A program made the position numbers and the translations under genes. A stretch of 41,748 nucleotides of DNA from a virus. Positions 1 through 41,748 of this stretch are shown in pieces. The stretch lies in IMG/VR virus record IMGVR_UViG_3300038696_000127, positions 1-41,748 of that record, one strand, 5' to 3'. Position 1 is the first letter of the stretch. Each line of letters begins with the position of its first letter. The notes below the pieces were generated by a model, which was not told where the DNA came from, did not search any database, and was given only the letters and a program-made list of their open reading frames with translations.

Positions 1-50
1 GCCGAACCTGTTTCCTAAGCGAAGGGGGAGACGCGGGCTGTTGGTCTGTT

Positions 51-554
51 ATGCTTGATTCCATGCAGCTTCCCCTTTCGCTCGCAATATTGGCCCTGAT
101 TGGCGTGATTGTTGGCCTTTCTTGGCTATTTGTCCGCAGTGAGGCACGATCTGCCGCCGCTCACGCGGAGATGATGCGTGTCTCTAAGGAGTATGCAGAC
201 CAAGCGCTCAAGATGGCCGCTGATACGGCCAGGAACCAGCCGAAGTACGCGGACAAGATGCTGGATTCTCTTGCCCGCGGTATCGGGGACGTAACACGGG
301 GGACGGCTGAGGCGATGCAGGCGATCTACGGGCCGGTACGCATCGAAGAACGGCAGCAGACCGCGGAGTACGACGACTTGCCTACCCCCTGGTACACGAA
401 GGAAGGCGCGATGGACTTCACCGACCCGACCGACGAGTACCTGGTGAGCGATCCCACCGAGTACCCCGAAGGTGGCGGCGGCATGGACGGCAGCTTGATC
501 AGCGATGGCGACGACGAACCGTTCGGCGTCCCCGGCCTGAAGGTGAATGGCTGA
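51..554 (+). CDS. N-terminally membrane-anchored protein, first gene of the late arm
   Basis: This is a 167-aa protein with one hydrophobic segment at about residues 7-27, followed by a charged, probably helical region (30-100) and an acidic, Gly-rich C-terminal part. The seen layout suggests a membrane anchor with a long soluble domain. I do not recognise the family. It is the first gene of the rightward virion block, and its stop overlaps the next gene by 8 nt, so it is co-translated with the genes leading to terminase. A second in-frame ATG lies at 63. No clear Shine-Dalgarno sequence precedes either start, so the start is uncertain. Confidence 0.7.
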   Translation: MLDSMQLPLSLAILALIGVIVGLSWLFVRSEARSAAAHAEMMRVSKEYADQALKMAADTARNQPKYADKMLDSLARGIGDVTRGTAEAMQAIYGPVRIEERQQTAEYDDLPTPWYTKEGAMDFTDPTDEYLVSDPTEYPEGGGGMDGSLISDGDDEPFGVPGLKVNG

Positions 555-972
555 GATGCCCAGCAACGTCGATGCCGATGGCAAGAAGGGTCAGCGCGCC
601 CGCAACGTTGACGAGAACGGTAAACCCCTCACGCGCAGTGGATCGTCTGGTGCGGCGACCAAGGTGCAGCACATGCCATCGCGCCTGTGGGACGACATCG
701 CGCCAGACGTGCAGCACCTCACCGACGTCGCTGGAAGGATCTCGCACAGCCAGGTCGGCGCGGCAGGCCAAATGGTCGCCACTCTCAACGTGCCGCTGGA
801 ATACGCGCACGACCTACTCGACGTGCACATGAAGGCTCGCGACGGCATGGTGTACATGCGGATGTACTACGTGTCGCTGGAGGACTACATGGGGTCGGTG
901 GACGCGGACGACGCGGACGCGGACGACGCGGACGACGCGGATCAGTGGGAGGAAGCCGATGACGATGGATGA
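547..972 (+). CDS. Hypothetical protein with acidic repeat tail
   Basis: This 141-aa protein has an N-terminal half rich in Lys/Arg and Ser, a central part around residues 40-110 that looks folded (LWDDIAPDVQHLTDVAG), and a C-terminal acidic run built of DAD/DDA units encoded by GACGCG repeats. I see no known family. ATG 547 overlaps the preceding stop by 8 nt; ATG 556, just after that stop, is a possible alternative. The tight overlap with both neighbours places it in the terminase-leading operon. Confidence 0.7.
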   Translation: MAEMPSNVDADGKKGQRARNVDENGKPLTRSGSSGAATKVQHMPSRLWDDIAPDVQHLTDVAGRISHSQVGAAGQMVATLNVPLEYAHDLLDVHMKARDGMVYMRMYYVSLEDYMGSVDADDADADDADDADQWEEADDDG

Positions 973-1168
973 CATCTACCTGGCGACCAGCGTGAGCATC
1001 ATCGAGTCGGGCGTGCGCTCTCGCGACTCACAGATTCCTTCCACGGTGACCGACAACGTGATCACCTACAACTGTGGGTGCGAGTCGCGCAACGAGCGCC
1101 TGTGGCTGTGCCTGTTTCATCAGGGCATGGAAGCCGGGATCGATCGGGAGAGAGAGACGCGTGGCTGA
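959..1168 (+). CDS. Small Cys-containing hypothetical protein
   Basis: This 69-aa protein ends with the pattern NCGCESRNERLWLCLFHQGME, in which three Cys and one His could bind a metal. Small phage proteins of this CGC...LC..H..GME type recur in actinobacteriophage genomes and have no known function. A good Shine-Dalgarno sequence (GGAGGAAG) precedes the ATG. The gene overlaps both neighbours (14 nt upstream, 8 nt downstream), which supports translation as part of the operon. Confidence 0.7.
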   Translation: MTMDDIYLATSVSIIESGVRSRDSQIPSTVTDNVITYNCGCESRNERLWLCLFHQGMEAGIDRERETRG

Positions 1169-1643
1169 CCGCAAGCTGTCGATGGGTGACCTTGCCGCGG
1201 CCGTCGTGGCGCAAGACGAGGAGCTGCGCGGTTCGCTGAAAGGTCTGGTGAACGACATGATCAAGCACATGCGGTACACGATGCGCTACGGCGAACCCTC
1301 AGCGAAGACGGCACTGTCGAAGCAGATCATCCCGCAGCTCCTCACGGCGATCAACAAGGTGGACGAGGACGAGGGCGAGAAGGAAGAGAAGGCCGCGTAC
1401 GACCGGATGATGGCGACACTCCGAGGCGACATGCCCGACGTCCGTCCTGACCCCCCGGCCAGTGACGCCACCGAAGACATACCAGAGGCCCTTCCTACAG
1501 AGAGCATCGTCGCGCAGCCTCCCTCTCCCCCGGCACGTAAGAAGGCCGCGAAGAAAGCCCCCGCAAAGAAGGCACCTACGCGCAAGATCCCGGCGAAGAA
1601 AGCCCCCGCGAAGAAGGCTCTGGCGAAACGACCGGCGCGATGA
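1161..1643 (+). CDS. Probable terminase small subunit with basic tail
   Basis: The gene encodes 160 aa starting at GTG 1161, preceded by a GGGAGAGAGAGA purine run. Its position directly before the large terminase, with an ATGA overlap, its size and its helical N-terminal half (residues 1-80) fit a DNA-recognising terminase small subunit. This is inferred from context, as I cannot see a diagnostic motif. From about residue 115 the protein becomes a Lys/Ala/Pro tail of KKAPAKKAP type, similar to histone H1 or mycobacterial HupB tails, which would bind DNA non-specifically. The open frame extends upstream to 1074, but the GTG start avoids a long overlap with the previous gene. Confidence 0.6.
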   Translation: MADRKLSMGDLAAAVVAQDEELRGSLKGLVNDMIKHMRYTMRYGEPSAKTALSKQIIPQLLTAINKVDEDEGEKEEKAAYDRMMATLRGDMPDVRPDPPASDATEDIPEALPTESIVAQPPSPPARKKAAKKAPAKKAPTRKIPAKKAPAKKALAKRPAR

Positions 1644-3427
1644 CGCTGATGACCGACGACGACTGGAACGCGGCGCAGCTTCTCACCGACGAGTTCGAAT
1701 ACATCCCGGCACCGCACGGCATCGTTCGCTTGCTGCCCCTGCTGGAGGAACTGAAGATCCTCACGAAAGACCGCACGACGGCGCGGCTCGGGGACGTGAT
1801 GAACTACGCGCAGCGGGACTTCATCACCGAGGTCGAGCACCAGATCAACGAACAGGGGTCGGTGCGTATCATCGTGCTGAAGGCGCGCCAGCTCGGAATC
1901 TCCACGATCATCGAAGGCATCATCTTCTGCCTGTCGGTGATGTACCGCTCATATCAGTCCCTCATTATCAGCCATGAAGCTGAGTCGTCAGAACACATCC
2001 TCACGATGACGAAGCGTTATTGGAACACTTACCCATTCAAGAGGTTTCACGATGAACAGTACAACGGTCGAAAGCAGTTGGCTTGGTCCGACCTACAAAG
2101 CAACATTGTTATCGCGACAGCCAAGAACACCGGCGCAGGTCGCTCTAAGACACTACATGCACTACATGGATCGGAGGTGGCGTTCTGGGATCAACCCGAG
2201 GAACTCATCACTGGACTTCGGCAAGCTATTCCATCACAGGGTGTCACGCTCATTTTCTACGAATCAACCGCGAATGGCGTGGGTAACTTCTTCCATAAAA
2301 CGTGGGAGGAGGCGGCTGCTGGTCGATCGGAGTTCGCTCCCAAGTTCTATCCGTGGCATCGGCACCCCGAGTACACCGCGTCGTACATCCCGCGTCTGAG
2401 CCAGTCGAGGTTCATGGATCTGGAAACCCTGTCGGCGGAGGAGAAGGCGCTGCTGTCGATGGGTGTGACCGAGGCGCGTCTGATCTGGCGACGGTACGCG
2501 ATCGCGGAGCTGTGCCAGGGCGATCTCGACAAGTTCCACCAGGAGTACCCGACGACGCCGCACGAGGCGTTCCTGAGCACGGGGCGCAACGTGTTCAGCA
2601 TCAACAACCTGCTGGATCACTACCGGCCGATGCGGCCGCGTGTCGGCTACCTGAAGCGGCGGGGGCACAAGGTCGAGTTCAAGGACAACCCTGACGGCCC
2701 GCTGAACATCTACCGCTTCCCGTCGTCGGACCAGAACTGGGGGATCTACCAGATCGGCGCGGACCCGACGCACACGATCTCGGGCGACAAGGCGTGCGCG
2801 CAAGTACTCAACCGTCGCACGTTGGAACAGGCCGCGGTGCTGTCCGAGCACTATGATCCGATCGAGTTCGGCAAGCAACTGTTCCTGCTCGGGGACTACT
2901 ACAACACCGCGACGATCGCACCGGAGAAGGAAGGGCCGGGGTACGCGACGGTCGGGCATCTGATGGGTGCCGGGTACCCGATGGTGTGGGAGTCGCAGAA
3001 GGTCGACAAGACGCCAGGCAAGGTGCAAGCGGACGTGTTCGGGTGGGGTACGAACAAGGCAACGAAGGCGATGGCGATGGGCTATCTGGTCAACGCGCTC
3101 GCGCAGCCGTTGCAACGGGTGGGCGAGACGACGTACGGGTTGCTGATCCACGACGAGGAGACGTTCGCTGAGATGAAGGACTACGTGTCCGACGAGAAGG
3201 GCGGGTTCTGTAACGGCGAGGGGTCGCTGTTCGATGACCGCGTGATGGCGTTGGGCATCGCTCTCGCCACGCACTACATTGACCCACCGGTACCGGCGTA
3301 CACAACAAGTTCGACAGTGGAGGTCGCGAAGGAAGTCCGCGATCACATTGACGAGTCTGGACCTACAGAGGTTACAGACGACATGGAAGAAGCAATCAAC
3401 GCACCCTGGGAGGAGTGGGGACAATGA
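1640..3427 (+). CDS. terL: Terminase large subunit
   Basis: This 595-aa protein is the ATP-driven DNA packaging motor and headful or site nuclease acting at the portal. Seen motifs are a Walker A variant KARQLGIST at residues 81-89, a Walker B-type region HGSEVAFWD at 176-184, a coupling-motif-like STANG at 209-213, and an RNase H-type nuclease domain with acidic residues D375 (GADPTHT), E429 (APEKEGPG) and D532/D533 (FDDRVMALGIAL). Length and domain order are normal for TerL. The start overlaps the upstream stop as ATGA, and its own stop overlaps the next ATG, so the packaging genes are translationally coupled. Confidence 0.95.
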   Translation: MTLMTDDDWNAAQLLTDEFEYIPAPHGIVRLLPLLEELKILTKDRTTARLGDVMNYAQRDFITEVEHQINEQGSVRIIVLKARQLGISTIIEGIIFCLSVMYRSYQSLIISHEAESSEHILTMTKRYWNTYPFKRFHDEQYNGRKQLAWSDLQSNIVIATAKNTGAGRSKTLHALHGSEVAFWDQPEELITGLRQAIPSQGVTLIFYESTANGVGNFFHKTWEEAAAGRSEFAPKFYPWHRHPEYTASYIPRLSQSRFMDLETLSAEEKALLSMGVTEARLIWRRYAIAELCQGDLDKFHQEYPTTPHEAFLSTGRNVFSINNLLDHYRPMRPRVGYLKRRGHKVEFKDNPDGPLNIYRFPSSDQNWGIYQIGADPTHTISGDKACAQVLNRRTLEQAAVLSEHYDPIEFGKQLFLLGDYYNTATIAPEKEGPGYATVGHLMGAGYPMVWESQKVDKTPGKVQADVFGWGTNKATKAMAMGYLVNALAQPLQRVGETTYGLLIHDEETFAEMKDYVSDEKGGFCNGEGSLFDDRVMALGIALATHYIDPPVPAYTTSSTVEVAKEVRDHIDESGPTEVTDDMEEAINAPWEEWGQ

Positions 3428-3834
3428 CAACAATCTACGGGTATCAGTGCCGCGAATGTGGGCAGGAGTACACGAGCGAGTTTCGGGGCGACGTGCTGAC
3501 GGTGGTGAGCGACGACCTCGAACTCGATGGCATGTTCGCCGAGTGCCACTGCGGTAATGGATCGATCAAGCGCAAGTATTCGATCAGCACGACCGCGATG
3601 ATGCACGAGCACATGAACGCGTCGACTGGCTCGCTGATCAGTTCGCCGTCGCAGTTCCGTCGCGAGCTACGTGAGATGTCTGATCGCGAGACGGAGCGCA
3701 CTGGTATCCCGTGCAGCTACGAGCCGATCGATCCTGAGGAGGCGCGTGCTCAGGTGGTCGCGTCCGATGGCGTAGGGCTCGACGCCACCAACCGCGTGCG
3801 TGTGAACGAGGGCAAACCACCGATCAGGTTGTAG
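3424..3834 (+). CDS. FmdB-like zinc-ribbon protein
   Basis: The gene encodes 136 aa from ATG 3424, which overlaps the terminase stop as ATGA. Cys9, Cys12, Cys41 and Cys43 in CRECG and CHCG form a likely zinc ribbon within the first 50 residues, like the FmdB-type ribbons found in many phage packaging operons. The rest is charged and helical. Lying between terminase and portal, it may assist packaging or DNA binding, but this role is inferred only from position. The 59 nt after its stop hold a G-rich repeat and the portal promoter. Confidence 0.75.
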   Translation: MTTIYGYQCRECGQEYTSEFRGDVLTVVSDDLELDGMFAECHCGNGSIKRKYSISTTAMMHEHMNASTGSLISSPSQFRRELREMSDRETERTGIPCSYEPIDPEEARAQVVASDGVGLDATNRVRVNEGKPPIRL

Positions 3835-3848
3835 GCGGTAAGCGCATC

Positions 3849-3876
3849 GGGGGTACCGGGGGGCGAAGCTCCCTGG
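3849..3876 (+). repeat. G-rich dispersed repeat, copy 1
   Basis: This intergenic G-rich element reads GGGGGTACC, then a G-run, then CGAAGCTCCC. Closely related copies lie at 23827-23852 and 29890-29915, all in the same orientation. It sits just after the zinc-ribbon gene and just before the portal promoter. Confidence 0.5.
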
Positions 3877-3879
3877 TGG

Positions 3880-3885
3880 TAGAGT
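3880..3885 (+). promoter_or_regulatory. -10 box (TAGAGT) of a probable leaderless portal promoter
   Basis: TAGAGT matches the actinobacterial TAnnnT -10 consensus and ends 8 nt before the portal ATG at 3894. No Shine-Dalgarno sequence lies in between. The arrangement matches those before the genes at 15831, 18145 and 19619. No convincing -35 is visible, which is common for TAnnnT promoters. Confidence 0.5.
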
Positions 3886-3893
3886 CCTCGCGC

Positions 3894-5720
3894 ATGAGCG
3901 ACTTGGGCGATATGGCTGCGGGGTTGGCAGGCGATGAGGTTCGTGGCGTGCTGGAGTCGGTGCCTGAGTCGGATGAGCTGAAGGAGGCTCAGCTTGCTCA
4001 GACGGTTCGTGAGTTGTTCTACAAGGCTCGTGATGCTCGGCGTCCGTTGGTGGGTCAGTGGAAGAAGAACTACCGCGTCCTCAACAACAAGACGTGGAGC
4101 CCGCGTGCGGAGCCGTGGATGCCTGCGCCGGAGATCAGCAACATCTGGCCGATCGTCGCGTCGATGGTGGCCTGGATGACGGATCAGCGTCCGACGACGC
4201 AGACGACTCCGATCATTCCGCCGTTCTCGACGGAAGCAGATTACTACGACCGCATTGCCGAGCACATGAACGCAGCATTGGCCGCGACGTTCCAAGGCAA
4301 CAATCTGGACGCTGAGATCGAGTCGATGTTGTGGGATGTGTGTACGTACCAGATCGGCTACCAGAAGACGACGTGGGAGCCGTGGCTGGCTGACGGCTAC
4401 GGGGACGCAGCGTTCCGGCGTGTCGATCCGTTCACGATGTACCCTGATCCTCTGGCGCGCTCTCCGAAGGATCTCGGCTACATCATCGAGGCGAAGACGA
4501 TGACGTTGGACGACGTGGACCGCGCGTTCCCTGGCGCGGTGGAGCGCGTGATGGCCGGTCAGACCGAGGACATCGATGAGTCTCCACACAGGATGGACAC
4601 GCACACATCCTCAACAGCACCACGCACCAACCTCGCTGCAATCTCTCCCTCAACGTACTCGCGCTTTGCACCATCGGAGCGAGCCAACAAACTGTCCGTC
4701 ACCGAAGATCCGGTGGTCGTGGTGCTGGAAGCGTGGATTCGCACGCACGAGACGATCACGCATGAGGACGACGATTCGATCCAAGAAGGCACGGCCCGCG
4801 TCATGGACCGTTGGAAGTGCGTGGTGACGTGTGGCAACACCGTGCTCATGAACGAGTACGCGGACGACATCTACGCATTCACGACACACCCGTACGACCG
4901 CATGGTGCTGTTCGAAACGGGCGAGTGGTACGGGCCGGGGCTGGTCGAGTTCCTGACGTCCCCGCAAGAATCGATCAACCGGATGCTCGCCAACATCGAG
5001 CAGAACATCATGTTGGTCGGCAACCCGATCTTCTACGAGGGACGCCGCGCCAACTCAGTCACGAAGTCGAACCGACCGGGCCAGCGAATCAAGGGAGCGA
5101 GTCGCGATGAAGTGGGCTGGCTGGAGCCGCCCACCCTGCACCCCGATCAGATCAACCTCATCCAGTATTACGAGTCCAAGATCGAGACCATCTCGGGCCT
5201 CAGCGCGATCGTGCGCGGCTTCTCGCCTGAGGGACGTAACTCCAGCGACGTCATGTCGTCAGTGCAGGACTCGGCGTTCGTGCGTGTGCGCGCAACCCTG
5301 CGCAACCTGGAGCGATGCCTGAAGGGTGTGACGCAGAAGCAGACGGCGCTGATCGCAGAGTTCTACACCGAGCCCCGCATGATCGCCACGGTCGGCGTGG
5401 ACGGCACGAAGACACGTCTGGCGCTCAGGTCGCGGAACTTCTACACGCTTCCGCCGACCGACGACGGCGAGCAAGACGGCACGCCGATGCGGTTCCAGAT
5501 CATGGCAGACGCTGGATCGGAACACCCGACCAGTCGCGGTGCGCGGCAGTCTCAGGCCGAGCGTCTGTTCGCGATGGGTGCGATCGATGAGATCGAAGTC
5601 CTCAAGGCAGAGAAGTGGCCGAACTACCGCGAGGTCGCATCACGCGTTCTTGAGGGCAAGGCCATGTCGGGCGAACTCGGGCAGGCACCGGGCAAGCGTC
5701 AAGCAACCAGATCCCAATAG
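3894..5720 (+). CDS. Portal protein
   Basis: This 608-aa protein would form the dodecameric portal ring through which DNA is packaged and ejected. Supporting features are its position after terminase, its length, and portal-like sequence in the second half: PQESINRMLANIEQN followed by an NPIFYE strand, an SGLSAIVRG segment, and a long helix (VRVRATLRNLERCLKGVTQ) resembling the portal stem/wing. ATG 3894 was chosen because an in-frame GTG at 3876 would lie upstream of the -10 box. I see no fused MuF domain. Confidence 0.85.
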   Translation: MSDLGDMAAGLAGDEVRGVLESVPESDELKEAQLAQTVRELFYKARDARRPLVGQWKKNYRVLNNKTWSPRAEPWMPAPEISNIWPIVASMVAWMTDQRPTTQTTPIIPPFSTEADYYDRIAEHMNAALAATFQGNNLDAEIESMLWDVCTYQIGYQKTTWEPWLADGYGDAAFRRVDPFTMYPDPLARSPKDLGYIIEAKTMTLDDVDRAFPGAVERVMAGQTEDIDESPHRMDTHTSSTAPRTNLAAISPSTYSRFAPSERANKLSVTEDPVVVVLEAWIRTHETITHEDDDSIQEGTARVMDRWKCVVTCGNTVLMNEYADDIYAFTTHPYDRMVLFETGEWYGPGLVEFLTSPQESINRMLANIEQNIMLVGNPIFYEGRRANSVTKSNRPGQRIKGASRDEVGWLEPPTLHPDQINLIQYYESKIETISGLSAIVRGFSPEGRNSSDVMSSVQDSAFVRVRATLRNLERCLKGVTQKQTALIAEFYTEPRMIATVGVDGTKTRLALRSRNFYTLPPTDDGEQDGTPMRFQIMADAGSEHPTSRGARQSQAERLFAMGAIDEIEVLKAEKWPNYREVASRVLEGKAMSGELGQAPGKRQATRSQ

Positions 5721-5729
5721 GAGCAACCC

Positions 5730-6011
5730 ATGATCACCGCCAACATCGAAACCCTTTCCACTACCGCCGAACTACTCGTGAGCGCGACCGGCGTCGGCAG
5801 CATCCCACGCACCGTTGTACTCACGGGCGGGAGCGCGGCGGACATCTTCATCGGCGGCGCTGACGTGGACGACACGGACGGCTACCCGGTCGGCACCACC
5901 ACGCTCACCCTCCTCCTCGGGCCAGGCGACGACCTGTACGCCGTCGCGGGCTCGGGCACCCCGACCATCAACATCCTGGTCACACGCGCCGACGCGACGC
6001 TGGCGGGCTGA
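5730..6011 (+). CDS. Small beta-rich hypothetical virion-type protein
   Basis: The protein is 93 aa, rich in Thr, Ala, Gly and Val, with alternating beta-strand patterns (TTAELLVSATG, TTTLTLLLGPGDDLYAVAG). A Shine-Dalgarno sequence (AGGAG) lies 5 nt before the ATG. Lying between portal and scaffold it is likely a small structural or head-decorating protein, although this is inferred from composition and place only. Confidence 0.65.
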   Translation: MITANIETLSTTAELLVSATGVGSIPRTVVLTGGSAADIFIGGADVDDTDGYPVGTTTLTLLLGPGDDLYAVAGSGTPTINILVTRADATLAG

Positions 6012-6013
6012 TC

Positions 6014-6694
6014 GTGGGGATCTCTCGATACGCGCGCGCCCTCGTGACGCAGCAGTCGGGCGGCGGCGGTGGTGGCGGGCCAAGACTCGGTGCGCTCACC
6101 GTGGGCACTCCGGTGTTCTACTCGGCAACGAACCATTTCATACCCGTGCCGACAGCCGAGGTGGGCGATGAAGTGTTCATCGTGGCCGGTCACCGCCAGA
6201 CGGGTGCTCCGCTCAATTTGACGGCCACCGGCTTCACTCGGGTCGCTCAGGTCGTTGGCGGGATCTCGTGCACGGCGGTTTTCCACCGCACCATCGACGG
6301 CTCCGAGGGTGCGAACTTCACCGTGACGGCAGGCAGATCCACGTTCGGGATGCAGACGACGATCCTGGTGTCAGGTGGGATCGGTGCGGGCACGATCGAC
6401 ACGGCGACGCGCTACGAAGCGTTTGTTACGTCGATTACCCCTCCCGCGTTGACATCGACGGCACCGAAGGGTGGGTTCACGCTGTTCTTCCATCACGGTG
6501 CCCAATCGTTCCTCACGACGCCGTTGCCTCAAGAGATCGAGCGCGACGAGGGCACGGCGAACGCCAACTACCGCCAGCTCATCAACTATCAGTTCGTCGG
6601 TGCCGACGCGACGAACAACATCCCGTTGGGCGACCTGACAATCAACGGAAATGGTGGCATTGCCAGCATCGTGTGGGCCGTTCCGATTCCGTAA
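6014..6694 (+). CDS. Beta-rich hypothetical protein with poly-Gly linker
   Basis: This 226-aa protein starts with GTG 6014, two nt after the preceding stop. A short basic N-terminus (ISRYARALVTQQS) is joined by a run of seven Gly to a Thr/Ala/Gly-rich domain of alternating strands (residues 30-226), as in phage structural or appendage domains with jelly-roll folds. The layout of a short attachment peptide, flexible linker and beta domain fits a capsid or tail accessory protein such as a head fibre. The family is not recognised. Confidence 0.65.
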   Translation: MGISRYARALVTQQSGGGGGGGPRLGALTVGTPVFYSATNHFIPVPTAEVGDEVFIVAGHRQTGAPLNLTATGFTRVAQVVGGISCTAVFHRTIDGSEGANFTVTAGRSTFGMQTTILVSGGIGAGTIDTATRYEAFVTSITPPALTSTAPKGGFTLFFHHGAQSFLTTPLPQEIERDEGTANANYRQLINYQFVGADATNNIPLGDLTINGNGGIASIVWAVPIP

Positions 6695-6739
6695 CCCATC
6701 CACTCACCCACTCACCCATCCCCATGAAGGAGACACGCA

Positions 6740-6916
6740 ATGAATCCCAACGACTACGACACCGAGACCTACCCCGACGAGCATCGCCCGAACCTCACGG
6801 CGACCGACCCGCGCGCGTCGGCTTCACCGACGAACGACTTTCACATCCACGGCAGCATCGATAACGAGTCGTGCTTCAACGCCGGAACCGGACAGTCCGA
6901 GCGCGCTCAGCACTAA
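6740..6916 (+). CDS. Small hypothetical protein (58 aa)
   Basis: The frame starts at ATG 6740, eight nt after a strong Shine-Dalgarno sequence (GAAGGAG), and ends at TAA 6914-6916. The product begins MNPNDYDTETYPDEHRP and is acidic and Asp/Thr/Pro-rich without predicted membrane segments. The strong ribosome site and a fit into the gap between two late genes support it. No function can be assigned. Confidence 0.6.
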   Translation: MNPNDYDTETYPDEHRPNLTATDPRASASPTNDFHIHGSIDNESCFNAGTGQSERAQH

Positions 6917-6922
6917 CCGTCA

Positions 6923-6935
6923 GGGGATTCTCCCC
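6923..6935 (+). terminator. Short hairpin after the 58-aa gene
   Basis: GGGGA pairs with TCCCC around a TTC loop, 7 nt after a stop codon and 20 nt before a TANNNT box. It is a weak terminator candidate without a U-tract. Confidence 0.3.
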
Positions 6936-6954
6936 CGAGACTCCCTGAACCGAC

Positions 6955-6960
6955 TACTAT
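6955..6960 (+). promoter_or_regulatory. -10 box (TACTAT) upstream of the 46-aa gene
   Basis: TACTAT fits TAnnnT and lies 41 nt before the ATG at 7002, which has its own Shine-Dalgarno sequence (GGAGG). It would restart transcription after the 6923-6935 hairpin toward the capsid genes. No -35 is evident. Confidence 0.35.
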
Positions 6961-7001
6961 TGCACGCGTAACACCCCATCATCCCAACACGGAGGCATCA
7001 C

Positions 7002-7142
7002 ATGGACAAGAACATCAAGTCGAAGACCGGCAAGGCTCCGGTCGAGAAGGTCGGCCACACCTACTCGGGCAAGTTCGGCAGCGAGCCGATGGCGAAGGAG
7101 CGCGGCCGCAGCCAGACTCCTTCCGAGCAGACCTTCAAGTAA
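7002..7142 (+). CDS. Small basic hypothetical protein (46 aa)
   Basis: The frame runs from ATG 7002 to TAA 7140-7142, with a GGAGG ribosome site 6 nt upstream. The product begins MDKNIKSKTGKAPVEK, is rich in Lys, Gly and Ser, and ends SEQTFK. Its size, charge and position just before the capsid genes suggest a small virion or assembly factor, but nothing in the sequence proves that. The stop lies inside a direct-repeat array. Confidence 0.6.
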   Translation: MDKNIKSKTGKAPVEKVGHTYSGKFGSEPMAKERGRSQTPSEQTFK

Positions 7143-7190
7143 GTCTTCAAGTAAGTCTTCAAGCACATCCTTGAAGCACATCCTTGAAGC
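7132..7190 (+). repeat. TTCAAGTAAGTC direct repeats with CTTCAAG/CTTGAAG hairpin
   Basis: The end of the 46-aa gene continues into tandem TTCAAGTAAGTC units, then CTTCAAGCACATC, then two CTTGAAGCACATC-like units. CTTCAAG at 7157-7163 pairs perfectly with CTTGAAG at 7170-7176 around CACATC, so the array can fold. It may be a processing or attenuation site between small genes. Confidence 0.5.
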
Positions 7191-7228
7191 AATCCATCAT
7201 CCATCCCATCAGCTAAGGCAGGTACGCA

Positions 7229-7570
7229 ATGGCCGTCAGAGGCACCAACACCATGCAGGAAGCGCTTCAGCGCCTCTTGACCGACGTGGCACAGATGAAG
7301 ACTCTCGCGGACAGTGACCTGCCTTGGCTGGTGGAGCTGGAATCGATGGTCCTCAACAAGATCAAGCAGCCAGTTCAGGCTATGCAGCAGCAGGGCGGTC
7401 CGCTCGCTCAGCCACAGGGGCCACCTCCCGGCATGGGTGGCATGGGCGGGCCGTCACCGGCAGGCGCACCGATGGGCGGCGGAATGTCCGCGGGCCCGCA
7501 GATGCCCAACCCCGACGAGCTTCAGCGCCTTCTCGGTGCCGGTGGTCCTGGCGGGCTACCACCGGGCTGA
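7229..7570 (+). CDS. Pro/Gly/Met-rich hypothetical protein before scaffold
   Basis: This 113-aa protein has a helical N-terminal half (residues 1-55, LVELESMVLNKIKQPVQAMQQQ) and a low-complexity C-terminal half of Gly, Pro and Met (GGMGGPSPAGAPMGGG) ending in a short helix. A GGCAGG ribosome site precedes the ATG. Proteins with this layout are common directly upstream of scaffold genes in podovirus-like head operons, and a head-assembly role is likely but unproven. Confidence 0.65.
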   Translation: MAVRGTNTMQEALQRLLTDVAQMKTLADSDLPWLVELESMVLNKIKQPVQAMQQQGGPLAQPQGPPPGMGGMGGPSPAGAPMGGGMSAGPQMPNPDELQRLLGAGGPGGLPPG

Positions 7571-7641
7571 CCGCGCACCCGCGCATCCGCGCATCCATTC
7601 CCCGCACACAACCGGCTTCCCCAGCACGATAGGACTACAGC

Positions 7642-8904
7642 ATGAGCAACGACGCAAACGACATCGACACTTCAGCATTCGGACTCCCCACCGGAGTCAA
7701 CAGCGACCCCGACGTGCGCGGCGCAGGGTTCATGTACGCAGCCGACGACCTCGCTGTGGACGAGAACGACCCGATCTACCAGGCGACCGTGAAGGCATGG
7801 CGCGACCAGCACGGCGAACTCCCGCCCACTCCCGGCACCGAGGAACGTCCCGTCGAGATGCGCGTGGACGCCGAGGCCGACGACGCGACCGACGCGACCG
7901 ACGCGACCGACGCGACCGATGACGACCCGTCGTTTGAAGACGCACTCTCCGACGCCGCCAGCACCCCCGCTCCCACTGATACTCCACCATCCGACGTCAC
8001 CGACGACGCTGACGATTCCCCTGCACCTTCCGATCTGACGTTCAACGTGGACGGCCAGGACTTCACCCTCAATTCCGATCAGGCCGAGTATCTGGTACGC
8101 GTCAACTCGTGGCTGGAAGCGATCCCGCAGGAGACCAAGGCGCAGTGGTCGGGGATCGAACAGGGCACGCACGTCGCCATCACCGCCGAGGAATACCAGC
8201 GCTTGCAACAGGCCGCTCAGCAGCCTCAGCAGCAGCGCCCACCTCGCGCTCCCGACCTCGATGATCTCGACGCCGACCAGATCGAGTACATCCGCTCGCT
8301 GGAAGCGCGCACCACTCCCGCCGATCGCGCACCGTCCTACGACACCCCCGGTCAGCCGCAGCAGCAGCCTCAGCAGCATCAGCAGCAGCCGGACTCCATC
8401 GAGATCGCAGCAGCAGCACGCCACCAGGCGGAGCGCCAGCAGCAGATGATGACGGAACTCTCCACGACGAACCAGACGTACCAGGAGAAGTACCAGCTCA
8501 GCGATGAGCAGATGACGCGCCTCAGCGAAGTCACCGCACGACTCCAGGTCATTCCGCAGCTCACGCGTCAGCGCACGCAGTATTCACCGACCGGGCGCGT
8601 CATTCACGAAGCGCCATTCGGTCAGGTCGTGGAGCAGGCGTACGACATCGCCATGTCGCAAGATCCAGGACTCCGCCAGATCCGCGACGATCTGGTCTAC
8701 AATCAGCGCGTGGCAGCAGACGCACATCGAAACGCTGCTACGAATGCCAAGAAAGCGAAGGCCGGAACTCTGGCCTCGACGCCATCTGCTGCCGTACCAG
8801 CGAACGGGAAGGGACCACAAATCTCCCCCGACAACAAGATGGACCTACAAGCAACTTCAGCAGCCATCGCAGATGCGTTGTCGAAGATGTCTGAACAGTC
8901 CTGA
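7642..8904 (+). CDS. Scaffold-like protein
   Basis: This 420-aa protein lies immediately before the major capsid gene. It is acidic at the N-terminus, contains a short DAT tandem run near residue 78, Asp/Pro-rich disordered stretches, and Gln-rich helical segments from about residue 170 (QQAAQQPQQQRPP, HQAERQQQMMTEL) ending in a Lys-containing C-terminus. Low complexity, predicted coiled coil, charge and position fit an internal scaffold that guides procapsid assembly. No protease motif is visible. The start has a GGA ribosome site. Confidence 0.75.
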   Translation: MSNDANDIDTSAFGLPTGVNSDPDVRGAGFMYAADDLAVDENDPIYQATVKAWRDQHGELPPTPGTEERPVEMRVDAEADDATDATDATDATDDDPSFEDALSDAASTPAPTDTPPSDVTDDADDSPAPSDLTFNVDGQDFTLNSDQAEYLVRVNSWLEAIPQETKAQWSGIEQGTHVAITAEEYQRLQQAAQQPQQQRPPRAPDLDDLDADQIEYIRSLEARTTPADRAPSYDTPGQPQQQPQQHQQQPDSIEIAAAARHQAERQQQMMTELSTTNQTYQEKYQLSDEQMTRLSEVTARLQVIPQLTRQRTQYSPTGRVIHEAPFGQVVEQAYDIAMSQDPGLRQIRDDLVYNQRVAADAHRNAATNAKKAKAGTLASTPSAAVPANGKGPQISPDNKMDLQATSAAIADALSKMSEQS

Positions 8905-8949
8905 CCCGCATCCAAACGAAGTGCCAGGCACGGCAGAAAGGAATACTCC

Positions 8950-9945
8950 ATGACAGCAATTGGAGCCAACACGATCACGTCGATCGCCCGGCATTTCATC
9001 ATGCCTCAGATCACGGATCAAATCTACGCAAGCAACGTCTTGCTCTACCGCTTGATGAAGGGCAACAAGCGAATGGTTCAGGGAGGCACGCAGATCGAAG
9101 TGCCCCTCATGTACCAGCGTTTCAACACAGGTGGCGCGTACTCGGGCTACGACGTGTTCGACACGACCCCGCACGACACCGTGCGCAACGCCGTGTTCAA
9201 CTGGAAGCAGCACCAGGTTTCCTGGTCTGTCGACGGTCTCACGATGCTCAAGGCCGATTCGCCGCTCGCGATCGCCAACTTCCTCACCCTTCAGTCGCAG
9301 CAGGCGTACATGGAGATGGCGGAGAACCTGGCGGTCGGCTTGTTTGGTGACGGCACCGGCACGACCACCTCGCCCAAGGATCTCGACGGGCTCAGCGGCA
9401 TCGTCGGAACCGGCTCCAGCATCGGCAACCAGAACTACGGCGGGCTCGACCGCACCACGCTCCCGTGGTGGGACTCCAGTGTCACCGGTATCGCTGCCAC
9501 GCAGACGATGAGCAACGCCAACCTGATGTCCGCGTTTACCGCGGCTCAGCGCGGTGGTCAGACCCCCACGCTCATCGTGTCCGGCCAGGACCAGTGGAAC
9601 CGCTACTGGGCGCTCGACCAGTCAGCGGTCGATTACAGCCGTCAGCCGCAGGGTCACGACTCGTTGCTCAAGAGCGCCGGGTTCACGAACCTGTTGTTCA
9701 ACAACGTGCCGTGGGTCAGCGACAGCCACGTCACCCAGAACGTGGTCGGTGCCAGCACCTCTCGCGTGTACATGCTGAACGAGAACTTCCTGCACTGGAT
9801 CGTCTCGCCTCGGGCCGACTTCTACTTGAAGCCGTTCCAGGAGCCCCACAACCAAGACGCGATGGTCGCCTCCCTCCTGTGGGCAGGCAACCTCGTGTGC
9901 AGCAACCCTGACCAGCAGGGTGGAGTCTTCAACTACAACGCGTGA
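8950..9945 (+). CDS. Major capsid protein (HK97-fold type)
   Basis: This 331-aa protein begins with MTAIGANTITSIARHFIMPQI and continues with segments typical of HK97-fold coat proteins of this length: GGTQIEVPLMYQ, an acidic/aromatic E-loop-like region, a long spine-helix region (residues 98-135, SPLAIANFLTLQSQQAYMEM), and a C-terminal strand set ending near FNYNA. It follows the scaffold, has a good ribosome site (AAAGGAA), and precedes a decoration-type gene. There is no N-terminal delta domain, in agreement with a separate scaffold. Confidence 0.85.
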   Translation: MTAIGANTITSIARHFIMPQITDQIYASNVLLYRLMKGNKRMVQGGTQIEVPLMYQRFNTGGAYSGYDVFDTTPHDTVRNAVFNWKQHQVSWSVDGLTMLKADSPLAIANFLTLQSQQAYMEMAENLAVGLFGDGTGTTTSPKDLDGLSGIVGTGSSIGNQNYGGLDRTTLPWWDSSVTGIAATQTMSNANLMSAFTAAQRGGQTPTLIVSGQDQWNRYWALDQSAVDYSRQPQGHDSLLKSAGFTNLLFNNVPWVSDSHVTQNVVGASTSRVYMLNENFLHWIVSPRADFYLKPFQEPHNQDAMVASLLWAGNLVCSNPDQQGGVFNYNA

Positions 9946-9976
9946 GCACCACGCGAGAAAGGAATGGTGACCAGCC

Positions 9977-10498
9977 ATGACGACTGGAATCCTCCGCAAT
10001 CCCAACGGTGCACACCGCACCGTGTCCGACTTCACGACCGGCCAGGACGATGACGGCAACGATCTCGTCCTGTCCGATCAGAGCGTCGAATCCTTCCAGG
10101 CTGGTGGCACCATCCTGGTCGGGAATGCGCTCATGTTGGTCGCGCCGACTACCACGACAGGTCCGACTGTCGTGGCGATGACCGCAGCCGTCACCGCTGC
10201 CGACTCGTGGCGATTCCTCGGCGTGGCTCTGGAAGCCGCAATTACCGGCGAACAGTGCCGTGTTTGCACCAAGGGCATCGTGCGAGTTCTGCACGACAGC
10301 GCCTTCGACCCCGCGGCGTATGACTTGCTCATCGCACCGGGCACCACCACAGGTGAGTTCGATGGCGTCGCAGGCCCAGCAACCGACGACGACGTGATCG
10401 TCGGGTACTACCTGTCGGGTACCGACGCCGGAACCGTGGACACGGCACTTGCGATGGTCGACACCGCAGTTGTCGTCCGCTTCGAAGCTGGCGCGTAA
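9977..10498 (+). CDS. Probable capsid decoration/cement protein
   Basis: This 173-aa protein follows the coat gene with its own ribosome site (AAAGGAA). It is composed of beta strands separated by Thr/Gly/Ala turns, for example TVVAMTAAVTAADSWRFLGV and DDDVIVGYYLSG. Composition, length and position match DUF2190-like capsid cement proteins, which bind the outer capsid surface. The assignment is by pattern and context and needs a profile search. Confidence 0.6.
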   Translation: MTTGILRNPNGAHRTVSDFTTGQDDDGNDLVLSDQSVESFQAGGTILVGNALMLVAPTTTTGPTVVAMTAAVTAADSWRFLGVALEAAITGEQCRVCTKGIVRVLHDSAFDPAAYDLLIAPGTTTGEFDGVAGPATDDDVIVGYYLSGTDAGTVDTALAMVDTAVVVRFEAGA

Positions 10499-10550
10499 TC
10501 AGCCTCCGCGCTCCCCGTCCGTGCAGCCGTGCAGGGGTAGCCGGGTGATT

Positions 10551-10594
10551 GGAGCCCCATTGCGTTCTTCTGGTGGAGAACACAGTGGGGCTCC
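10551..10594 (+). terminator. Terminator after capsid genes, with a second hairpin at 10600-10620
   Basis: GGAGCCCCATTG (10551-10562) pairs with CAGTGGGGCTCC (10583-10594) with one mismatch, and an inner GTTCT/AGAAC stem extends it. Five nt later a second hairpin has GGAGC and GCTCC arms (10604-10615) around a three-base loop. There is no U-tract, as is usual in actinobacteria. It separates the capsid genes from the tail genes. Confidence 0.75.
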
Positions 10595-10636
10595 GTCGCG
10601 TCAGGAGCATTGCTCCCGACACCTTCATTCGCGTAC

Positions 10637-10642
10637 TAGAGT
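10637..10642 (+). promoter_or_regulatory. -10 box (TAGAGT) restarting tail-gene transcription
   Basis: TAGAGT lies 17 nt after the double hairpin and 43 nt before ATG 10685. It is identical to the portal -10 box. Unlike that one, this promoter has a leader with a Shine-Dalgarno sequence (AGGAGAAA). A clear -35 is not seen. Confidence 0.4.
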
Positions 10643-10684
10643 GATATCGCATCCCTGCACCGAAACTCAACAGGAGAAACCATC

Positions 10685-11371
10685 ATGCCAGACTTCGTGA
10701 AACTCGTGAACGAGAGCACCAAGCCGTTCGACTTCCACCAAAGCAATGCGCGCCGCATCATCGACCCCGGTGAGGACGTCATCGTTCCGTGGAACATCGC
10801 GGTCACGCTGTTCGGACATCCCAACCTGACGGACGTTCCGCCAGCGAACGAGCGCACCAAAATGTACGAGAAGATCCGTTCGCGCCACAACTACTCAGCG
10901 GGGCTGATGACCGAATCGGAATGGGAGAATGTTCGCCCGCGCATCACCGTCTACGATCTGGAGCGCGATACCGAGGTCATCATGTTGATCGATGACCCCG
11001 AGGGCAACCACATGCACACGGCACCGGATCTCACCGCGTCGGGCAAGAAGCAGGACGCGGACGCCCTCATGCGTCAGATCGCGACGCTCACTAAGCAGGT
11101 CGAGAAGCTGATCGCCGGGAGCCAGGCAGGCCCGCAGGAAGCAGCGCAGGGTAACACCGCCTCACCGACTGCCGTCGAGGACGGGCCAGGCACCAAGCAG
11201 CGTGACGCTCCCGTGGGGATCGATGACGCGTTCAACATCCCGACCGCTGACGACACGCCGGTCACCGCTGACGAACCGCAGTCAGTCACCGTGGGCGAGG
11301 ACGCACCTCCGTCGAGTAACACCGCTCCCGCGAAGAAGATCGCCGCCAAGAAGGTCGCCGCGAAGAAGTGA
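10685..11371 (+). CDS. Hypothetical virion-block protein with lysine-alanine tail
   Basis: This 228-aa protein has an N-terminal domain of about 110 residues (MPDFVKLVNESTKPFDFHQS), a helical linker at 115-145 (DADALMRQIATLTKQVEKLI), a disordered Asp/Pro/Thr stretch, and a final AKKIAAKKVAAKK tail. Head proteins starting with a similar FVKLVN-type motif occur after coat genes of other phages, but I cannot name the family. A strong ribosome site (CAGGAGAAA) supports the start. The next gene starts at the overlapping GTGA. Confidence 0.7.
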   Translation: MPDFVKLVNESTKPFDFHQSNARRIIDPGEDVIVPWNIAVTLFGHPNLTDVPPANERTKMYEKIRSRHNYSAGLMTESEWENVRPRITVYDLERDTEVIMLIDDPEGNHMHTAPDLTASGKKQDADALMRQIATLTKQVEKLIAGSQAGPQEAAQGNTASPTAVEDGPGTKQRDAPVGIDDAFNIPTADDTPVTADEPQSVTVGEDAPPSSNTAPAKKIAAKKVAAKK

Positions 11372-11676
11372 CTGAGATCAAGGTGCCTCTCGCGCAGCAG
11401 GCGATCGATCGATACAACGTCGCGTCGCGTGAACTCTCCGCTCTGCATCGTGAGCGTGGGGATCTCCAGGCCGCAGCGATAGAAGCACGCGTCGGTGGGT
11501 ACCAGCAGGCGATCTCGGAGGGGAGTACGGTTTCGGATGCGCGGCACGCTGCCGATCTTGCATCGAAGCATCTCTCCACCGAGATCGCCAAACTCGACGG
11601 GGAGATCGACGGGCTCAGTGTTGAGCTTCGATACCTAGATCAATTACTCGCCCATTTGAGGGGAAGCAATGCGTGA
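11368..11676 (+). CDS. Small coiled-coil protein
   Basis: This 102-aa protein starts at GTG 11368, overlapping the previous stop as GTGA. Almost the whole length is helical with heptad-like spacing (QQAIDRYNVASRELSALHRE and KLDGEIDGLSVELRYLDQLL). It probably dimerises. It may be a head-tail or assembly factor, inferred from its place between capsid and tail genes. Its stop overlaps the following ATG by 8 nt. Confidence 0.65.
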   Translation: MTEIKVPLAQQAIDRYNVASRELSALHRERGDLQAAAIEARVGGYQQAISEGSTVSDARHAADLASKHLSTEIAKLDGEIDGLSVELRYLDQLLAHLRGSNA

Positions 11677-13564
11677 AGAAGCACAGTTCATCGAGGTCAC
11701 CGACTTCTCCCCCGGCATCTTCTCGGACTACCACTTCGGCTCAGGGCGCACAGTGGTCGAGACACAAGAGGGCTCGATCTTCGCCGGGAACGGGGCGGCG
11801 ACCGTCGAGAACACGGAGCGATGCTGTGCCGACCGAACCGGCGCTCTGGTCCCGTTACCAAAGCTGATCCAGGGCAAGACATCCGACCTTCTCCCGACGT
11901 CGGACAACGACTCGGCCAACTACCTTCCTGGCGTGCAAGAGAACTTCTTGCTCGACGGCTACGTGCGTGGCGAGATGTTCGTGTACGGCGACGAGATAGC
12001 GGACGACGATGACCGCGCTGGTGTGTACACGATGTACGGGTTTCCGTACGATCCCGGCAATGCAGGCGTTGCTTACTGGACTGTCTTCGCGCAGCTTCAC
12101 CGCCTGTTTGAATCCGCCACGGCGCAGCATGATCTCATGTATGCACGATGCCTGGCGTCAATGAACTCGTTCACTGCGTCGAACATCCAGATCGGCGCAG
12201 GCAACTTCATCCCATTCCGCGTGCGCATCTCTATCGAGGACGCACGCACCGACGACTGCGTGGCGTGGGTTGCGTTCGGCTCACCAGGCTGGTCGGACAC
12301 CTCGGGCGAGTGGGCGTCAGGGACGATCGGTGGCGTGCAGCTCGCACTCACCGACTACGACACGTACACCAACAACCAGTATCCCGGCAACTTCAAGCGA
12401 GTCATCGGCATCTTCCCCAACCCGACCGACAACAACCAAACCGACTCAGGGTTCCTCGGTGGCTCCCACGACGGGCCGACTGACCAGACGTTCCCGCGCG
12501 CCTGCCATCTCGTTGCTCACCAGGGCCGCATGGTTGCCACGACACGCGGTCCGAAGCGCGTTGGCAAGAACGCCACACCCGGCGACCTGTGGGGCATCCT
12601 CTCGGAGTCCGTGACCTACTCTCCGGTGCAGGACTTCTACGGCGAACTCGGGTTCGGCTGCTTCGAAACAGCACAGTTCGGTGAGGAGAAGCCGTTCCGC
12701 TCGGGCACGGTCGCCAGCATCACCGCCGATGAAATCATCTTCATCAAGGACGCGCAAGGAGCGATCCTGGTGCGTGGCGATCTCGACAACCCGACTGTCG
12801 TGCAGCTCCCCTACGTCGAAAGCACGCACGGCGCTCACTCGATCCCGGCCAAGACCAATTTCGGGCTTGTCTACGGCACAGCGAACGGCGTGTACGTGTG
12901 GGAGGGCGGCGAGTCGTCGCGTCACATCTCCCCGCAGATGGAAGGCTGGTTCTGGAATCACGACACGACGCTCGATTACCTCGGCAACCGTGGCCGCTTC
13001 GCGTGGTGGAACCCGTGGGTGGTGGCACCGAACAACTTCTTGCACGACTCGCGTTCGGGGTCGTGGTGGCGGATCGATTCACCGGCCAACACGAACGTCA
13101 GTTGCTCGGTGGCCGACGTGATCAACTCCAGCAACCGGCTGTACCTGTTCCCGCACAAGCTCGACGGCGACGACTCACCGATGTGGTACACCGCCACTCC
13201 CGAGACGCTGGCCGACACGTACACGTGGCAGTCTCAGCCGCTCGTGGAAACCCGCACGCGCAAGATGACAGTGCACGAAATCCACCTCATGGCGACACCG
13301 GCTGCTGCCGTCGCCGCGACCGTCACGGTCACCCTCAGCGGATTCGACCACGACGGCACGCCAGTCACACCCGTAGCGACGACCTTCACACTGGCCGCGA
13401 ACACAAACCCGCAGATGCTCCACAAGGACGTCGTGACAAACTTCCAGGCAACGCACATCAGCATGCGCATCGAGGCGAACAGCAACAACACGTCGGAACC
13501 GGCACCGAAGATCCACGCTGTCTCGCTCGCCACCGGCACACGAGCAAGGATTCAGAAGTCGTGA
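11669..13564 (+). CDS. Tail nozzle/stopper-type beta-rich protein
   Basis: This 631-aa protein begins with FIEVTDFSPGIFSDYH, followed by a CCADRTGALVPLPKL motif, a pattern typical of podovirus tail proteins with a beta-propeller. Later parts repeat blade-like strand sets (GVYVWEGGESSRHISP, SNRLYLFPHKLDG) and end in an immunoglobulin-like beta domain (residues 510-631). In the absence of any tail-tube or tape-measure gene, a nozzle or hub protein below the adaptor, as T7 gp12, is the best reading. A GGGGAA ribosome site precedes the ATG. Confidence 0.6.
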   Translation: MREEAQFIEVTDFSPGIFSDYHFGSGRTVVETQEGSIFAGNGAATVENTERCCADRTGALVPLPKLIQGKTSDLLPTSDNDSANYLPGVQENFLLDGYVRGEMFVYGDEIADDDDRAGVYTMYGFPYDPGNAGVAYWTVFAQLHRLFESATAQHDLMYARCLASMNSFTASNIQIGAGNFIPFRVRISIEDARTDDCVAWVAFGSPGWSDTSGEWASGTIGGVQLALTDYDTYTNNQYPGNFKRVIGIFPNPTDNNQTDSGFLGGSHDGPTDQTFPRACHLVAHQGRMVATTRGPKRVGKNATPGDLWGILSESVTYSPVQDFYGELGFGCFETAQFGEEKPFRSGTVASITADEIIFIKDAQGAILVRGDLDNPTVVQLPYVESTHGAHSIPAKTNFGLVYGTANGVYVWEGGESSRHISPQMEGWFWNHDTTLDYLGNRGRFAWWNPWVVAPNNFLHDSRSGSWWRIDSPANTNVSCSVADVINSSNRLYLFPHKLDGDDSPMWYTATPETLADTYTWQSQPLVETRTRKMTVHEIHLMATPAAAVAATVTVTLSGFDHDGTPVTPVATTFTLAANTNPQMLHKDVVTNFQATHISMRIEANSNNTSEPAPKIHAVSLATGTRARIQKS

Positions 13565-15804
13565 CACAATTCAGCGCCCGCCGCCATCGCCTCGCGCTTC
13601 CCCCGGTCCCGCCAACTGACGACCCTGCCACCATCAAGCGGGCGATGGACGACATGCGTCGGCTCGTGCAAGACGAGTTCAACCGGCTTGCCACCGACTT
13701 CTACGATTTCAAGAAGACCACGTACGAGGCGGCAATCATCCCGTTGCGTGGCGTCGCGAACATCGCCACCGTGGTCGATGAGTTCTCGGTGCAGGCGACG
13801 TGGGAGAACCCGCAGCAGGTCGAGATCACCCCGACGCACGTGCGCATCCGCATCTTGGAAATCTCACCGAACGACTTTGCGGAGTACACGTACCCGATCA
13901 ACTCGTGGGAGTTCGACGGGCTGCTCCCTGGCACGCAGTACACGTTGCAGATCCAGCTCGTGGCACGCTTCGAAACCACCGACACCTTCGTCTCGACCAC
14001 ACGCAACTGCCCATCAGTGCCCGTGTTACGAGTGGCCGAGTCCGACATCAAAGCACGCGTGTTCACCACGCCAGCAGGCGTCGGACCGCCGACCGACAAC
14101 GGCACCGACGACGAGCAAGTCGTTTTCACGTTCCCCGACACCGATGGCACACCGGGACCAGCGGCAGGCACCGACTGCTACTGGGGCTACAAGTTCCAAT
14201 ACCGCACCGCGTGCGCGTGGGCTGACACCGCTGTCAGTGAAGTGGAAGTCGACGGCGACATCGGAGACGTGACGGTCGACACTGGAGCGGTGCCGTTCAC
14301 GACGTTCCCCAACACCCTGTTCCGCATGGCGTACCGGGAGATATGCGACGCGGTGGCGGGCGACTGGGTGTACGGCGAATCGTTCATGGCTGTGGACTTC
14401 TCCAACTCCGACTGCCTCGGGATCGTGAAGTCGGCGTCCTACCTCACCACGCCGTTCAGCTCAGCGGATGTGATCGCGCTTCCCGGCGCGTGCCAGGAAG
14501 ACGGCACATGGCTCCAGATCGTGGAGGAACGCACCGAGATCGAGTTCACGCGCGGCACCGGTCTGAAGTGCATGGAGTACATCGACAACGAGTGGACGCT
14601 GATCGGCAAGGACACGTCGCTCGGAGGTGCCGGTCCGGTGTGGCAACCGATGATCTCGGGAAACCTCCCCGCAGTGGGGGCGCTCACGAATACCAACGAC
14701 TTCACTCTCGGGTTTGACGTCAGGTTCCCGATCGCGTACAACACCACAGGCGCACCTCTCACGTCCTACCCCATCATCACCATCGGTGACAAGATCAACG
14801 TTTACTACCTGTCAGCGGGCACGACATTCGAACTCCTCCTCACCGTCCCGCGAGATGGTGGGGGAACGTACAACTTCAGAACAGGCCAGCTTGCCACCGG
14901 TACCTGGCACACGATCTACTACTCCCACGACGTGAGCGAACCCGATGGGCGCGAGCTGTTCGTCGAAGATCTCTCCGTGGCCGTTTCCGCCGACGCCGTG
15001 GACAACGACTTCGATGACATCACCAACGCGGTGCGTGTCAACACGATGCCGCAGATGGAACTCCGCAAGTTCTACATGTGGGATTTCCTGGTTTCGGCAC
15101 CACCTGCCGTTCCACTCCCTGCTTTGCTCACTGCTTGGTATGACGGGTCGCGAGGTACCGTCACTGGCATCACCGAACAGGTCGATGGTGGCGAAGCTGA
15201 GTACCTGAACGCGCCGGTCGCCACCATCGTCGGCCCCGATGGCAAGACGTACCCGCGGTTTCACACCACGGCGACCTTTGATACAGCGTCCGATCCCACC
15301 CCGCCCTCCGGCACTTCCAGAGGGCTCACGGGCAACATCTCCTTGGTGGTCGTGGGTCGCGTACCGAGCACGTTCCCTGGTGGGGGGAGAACATTCATGA
15401 ACAAAGGAACGTTGACAGCGCGCGACGTGGACGTGAGCATCCGAGCAGCCACCGTGGGGATCACCTGGTATAGCACGTCCAACGGCACGAAAGTCAATCG
15501 CTCAAGTTCCCATTCGTTCGCGACAGGTGACTGGTTCTTCGTCGCGTTTGATTCGGACGGGTTCGCGTACCTGCACGACGGGACACAGCTCACGACCTCC
15601 GGACCAGCGACGATCAACGTTTCGGGCAGCTACCGAACAACGACGGGAGCCGTGAACCTCGGCATGTACGGCCCGACCAACCAAGTAGTCAGCCAGGAAT
15701 GGAACGACGGGTGGGGGCACCTCATGTTCTTCGATGGCGACCTCAGTGTGGCGCAAGTCCAAGCAGTCGGCCAGTACTTCACCGATCGCGGATGGACATT
15801 CTGA
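13561..15804 (+). CDS. Tail fibre/receptor-binding protein with FN3-like and LamG-like domains
   Basis: The gene encodes 747 aa starting at GTG 13561, overlapping the previous stop as GTGA; the open frame runs further upstream but only inside the nozzle gene. Domains seen are a helical N-terminal attachment region (20-55), an FN3-like domain at about 65-145 (LLPGTQYTLQIQLVAR), a Cys-containing beta region (160-330), and two concanavalin/LamG-like domains at about 355-500 and 510-747. The last ends with the typical HLMFFDGDLSVAQVQAVGQY strand-helix pattern. LamG domains bind glycans, so this is the likely host-recognition protein. Confidence 0.75.
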   Translation: MTQFSARRHRLALPPVPPTDDPATIKRAMDDMRRLVQDEFNRLATDFYDFKKTTYEAAIIPLRGVANIATVVDEFSVQATWENPQQVEITPTHVRIRILEISPNDFAEYTYPINSWEFDGLLPGTQYTLQIQLVARFETTDTFVSTTRNCPSVPVLRVAESDIKARVFTTPAGVGPPTDNGTDDEQVVFTFPDTDGTPGPAAGTDCYWGYKFQYRTACAWADTAVSEVEVDGDIGDVTVDTGAVPFTTFPNTLFRMAYREICDAVAGDWVYGESFMAVDFSNSDCLGIVKSASYLTTPFSSADVIALPGACQEDGTWLQIVEERTEIEFTRGTGLKCMEYIDNEWTLIGKDTSLGGAGPVWQPMISGNLPAVGALTNTNDFTLGFDVRFPIAYNTTGAPLTSYPIITIGDKINVYYLSAGTTFELLLTVPRDGGGTYNFRTGQLATGTWHTIYYSHDVSEPDGRELFVEDLSVAVSADAVDNDFDDITNAVRVNTMPQMELRKFYMWDFLVSAPPAVPLPALLTAWYDGSRGTVTGITEQVDGGEAEYLNAPVATIVGPDGKTYPRFHTTATFDTASDPTPPSGTSRGLTGNISLVVVGRVPSTFPGGGRTFMNKGTLTARDVDVSIRAATVGITWYSTSNGTKVNRSSSHSFATGDWFFVAFDSDGFAYLHDGTQLTTSGPATINVSGSYRTTTGAVNLGMYGPTNQVVSQEWNDGWGHLMFFDGDLSVAQVQAVGQYFTDRGWTF

Positions 15805-15818
15805 TCGGGCGCGTGAGG

Positions 15819-15824
15819 TAGCAT
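15819..15824 (+). promoter_or_regulatory. -10 box (TAGCAT) of leaderless adaptor promoter
   Basis: TAGCAT is followed by exactly six nt and then ATG 15831, so a transcript starting 7 nt after the box begins at the A of ATG. There is no Shine-Dalgarno sequence. The same TAGCAT-N6-ATG arrangement precedes the gene at 19619. Confidence 0.65.
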
Positions 15825-15830
15825 TCCCCC

Positions 15831-16514
15831 ATGCCCACGACCGTTGCCGCCGCCACCACCACATTGCGCGAACGTCTCGATGAGGCCGTCGCGGCGCAGT
15901 GGACAGACGTGTCGCTGCGTCGGTGGCTGAACGAAGGCATCCGTGACATCGCCCGCCGCACCCGGCATTACTGGGACGTGGACACGATCGATACCGCCGC
16001 GAACGATGGCGAGTACACCGTGGACGATGACGTGCTCCACATCAAGCACGTGTATTTCAACCCCGATGGCGACACCGGCAGACAGATCCCGCTGGAGCCA
16101 CGCGCATTTGAAGCAATGAATCAGGTGTGGTGGGATCGACAAGATCAGGCCGCAGGTTGGCCGACGTTCTTCACCACGTACGGGTACGCACCGACTCTTA
16201 CCATCAAGCTGTACCCGGTGCCATCGTCAGCAGGAACGCTCACCCTGCACGTCATCCGCCTCCCCGCGGAACTCGACGTGACCAGCGGAACGGGCAACAT
16301 CGACATCCCGACCGGATGGCTGGAGATGGCCTACGACTACGCGGAGTACATGGCGTTGCGCAAGGACCGCGATTCCCGCTGGCAGGAAGCATTCCAGATG
16401 TACGAGGCGAAGGTCCAAGGCATCATCGACATGGGTGAGTACATCAACGCACCCGGCGAGTTCGTACCGACCGGCTCAGGGGTTCTTCCGAGCTGGCTGA
16501 CTGATTGGGGCTGA
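15831..16514 (+). CDS. Head-tail adaptor (tail tubular protein A-like)
   Basis: This 227-aa protein has an N-terminal helix-turn-helix-like region LRERLDEAV...LRRWLNEGIRDIARRTRHYWD (residues 11-44). A central beta part follows (VDDDVLHIKHVYF, PTLTIKLYPVPSSAGTLTLHV), then C-terminal helices GWLEMAYDYAEYMALRKD...WQEAFQMYEAKVQGI. This order is typical of T7 gp11/P22 gp4-type adaptors that join portal and tail nozzle. The gene is unusual in lying after the fibre gene. It has a leaderless promoter of its own. Confidence 0.75.
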   Translation: MPTTVAAATTTLRERLDEAVAAQWTDVSLRRWLNEGIRDIARRTRHYWDVDTIDTAANDGEYTVDDDVLHIKHVYFNPDGDTGRQIPLEPRAFEAMNQVWWDRQDQAAGWPTFFTTYGYAPTLTIKLYPVPSSAGTLTLHVIRLPAELDVTSGTGNIDIPTGWLEMAYDYAEYMALRKDRDSRWQEAFQMYEAKVQGIIDMGEYINAPGEFVPTGSGVLPSWLTDWG

Positions 16515-16516
16515 TC

Positions 16517-18091
16517 ATGCCACTCGGAACACCAGGGGAGACCAACCTCAACGGCGGGAATCTGCGCTCACCGTCCACGCCCGCACCACGACGTAGCGGC
16601 CCGCGACGACCCGTACCCGGCGCGCCCGCAGGTGGAGCGTTCGGTCCTGGCGCGCAGCAGCAGACGGCGACCGGGGCTGGCGGCCCGATCGCACCGAACA
16701 GGATTGCAGAGCGCGGCTCGCCGTACTCGGGCTTCGCGCCGACACCGGAGTATTCCAGTCAGGGCGCGTGGTCGGGATGGGGTGAGGCTGGACCCACCTC
16801 GGGCAACGCTGCCAACCGTGCCGGTCAGGGAGTCCATCGCGACGTCACTGGGCTGTTCGGCAACAACTTCACCGTGCAGGACTACTACACCTTGCAGTAC
16901 GGCGAGGGGGCAGTGGAGCAGGCAATGCGGTCCGGCCTCGACCCCGCTGTGTACTTCAACATGAAGGCACCGGGCCAGGAGGCAGCGTCGGCGTGGGGTA
17001 CGAACCTGCCCAACGCTGGCAAGATCATCGGCCAGCAGGAGAACGCGTTCGACTTCCGCCTTCAGGGGCAGCAGAACCGCGACGATCTGATCAGCAGTCA
17101 GAGCGCGTACCAGAACAACATGCGCGACCAGTACCTTCAGCAGTACGGCACGAACATGGCGATGACGTACGAGCTGGACGCGCTCGCACGCGAGCAGATG
17201 CGTCAGGGGTACCGCACCGACAAGGGCATCCTTGAACAGCAGAAGTTCCGTGCCACGGAACTTGCAAAGGCAGACAATTCGGCAGGCTTGCTCCACAACT
17301 CCAACATGCGTGGCGTGCTCGACACTGAGCGCGGGTTGGTGGGCGACGAGTTCTCCAACCGTCAGAACAATCTGAACAATCAGACAGTCAACCTCAACGA
17401 CACGCAGCGTCTTTCGTTCGATCAGTACGGCGTGAATGACGCGTTCCAGGCGGGCCGCGCACAAGACCTCATGGCGCAGTACGGCTTCAACGCACGCGGG
17501 TTCGCCAATGAGCAGGAAGGTCTGTTCGCTGACCGGGCCACGCAGATGCGGGCCAACGCGTCGAACGCCGCGGCGTCGGGCGCGTTCTCCAGTGCCGGGT
17601 TCGGAGACAACAACCAGGACATCCTCGGCCAGTATTCGCGTGGCATGGACGCCAACACCCTTTCGCTCGATCAGCGTAACCAGGCGCTCGATGAGCAGAA
17701 CCGGGCGATCGGCAACAACCGGGAGAACCTGTCGTTCGGGCAGCAGAACGCACAGATCGGGTTCCGGCAGGAAGGTCAGAACATCGACTTCCAGCAGGAC
17801 CAGAACCGGCTGAACACCGAGGGCCGCTACAACCAGCTCACCGGGCAATATTCCTCCAACGATCTGCAACGCTCGCAACTCATGTCCGCAAGGAAAGGCA
17901 TCGACTCCCTCGCGAAGGAGTACGGGCTGCGCGGCCAGGATCTCAGGAACCAGCTCGACAACGCACTCACCGGCATGGACATCGACGTCAACCAGGCCAC
18001 CATCCGGCTCGGTGAAATGCTCAACAGTCAGAACGCACAAGAAAGCGCGGCAGCAATGCAGTTCATGCAGCAAGTCGCCTCGATGCAGTGA
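16517..18091 (+). CDS. Gln/Asn-rich internal virion (ejection) protein candidate
   Basis: The gene encodes 524 aa from ATG 16517, three nt after the adaptor stop. The N-terminal 80 residues are Pro/Gly-rich and disordered. From residue 170 the protein is a long, repetitive, Gln/Asn-rich helical region (QYGTNMAMTYELDALAREQM, NNQTVNLNDTQRLSFDQYG). Podovirus internal core proteins released into the host on ejection show such composition and sit after the tail genes. The role is inferred from composition and neighbourhood. Confidence 0.6.
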   Translation: MPLGTPGETNLNGGNLRSPSTPAPRRSGPRRPVPGAPAGGAFGPGAQQQTATGAGGPIAPNRIAERGSPYSGFAPTPEYSSQGAWSGWGEAGPTSGNAANRAGQGVHRDVTGLFGNNFTVQDYYTLQYGEGAVEQAMRSGLDPAVYFNMKAPGQEAASAWGTNLPNAGKIIGQQENAFDFRLQGQQNRDDLISSQSAYQNNMRDQYLQQYGTNMAMTYELDALAREQMRQGYRTDKGILEQQKFRATELAKADNSAGLLHNSNMRGVLDTERGLVGDEFSNRQNNLNNQTVNLNDTQRLSFDQYGVNDAFQAGRAQDLMAQYGFNARGFANEQEGLFADRATQMRANASNAAASGAFSSAGFGDNNQDILGQYSRGMDANTLSLDQRNQALDEQNRAIGNNRENLSFGQQNAQIGFRQEGQNIDFQQDQNRLNTEGRYNQLTGQYSSNDLQRSQLMSARKGIDSLAKEYGLRGQDLRNQLDNALTGMDIDVNQATIRLGEMLNSQNAQESAAAMQFMQQVASMQ

Positions 18092-18132
18092 CGCTGCGCG
18101 ATGCAGTGATCAACCCGCCACCACACAGGGAG

Positions 18133-18138
18133 TAGTAT
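18133..18138 (+). promoter_or_regulatory. -10 box (TAGTAT) of leaderless promoter
   Basis: TAGTAT, then six nt (CAGAAC), then ATG 18145. Spacing equals that at 15831 and 19619. No Shine-Dalgarno sequence is present between box and start; AGGGAG lies upstream of the box. Confidence 0.6.
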
Positions 18139-18144
18139 CAGAAC

Positions 18145-19587
18145 ATGGTCACTCAGCGCAGCTCAGACCGCAAGCTCGTGGACGCGTTCCTCGGCGCGGG
18201 CGACAACGAAGGCAGCAACTTCCTCAACGCGCTCGATGACCGGATCGGTGACCGGCGACAGCAGCGACGCGCCGTGCAACAGACCAACCGTGCGATCGGT
18301 GGCGGAGCGTTCCAGGGCAACTCTCCGTTCCGCAACACGCCTCAGGTCAGTCCGACAGGCTCCGGTGGACGCGTCATCCTCCAGCAGGGCATGGGTCCGG
18401 TTCGGCCCGTCAATGGCGCACGGATGGCACTGCCGTCAGCGTCGCGTGGCCTGCCTGCCGTGCCCGGTGCAAACAGCGTCGTGCCCGCAGGTATGCCCAC
18501 AGGTATGCCCGCACCTCGCGGCCTCGGGCCAAGCGTGCCGACCCCCGGCGCACCGACCACCAACATTCCCGGCACCGGCTCTCCGATCCCCGCAGGGCCA
18601 GGTGCTTCCAGTGCGGCGCGTGCAGCAGGCGGCGGCGCGATGGGTGGATCACCGGCAGGCGTGCGGGCGGCTGGCGCACAGGCCGGTCAGCTTCTCCAGT
18701 CCAACACCCCTGGCACCACGGCGCGGGCGACCGGGATGATCAAGGGCATGGCGAGCCAGATCACGGCGCAGTCGTTGATGAAGGGTGGCTCCATCGCGAC
18801 GGGTGGCCTCATGGTGTCACAGTTCCTCGACGGCATGGACATCGGCGGCGAACAGTCGTTCCTCGACAGGACGCTCTCGGGTGGCGTGCTCGGTGCTTCG
18901 CTCGGTGGTGGCGCAGCGGTCGCGCTCGGGCTCGGCACTGGTCCCGCAGGTTGGGCGGCGCTCGGTGGTGCACTCATGTTCGCCGGGGCGAAGAACCTGT
19001 GGGGCGACCCGTCGTACGACGAGGTGAAGGGCACGCTCGACACCACACGTGCCACGGTGAGCGAACTCGGTGAGATGTACGGGCTGTCCGACGAGGCGAT
19101 GGACGACATCTTGTTTCAGTTCGACGCGGGCTCTGCCATGTACACGGCGGAGAAGGACGGCACCGGGCTCAAAGAGTACCTGGCCGGTGTCGGCACGCAG
19201 CTCCCGGCACTCATGCTTCAGGCACGCGAGACCGACAAGACGCGCACCGCCGAGCAGGACCGCTACGACACGATGATGCAGACCCAAGCGCAGTTCGCAC
19301 CGATGTTCGAACAGCAGATGGACCGCGCATCGCAAGCATCGCAGACCGCCTACCAGACGGCCAACGCGTCAGCCACCTATCTCGATCAGCGTCAGCCTCA
19401 GCTTGCCGCTCTGTTCCGCCAGACCGCAGCGCAATCGCAGGCGTCGGCAGCGAACCTTCAGGCAGCGTACGCCGCGCAGGTCGCGCAGCAGCCGGTCATC
19501 ACCGGCACGATCGACCAGTTGGATCGCCAGTTGGCCGAGCAGGAAATGATGCAGCAGCAGCTTGCAGGGATGGGTCAGTTCCCCTGA
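18145..19587 (+). CDS. Internal virion (ejection) protein candidate with glycine-zipper segment
   Basis: This 480-aa protein has a basic N-terminus (60 aa), a long Pro/Gly/Ala-rich region (80-190), and then a hydrophobic Gly-zipper stretch at about 210-290 (GVLGASLGGGAAVALGLGTG, WAALGGALMFAGA) able to insert in or cross a membrane. A C-terminal helical Gln/Ala-rich domain follows (380-480). The layout fits a T7-like core protein that forms a channel across the host envelope. No enzyme motif is seen. The preceding and following genes are also large, helical and non-enzymatic. Confidence 0.6.
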   Translation: MVTQRSSDRKLVDAFLGAGDNEGSNFLNALDDRIGDRRQQRRAVQQTNRAIGGGAFQGNSPFRNTPQVSPTGSGGRVILQQGMGPVRPVNGARMALPSASRGLPAVPGANSVVPAGMPTGMPAPRGLGPSVPTPGAPTTNIPGTGSPIPAGPGASSAARAAGGGAMGGSPAGVRAAGAQAGQLLQSNTPGTTARATGMIKGMASQITAQSLMKGGSIATGGLMVSQFLDGMDIGGEQSFLDRTLSGGVLGASLGGGAAVALGLGTGPAGWAALGGALMFAGAKNLWGDPSYDEVKGTLDTTRATVSELGEMYGLSDEAMDDILFQFDAGSAMYTAEKDGTGLKEYLAGVGTQLPALMLQARETDKTRTAEQDRYDTMMQTQAQFAPMFEQQMDRASQASQTAYQTANASATYLDQRQPQLAALFRQTAAQSQASAANLQAAYAAQVAQQPVITGTIDQLDRQLAEQEMMQQQLAGMGQFP

Positions 19588-19612
19588 CCCGCGCGTCGCG
19601 GCGCGGTAGCAT
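19584..19612 (+). promoter_or_regulatory. Leaderless promoter CTGACC-N17-TAGCAT
   Basis: CTGACC (19584-19589) resembles the -35 TTGACA, and exactly 17 nt separate it from TAGCAT (19607-19612). Six nt later is ATG 19619, without a Shine-Dalgarno sequence. This is the best-formed of the leaderless promoters because both boxes are visible. The -35 overlaps the stop of the previous gene. Confidence 0.65.
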
Positions 19613-19618
19613 CGCTCC

Positions 19619-22600
19619 ATGACCGACCTCGGACTTTCCACCCCACCGCAGGGGATCGATTCGGCACCGACGTTCTCACAGCGTGTTCCCACGGTGGACA
19701 TCGGGTCGTTCCTGAATCCTCTCGGCAACGCCCTGCCTGGTTCGCCTGCACGGGGGGTCTCGCCAGAACGCACGCCGATCCAGCCGAACGCACCTCGCGC
19801 ACAGTCGGCCCTGTCGAACAAGTATTCGGGGTACTTCCGCGAGTTCGCAGGCCAGTACGACGAGCGCGTGCTGAACGCGATGGTGAGCTACGACACCGAC
19901 CGGGTGCGTCGCGGCCAGAACCCCCTGTCTGAAGAGGCCACGCGTCGGGCGCTTCAGACTGCACAAACAGGGGTACCAGTTACACAGGAGGCCACCCCCT
20001 CACCGTTCAACCTGTTCGGAAACGCGATCAGGAACATCGGAGATATTGTCAAGTCCATTCCCCGCATCCCATCCGCGCTTGTCAATGAAGTCAAAGACTT
20101 ACCTAACATAGGAGAGTACATTGGAGAAGGATCAAACCCGATCAGTGGTCTGGCATCAGCACCCGGCATTCGCATGTTGCCTGGCGCTTATCTCGTTGAG
20201 AATCTGGCAGAGGGAGACATCGCGGAACTCGCGTCAAATCCGGTCTTCACCGCGCTCGACGTCCTCCCGATCGGCGGGCAACTGGCGAAGGGATCGAAGG
20301 TTGCGCGAGCAGCGAGCGAGGGTGCGGAGGCGATCGCGCGTGGTGAGTCGTCCGCGATACGAGTAGCTTCGGCACCGGCAGGCAGCGGGCGCGAAGCTCG
20401 CCTCCTCAACCGGATGGAGAGTCGTCCCCTCGCGGCGGCGATCAACAACACGCTCGACGCTGACGGCCAGATCGTGCGCACGCGTCCCGGCGAGATGGTT
20501 GACGCCATCACGAGATCTCGTATGGTCAGGCCGCTGGAGAAGTGGTTCTCTCAGACGCAGCGCGACGTGATGTACGAGGCCAACTCCGCGCAGCAGCGCG
20601 TCCACAACATCGTGACCGGCGTGCAGCAGGCAGGCGATGCTACGACCGAGGCGGGCCAGCTCGACCGGATCGCACGCGACGCAGCGAAGCTCCGCAACGA
20701 CATCATCGAACTCGACCCGACGATCGACACGCGCATCCCCGAGATCACCGAGAAGATGACGTCGGGTCGGTGGGATGAACTGACCGGCGTCGACGCACAG
20801 GCAGCGCAGATGTACAAGGAAGTGATGGACCGCACCACCGAGTGGTCCGTGGCGAACAACTACCACGTCATGTTCGACGGCGAGGTGTACGACATGGACG
20901 CGGGGCTCCGGCTGAAGAAGGCGCAGGAACGCATGGAGCGCACCCGTCGATGGAACGGATTGCGCAATCAACTGATAGCGGGAACTGCTGATCCCACTGC
21001 CGCGTTCCAACTGCTCAAGGACACGTACTCTCGCGAGAGTCGTGGCACCGCGATCATCGGGAGAGGCGAGGATCAGATCGCGGCGCGCAACCGGCAGCGT
21101 CTCACCGAGATCAACGACAACGCTGTGTCGGGTGCTGAACGTCGCGATGCCCGTCGTCTCGCGGTGCAGTCTCTTGAGGCGTCGGGATACGACCTGTCGT
21201 ACCTGAAGCAACCGACGAAGAACGGCAAGGGGACCAAGCTGCGCACAGGACCTGAGTTCCTGGAGCGTGTGGATGACGTACTGGCAGGGCGTGTTACCCT
21301 GGAGAAGACCGCGCGCCTCACCAGCGACGAGATCATGCAGGTTATTCAAGCAAACCGTGCCGCGTACAAGGGGAAGTACCTGTCGGTACTGGAGTCGGGC
21401 ATCCGCAACGGGGAGTGGAAGGGTGTGACCGAGGCTCTCGACTCGCTGAAGAAGCAGAAGGGTGTCCCCGCGCTGGCCGACGACACGTTCATCGACTCCG
21501 TTCGTGCGATCCGCAACACGGCGCGTGAGGTGCAGCGGACGCAGAAGTATTCCGACGACATGGTGGCGCGGCTCACCAAGAAGATGGAAGAGCAGGTGGC
21601 GAAGTCTCCCTCGGCGCGCTTCCTGCCCGAGATCGATCGCCGCACACGGTCCACAGTCACTGAACAACTTGTGGGTAACCTCGATCAGAACCAAGTGCTG
21701 ATACCGGCAGACGACGCGTTGACTGCCGCGCAGGTGGTGCAGCTTGCCGACCGCGGTATGTGGACGCAGATTCCTGGCTGGTCGAAAGACATGCACCGCA
21801 AGATCCAACGTGAGACGGTTGCCACCTGGCAGCACTTGAAGGATCAGGGTTTCGATCCGATGTTCATTCACACGGTGCCGTCGAACCGGCTGTCGCGGAT
21901 CTTGCATCCTGGTGAGTCGATCGTGCCGAACAAGCCGTCGTCCACGAAGGCGCGCCAGTGGGATCTGGCACCGGGCTTTCAGGACTTCACGATCGCAGCA
22001 GCCGACCAGATGATCGAGTTCTTGCGCCGTCGCGAGACCGAGGTGGCGGTGAAGCACATCACCGACATGGTGGGCGAGGCGGAGTCGTCGTTGCGCCCGC
22101 AGTACATGGGGGTCGCTGAGTTCCGCCACGCTCGTGCCCCGGTGAAGTCGGTGGAGCAACACCTTCAGGACGTGATCAACGAGAACTGGACGAAGTTCGA
22201 TCCGCAATCGATGGGCTACAACTGGGGCTCTCCGTACCTGAACCAGCTCTCGACGGACGGGATGATGGTTCCGAAGAACGTGGCTGGCAACCTTCAGGAT
22301 CTCGCGTCCCCGAAGCAGATCGCTGGCGGGTTGTTCGATCCGGCGACGAAGATGTTCCGCATCGCGGTGGTGGGGCTGAGCGTGAGGACGCAGATTTACA
22401 ACATCGTGGGTGGCATGGTGAGCAACGAGCTGCGCAATCCTGGCTCGACGCTGCGCCAGATGGACAAGGTGCGCGACTACGTGCAGGCGACGCGCACGGG
22501 TGACTGGTCGAAGATCCCGCAGGAGCTTCAGGAGATGATCGGTTCGCAGAAGGCCACGATCATGGAGCTGGACGACATCGGCAAGGGCAAGGCGCGAGCG

Positions 22601-23890
22601 AAGGCCACTGAGATGGTCGCGCATTACCTGAAGGGCAAGAAGTACGCAGAGTTCCACAACGCTGAGCAAGCAATCAAAACACCTGGAGCGCCAAGCAAGA
22701 TGAGCCGCGCTGGTGACGGGTTCGAACGCGCCGCGCAGAAGCTCTACGATTGGAACGGGTTCTTCGATGATTCGTACCGTGTCATCTCCTATTGGGATGA
22801 GTACGAGCAGGCGATCAAGAAGGGCGCGACACCTGACCGGGCGGCAGCGAAGGCGATCGGTGAGACGCGCAAGGTGTTGCAGGACTGGATGGGTATGACG
22901 CCGATGGAGCGGTCGGTGATGAAGTCGCTGGTCCCGTTCTATGGGTTCATGTCGCACGCGATGCGCTTCGTCATGCAGTACCCACTCGATCACCCGCTGC
23001 GTGCGGAGTTCATGTCGAAGCTGGCGCAGGCGGAGATGGAGGACATGAACGGGATGCCGAAGCGGTTCCTGAGTTCTCTGTTCTTCGGGTCGCAGGACGA
23101 GTCGGGGAAGCAGAACGCGTTCAATCTGGCTCCGATGAACCCGTTCGGTGATGTCGCGAACATGATGACCATTTCTGGTTTCTTGGGTGCGACGAACCCG
23201 GTGATCACGACGGCGTTCCAGATGGCGGGGGTCGATCAGGGTGAGGCCGAGCTGTACCCGACGTTGCGCTACAACCCTGAGACGGGGCGGCTGGCAGCGA
23301 AGTCGCGCAACCCGCTGATGGCGATGCTTGACAACACCATCCCGCAGAGCGGCCTGGTCACCGCGATGTTGGGCATTAACGCCACATTCAACGAGGCGCT
23401 ACAACGTGACCCTGCCGCGGCGAACCGCTTTTTGCTGAGCAGTATGACGTTGCCGATCTTGTGGCGCGAGTATTCGGTTCCGCAGGAGCAGTTCAAGGCG
23501 GAGGTCGCGAGGTACGGGAGCCAGGAGACCGTGAAGGCTGACGCGCTGAAGTCGGGCGATTGGTCCGAGGCGTTGCGCTACCCGAACCTGGCGGAGTATC
23601 TCGCAGCGTTGGATCAGATCCCACCTGAGCAGATGTCGGCGTTCCAGCAGGCCACTCAGAACCCGCGTGCTGTAGCTGAGGGCGCGTTGGCTGGGCGTCC
23701 GATGAACCTGCCGACCAGCATCAATCTCGATGACACCGTGTACGAGATCCTTCGCCAGCAGATCGGCCAGGTCGAGGGCGCGAGTAGCTTGCCGTTGCTC
23801 ACTGCCGGTTCGAATGCTGCTGGTTCGGGGGTGCGGGGGGCGCAGCCACCTGCCGTGTCGCTTGCGAACACGTCGGCGGGGAACATCTAG
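19619..23890 (+). CDS. Very large internal virion protein
   Basis: With 1423 aa this is the longest gene. It is mostly helical with scattered hydrophobic stretches. Residues 110-210 contain amphipathic or membrane-prone segments (NLFGNAIRNIGDIVKSIP). The middle (650-900) holds a folded core (AADQMIEFLRRRETEVAVKH), and residues 1000-1250 have an aromatic, Met-rich pattern (LVPFYGFMSHAMRFVMQYPL) followed by an NPFGDVANMM motif. I see no lytic transglycosylase or protease motif. Size and last place in the tail block match T7 gp16-type ejection proteins. Its end overlaps a G-rich dispersed repeat. Confidence 0.65.
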   Translation: MTDLGLSTPPQGIDSAPTFSQRVPTVDIGSFLNPLGNALPGSPARGVSPERTPIQPNAPRAQSALSNKYSGYFREFAGQYDERVLNAMVSYDTDRVRRGQNPLSEEATRRALQTAQTGVPVTQEATPSPFNLFGNAIRNIGDIVKSIPRIPSALVNEVKDLPNIGEYIGEGSNPISGLASAPGIRMLPGAYLVENLAEGDIAELASNPVFTALDVLPIGGQLAKGSKVARAASEGAEAIARGESSAIRVASAPAGSGREARLLNRMESRPLAAAINNTLDADGQIVRTRPGEMVDAITRSRMVRPLEKWFSQTQRDVMYEANSAQQRVHNIVTGVQQAGDATTEAGQLDRIARDAAKLRNDIIELDPTIDTRIPEITEKMTSGRWDELTGVDAQAAQMYKEVMDRTTEWSVANNYHVMFDGEVYDMDAGLRLKKAQERMERTRRWNGLRNQLIAGTADPTAAFQLLKDTYSRESRGTAIIGRGEDQIAARNRQRLTEINDNAVSGAERRDARRLAVQSLEASGYDLSYLKQPTKNGKGTKLRTGPEFLERVDDVLAGRVTLEKTARLTSDEIMQVIQANRAAYKGKYLSVLESGIRNGEWKGVTEALDSLKKQKGVPALADDTFIDSVRAIRNTAREVQRTQKYSDDMVARLTKKMEEQVAKSPSARFLPEIDRRTRSTVTEQLVGNLDQNQVLIPADDALTAAQVVQLADRGMWTQIPGWSKDMHRKIQRETVATWQHLKDQGFDPMFIHTVPSNRLSRILHPGESIVPNKPSSTKARQWDLAPGFQDFTIAAADQMIEFLRRRETEVAVKHITDMVGEAESSLRPQYMGVAEFRHARAPVKSVEQHLQDVINENWTKFDPQSMGYNWGSPYLNQLSTDGMMVPKNVAGNLQDLASPKQIAGGLFDPATKMFRIAVVGLSVRTQIYNIVGGMVSNELRNPGSTLRQMDKVRDYVQATRTGDWSKIPQELQEMIGSQKATIMELDDIGKGKARAKATEMVAHYLKGKKYAEFHNAEQAIKTPGAPSKMSRAGDGFERAAQKLYDWNGFFDDSYRVISYWDEYEQAIKKGATPDRAAAKAIGETRKVLQDWMGMTPMERSVMKSLVPFYGFMSHAMRFVMQYPLDHPLRAEFMSKLAQAEMEDMNGMPKRFLSSLFFGSQDESGKQNAFNLAPMNPFGDVANMMTISGFLGATNPVITTAFQMAGVDQGEAELYPTLRYNPETGRLAAKSRNPLMAMLDNTIPQSGLVTAMLGINATFNEALQRDPAAANRFLLSSMTLPILWREYSVPQEQFKAEVARYGSQETVKADALKSGDWSEALRYPNLAEYLAALDQIPPEQMSAFQQATQNPRAVAEGALAGRPMNLPTSINLDDTVYEILRQQIGQVEGASSLPLLTAGSNAAGSGVRGAQPPAVSLANTSAGNI
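23827..23852 (+). repeat. G-rich dispersed repeat, copy 2 (inside CDS)
   Basis: This copy differs from the one at 29890-29915 at only two positions over 26 nt. It encodes part of the C-terminal tail (GVRGAQPPA) of the 1423-aa protein. Confidence 0.5.
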
Positions 23891-23934
23891 TCGCGTGGCT
23901 GGTGGCCCAGAGTCGCGTGGCTGGTGGCCTAGAG
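23891..23934 (+). repeat. 22-bp tandem duplication
   Basis: The unit TCGCGTGGCTGGTGGCC-AGAG is present twice with one base difference (23891-23912 and 23913-23934), directly after the stop of the 1423-aa gene, followed by a partial third unit (TGTGGCTGGT). The second unit creates TAGAGT, the same -10-type hexamer as at 3880 and 10637. Confidence 0.7.
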
Positions 23935-24032
23935 TGTGGCTGGTCGGGGTGTTCTTGGGTACGGCCGAGAGTGCCCCGGCAACCTGTTCCCCCACTTGGC
24001 GCGCTATCTGTTACCGTTACTAATAGAAGGGT

Positions 24033-24038
24033 TATGAT
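24033..24038 (+). promoter_or_regulatory. -10 box (TATGAT) of leaderless lysis-gene promoter
   Basis: TATGAT is a near-perfect -10 box placed five nt before ATG 24044. A possible -35, GTTACC, lies 18 nt upstream. There is no Shine-Dalgarno sequence. It gives the holin region its own promoter. Confidence 0.55.
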
Positions 24039-24043
24039 GTTGG

Positions 24044-24469
24044 ATGTCTGATACTACTGCAATGTTGTTGGCTGCTGTGATCGGTGTAGCTGGCGGTGGT
24101 GCGGGGTCGGCGTTCATCATCCACTTCATGCGCCGTCGTGTCACGGACGCCGAAGCAGATCATCTGCTTGCGCAGGCTGCTGACATACTGGTCGGCAGAC
24201 AACAAGATCAACTTGATCGCGGGGACGTGGAACGGGTGCGAATGGAAACCGAGATCGATCAACTGCGCACCGAGGTGCAGCAGCTCCGTGAGGACATCAC
24301 CGACGAACGCTTGAGGTGCGACGAACAGCTCGCCATGTTGCGCTCGGAGATCGTGAAGCTGGCATTGGAGATCCATCCCCATCGGGTTATCGCGGTCGGT
24401 ACGTCAGACCCTCACACCCACACGCGCCGGGCCACAGATACCCAACCACAAAGGAGAACAGATGACTAA
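24044..24469 (+). CDS. Membrane-anchored coiled-coil protein of the lysis region
   Basis: This 141-aa protein has one N-terminal membrane segment (residues 5-28, MLLAAVIGVAGGGAGSAFII), a positively charged stop-transfer (MRRR), and a long coiled coil (35-110) with clear heptads (VRMETEIDQLRTEVQQLRED). The tail is His/Thr-rich. The layout is like an i-spanin or a holin-associated regulator. An actinobacterial host would lack the classical outer membrane target, so I leave the role open. It overlaps the holin gene by 8 nt. Confidence 0.7.
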   Translation: MSDTTAMLLAAVIGVAGGGAGSAFIIHFMRRRVTDAEADHLLAQAADILVGRQQDQLDRGDVERVRMETEIDQLRTEVQQLREDITDERLRCDEQLAMLRSEIVKLALEIHPHRVIAVGTSDPHTHTRRATDTQPQRRTDD

Positions 24470-24689
24470 TCCATTCCTTCGCATCCCGCAGCAGACCAGG
24501 CTGTGGTCGTACGGTGTCGGCACCACGGGCGTTGCGCTCGCCGGTATCTACGGGATCGTGGACGAGAACCAGGCAGCAGGCTGGGTCGCGTTGCTCGGTG
24601 CGCTGTTCAACGGGGCGATGGCCGTATCGAACACCGCCGCGCAACTCAAGGTCACCGCCGAGCCCGAGCTGCCTGACGACTGGGCATAG
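24462..24689 (+). CDS. Holin
   Basis: This 75-aa protein has two probable membrane segments (about 16-35, YGVGTTGVALAGIYGIV, and 40-60, GWVALLGALFNGAMAVS) joined by a short acidic turn, with an acidic C-terminal tail. Size, topology and place at the end of the late arm fit a small holin that permeabilises the membrane for the endolysin. The ribosome site AAAGGAG is strong. The matching amidase is not adjacent but at 28958-29848 on the other strand. Confidence 0.75.
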   Translation: MTNPFLRIPQQTRLWSYGVGTTGVALAGIYGIVDENQAAGWVALLGALFNGAMAVSNTAAQLKVTAEPELPDDWA

Positions 24690-24699
24690 AGCGTTGCGC

Positions 24700-24728
24700 T
24701 GGACATAGCACTCCGCGTTCTGTACGAT
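24700..24728 (+). promoter_or_regulatory. Promoter TGGACA-N17-TACGAT
   Basis: TGGACA (24700-24705) and TACGAT (24723-24728) are separated by exactly 17 nt. The promoter points right into a 40-nt stretch ending in the arm-junction terminator, with no gene between. The first ATG after it is directly followed by TAG. Confidence 0.5.
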
Positions 24729-24734
24729 CAGTAA

Positions 24735-24801
24735 CACATGTAGCCCCTCGGCTCTGTGTGTGTGTAGAGAGAGCCCCGACTGGTCCGGTCGGGGCTCTCT
24801 C
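24735..24801 (+). ncRNA. Candidate terminator-bounded small RNA
   Basis: A transcript from the promoter at 24700-24728 would start near 24735 and end at the hairpin 24767-24801, giving about 67 nt. It contains a start-stop pair ATGTAG (24738-24743) and a CGGCTCT stretch (24749-24755) that could pair with AGAGCC of the terminator stem, so two alternative folds are possible. Evidence is limited to the promoter match and the hairpin. Confidence 0.35.
24767..24801. terminator. Strong bidirectional terminator at the arm junction
   Basis: GAGAGAGCCCCGAC (24767-24780) pairs perfectly with GTCGGGGCTCTCTC (24788-24801) around a 7-nt loop. It lies between the convergent late (+) and early (-) arms and can stop transcription from both sides. 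Confidence 0.9.
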
Positions 24802-24824
24802 GCGTCACCTCTCTTCGGTTGCGC

Positions 24825-25292
24825 TCATGACACCACCTCGACCGGGTAGGCGACTTGTCCCGGCTCGCACGGGCCGATCTGGTCGGTGACGTCGTTATCG
24901 CAGTTCGAGTTCCGCCACAACCGACCATCGATCCCGATTGTCAGTTCTTCACCAGGCAGAATCTCGTCGAACACACCAACGATCGGGACGGGTTTGCCGA
25001 GCTTCATGACACCGTGAACCTTGTAGTTGGTACTGATCTCGCTGACCTTGCGGAGACTGATGATCTCGATGGTGGGCGGATAGCCGAGGCCGTTGCAGGC
25101 GGGGCAGGGTGGTGAGTTTCGACCGTAGACCTGGGCGTTTCCCCCGCCGTCGCATGTCTCGCAGTCGATCGGGCCGACAAGCCAGGTGATCGACGGCGGG
25201 CTGAAGTCGTAGGCAGGGTGGTACGAATCGGGGTGGTGCTGCGGGAACATCTGCTCTGCTATGTCGGCTGGGACGACGTGACGTTGCGTCAT
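24825..25292 (-). CDS. Cys-rich protein with DnaJ-like zinc module
   Basis: This 155-aa protein has Cys44, Cys47, Cys63 and Cys66 in CETCDGGG and CPACNGLG, the CxxCxGxG signature of DnaJ-type zinc domains. A beta-rich C-terminal half follows (IVGVFDEILPGEELTIGIDG). The start MTQRHV overlaps the upstream stop as ATGA. It is the last gene of the leftward operon. The zinc module suggests protein or nucleic acid binding; no J-domain is present. Confidence 0.75.
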   Translation of the reverse strand: MTQRHVVPADIAEQMFPQHHPDSYHPAYDFSPPSITWLVGPIDCETCDGGGNAQVYGRNSPPCPACNGLGYPPTIEIISLRKVSEISTNYKVHGVMKLGKPVPIVGVFDEILPGEELTIGIDGRLWRNSNCDNDVTDQIGPCEPGQVAYPVEVVS

Positions 25293-25567
25293 GACGAGGC
25301 CTTCCGGTGGTCTGGCACGAACTCGCCGTGTGCGCCCTGGATCGGGCGGTGGGTCGCCTCCTTGCAGAATCGGCAAGCGCACGCTTCGGGTCGCCATCGG
25401 GCTGTGCCCCGCTTCTTGCAGTGTCCATCGGTGTGCGGCACGCCGTACCAGCCTTCGCATGACGAGCAGAAGTGGAGGTCGGCGGTGGTGCGGTTGTCGT
25501 CTGACCTGTTTCGGTAGACGTGAACCAAGACAGGAGAATTGCTTGTCTCTGGTGTTGGGGTGGTCAT
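25289..25567 (-). CDS. Small Cys-rich protein
   Basis: This 92-aa protein from ATG 25567 has Cys34, Cys37, Cys50, Cys63, Cys65 and Cys68 (FCSSCEGW, CACRFC), enough for one or two zinc sites. The frame is open further upstream to a GTG at 25684 that overlaps the previous stop as GTGA, giving a possible 131-aa form. No Shine-Dalgarno sequence precedes ATG 25567, but a tiny coupled ORF at 25564-25596 ends on it. The start is therefore open between the two. Confidence 0.65.
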   Translation of the reverse strand: MTTPTPETSNSPVLVHVYRNRSDDNRTTADLHFCSSCEGWYGVPHTDGHCKKRGTARWRPEACACRFCKEATHRPIQGAHGEFVPDHRKASS

Positions 25568-25596
25568 GACGATTGCAAATGGGTGATGGGATACAT
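25564..25596 (-). CDS. Candidate 10-aa leader peptide coupled to the Cys-rich gene
   Basis: AGGAG (on - strand, near 25603-25607) stands six nt before ATG 25596, which opens a frame MYPITHLQSS ending in TGA that overlaps the next ATG (ATGA). Such an arrangement can deliver ribosomes by reinitiation to a start that lacks its own ribosome site. Confidence 0.35.
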   Translation of the reverse strand: MYPITHLQSS

Positions 25597-25680
25597 GAAG
25601 AACTCCTAGGTGTAGGTGAAGGTTGGATCGAGGCGTGGCCGAGCCACTCAGTCGTGACTCGACCCAATACTTCTCCAAGC

Positions 25681-26298
25681 TCACGGCGTCACTCCCGCAT
25701 CCCACTCATCGACACGACGTCGAAGCATCGGCATCAGCTCGTCGTACTCGGCGGCGAACTCGGGGGCACGCTCCTTGACTTCGGCGGCGATGTCGTTGAT
25801 GGTGGCGGCAGGCTCCCACCAGCAGCCGACGGAAACGTGATGGCCTGTATCGGATCGGACGAGTGTGAGTATCTGGTTTTCTGATCCGATCGGCCCGACC
25901 GTCAAGACATCACGGGTGTCCCGAATGACGCCGCCGTGGATGTAGCCGCCACGAATGACGCCTCCACGAATGGCGCCGCCGTGGATGTAGCCGCCACGAA
26001 TGACGCCGCCGTGGATGTAGCCTCCGTGGATGGCGCCGCCGTGGATGACGCCTCCGTAGATGTAGCCGCCGTAGATGTCGCCTCCGTAGATGTAGCCGCC
26101 GTAGATGTCGCCGCCACGGACGACGCCACCGTAGAGGTTGCCTCCGTAGATGTAGCCGCCGTAGATGTAGCCACCGAACACTCGGGCAGTCGGCCCGACA
26201 TAAACCTTGTCTAACACGGTGGCGGTGTCAGCGACCCAGCCACCGCCATTCGGATGTTGGTGAGCTGGCACGCCGAGCGGGTTGGACGCGCGGTTCAC
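25681..26298 (-). CDS. Left-handed beta-helix/pentapeptide-repeat protein
   Basis: The gene encodes 205 aa from GTG 26298, overlapping the upstream stop as GTGA. Residues 18-41 have hexapeptide-like left-handed beta-helix spacing (VADTATVLDKVYVGPTARVF). Residues 42-126 are 17 perfect-length tandem pentapeptides of the form GGxI(Y/H/R). The C-terminal 75 residues carry a GPIGSENQILTLVR...VSVGCWW domain known from many phage early proteins of unknown function. The repeats should stack into a rigid solenoid. Canonical pentapeptide repeats have A(D/N)LxX, so the double-Gly consensus is unusual. Function unknown; DNA mimicry is one known use of such folds. Confidence 0.8.
   Translation of the reverse strand: MNRASNPLGVPAHQHPNGGGWVADTATVLDKVYVGPTARVFGGYIYGGYIYGGNLYGGVVRGGDIYGGYIYGGDIYGGYIYGGVIHGGAIHGGYIHGGVIRGGYIHGGAIRGGVIRGGYIHGGVIRDTRDVLTVGPIGSENQILTLVRSDTGHHVSVGCWWEPAATINDIAAEVKERAPEFAAEYDELMPMLRRRVDEWDAGVTP
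25921..26175 (-). repeat. 17 x 15-bp tandem coding repeat
   Basis: The region consists of 17 in-frame 15-bp units encoding GGYIY, GGDIY, GGVIH, GGYIH, GGAIR, GGVIR and similar. Tyr-ending units are clustered at the N-terminal side and His/Arg-ending ones at the C-terminal side, so the array has a chemical gradient. Confidence 0.9.
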
Positions 26299-26525
26299 GA
26301 CGCCACCTCCCTCATGGCGCAGTCGATGCACACGTCAACAGGGTCGCCGTTGACGTCGGTGCTGAGCATTGCGACGGGGAAGCTGTAGAAGCAGAGGCAG
26401 CACATGACCGTCCCGTCAGGGCATTGAGCTTCGTTGTGCCGCTGGAAGCAACAGAGACGAACAGGCGGAGTGGGTGGTCCCGAGACGAGTGAAGCTCCGT
26501 TCTCTGGTGTCGGTGGTTCGTTCAT
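26295..26525 (-). CDS. Small Cys-rich protein
   Basis: This 76-aa protein has a Pro-rich N-terminus and eight Cys (25, 26, 35, 42, 43, 45, 66, 69), including CCLC and CIDC, consistent with two zinc sites. It overlaps the upstream gene as ATGA and the downstream one as GTGA. Small proteins like this are frequent in actinobacteriophage early regions; no function is known. Confidence 0.75.
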   Translation of the reverse strand: MNEPPTPENGASLVSGPPTPPVRLCCFQRHNEAQCPDGTVMCCLCFYSFPVAMLSTDVNGDPVDVCIDCAMREVAS

Positions 26526-26767
26526 AGGTCTTCCACTCCGATCCCGCTTCCTGTTCCGGCACTCATCTCTTCAACTTCCGCGTCACCGAGCCATCGGAGC
26601 CTGAGCACGTTGGGGTCGAGCATGGTGGGTTCCAGTGTGAAGTGGCTGATCTCTCTGCACAGTTCGCACTTGCGTAGCTGCACACCGGGCTCCACGATCT
26701 TGACGCGGATCAATTGTCCACAGCACGGGGTTTCCTTGCGGCCTTTCATGACGCGGTACTCACCCAT
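26522..26767 (-). CDS. Zinc-ribbon-like small protein
   Basis: This 81-aa protein has Cys15/Cys16 and Cys34/Cys37 (PCCGQ, KCELC) forming a treble-clef or ribbon-like pair, then an acidic C-terminus. ATG 26767 was chosen because AAGGG stands 8 nt before it; ATG 26773 is an alternative. The start lies inside the repeat-coded tail of the methyltransferase gene, overlapping its stop. Confidence 0.7.
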   Translation of the reverse strand: MGEYRVMKGRKETPCCGQLIRVKIVEPGVQLRKCELCREISHFTLEPTMLDPNVLRLRWLGDAEVEEMSAGTGSGIGVEDL

Positions 26768-27656
26768 TTCCATCACCCTTCCGCACACCCTTCCGTACAC
26801 CCTTCCGTGCACCCTTCCGTGCACCCTTCTCATCACTCTTCCGTTCACCCGCGCCGCCCTTGAACAGTGACATGTTGGCGTAGTCCACGGCTACATTGTT
26901 GTTCCCCATTGCTTTCCCCCACGGTTTCTGAAACAGGTACACCTGTTCGTGGTCCACTCTCGCGTTGCCGTTCTCACCTTGCCGGTTGCCGGACACCGCG
27001 ACGTCGGTCACGTCGACCAGCTCGAACCCGATCGACGTCATCGTCGCTCGGTGCCACGCACTGACCGGCTGCTTCACACCCTGGCGGATGTGGTCCTTCA
27101 CGTTGAGCAGCAGGAACCCGCCGTCCTCTAGCAGATCCCACGCCTCGTCCCACAGCTTGCGGTGGAAGCGGCGGTACTCGTCACCCCACTGCATCCCCGC
27201 ACTCGACCCGTCACTCAGGTAGCGCCCGAGCTTGTGCTTGTAGGTGTTGCGCACCGAGTCTTCCTTCGCGTCGTGGTGGTCGGCCATGCGGTTGCCGTAC
27301 GTGGGTGACACGGCGATCAGGTCGAACGATTCGAAGTACCTGTCGCACCACGTGAAGAAGTTGGCGCATACCACGCGGTCCTCTTTCGACAATCTTGGGT
27401 GCGCCTCTGCGACATCTGCCCATTCGCTTTCGATCTCGACGCACATGATGTGCAGCACCCGAGGGTCGGGGAAGTCGTTCTCGATGGCGTGCAGGTCGAA
27501 CACGCCGCCGACGCCACCCATCGGGTCGAGCACGTACCAGTGCTTCTTGTCGGGTTGCGACGCGGCGAGGCGCGTGAGGTACTGCTGCATGGTGTGCATG
27601 ATGGGGCGAGAGAACTTTGCCGGGTGCTTGGTCTCACCACTCGCGTCCGCGCTCAC
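26760..27656 (-). CDS. SAM-dependent DNA methyltransferase with basic repeat tail
   Basis: The gene encodes 298 aa from GTG 27656, overlapping the previous stop as GTGA. Motif I is DPMGGVGG at residues 44-51, an acidic CVEIE follows at 72-76, and motif IV is SPTYGNR at 117-123, a variant of the (N/D/S)PPY amino-methyltransferase motif in which the second Pro is Thr. The target strand base is therefore probably adenine N6 or cytosine N4. The last 22 residues are KGAR/KGVR repeats encoded by 12-bp tandem units. No restriction endonuclease gene is near, so it is an orphan methylase, possibly for anti-restriction. Confidence 0.85.
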   Translation of the reverse strand: MSADASGETKHPAKFSRPIMHTMQQYLTRLAASQPDKKHWYVLDPMGGVGGVFDLHAIENDFPDPRVLHIMCVEIESEWADVAEAHPRLSKEDRVVCANFFTWCDRYFESFDLIAVSPTYGNRMADHHDAKEDSVRNTYKHKLGRYLSDGSSAGMQWGDEYRRFHRKLWDEAWDLLEDGGFLLLNVKDHIRQGVKQPVSAWHRATMTSIGFELVDVTDVAVSGNRQGENGNARVDHEQVYLFQKPWGKAMGNNNVAVDYANMSLFKGGAGERKSDEKGARKGARKGVRKGVRKGDGNG

Positions 27657-27925
27657 GACAGCTCCCTGTTCTGTACCCAGCTTATTGTTTTGATCGCGAA
27701 GTTGCGTTGCTTCTGGTCCATCTGGTGCCACAGTTCCAGCACCTCGGCTTCAGCTTCCGCCGCTCGCCCTCTGGCCTTGAGGTACTGGATCACGAGCGAC
27801 GTGCTCTTGCCGCTATCGGCCACGCTGACGGTGCCTTCGGGTGTGGCCGGTCTGCCCTTGCTCATCGCGCTCACCGCGCTCACCGCGCTTGTTTCGTTTG
27901 CTTCGCTTGCTGCTTGCTGTTCCAT
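27653..27925 (-). CDS. Small hypothetical protein
   Basis: This 90-aa protein from ATG 27925, preceded by AAGGAGA, has an Ala/Ser/Glu-rich N-terminus (40 aa) and a helical C-terminal half (LVIQYLKARGRAAEAEAEVLELWHQM). It overlaps the upstream gene by 46 nt and the methyltransferase by GTGA. The basic/acidic helix could dimerise. Function unknown. Confidence 0.65.
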   Translation of the reverse strand: MEQQAASEANETSAVSAVSAMSKGRPATPEGTVSVADSGKSTSLVIQYLKARGRAAEAEAEVLELWHQMDQKQRNFAIKTISWVQNRELS

Positions 27926-28125
27926 AGTTGTCTCCTTGTATCTCTGAGTTTCTGTTCTTGTTCGCGTCTCTTGACCAGTTTGTACTGAGCAAGGCGCTTG
28001 CGTAGTTGTTTCCATATGTGTGCCTGATCGCGCCACCTCAATGACGCCGCTTCATACTCGACTAGGAGGTCGGCTATCTCGATGGCGTACTCTTGAGAGT
28101 CTCGCTTCGTAACGATCGGTGCCAT
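27880..28125 (-). CDS. Small helical basic protein
   Basis: This 81-aa protein is almost entirely helical and Lys/Arg/Gln-rich in its C-terminal half (KRLAQYKLVKRREQEQKL). ATG 28125 has only a weak ribosome site. The 46-nt overlap with the downstream gene is long for this genome, so the end or start of one of the two may be misjudged. Confidence 0.55.
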   Translation of the reverse strand: MAPIVTKRDSQEYAIEIADLLVEYEAASLRWRDQAHIWKQLRKRLAQYKLVKRREQEQKLRDTRRQLWNSKQQAKQTKQAR

Positions 28126-28166
28126 GTGTAGCCAGCCTGCCGTTCAGCCTGCGCCCATCGTCAGGA

Positions 28167-28979
28167 TCAGGTAGTCGGTGACCCTGCGGAAGAACTCTCG
28201 ACAGTTAGCGCAGAGATCATCCGGCGCGCAATGGTCGGTCCGATCCCCTCCACCTCCCGTAGCTGCTTCTCGGTCACATCCCACGACATCGGTACTCCGC
28301 CGAAGTGTCGGACGATCGCTCGGGCTTTCTCCGAGCCGAGGCCATCGATCCCCTGAAGAAAGTGCACTGCCCAGTCTTCGTTCGTGATCGAACCCCACGG
28401 TGAGGTCGGGCCAGGACGCCGGACCAGGCTCCCATGCCGTGCTTTCATCGACCACTGAGCGAAGCTCCTCACCCACCTCGCGGTGTCTACTGTTGTCTCT
28501 GTCCATACTGTGTGTATCCCTTTCTCCATGAGTGACATGATCATGCCATCTAGTTGTGTGCGTGTGATGTTGGATGACCACTTGTTGATCATCAGTATTC
28601 CGTCTGTTGTGTATCGCAGCTTGCCTTCTAATACTACGACGGGGATGGGGAGTGGCTGCATCATGGCGACTTCTCGTGCGAGCCTGCCGTCCTGGATCGA
28701 GGCGATGAAGTCCTTCACCTCTTTGCGTTGCACTCCCCACCATTCGCCGCGTGCCCGCCAGAAGACGTCGCACCCGTAGCGTTCGGGCAGCATCGACACC
28801 TCACCTTCGTGCTCGGTGCCGACGCCCACGAGACCGGCGATATGCGGGTCGCGTTCGGTGGGGGCGACGACGAAGATCGGTTGCTGCACTTTCCTCCCCT
28901 CCTTCGCCGTCGCCTTCTTGCCTGCTACTTTGCGCGCTGCGTTCCTGCGCCGGGTGGTCACTTGCGTGGGCATCCCCAT
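28167..28979 (-). CDS. ERCC4-type nuclease with tandem helix-hairpin-helix
   Basis: This 270-aa protein has a basic N-terminal extension (10-30, AARKVAGKKATAKEGRK) and an XPF/ERCC4-like nuclease core with D71 (CDVFW), QRKEVKD at 84-90 and SIQDGRL at 94-100. It ends with two HhH motifs (GIDGLGSEKARAIV and VEGIGPTIARRMI). XPF-family enzymes cut branched or flapped DNA. The usual ERK triad reads QRK here. It overlaps the amidase gene by 22 nt. A role in resolving recombination intermediates before packaging is likely by family. Confidence 0.8.
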   Translation of the reverse strand: MGMPTQVTTRRRNAARKVAGKKATAKEGRKVQQPIFVVAPTERDPHIAGLVGVGTEHEGEVSMLPERYGCDVFWRARGEWWGVQRKEVKDFIASIQDGRLAREVAMMQPLPIPVVVLEGKLRYTTDGILMINKWSSNITRTQLDGMIMSLMEKGIHTVWTETTVDTARWVRSFAQWSMKARHGSLVRRPGPTSPWGSITNEDWAVHFLQGIDGLGSEKARAIVRHFGGVPMSWDVTEKQLREVEGIGPTIARRMISALTVESSSAGSPTT

Positions 28980-29848
28980 GCGTCAACACCATCGGGCCGC
29001 GGTCCGACGATGACGCCGCTGGCTCGCATCCACGAGTTGTTCGGCATGATCTGGACGTCCACTTTGTCGCCGTTGAGGAACTTGTGGACTTCCATCGTGC
29101 CGGGGTCTTTCACCCACGTCTTCGTGCCGTTGGAGAACTGCTGATAGATGGCGTCGTGGGTGGCGTGCTTGAGGTATCCGAGTGACATGGTGTCTCCTGT
29201 TCGTGGGGTAGTTGATGGTGTACTTGCTACGGGTGGGCGGATGGGTTGGTCGGATGGTTCGGGTTGCGGTGCTTGCTTCAGCGACAGGTTGATCTCCATG
29301 ACGCGTCGCCGGATGAAGGGCAGGTCGTTGTACAGCCAGTCGCCGGGGCAGTCACTTGCCCCTGGGTGGGCGGGGTTGTCTCGGTGTCCGAGGATCTTCG
29401 TGTCGGGTGCCGACCAGCCTTGTTCTTGCATCCACGCGATGCCCCACGCCAGCCCTTCCAGCTCGCGAGTGGTGGGTTTTTCGGACAGCTTGTGGCCGGG
29501 GTGGAAGTACCCCATGAGGCAGATCGCTTCGCCTTGCTCGTTGCGGTCCTTGGTTGCCGCTGATCGGTGGCCTTCTCGACACCCGGCGATGGTGACTTCT
29601 CTGGTCGCCACGTTGTAGTGGACCACGACGTCGTACGCGATGGTCGAGTAGCCGCGTCCGTGGCTGAACCTCTCCAGTTCTCTGAGTGCCATGACGGGGA
29701 ACGTTCCCATCCTGCCGCCCGCGGTGTGGTGGACGTAGGTCTCAGGGTCGCTCAGTTTCTCGGAGAAGGGTTGTCGCACCCAGTTGATCCCCCATTCTGT
29801 TGCCCGCATGAACTTGATGTAGTGCGGTGCTCTGCTTTCGACGCTCAT
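28958..29848 (-). CDS. Endolysin, N-acetylmuramoyl-L-alanine amidase
   Basis: This 296-aa protein has an Amidase_2/PGRP-type domain at residues 1-185 with zinc ligands H40 or H41 (VHHTAG), H155 (LGHRDN) and C167 (DCPGD). A Pro/Thr-rich linker (190-220) and a C-terminal 75-aa domain, probably wall-binding, complete it. It cleaves the amide bond between muramic acid and the peptide stem. A CA-rich leader with AAGGAGC ribosome site precedes the ATG. It lies among recombination genes on the early strand instead of beside the holin. Confidence 0.9.
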   Translation of the reverse strand: MSVESRAPHYIKFMRATEWGINWVRQPFSEKLSDPETYVHHTAGGRMGTFPVMALRELERFSHGRGYSTIAYDVVVHYNVATREVTIAGCREGHRSAATKDRNEQGEAICLMGYFHPGHKLSEKPTTRELEGLAWGIAWMQEQGWSAPDTKILGHRDNPAHPGASDCPGDWLYNDLPFIRRRVMEINLSLKQAPQPEPSDQPIRPPVASTPSTTPRTGDTMSLGYLKHATHDAIYQQFSNGTKTWVKDPGTMEVHKFLNGDKVDVQIMPNNSWMRASGVIVGPRPDGVDAWGCPRK

Positions 29849-29889
29849 GTTGTAGCTCCTTGGTGTGTGTTGTTACGTGGCTTGGGATA

Positions 29890-29915
29890 GGGGGTACGGG
29901 GGGCGGAGCCACCTG
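29890..29915 (+). repeat. G-rich dispersed repeat, copy 3
   Basis: Intergenic copy immediately after the stop of the Sak4-like gene (read on the - strand). It differs from copy 2 at two positions and from copy 1 mainly by one missing C and three substitutions. Confidence 0.5.
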
Positions 29916-30710
29916 TCATTTGCGCATCTTGAGTTCCCATCCGCCCACCTCCACGAGGTAGTCGATGGCGAACTCGTCCATTGGTTGCCTCTCTTGCAGC
30001 TCGCGACCGCGGTCCTTGGCTGTGGTGTAGCGCCATTGGTCGATCTTCGGGTGGTCGAGGAAGATGTTGGTCGCGCTGGCATGGGGGAGTGTTTTCTGGC
30101 CTTTGGGTTTGTAGCCGATGAATCCGTAGAGTGCCTTGTCGTCCACGTCTGCTTGTCTTCCGAGTTCGGTGGCTTCGCAGACGATGATGCTGTGGCCTCG
30201 CCACTTGTGCAGGTTGCGGTAGAACTTCTGCTGGTACTGCTTGTTGATAGCGGGCCATTGCATTGCTTCCGCTAGCGCCGCTGAGTATTCTTTGCTGTCC
30301 TTGGTGTCGCGTCTGAGCTGCGCCATGTAGTCAGCGATGTCGGTACCTTGCACGGTGTCGAGCCACCACGCTTGCACGATCTCCCACGTGACGGTCGCCG
30401 GGTCGATGGTGAGCCATGAGTTCTCGGGGTCGGCGTCGTTCACGATGTCTGCGAACTGGTCTGTGAACGCTTCCCACTCAGCGTCCACCTCGTGGATGAT
30501 GACGTTGCCCTGGTCCATCACGTCCTGGTATTCCGTCGCGAGCAGCCGTTCGTAGGTCATCGAGTAGTCCATGTCGATGACGTGGAACGTGTCGTCTGGC
30601 CGGTACCTGGCGATGTTCAGCGTGATGGTGGACTTGCCGGTGCCTGCCCCGCCGTACGCAAGAATCCTTTCCTTGAATCGGTGCGGTGATTCGATGTACT
30701 TAGTGACCAT
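29916..30710 (-). CDS. RecA/Sak4-like P-loop ATPase
   Basis: This 264-aa protein has Walker A GGAGTGKST at residues 20-28, a VIDMDYSMT strand at 44-52 and a SWLTIDPAT Walker B-like strand near 98-106. Its compact RecA-fold size is typical of Sak4-type single-strand annealing or AAA ATPases in phages. It follows the exonuclease gene with a one-base gap, so the two form a plausible exonuclease-annealase recombination pair. Profile comparison would be needed to separate Sak4 from other RecA-like ATPases. Confidence 0.75.
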   Translation of the reverse strand: MVTKYIESPHRFKERILAYGGAGTGKSTITLNIARYRPDDTFHVIDMDYSMTYERLLATEYQDVMDQGNVIIHEVDAEWEAFTDQFADIVNDADPENSWLTIDPATVTWEIVQAWWLDTVQGTDIADYMAQLRRDTKDSKEYSAALAEAMQWPAINKQYQQKFYRNLHKWRGHSIIVCEATELGRQADVDDKALYGFIGYKPKGQKTLPHASATNIFLDHPKIDQWRYTTAKDRGRELQERQPMDEFAIDYLVEVGGWELKMRK

Positions 30711-30711
30711 G

Positions 30712-31719
30712 TTACTTGTCCTTCTTGTTGGTTGTGCTCTTGTTCTTGTCGTCGTTCTTCTTCACGGTGACCTTCGTGTATCCACCTGCCGCGACTGAGT
30801 ACCCCTTGCGTGCCACGTCTTGCACCTTCAGGGTGTACTCGTTGTCGCCCACCTTGACCATGCTGGTGTCGCCGGGTTCCAGGCCGCTGCCTTCGAACCA
30901 TCCCTCGACGCCCTCCTTCGCTGCCTTGATCTGCTTCGCCAGAGCTGCCGACTCTGCGTCGAGCGGCTTCTTCGTGGCCTCCAGCTCGGTGATCAGCGTC
31001 AGCAGCGGAGCGATCACGTCGTCGGCGGGACGTTCCTTGGGCTCGGGTGAGTCGTCGTCGTGCAGGTAGTAGAACGGGCACGGGTACTGAGCAGTCGAAC
31101 AGCTCACGTCCATCACGTGCTTGCCTGAGTTGATCAGCCCCTCCAGTTTCGCGATGCGCTTCTTGATGGCGAGCAACGGGAGCACTGGGTCGGGGTAGGC
31201 GAACGATTGGATCTCCAGAATCTCTTCCTTGTCGGGGTCGTACAGCCCACCGACGAAGAACGCGGAGCCATCGGTGACGCCCATCGCTTTCGTTGCGTGC
31301 TGGTACACGGCCAACTGCATCGGGTAGTACGGCATCACCTCCACGCCCGAACGGATGAACTTGCTCCACGTGCTCGGGCGGAACTTCTTCGCTTCCCACA
31401 GTGAGCCCTTCGCGATGCCGTCGATGTGGCCGCGGATCACCACGCCGTCCATCACCTTGATCTCGACAGCGAGCTGATCGTCTGTCACCCCCTCGCCCTC
31501 GCCGTATTCGTCCACCCACGTGCCGCGGATCACGTCTTCCATCGCGGTGCCTTCGTCCAGCACCTCCTGAAACCATTGCGGGTGCGCCATTGGTTCGTAC
31601 GCTTGATCGAGAGCGGCGAAGATCCTGTCGCACATAGACAGGCCGCTGGCGCGATACACCACCAGCTCCTCTCCATCATCGGTCGTCTCGACGTACCTGG
31701 TTGGTCGGTTGTCACTCAT
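30712..31719 (-). CDS. Cas4/RecB-type PD-(D/E)XK exonuclease
   Basis: This 335-aa protein has C30, E61, GHID with D100, E109-A-K111 and the QLAVY motif (Q135, Y139), which make up the RecB/Cas4 nuclease fold. Cys207 and Cys214 follow. With C30 they could be three of the four Cys that bind a 4Fe-4S cluster in Cas4/AddB nucleases; I see no fourth. The C-terminal 100 residues are helical then Lys-rich. It probably resects DNA ends for the neighbouring ATPase. The leader has a CA-rich stretch and GAGGAGC ribosome site. Confidence 0.85.
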   Translation of the reverse strand: MSDNRPTRYVETTDDGEELVVYRASGLSMCDRIFAALDQAYEPMAHPQWFQEVLDEGTAMEDVIRGTWVDEYGEGEGVTDDQLAVEIKVMDGVVIRGHIDGIAKGSLWEAKKFRPSTWSKFIRSGVEVMPYYPMQLAVYQHATKAMGVTDGSAFFVGGLYDPDKEEILEIQSFAYPDPVLPLLAIKKRIAKLEGLINSGKHVMDVSCSTAQYPCPFYYLHDDDSPEPKERPADDVIAPLLTLITELEATKKPLDAESAALAKQIKAAKEGVEGWFEGSGLEPGDTSMVKVGDNEYTLKVQDVARKGYSVAAGGYTKVTVKKNDDKNKSTTNKKDK

Positions 31720-31764
31720 TGTTGCTCCTCATTGTTGGTGTGTGTGCTTGCGTTTGTTATCTGG

Positions 31765-32052
31765 TCACTCATCGCCCCACCCCTCGGGCAGGGTGTCTGG
31801 CACCTCTGCGTCACGTGGTCCATGGCTGCCTTTCTCAGCGAGCGCGACGTGCATGATGGCTTGGAGTAGGGGGAGCGCGGCGTCGACAGGCCAGAGCAGG
31901 TGGTGCTCGCTGCCATCGACGGTAAACGCTCGCACTTCCATCATCACCACCCGGTCGCCGTCTTCGAAGTCAAACCTCGCGGTGGATGTGTGTGCGCTGA
32001 CGACTACCTGATTGCGGATGTCGTCATCGTCTACGGTTTCATCGTAGTCCAT
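31765..32052 (-). CDS. Small acidic hypothetical protein
   Basis: This 95-aa acidic protein shows an alternating-strand region (ARFDFEDGDRVVMMEVRAF) and a central helix (LLQAIMHVALAEKG). Ribosome site GAGAGG. It has its own promoter (-10 at 32101-32106) after the 32147-32179 terminator, and precedes the exonuclease gene. No family recognised. Confidence 0.65.
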   Translation of the reverse strand: MDYDETVDDDDIRNQVVVSAHTSTARFDFEDGDRVVMMEVRAFTVDGSEHHLLWPVDAALPLLQAIMHVALAEKGSHGPRDAEVPDTLPEGWGDE

Positions 32053-32100
32053 GTGTACCTCTCTTGTTGTGTGTGTTGCTTGCGCTTAGTGTTCGTCTTC

Positions 32101-32106
32101 ATGCTA
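32101..32106 (-). promoter_or_regulatory. -10 box (TAGCAT on - strand) for the exonuclease operon
   Basis: TAGCAT on the - strand is placed between the terminator at 32147-32179 and ATG 32052. The leader of about 40 nt contains GCAAGCAACACACACAA and a ribosome site. No good -35 is evident. Confidence 0.4.
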
Positions 32107-32146
32107 TGTCCAGTCGGAATCGTAACACACCGACCGGGCGAAGGAA

Positions 32147-32179
32147 AGCCCCCACCTCTCACCGTGAGAGATGGGGGCT
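32147..32179 (-). terminator. Terminator after the histone-tail gene
   Basis: AGCCCCCA (32147-32154) pairs with TGGGGGCT (32172-32179), and inside it CTCTCAC pairs with GTGAGAG, giving a long interrupted stem. It is about 55 nt after the stop of the 193-aa gene. Confidence 0.8.
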
Positions 32180-32190
32180 CGGACCCCCGC

Positions 32191-32230
32191 CCCACTGCGC
32201 CCCGTTGCGCCCCACTGCGCCCCGTTGCGT
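32191..32230. repeat. Four 10-bp tandem units
   Basis: CCCACTGCGC and CCCGTTGCGC alternate twice, making a 20-bp period, right after the stop of the 193-aa gene and before its terminator. Confidence 0.7.
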
Positions 32231-32234
32231 AGCG

Positions 32235-32816
32235 TCAGGCTTCGACTTCGATGACTCGACCCCACAGCTCGGACTTGTCACCGTCACGCGTCACCGTCTT
32301 GAACTGGTAGGTGGCGTCGTGCCCCTTGCGTTCCAGCATCCGTGCCTGAGTGCGAGCCCCGTTGATGTTGCCGAACGTGCCGAGGCGAATGAACTGCAAT
32401 TCCTCTTCCTCGTCGCGTGGCACCTTGCCTGCCACTGTTGCCTCGTACAGCTTGTCGAGCAGCACCACCCACTTCGATCGACGCGGTGCAGGCTTCAGCT
32501 CCTCGCCCGACATGGCTTCGTTGAAGTCCAGGTCATCGGCCACTGCCTGCGGCTTCGTCTTCGCGGGTGCTGCCTTCTTCGCGGGTGCTGCCTTCTTCGC
32601 GGGTGCTGCTTTCTTCGCCGTGGACGTCTTCGCCGTGGACGTCTTCGCTGGTGCCTTCTCCGCTGCTGCCTCCTCCGCGGTCTCCTTCTCCGCGGTCTCC
32701 TCTGTCGGTGCTTCGGCTTCCGCTTCTGCTGCTGCCTTCCTGGTGGCCGCTGCCCGTGTCCGTGATGTCTTTGCTGCTGACGCCTTCGTGGTCGACGCCT
32801 TCGTTGTGGTTGCCAT
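32235..32816 (-). CDS. Histone H1-like tailed hypothetical protein
   Basis: This 193-aa protein has an N-terminal 95 residues of Ala/Lys/Thr/Glu low complexity, including KKAAPAKKAAPAKKAAP, and a folded C-terminal domain (105-193) with SKWVVLLDKLYEATVAGKVP and a beta strand EVEA end. The tail resembles histone H1 and HupB, so the protein probably binds DNA. It has its own TTGACA-type promoter, suggesting high expression, which would fit a nucleoid or replication-site protein. The C-terminal domain is unknown to me. Confidence 0.75.
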   Translation of the reverse strand: MATTTKASTTKASAAKTSRTRAAATRKAAAEAEAEAPTEETAEKETAEEAAAEKAPAKTSTAKTSTAKKAAPAKKAAPAKKAAPAKTKPQAVADDLDFNEAMSGEELKPAPRRSKWVVLLDKLYEATVAGKVPRDEEEELQFIRLGTFGNINGARTQARMLERKGHDATYQFKTVTRDGDKSELWGRVIEVEA

Positions 32817-32854
32817 TGCTTTACTCTCCTGTGTGTTGTGTTGAGAACGCCGAA

Positions 32855-32897
32855 GGGGGAAGTCGATCGGCTCGGTTGAGCGTAATCGACTTCCCCC
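32855..32897 (-). terminator. 13-bp inverted repeat, terminator overlapping a promoter
   Basis: GGGGGAAGTCGAT (32855-32867) and ATCGACTTCCCCC (32885-32897) pair perfectly. For the upstream operon this is a terminator about 60 nt after its last stop. The right arm also occupies the spacer of the promoter at 32879-32907, so it may be an operator. Confidence 0.75.
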
Positions 32898-32907
32898 AGG
32901 TTGTCAA
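32879..32907 (-). promoter_or_regulatory. Promoter TTGACA-N17-TACGCT (- strand)
   Basis: On the - strand TTGACA (32907-32902) is followed after exactly 17 nt by TACGCT (32884-32879). It has a perfect -35, optimal spacing and a TAnnnT -10. It drives the gene at 32816, whose leader carries CAACACAACACACAGGAGAG. Confidence 0.7.
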
Positions 32908-32958
32908 GTCAGACTGTCCTTCTAACTTGTCGTGTTACTTGCTTGCCTACATTCCTTG

Positions 32959-33231
32959 TCACTCGCTCGGAAACAACTCAGGCTCCAGCCTGTCTCCGTT
33001 GAGGTCCAAGAATGGTGGATGGATGGATGGCTTCACCGTGATCTTGTCGATGGAGTAGTGAGTGCAGTTGATTTGCTGCGCATACAACTCTGCATCCCCG
33101 TACTCTTTGAATGGTCCGTGCACCTTGCGTCCTCGCGCCTTCAGGTGCGGCTTCGCAATCGCTGCGGGATCAGAGTACGTGATCACGTTGAATGCTGGCA
33201 CCCATCGTTGGGGTTCAGCATCGTCAGCCAT
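32959..33231 (-). CDS. Small hypothetical protein
   Basis: This 90-aa protein has mixed alpha/beta character (FNVITYSDPAAIAKPHLKAR, EYGDAELYAQQINCTHYSID). The GGAGTGACC ribosome site lies within the end of the upstream gene. Transcription continues from the 268-aa gene and ends at 32855-32897. Family unknown. Confidence 0.7.
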   Translation of the reverse strand: MADDAEPQRWVPAFNVITYSDPAAIAKPHLKARGRKVHGPFKEYGDAELYAQQINCTHYSIDKITVKPSIHPPFLDLNGDRLEPELFPSE

Positions 33232-33234
33232 CGG

Positions 33235-34041
33235 TCACTCCTGGCTCTGCGCCCACACCGAACCGGGCTTGGATGACATCGCCACCTGTTGCGCGACATC
33301 AGAGTCGGCCACCCCGTCGACGTCCATAGCTGCCTCCATGAAGGACTCGTGATCCTCGGACTCCAGAGCCAACGCTTGCAGCTCTTCCAGCATGGCTTCA
33401 TCTTCCTCGCGCAGTGACTCGACCAGTGCGAGCTGCTTTTTCTCGACGGCGCTCGGACCCTTCGCCTTCGTTGCTGCTGCTTTCTTCGCCGGAGCTTTCT
33501 TCGCTGCCGCCTTCTTGCGGGCGGGCTTCACCTCCTCCACCTCCTCCTCTTCTTCCTCTTCTTCCTCACCCTCGTATCCGAGGTAGTCGATCGGGACGAT
33601 GGCGGTCTTCACCGTCTCGTTGCTGTCTGCCTGCGACGGGTTGCGTGTCGAATATTCCACGGTCCCGAGCAAGAACCGCTTGCCCAGGAACATGTTCACG
33701 TCGGTCGGCAACACGCCGTCCTCGCGCACCTCGTCCAGGAACCCGTCCAACGCGAACGCCGCGCCGAGGAACCTGCCGTAGTTGCTGTTCTTGTTGAAGT
33801 TGAGATCCCTCCCGCTCACGTGAGCTGCACCGGCACCGCGGTCGACGGGCTCCCACCCCTTGCCGCATGAGTACAATTGTTCCTGAGGTTCACCCTCACC
33901 CTCGTCGGGTTGGAAGGTGATCGCTGCAACGCACGCGTCGGCGGAGTACGAGGCGTCGAACCGGAACTCCATGTTGGTGATCACTGCTTCCACGTCGGCC
34001 AACGGGAGTCCGCTGCCCAATGCATATGGATCGTATGCCAT
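33235..34041 (-). CDS. Possible single-stranded-DNA-binding-type protein with acidic and basic segments
   Basis: This 268-aa protein has a beta-rich domain in residues 1-150 with aromatic residues (NFNKNSNYGRFLGAAFALDG, RFLLGTVEYSTRN). A run of ten Glu-rich residues, a KKAAAKKAPAKKAAATKAK tail-like linker (178-198) and a helical acidic C-terminus follow. Phage proteins placed beside helicase and recombination genes with an OB-like beta domain and flexible tail are often ssDNA-binding proteins, but no diagnostic motif is visible. I keep it as a guess. Confidence 0.6.
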   Translation of the reverse strand: MAYDPYALGSGLPLADVEAVITNMEFRFDASYSADACVAAITFQPDEGEGEPQEQLYSCGKGWEPVDRGAGAAHVSGRDLNFNKNSNYGRFLGAAFALDGFLDEVREDGVLPTDVNMFLGKRFLLGTVEYSTRNPSQADSNETVKTAIVPIDYLGYEGEEEEEEEEEVEEVKPARKKAAAKKAPAKKAAATKAKGPSAVEKKQLALVESLREEDEAMLEELQALALESEDHESFMEAAMDVDGVADSDVAQQVAMSSKPGSVWAQSQE

Positions 34042-34134
34042 GATGTTTCACTTGCTTTCTGTGTTGGTGTAGCTGCGTGGCATTGTTGCCGCGCTCTCAT
34101 TGTTGAGACCTTGTGTGTGCCAGGGTTGTCGCGC

Positions 34135-35748
34135 CTAGCGACGGATGAATTTGCGCACGTCGGACCTGGTGTCGACGGACTCGCGCCACCATTCAGGGAA
34201 CAGCTTCTGCCACCTCGACCAGAGTCCACGGAACGACGAATCGAAGATGTACGTGACCGCCCAATCCTCGTCGTGCCTGACTGCTCGGCCTGTCATCTGC
34301 ACGATGTCGCGGATGGTCTTCACCGAGTACCACATCTGCCCGCCATCGGTGTGCAACCTGGCTGCGATCTGCTTGTCTCCGAGTGCAGGGAACGGGCACT
34401 TCGCCACGATCTGCACCCGGCACATGTCGTCGGGTAGGTCGATGCCTCTCGACATGCTCGGTGCGAGCATCATCGCGCCCTCGGTCTTCTTGTACTGCGC
34501 CAGTGCGAACTCGCGGCCCCGCCCCTCGGTGTAGGTGATGACCTTCCTGCCTCTCAGCCCGCCGAACTCAACGTACTGGCTCAGCTCTTGCTCAAGATCG
34601 CGGGCTAGCTTGTAGCTCACGGTGTGCACGATCATGCGTTCACCAGGATGCTCTTCACTAGCGACCTTGATTGCCCACCCAAGATCCTTGACTGCTTTGT
34701 CCATGCTCTTGTACGTAACGTCGGCCACTGGGGCAAGCACGACAGGCCGGTTCTCGACGGGGAACGTCATCGGCACCCGTACCGTGGCGTACTCACCCTT
34801 CACGCCGAGCGAGTCGGCCATCTCGTCAGCGGAGATGATCGTCGCGGACATCACCAGCCATCGCTGGCCGTGACGCCACAGGTTGCGCACCCCGTGCTGG
34901 TGCACCTTGACCGGCTTCATCACGAGCCCGATCGAATCGTCCTTGGACCACGGGTAGTCCCTCAGCCATGTGCCCTTGTCGTCGTCGTCGTCGCCGCGCT
35001 CCATGTCGGCAGTCACTTCCCCGCGGATCGTCGTCGCGTCAGCGATCGCATACCGCACCGAGTTGTACTGCTGCACGTCGGACTTGCGATCGATTGTGGT
35101 CAGCTCGGCGGCGAGCTTCGCTGCGAACTCATCGAGCCACGCCACGATCGTTTTCTTATGGCACCCCTTCTTCGGGAACTCCATGCCAACCTGGTCGACC
35201 AGCGTCTTGGATGCCTGGTACTCGACGTACCCCATCAAGATCGACTCCAGGGTGTCGCCTTCGTCAGCGATCACGAGATCCCGACCACGAAACGCACCCG
35301 GTCCGTTCGCTTCGTGCAGCAGGTAGCTCGTGTTGGTGACGGCGAGATCCGCACTCAGCGCCGTCATCTTCGCTTGCTCGTACGGGCACGACACCCTCCC
35401 ACTGGGGCAGTACAGGCACGGGTCGTCCTGCGCTGCGCTCGTGCACATCGACGCGTCGGCGTGCTGCTGCGGGAGTCCGACTTCGTAGTTGCTGCGCCCC
35501 TTCAGCACGGCACCGTGCTTGAAGTCACGAGCGAACTGATCTTGCAACGACTTGTCCGAGCACACGTAGAGCGCTCGGGCTCGTAGCTCTCGTGCGATCT
35601 GGTGTCCGATCAGTGTCTTGCCGCTGCCGGTCGGCGCGTCCATGAACACGACGTCGACACCGCTTTCGAACAGCGCGACTGCTTCGTTGATCGCGTCCAC
35701 CTGATGTGGACGCAGTTGCTTGAACCCTGGTGGTAGTTCTGCTGGCAT
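34135..35748 (-). CDS. DinG/XPD-type superfamily 2 helicase with Fe-S cysteines
   Basis: This 537-aa protein has Walker A APTGSGKT at residues 38-45 and four Cys at 102, 111, 114 and 121 in the position of the XPD/DinG iron-sulfur domain. Walker B is VIADEGD at 159-165 and motif VI is QMTGRAVRHDED near 484. XPD/DinG helicases unwind 5'-3' from ssDNA. It is shorter than bacterial DinG. It probably acts in replication or recombination, as no replicative helicase or polymerase is visible. CA-rich leader and GAGGAGA ribosome site. Confidence 0.88.
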   Translation of the reverse strand: MPAELPPGFKQLRPHQVDAINEAVALFESGVDVVFMDAPTGSGKTLIGHQIARELRARALYVCSDKSLQDQFARDFKHGAVLKGRSNYEVGLPQQHADASMCTSAAQDDPCLYCPSGRVSCPYEQAKMTALSADLAVTNTSYLLHEANGPGAFRGRDLVIADEGDTLESILMGYVEYQASKTLVDQVGMEFPKKGCHKKTIVAWLDEFAAKLAAELTTIDRKSDVQQYNSVRYAIADATTIRGEVTADMERGDDDDDKGTWLRDYPWSKDDSIGLVMKPVKVHQHGVRNLWRHGQRWLVMSATIISADEMADSLGVKGEYATVRVPMTFPVENRPVVLAPVADVTYKSMDKAVKDLGWAIKVASEEHPGERMIVHTVSYKLARDLEQELSQYVEFGGLRGRKVITYTEGRGREFALAQYKKTEGAMMLAPSMSRGIDLPDDMCRVQIVAKCPFPALGDKQIAARLHTDGGQMWYSVKTIRDIVQMTGRAVRHDEDWAVTYIFDSSFRGLWSRWQKLFPEWWRESVDTRSDVRKFIRR

Positions 35749-35817
35749 GTTCTCTCCTCGGTACCGGTGTGTGTGGTTGCTACTTGTATTACTTACGTGA
35801 TGAGACGACTCAGTTGC

Positions 35818-36492
35818 CTAGTCGTGTCCGTTGGTCCGTTGCTTCTGCTTCTCTTGCTTCTCCAGTTGACGCATGAACTCCTGTCGCTGGCGCATCTCTT
35901 TGACTTGCGCTGCGCTCAGAGCATCGTTCAGCTCTTGCCAGAGACGATGATACTTCTGCCGTACCCCGTTGGGCAGGCCAGGATCTTCACTGAGAATCGC
36001 CACCCTGTCAACCTCCTCGTTGACCTCGATCCAGTCCTGATCCTCGATCATCGCATCGACGTGCTCTCGCACACGCTTGTAGTCGGTGTTCTGCTCCTCA
36101 CGAATCCGCTGTCGCATCTCGGTGCGCATCCGGTTCGTCTCTGCCTCGATCAGTTGCAACGCCAGCGGGTCGGGCTCAATCATCTCCGTCGCCCACTGAT
36201 GCGCGGTATGGAACAGCGCGTTGCGGATGAAGTCCTGACGTGACCGGAGCTGGTCGCTATCAGCTACCAGGATCTCGATGACGTGCTGCAATCGCGGCGG
36301 GAGCTTCACGTTCACCTGTTCGTAGTGCCCCTTCGTGTCCGATGCGTCGAGATACACCCGGTCTGGATCGTACGCCTTGCCTGACGTGAGCTGATAGGCG
36401 AGAGATTGCGGGTTCGAACTGGATGTACTGGTTGACGATCCAGTTGAAGATCCAGTTGACGACTGACCTGAGGTTGTATTACTGTTTGCCAT
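35818..36492 (-). CDS. Ribbon-helix-helix-like DNA-binding protein
   Basis: This 224-aa protein has a Ser/Thr/Gly-rich flexible N-terminus (1-30) and then YEQVNVKLPPRLQHVIEILV...SRQDFIRNALFHTAHQW (57-100). That segment shows the strand-helix-helix pattern of RHH regulators: VNVKLPP as strand, SRQDFIRNAL as start of helix 2. A long charged helical C-terminus follows (110-224). The upstream region carries three 12-bp repeats and palindromes with the same AGGTAC core, good candidates for its own operator. Ribosome site AAGGAA. Confidence 0.65.
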   Translation of the reverse strand: MANSNTTSGQSSTGSSTGSSTSTSSSNPQSLAYQLTSGKAYDPDRVYLDASDTKGHYEQVNVKLPPRLQHVIEILVADSDQLRSRQDFIRNALFHTAHQWATEMIEPDPLALQLIEAETNRMRTEMRQRIREEQNTDYKRVREHVDAMIEDQDWIEVNEEVDRVAILSEDPGLPNGVRQKYHRLWQELNDALSAAQVKEMRQRQEFMRQLEKQEKQKQRTNGHD

Positions 36493-36535
36493 TGCGTTTC
36501 CTTACTGTTGATCCAGTGGATGACGTGAGTGTTGA

Positions 36536-36570
36536 AGTACCTATCGGAGTACCTATCGGAGTACCTATCG
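36536..36570 (-). promoter_or_regulatory. Three 12-bp tandem operator-like repeats
   Basis: AGTACCTATCGG repeats at 36536, 36548 and 36560 with a strict 12-bp period (read on the - strand, CCGATAGGTACT). They lie 44-78 nt upstream of the RHH-like gene, just after a terminator. RHH proteins typically bind tandem short sites with about one helical turn spacing. Confidence 0.65.
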
Positions 36571-36603
36571 AGAGCCCCATCGTTCCCAGCGGTGGGGCTC
36601 TCG
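36569..36603. terminator. Terminator upstream of the RHH-like gene
   Basis: CGAGAGCCCCA (36569-36579) pairs perfectly with TGGGGCTCTCG (36593-36603) around a 13-nt loop. It isolates the operator repeats from transcription coming from 36.6-36.75 kb. Confidence 0.75.
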
Positions 36604-36700
36604 ACTGTAGCCACGTCGTCACTCTCGGTCAAGGAACCCCACCCTTCTACGTCTGCTCCACTCCAGCTCAACGCACATCTTTGTTCTTCTATTTGCTTCT

Positions 36701-36750
36701 CGGTATCTCTCACTGCTAAGGTACAAGTACCTTGGCAGTGAGAGATACCG
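36701..36750. repeat. Near-perfect inverted repeat with 24-bp arms
   Basis: The arms 36701-36724 and 36727-36750 are complementary over 24 bp except one T-G pair, with a two-base spacer. The centre is GGTAC-AA-GTACC, which contains the AGGTAC core of the 36536-36570 repeats twice. A further copy of AGGTACAAG lies at 36758-36766. Such a long two-base-loop palindrome can extrude as a cruciform or fold as RNA. Confidence 0.85.
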
Positions 36751-36850
36751 AGCCCTTAGGTACAAGATATCAAGATATGGCTTATTTCCAGAAATAGCCT
36801 AATCACGATATCCTTACGTTGCGATTGTGTGACGGTGTGTGCGTCATCCC

Positions 36851-36880
36851 TTGACAAACCAGGCTCTCACCCCTCATACT
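36851..36880 (+). promoter_or_regulatory. Promoter TTGACA-N18-CATACT (+ strand)
   Basis: A perfect -35 TTGACA at 36851-36856 is separated by 18 nt from CATACT (36875-36880). It points against the direction of all neighbouring genes. No frame follows that looks like a gene. Confidence 0.5.
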
Positions 36881-36886
36881 CCCAGA

Positions 36887-36985
36887 GGGATCTCAGCTTC
36901 CCGGTGCATGGTCGAGCAGGTTCTCTCCTTGGTCCCTCGCTCCCATCGCATCGCCCCTCCCCTCAATTGCTACGAGGGAAGGGGC
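36887..36985 (+). ncRNA. Candidate small RNA of about 100 nt
   Basis: A transcript from the promoter at 36851-36880 would run from about 36887 to the hairpin at 36953-36985. Inside lies GGGATCTCAGCTTCCC, a small additional hairpin. It is the only rightward transcription unit that I can suggest in the right arm. Support is the promoter match and terminator alone. Confidence 0.35.
36953..36985. terminator. Terminator of the small-gene operon and of the candidate RNA
   Basis: GCCCCTCCCCTC (36953-36964) pairs with GAGGGAAGGGGC (36974-36985) with one mismatch or wobble around a 9-nt loop. On the - strand it is 45 nt after the stop of the 50-aa membrane protein; on the + strand it ends the candidate RNA. 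Confidence 0.7.
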
Positions 36986-37029
36986 AACGCTCACTCACAC
37001 ACTGAGCGAATGATGGAGATTGTTACGCG

Positions 37030-37182
37030 CTACCGGCGACGGCGCAGCATCCAACGCCACACGGCGTCAGCGATGAGCACCCCGCCAATGACGATGATGA
37101 TGAGATCGATGAGCCCGGTGTCTACAGGCTCACTCACCACGCTCACCAGACTCATCGCGCTCACCACGCCCATCGCGCTCAC
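37030..37182 (-). CDS. Membrane microprotein (50 aa)
   Basis: GTG 37182 overlaps the upstream stop as GTGA, and the frame ends with TAG at 37030-37032. The product has one membrane helix at about residues 23-40 (GLIDLIIIVIGGVLIADA) followed by WRWMLRRRR, a clear positive-inside stop-transfer. The N-terminus (VSAMGVVSAMSLVSVVSEP) is repetitive. It is the last gene of an overlapping five-gene string. Function unknown; a superinfection-exclusion or membrane-targeting role is conceivable. Confidence 0.6.
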   Translation of the reverse strand: MSAMGVVSAMSLVSVVSEPVDTGLIDLIIIVIGGVLIADAVWRWMLRRRR

Positions 37183-37436
37183 TTCGCCGGGCCGTAGTGC
37201 TCGGGGAACATCTCGCGCCGGAACTCACCGAGCGTTACCACTCCGAGGTCGTTGCTGTCGCGTCGGATCTCCCAGTCCAGCCGTGTGCACTCTCGACACG
37301 GGCAGAGCCACAACGGAACCTCTTCGTCGCCGTCGTTGCCGGGATTGGCGATGCATTGGAGCGACGTGCTTGGGTGCATCGCTGACGTGTGGTGACCCGA
37401 GGTTGCCGCGCTTCTCTGGCCGTGTGGATCATTCAT
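37179..37436 (-). CDS. Small Cys-containing hypothetical protein
   Basis: This 85-aa protein has a His/Ser/Thr-rich N-terminus and a WLCPCRECTRLDWEIRRD motif with three Cys, then a helical end. It overlaps the upstream 32-aa frame by 8 nt and the downstream 50-aa gene as GTGA. Family unknown. Confidence 0.7.
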   Translation of the reverse strand: MNDPHGQRSAATSGHHTSAMHPSTSLQCIANPGNDGDEEVPLWLCPCRECTRLDWEIRRDSNDLGVVTLGEFRREMFPEHYGPAK

Positions 37437-37527
37437 CTTCGATCACCTTTCGTGTGAGCTTCGGCAACGCGGGAACGACGCAGCACATGACCACGCCGAG
37501 GATGAACACGATCGCTTGGCCTTCCAT
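37429..37527 (-). CDS. Membrane microprotein (32 aa)
   Basis: ATG 37527 overlaps the upstream stop by one base (TGATG). The 32-aa product starts MEGQAIVFILGVVMCCVVPAL, nearly all membrane helix, and continues with a charged KLTRKVIEDE tail. Its placement exactly between two real genes, sharing bases with both, is the main support. Comparison with related phages would show conservation. Confidence 0.5.
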   Translation of the reverse strand: MEGQAIVFILGVVMCCVVPALPKLTRKVIEDE

Positions 37528-38021
37528 CACCGATCACCTTTGATGACGCGGGCCGTGGCGTACTCGCCGGGTGCTGCCACACCGGACAGCACGATCCGTT
37601 CGCACCCTGCGGTGAACACGGCGTTGTAGTACCGGCGAGTGTTGCGCTCGTCTCGCCACCTCCTGGCAAACGGGTGTGGCTCACCTCGCCAGATGACACG
37701 GGCGATGGGCTCGCCAGTCCAGGTTGTCAGCTCACTCCCATCCGTGTTCATGTACAGACCGCCGACTCGTGGATCTCGACCAGGCACCGAGGCATTCATC
37801 ACGTCGTCGCGGGTCTCGACGGCGCAGCATGGGTAGCACATGGTCCACACTTCGCCGTCGTCCACCTGGTATCCGTAGCCAGTGCCGAGTCCGTCCGAGG
37901 TTGTCGGGGCATGGCCGCAGTCACAGATGCCTGTGTCGGTGATGTTCTGTCGTGCCACGTCCATCTTGTAGTCGATGGTGTCGCGATGTGACTTCACTGT
38001 TTCGCTCTCCGTTTCGCTCAT
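37527..38021 (-). CDS. Widespread phage Cys-rich protein of unknown function
   Basis: This 164-aa protein shows CDCGH (33-37), TSDGLGTGYGYQVDDGEVWTMCYPCCA (41-67) and GLYMNTD, followed by WTGEPIARV and WRDERNTRRYYN. The TSDG..GTGY..D...CY.CCA pattern recurs in an uncharacterised family frequent in phages and plasmids. Cys33, Cys35, Cys62 and Cys65/66 probably hold zinc. Start overlaps the upstream stop as ATGA. Possibly a host-interaction protein; no activity is known to me. Confidence 0.75.
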   Translation of the reverse strand: MSETESETVKSHRDTIDYKMDVARQNITDTGICDCGHAPTTSDGLGTGYGYQVDDGEVWTMCYPCCAVETRDDVMNASVPGRDPRVGGLYMNTDGSELTTWTGEPIARVIWRGEPHPFARRWRDERNTRRYYNAVFTAGCERIVLSGVAAPGEYATARVIKGDR

Positions 38022-38272
38022 CCGAACACGTCCGTTCCCAGCGCGGCTTCGATGATGTCCGTCTCATGCTTCTCCCACATGCTTTCCGGCATGGTGAGTT
38101 GCATACTTCCGCCGAGCTTGACGGTGACGTTGCTGCCCATTGACGTGACCAGAACCTTGTTAGAACGCGGGACGTAGTACATCGCCACGGTGAATTCGCC
38201 AACTTCGGTGATCAACAGACCACGCTTGACGTGTGAGAATGATGTCTCACCTTGCTTGAGTGTCCTACGCAT
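38018..38272 (-). CDS. Small beta-rich hypothetical protein
   Basis: This 84-aa protein from ATG 38272 has ribosome site AGGAGCAAC and a double CACACACA leader. Strands predominate (LLITEVGEFTVAMYYVP, NKVLVTSMGSNVTVKLG), then a helical acidic end. It heads the five-gene string that ends at 37030, right after the terminator at 38334-38365. Family not recognised. Confidence 0.7.
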   Translation of the reverse strand: MRRTLKQGETSFSHVKRGLLITEVGEFTVAMYYVPRSNKVLVTSMGSNVTVKLGGSMQLTMPESMWEKHETDIIEAALGTDVFG

Positions 38273-38333
38273 TGTGTTGCTCCTTCTATGTGTGTGTGAA
38301 TGTGTGTGTTTCTTGTTGCCCAATAAGGCAGTT

Positions 38334-38365
38334 GAGCCCACCACGTGTTGCTACGCGGTGGGCTC
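38334..38365 (-). terminator. Terminator after the DUF932-type gene
   Basis: GAGCCCACC (38334-38342) pairs with GGTGGGCTC (38357-38365) around a 14-nt loop, 18 nt after the stop of the 384-aa gene. No U-tract. Confidence 0.75.
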
Positions 38366-38382
38366 TCAGCCCCATCGAACGG

Positions 38383-39537
38383 TCAGACCAGAGCGCTCAA
38401 CGTGTCGGGCACCTTGATGTCGAGCCCGCCGATGATCGTGAAGAACTCACGATCGAACTTCGCCGTAGCGTTGCTCAACGCCGAGGTCATGGTCCGCTCC
38501 ACGCCGTTGTCAGAGTTGCTGCGCATGTGGTTGTGCCACGTGTTCGCTGCCTGGAACGCACCGAGCAACGTTCCGTTCCACGGTGTCACACGCTCGTCGG
38601 ACGTCCACAGTCGCCGCAAGTCGGCTTGCGTGTTCTCTGCAATCGTGATGGCCCGCTGATTCGTGACCACGGTCTTGCCGCCCTTGATGTTGGTTTCCAT
38701 CTGCGGGACAGGCTTGATGCCGTTCACGATCGCTCGGAACTGTGCGTCGGTCACGTCGACATCGGCCAGCGACTCGATGAAACCCTGCATGTCCTCTGCC
38801 TGCTTGTAGATGATGCCGAGAGCGTCACGAGCGTTTGCCAGCTTGCCGAGGGAGTTCGACGAGTGACGCACCTTGTAGATCCCGGTATCAGTCATCGAAA
38901 GCGCCAGATCGAGTGTGTTGTCGCACACTGGAATCTGCGTGGTGGCCTTGTACGTGGTGGCCTTCGTGCCGTCGATGCTGGTCGCCGCCATGAGTTGCGG
39001 GCGAATGTCCATCCCGGCGATCTCGATGCTTTCCGGCATCTCGACGCACACATAGGCCACGCCACCTTGACGGAGCAACCCTGCTGTCGAGATACCGGTC
39101 TCGCCATCCACGAGCTTGGAGAGGTTGTCGACCAACCACTCTTTGTACGAATGCACCTTGTAGCTCTCGATGCCGACCGTCTGGAACTCATGCTCGGTGT
39201 GAGGATGCATGATGCCCTTGAAGCGCTCGCTCGGCACCCAACGGAACGGGCCGATGCCGTCGACGGCATCGCATGTGGTTTCATCGATGCCGTCACGCCG
39301 CTTGTGCATGATTTCGGTCTCGACCGGCTCCCAGTTGAACAGGACGCGCTCCACTTCGCTGACCGGGATGGGTCCGACGTAGCCGTTCTGGAACCCGTCA
39401 GTTTCCCACCACGTTTTGTTCTTGCCAGCGGCCCCATCCCACTGGATGCCCCATCCCATGTGCTTGTACTTTTCGCGGTTCTCGATGTTGCCGATCATGC
39501 TGTTCGTGTTCAGCCATTCGATTGTTTCTGCACTCAT
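38383..39537 (-). CDS. DUF932 / TIGR03299-like phage-plasmid protein
   Basis: This 384-aa protein has the family pattern: an N-terminal part with Trp/Gly-rich turns (MGWGIQWDGAAG, FQTVGIESYKVHSY), VDGETGISTAGLLRQGGVAYVCVEM (144-168), and a C-terminal half with GNARDA-like helix, LRRLWTSDERVTPWNGTLLGAFQAANTWHNH (331-361). It is a little longer than usual for TIGR03299 proteins (about 300-330 aa). The family is common on phages and plasmids and has no proven role, although replication or DNA metabolism is suspected. AAGGAGC ribosome site. Confidence 0.85.
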   Translation of the reverse strand: MSAETIEWLNTNSMIGNIENREKYKHMGWGIQWDGAAGKNKTWWETDGFQNGYVGPIPVSEVERVLFNWEPVETEIMHKRRDGIDETTCDAVDGIGPFRWVPSERFKGIMHPHTEHEFQTVGIESYKVHSYKEWLVDNLSKLVDGETGISTAGLLRQGGVAYVCVEMPESIEIAGMDIRPQLMAATSIDGTKATTYKATTQIPVCDNTLDLALSMTDTGIYKVRHSSNSLGKLANARDALGIIYKQAEDMQGFIESLADVDVTDAQFRAIVNGIKPVPQMETNIKGGKTVVTNQRAITIAENTQADLRRLWTSDERVTPWNGTLLGAFQAANTWHNHMRSNSDNGVERTMTSALSNATAKFDREFFTIIGGLDIKVPDTLSALV

Positions 39538-39556
39538 TGCATTGCTCCTTGTGTAT

Positions 39557-39570
39557 AGACCGTGTGGTCT
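39557..39570. promoter_or_regulatory. Short palindrome in the DUF932 leader
   Basis: AGACC (39557-39561) and GGTCT (39566-39570) flank GTGT, ending 20 nt upstream of ATG 39537. It could be an operator or a translation-regulating hairpin. Confidence 0.35.
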
Positions 39571-39634
39571 GTTGTATGTGAATGTTGTTCTATGGTGACT
39601 GCCATCGTCAGCGACCAGGAATCACCCTGATCGG

Positions 39635-39648
39635 ACGCCTTGCGGCGT
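39635..39648 (-). terminator. Hairpin with GCAA tetraloop after the 43-aa gene
   Basis: On the - strand ACGCC-GCAA-GGCGT forms a 5-bp stem closed by a GNRA tetraloop, 17 nt after the TAG of the small gene. It may act as a weak terminator or mRNA-stabilising structure. Confidence 0.45.
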
Positions 39649-39664
39649 TTCGGCGTGTGTGTTT

Positions 39665-39796
39665 CTACAATACTTCTTGACCTTCCAGGGTTTCGATGCG
39701 TGGCCCGCCACCCTTTCGATCTCGTGAGTAGCGATACCCGTAGTCGGTGAGCGTTCCGTGACCGTGCAGGTATGTCGTGGACATGAGTTGGTTCAT
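39665..39796 (-). CDS. Small hypothetical protein (43 aa)
   Basis: ATG 39796 overlaps the stop of the upstream gene as ATGA, and TAG lies at 39665-39667. The product starts MNQLMSTTYLHGHGTLTDYG and continues with RYSRDRKGGGPRIETLEG, basic and aromatic. Overlap with the upstream gene and codon use like the neighbours support it. No family known. Confidence 0.5.
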   Translation of the reverse strand: MNQLMSTTYLHGHGTLTDYGYRYSRDRKGGGPRIETLEGQEVL

Positions 39797-40032
39797 GCCT
39801 TGCCGGTCTCGTGATCCACCACGTACTCGTCGTAGGACACCAGGTCGAACCCGGCATCCTCAGCGGCTTTCTCGATACGTGGGTGCTTGTACAGGAGGTT
39901 GCTCATGTCGTGGGACATGACGATGATCGGCTTGTCGTTGAGTGCCGACATACGTGAGTCGTTGCCGAACTCGCTTGCGTAATCAGAACACGTGGTCTCT
40001 GCGATGCTCTGGATGATCCGGTCGATGTTCAT
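39793..40032 (-). CDS. Small hypothetical protein (79 aa)
   Basis: This 79-aa acidic alpha/beta protein has the segments IDRIIQSIAETTCSDYASEF, KPIIVMSHDMSNLLYKH and GFDLVSYDEYVVDHE, a pattern like a small Rossmann-type or phage early protein. Ribosome site AGGGAGCC, with a CACACACAC leader. It is the first gene after the repeat-rich non-coding region and is probably driven by the promoter at 40122-40150. Confidence 0.7.
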   Translation of the reverse strand: MNIDRIIQSIAETTCSDYASEFGNDSRMSALNDKPIIVMSHDMSNLLYKHPRIEKAAEDAGFDLVSYDEYVVDHETGKA

Positions 40033-40121
40033 GGTTGGCTCCCTGCCCTAAGTGTGTGTGTGATTGCAAACCTTGTCTCGATGTCGGGATGACTGTCGAG
40101 TCGTCTCGCTGGACAGGAATC

Positions 40122-40150
40122 ATCTTGCAGCAATCCCATCAGGATGTCAA
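40122..40150 (-). promoter_or_regulatory. Promoter TTGACA-N17-CAAGAT (- strand)
   Basis: On the - strand TTGACA (40150-40145) is followed after 17 nt by CAAGAT (40127-40122). The -35 is perfect, the -10 poor at the first position. It points to the 79-aa gene and the DUF932 operon. Confidence 0.5.
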
Positions 40151-40162
40151 GGGGAAATCTGC

Positions 40163-40198
40163 TATCTACGTACGTATGTACTGCACGCAACGTAGATA
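40163..40198. promoter_or_regulatory. Inverted repeat TATCTACGT/ACGTAGATA
   Basis: TATCTACGT (40163-40171) and ACGTAGATA (40190-40198) are perfect inverted copies, 18 nt apart, just upstream of the -35 at 40145. They could bind a dimeric regulator. Confidence 0.45.
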
Positions 40199-40378
40199 CA
40201 TAGCACCTGCATCTACATGGCATGGCACGTATAAACCTGGCGACGCGACCGCCACGCGCGCGCCACCTCTGCGCGAGCGCGCGAATAGGTGGTTGCCCAG
40301 GGTTGTCGCGTCACCCAGCCGCGGATTGGATACGCGCGGGCGCGGGCCACCCACCACCCGCGCGGAGCTGCTGCTGGC

Positions 40379-40456
40379 GCGGGTCGACTCTCGACTGGTG
40401 CGGGTCGACTCTCGACCGCTCTCGCGCTCTCTACGTGGCGCGCTCTCTACGTGTCG
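40379..40456. repeat. Two tandem repeats of 21 bp and 16 bp
   Basis: Units starting GCGGGTCGACTCTCGAC at 40379 and 40400 form a 21-bp period. CGCTCTCTACGTGGCG (40425-40440) and CGCTCTCTACGTGTCG (40441-40456) form a 16-bp period. CTCTCGACTG recurs downstream at several positions to 40535. Confidence 0.8.
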
Positions 40457-40536
40457 CGGGCTCTATGGTCTCGACTCTCGCCGTTCTCGACTGGCGCGCT
40501 CTCGACTGCCTAGAGCGCTCTCACGCTCTCGACTGG

Positions 40537-40595
40537 CATGAGAGCACCCTAGAGCGCTCTCCATCGCTTAGAACGCGCTCTAGGGTGCTCTCATG
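40537..40595. repeat. Perfect inverted repeat with 21-bp arms
   Basis: Arms 40537-40557 and 40575-40595 are exactly complementary, with a 17-nt loop. Each arm contains CCCTAGAGCGC (or its complement). A direct copy of CCTAGAGCGCTCT lies just upstream at 40509-40521. The length without mismatch suggests recent origin or selection. Confidence 0.9.
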
Positions 40596-40675
40596 GCATC
40601 GCGGTGTTCATCGCGGGACCATCATCGCGGCCTACCCTCGCGGGTCGACTCGTGATCGATGCTCAGGCATACAAC

Positions 40676-40705
40676 GGACCCGCGGTGGTCTCCCACCGCG
40701 GGTCC
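40676..40705. terminator. Terminator hairpin (second of tandem pair for - strand)
   Basis: GGACCCGCGGTGG (40676-40688) pairs perfectly with CCACCGCGGGTCC (40693-40705) around TCTC. Confidence 0.8.
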
Positions 40706-40722
40706 GGTCTAGGTCTGAACGC

Positions 40723-40756
40723 GAGAGTGCCCCGCGATCACTCGCGGGGCACTCTC
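40723..40756. terminator. Terminator hairpin after the rightmost gene
   Basis: GAGAGTGCCCCGCG (40723-40736) pairs perfectly with CGCGGGGCACTCTC (40743-40756) around ATCACT, 19 nt after the stop of the 264-aa gene. Confidence 0.85.
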
Positions 40757-40775
40757 ACCTACTGCGCAGTGTGGA

Positions 40776-41570
40776 TTACTTCATGGCGTCGACCATCGCC
40801 GCCATGACTTCGGCTGCGCTGAATCCCGCTGCTTTCATCGCCGCGGCCATCGCGGTGAGATCCGGCGCGGTCTCGCTTGCCACGGTCTCGACTGGCACGG
40901 TCTCGACTGGCGCGGTCTCGCTTGCCACGGTCTCGACTGCATCGACGGTCGTCGCGTTGCCATGTCGTGCCGCTCTCGTCGTCGCCGTGTCGGAGTCGAG
41001 CGACAGGCATGAGCTACACACTTCGAGCCCTGCCAGAGCGTGAATCGTGAGGTTGTTACGCTTGCGATTGCATGCCTGGCAGTGTGTTCGCTCCACGCTC
41101 TCGACTGGCGCGGTCTCGACTGCATCGACGGTCTCGACTGCCGCGACTGTCGCGGGCTTCACTGTCGCGGGCTTCGTGGGCTTGACTTTGGCAACCTTCG
41201 CCGCTCGCTTCACTTTCCTCGCGGCCATCTTCGCTGCCGTCGCCCTGCCAGCATCGCTCTGCCAGTAGAGCGCATCGGCGGGACTTGCTTGCACGAGCTT
41301 GTTCGCGATGATCAGGTCGACGTCAGCGTTTCGCTTGTCATCGTGACGCAACGTGTAGAGCATCGACCCATCGTCGTGAACACCTTCGAAGGTATCGAGC
41401 ATGCCGAACGTGACGCCACCGTGACGATTCAACGCGGCGACCGGATCACCGGATTCGCCATCGACGGACTTTACGTAGAACGTCGCTGACTTGCCGCGTC
41501 CCTTCACTGTCCATCGCACGATGTCGTGAGTCTTCGGGATCTTCACTGCCGGACTAGGTGTGATTTGCAT
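40776..41570 (-). CDS. Repeat-containing protein with basic linker and Cys pair motif
   Basis: The gene encodes 264 aa from ATG 41570, chosen because GGAG stands 6 nt before it; ATG 41582 is an alternative. Residues 1-105 form a beta-rich domain (HDIVRWTVKGRGKSATFYVK). A Lys/Ala/Pro/Val linker follows (MAARKVKRAAKVAKVKPTKP), then VETV/VETAP repeats, a CQAC...CSSC zinc pair, more VET repeats, and a C-terminal helix (MAAAMKAAGFSAAEVMAAMV). It is the first gene of the early arm, right after a promoter with palindromic operator. Its repeat DNA is related to the adjacent non-coding repeats. Confidence 0.7.
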   Translation of the reverse strand: MQITPSPAVKIPKTHDIVRWTVKGRGKSATFYVKSVDGESGDPVAALNRHGGVTFGMLDTFEGVHDDGSMLYTLRHDDKRNADVDLIIANKLVQASPADALYWQSDAGRATAAKMAARKVKRAAKVAKVKPTKPATVKPATVAAVETVDAVETAPVESVERTHCQACNRKRNNLTIHALAGLEVCSSCLSLDSDTATTRAARHGNATTVDAVETVASETAPVETVPVETVASETAPDLTAMAAAMKAAGFSAAEVMAAMVDAMK

Positions 41571-41593
41571 TGCATTCTCCATGTATGTGAGTT

Positions 41594-41625
41594 GATCACC
41601 GGGATTGGTGACCGATAACAGTCTA
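41594..41625 (-). promoter_or_regulatory. -10 box TAGACT with overlapping palindrome (early-arm promoter)
   Basis: On the - strand TAGACT occupies 41625-41620. The expected start point near 41613 falls into GATCACC-GGGATT-GGTGACC (41594-41613), an inverted repeat with one mismatch. This placement suits repression of the first early gene. No good -35 is seen. The remaining 120 bp to the window end contain CTTATTAC direct repeats (near 41655 and 41679) and CTGCAC/GTGCAG arms, with no gene. Confidence 0.45.
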
Positions 41626-41748
41626 TCAGCGAATCGATGGCTTCCCTTCGCGGGCCTTATTACTGCACGCGCCCCTGTCTTATTACGCGAGCGCGGTAGT
41701 TGTGCAGTCTGCCATCCCGACTTGGCCGCGGGCGCGCCGGGGTATGGG

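Follow-up and report, generated by a model that had tools for sequence, protein, structure and literature searches.

An IMG/VR virus record of 41,748 bp (61% GC), analysed over its whole length and here called the window, carries a cluster of AGGTAC sites beside a gene predicted to encode a ribbon-helix-helix (RHH) protein, raising the question of whether this protein controls its own gene through these sites or whether they serve another purpose. Genes for terminase, portal and major head proteins lie in the left part of the window on its plus strand, and the minus strand forms its replication and recombination side. The cluster lies within this leftward part in a non-coding gap (36493-37029), the borders of which, the RHH gene (35818-36492, minus strand) and a small membrane ORF (37030-37182), are backed by codon statistics; the same statistics reject the overlapping plus-strand frames at the gap. 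A candidate gene reading rightward from 36839 to 37543, with its start behind a plus-strand TTGACA-18-CATACT site, was considered and rejected since its codon statistics are strongly non-coding. Directly downstream of the RHH gene is its partner gene (34135-35748, minus strand), encoding a 537-aa SF2 helicase of the XPD/DinG type (PHROG 2488, Helicase_C_2). A DUF932 gene (38383-39537, minus strand) lies to the right of the array, and a gene of similar sequence is found in one relative (L006:2200-3639), upstream of the RHH gene of that locus.

A cluster of AGGTAC sites and a candidate promoter

Three 12-bp direct repeats (36536-36571), reading AGTACCTATCGG on the plus strand and CGATAGGTACTY on the minus strand of the gene, are located 44 bp upstream of the RHH start codon and are regarded as putative operators. 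The copies start at 36536, 36548 and 36560; copies one and two have the same letters and the third matches at 11 of 12 positions, with a final A rather than G, so that the tandem repeat described in the first-pass annotation is present but its three copies are not all strict. The palindrome described there with 24-bp arms is likewise real, although it spans 54 bp (36699-36752) with 26-nt arms, one mismatch and a 2-nt centre. Its central sequence, AGGTACAAGTACCT (36719-36732), holds two inverted copies of the AGGTAC site that the direct repeats also contain, and a sixth site (CCTTAGGTACAAGA, 36754-36767, plus strand) lies distal to the palindrome. The direct repeats, the palindrome centre and the further site do therefore have one core in common, as had been proposed, with six AGGTAC sites within 231 bp.

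AGGTAC occurs six times in 36537-36763 as against 21 times in the other 41.4 kb; for a region of this size 0.18 occurrences would be expected. When a matrix was built from the six sites, those six were the top six matches of the whole 41.7-kb record, and the next four (at 27332, 34707, 21372 and 27573) all fell inside coding frames, those at 27332 and 27573 both in ORF 26760-27731. Two neighbouring 12-bp copies with up to three mismatches were found nowhere else in the window and in none of 100 shuffles, and for direct and inverted pairs alike the 330-bp region had more repeat pairs than any of 200 shuffles. Presence of the sites at a single locus argues for local control and against a genome-wide switch, which bears on the further suggestion in the first-pass annotation that the protein might control the switch of the early arm. 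Short tandem repeats are nevertheless frequent in this genome (39 TRF rows), making the triple 12-bp repeat alone weak evidence, and in an unbiased scan 15 (6-mers) and eight (7-mers) of 814 other windows surpassed the region, which is thus among the top 2% without being the best. It is therefore the relatives, considered below, that carry the case.

Other repeats of the record include approximately 17 copies of a 15-bp repeat in a minus-strand gene (25681-26331), encoding a GGYIYGG / GGxIxGG five-residue repeat in what is possibly a pentad beta-helix-like protein. A second tandem array (7133-7195), composed of CTTCAAGTAAGT in 2.6 copies followed by CTTGAAGCACATC in 3.1 copies, is positioned just upstream of an ORF at 7229 and partly forms the 3' end of the preceding small ORF. 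Dense tandem repeats of 15-21 bp, often with a CTCGACTG core, lie close to the right end of the record (40374-40508 and 40868-41175).

Between the two site clusters a candidate sigma-70-type promoter for the RHH-helicase operon is predicted on the minus strand (36604-36632, TTGACC-17-TACAGT), matching the consensus at 9 of 12 positions. A hairpin with 15-nt arms and a 7-nt loop (36568-36604) lies beside the predicted start point and has no T run on either side. At the far edge of the regulatory gap is a G+C-rich hairpin (36953-36985, minus strand) which is more stable as leftward RNA (-29.6 versus -21.9 kcal/mol for 36950-36995) and is likely a terminator lacking a T run, for an operon starting to the right of 37030.

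The RHH protein and its helicase partner

The protein encoded at 35818-36492 has 224 residues, comprising a low-complexity, Ser/Thr/Gly-rich N-terminus (1-40), an RHH domain (approximately 57-103; 36184-36324, minus strand) and a long C-terminal part (109-221), in which approximately 110 residues are predicted to be helical by the full-length AF2 model. This model, of low overall confidence, places a strand at 57-63 (YEQVNVK) and helices at 66-78 and 85-103, whilst the domain model, generated from an alignment of 19 sequences, has a pLDDT of 88 with helices at 26-38 and 45-63 in domain numbering. Foldseek returned ParD2 as the top PDB match of the domain (rmsd 1.5 A over 45 aligned columns, though at E = 5.8), and the five best matches in a profile search of the PDB were all RHH antitoxins, with marginal E values of 0.04-0.23. 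The strand-helix-helix arrangement of the MetJ/Arc/CopG superfamily is thus seen in the AF2 monomer models as well as in the ParD2 match, and the RHH fold suggested at first from the sequence pattern is supported by structure prediction and profile searches alike. Within the strand, QVNVK fits the QxNx[R/K] pattern through which Gln9, Asn11 and Arg13 of Arc contact bases (PMC12645479).

No curated RHH model from Pfam, NCBIfam or PHROG scored above its cut-off; RHH_8 matched one family member (E 0.003-0.04) and the CopG-like PHROG 7325 matched two (best E 0.003), such matches being helpful but not defining in so diverse a superfamily. As no curated family reaches its cut-off, the protein is placed in a new, unnamed family inside a known fold, and the family would probably be one of a known kind, the RHH autorepressors. 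A Pfam hint of DGCR6 (E 0.001, below the Pfam cut-off) was put down to coiled-coil similarity, and a fold search with the full-length model gave a meaningless result owing to the long helices.

Neither tblastn with the RHH protein nor a DNA search with the region produced a match among 50,697 phages, and no phage was gained from viral contigs when the query was the RHH protein by itself, the protein together with one relative, or a narrow RHH alignment, or by way of the DUF932 gene. Scanning of viral contigs from the helicase as query yielded 80 loci, and an RHH profile then located an RHH gene directly upstream of the helicase gene, or separated from it by a small gene or short gap, in approximately 19 further distinct phages, none isolated and all uncultured. 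In the nearer relatives the strand is preceded by a motif of the form [FY]Yx.A[ST]D..GH. The locus had been called undescribed; this holds in that the protein is encoded in no record of an isolated phage, but RHH autorepressors with multiple operators are themselves well known. An XRE-type HTH gene immediately precedes the RHH gene in L002, L005, L025, L030, L038 and L041, making two small regulators frequent neighbours, and is absent from this position in the window. Two helicase relatives (L087 and L088, 34% identity) are on 3.4-kb contigs binned as Aenigmatarchaeota, which may be pieces of archaeal viruses or else phage contigs placed in the wrong bin.

No small toxin gene is found beside the RHH gene, the downstream gene being that of the 537-aa helicase here and in the relatives, so the locus does not have the composition of a type II toxin-antitoxin system of the RelBE/ParDE type. 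Similarly, the scanned proteins include no relaxase and the helicase has no relaxase domain, placing the RHH protein outside the relaxosome accessory factors (PcfF, NikA, TraY).

Site arrays upstream of RHH genes in related phages

The regions upstream of the RHH genes of the relatives have no sequence in common, yet in most of them one short site occurs several times, its letters differing between phages in almost every case. The motifs are GTATAC in L041, GTAWNACA approximately every 8 bp in L018, CCTAGC in L007, GTAACAC in L005, L037 and L038, GTAGCC in L006, TAGACC in L003, CGTCAC in L017, CGTAAC in L002 and CTCAACA in L009. A cross table indicated that each is largely confined to its own phage, the motifs having been picked after looking. 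In many loci the site copies are arranged as large inverted repeats, which is also the case in the window. L025 has in addition two 25-bp direct copies (3563-3619), 32 bp apart and each forming a small hairpin (TGCTAC-TTTTT-GGTAGCA), upstream of its XRE-RHH genes.

As a crude 8-mer count was too weak against coding repeats, it was replaced by a shuffle test and a motif-free scan. Of 19 regions, 11 had an excess of repeat pairs over 200 shuffles (p <= 0.005), namely those of the window, L003, L006, L007, L009, L010, L017, L018, L025, L038 and L041, with the excess in L010 residing only ahead of the gene upstream of RHH; no significant excess was detected by this test in L013, L022, L030 and L037. 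In the motif-free scan with 6-mers the RHH-upstream window ranked first among 114-298 windows in L002, L007, L018, L038 and L041, and with 7-mers it did so in L009; at least five first ranks of 18 have a probability of approximately 6e-6 (allowing three tries per locus and 200 windows). Both analyses support the proposed association of the RHH protein with site repeats immediately ahead of its gene, and repeated and inverted short sites in this position are what an RHH autorepressor with multiple operators would have. GTAACAC is common only to L005, L037 and L038, the proteins of which are 23-32% identical and all have the strand QFR; this would fit specificity following the strand, although the motif was chosen post hoc and the three loci represent one group.

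Proposed control of the RHH-helicase operon and comparison with known systems

These data are best explained, with a probability of approximately 0.7, by a control region of the RHH-helicase operon in which the RHH protein is an autoregulator binding the array around its own promoter. The explanation builds on computed features, namely the sites with their confinement to one locus, the predicted RHH domain, conservation of the RHH-helicase pair and recurring phage-specific arrays, from which we infer binding, promoter and repression; autoregulation is well supported by comparison, short of proof. At AGGTAC-type sites, dimers of the 35818-36492 protein would enter the major groove with their two-stranded sheet. 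On relO, RelB dimers occupy abutting 12-bp half-sites on one face of the DNA (PMC2812701), and because the 12-bp period of the direct repeats is the same, there would be room for three adjacent RHH dimers on them, with an inverted pair of dimers at the palindrome centre. They would flank the predicted promoter (36632-36604) on both sides and presumably repress and time the RHH gene itself, the helicase gene and the recombination genes behind, perhaps with a loop of approximately 170 bp between the two clusters. Repression from both sides would be the simplest reading. Against a plain autorepressor, such a protein would need neither so long a helical C-terminus nor a constant helicase partner; the predicted promoter matches at only 9 of 12 positions, tandem repeats are frequent in the genome and four relatives are without significant excess.

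The RHH-helicase pairing in approximately 20 phages and the helical C-terminus are also what would be expected if the array were a replication or helicase-loading site, at which the RHH protein, bound to iteron-like repeats and the palindrome, would bring in the XPD/DinG-like helicase via its helical stalk. Precedents for parts of this scheme are PcfF, in which an RHH domain plus stalk recruits the relaxase PcfG at oriT inverted repeats (PMC6514445), and the RHH antitoxin PrpA, which binds origin iterons (PMC7848731). Large inverted repeats in many relatives, an AT-richer block beside the palindrome and restriction of the sites to one locus are further points in its favour, but this block reaches only 60% AT over 50 bp. 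GC skew is flat with no inflection at 36.6 kb, and the arrays of L007 and L009 adjoin promoter-like sequences as operators would, both mildly against. To our knowledge no RHH protein is a replication initiator, which also counts against this explanation. On balance we regard a loading site as unlikely, and autoregulation could exist besides it. About as unlikely is a full replication-initiation module, in which the RHH protein would mark an origin by means of a fast-diverging palindromic array, loading the helicase via the stalk and giving each phage a private origin code.

The palindrome (z approximately -10) and the hairpin fold very strongly as RNA, and with tandem repeats so common in this genome they might be terminators, leader or stability hairpins, the sharing of AGGTAC being an accident or by-product of slippage. 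This is improbable given that neither is followed by a T run, that one and the same site is found in the palindrome centre and, at a distance, in the direct array, and that relatives independently have direct and inverted short-site copies at the same place. An Rfam search of 35500-37500 gave sub-threshold matches only, mostly of miRNA type and caused by the palindrome. Binding of the sites by a host factor or another phage regulator, suggested by the XRE-like genes read from the sequences of the relatives named above, is very improbable since no XRE-type gene adjoins the window array, arrays are also present in L003, L009 and L018 where no adjacent XRE gene was seen, and the variation of the motif between phages would be expected of a partner encoded by the phage rather than by the host.

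The array marks the likely control region of replication genes in a phage group for which no isolated member was found. With approximately twenty phages in which a divergent RHH protein is naturally paired with what is likely its cognate array, all in one syntenic place, a set is at hand for working out how the RHH strand reads DNA. Were the array an origin, it would represent a new way of starting phage replication.

Among known systems, PcfF at oriT of pCF10 is similar in its RHH domain with helical stalk, its inverted repeats and an adjoining DNA-processing enzyme (PMC6514445), but its partner is a relaxase and none was found among the proteins scanned for the window. The omega/ParB protein of pSM19035 binds contiguous direct and inverted 7-bp repeats (PMC9499535), comparable to the 8-bp array of L018, whereas its partner is a ParA ATPase and its role plasmid partition. 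Arc (and Mnt) of P22 is a phage RHH repressor with the strand pattern QxNx[R/K] (PMC12645479), but it has 53 residues, no stalk, a 21-bp operator bound by two dimers and no helicase partner, and the likeness seen between it and the window protein is one of fold and strand pattern. SvtR and AvtR are RHH proteins of archaeal viruses with imperfect inverted repeats as binding sites; repression by SvtR is directed at its own promoter, and RHH dimers bind several operators cooperatively (PMC5569661), although these are small proteins and SvtR has further targets on its genome, of which none was found in the window. RelB of the E. coli type II system differs in having an adjacent toxin gene where the window has a helicase partner, in its core sequence and in being shorter, but on relO it provides the likeness of an RHH protein that represses its own promoter from abutting 12-bp half-sites (PMC2812701).
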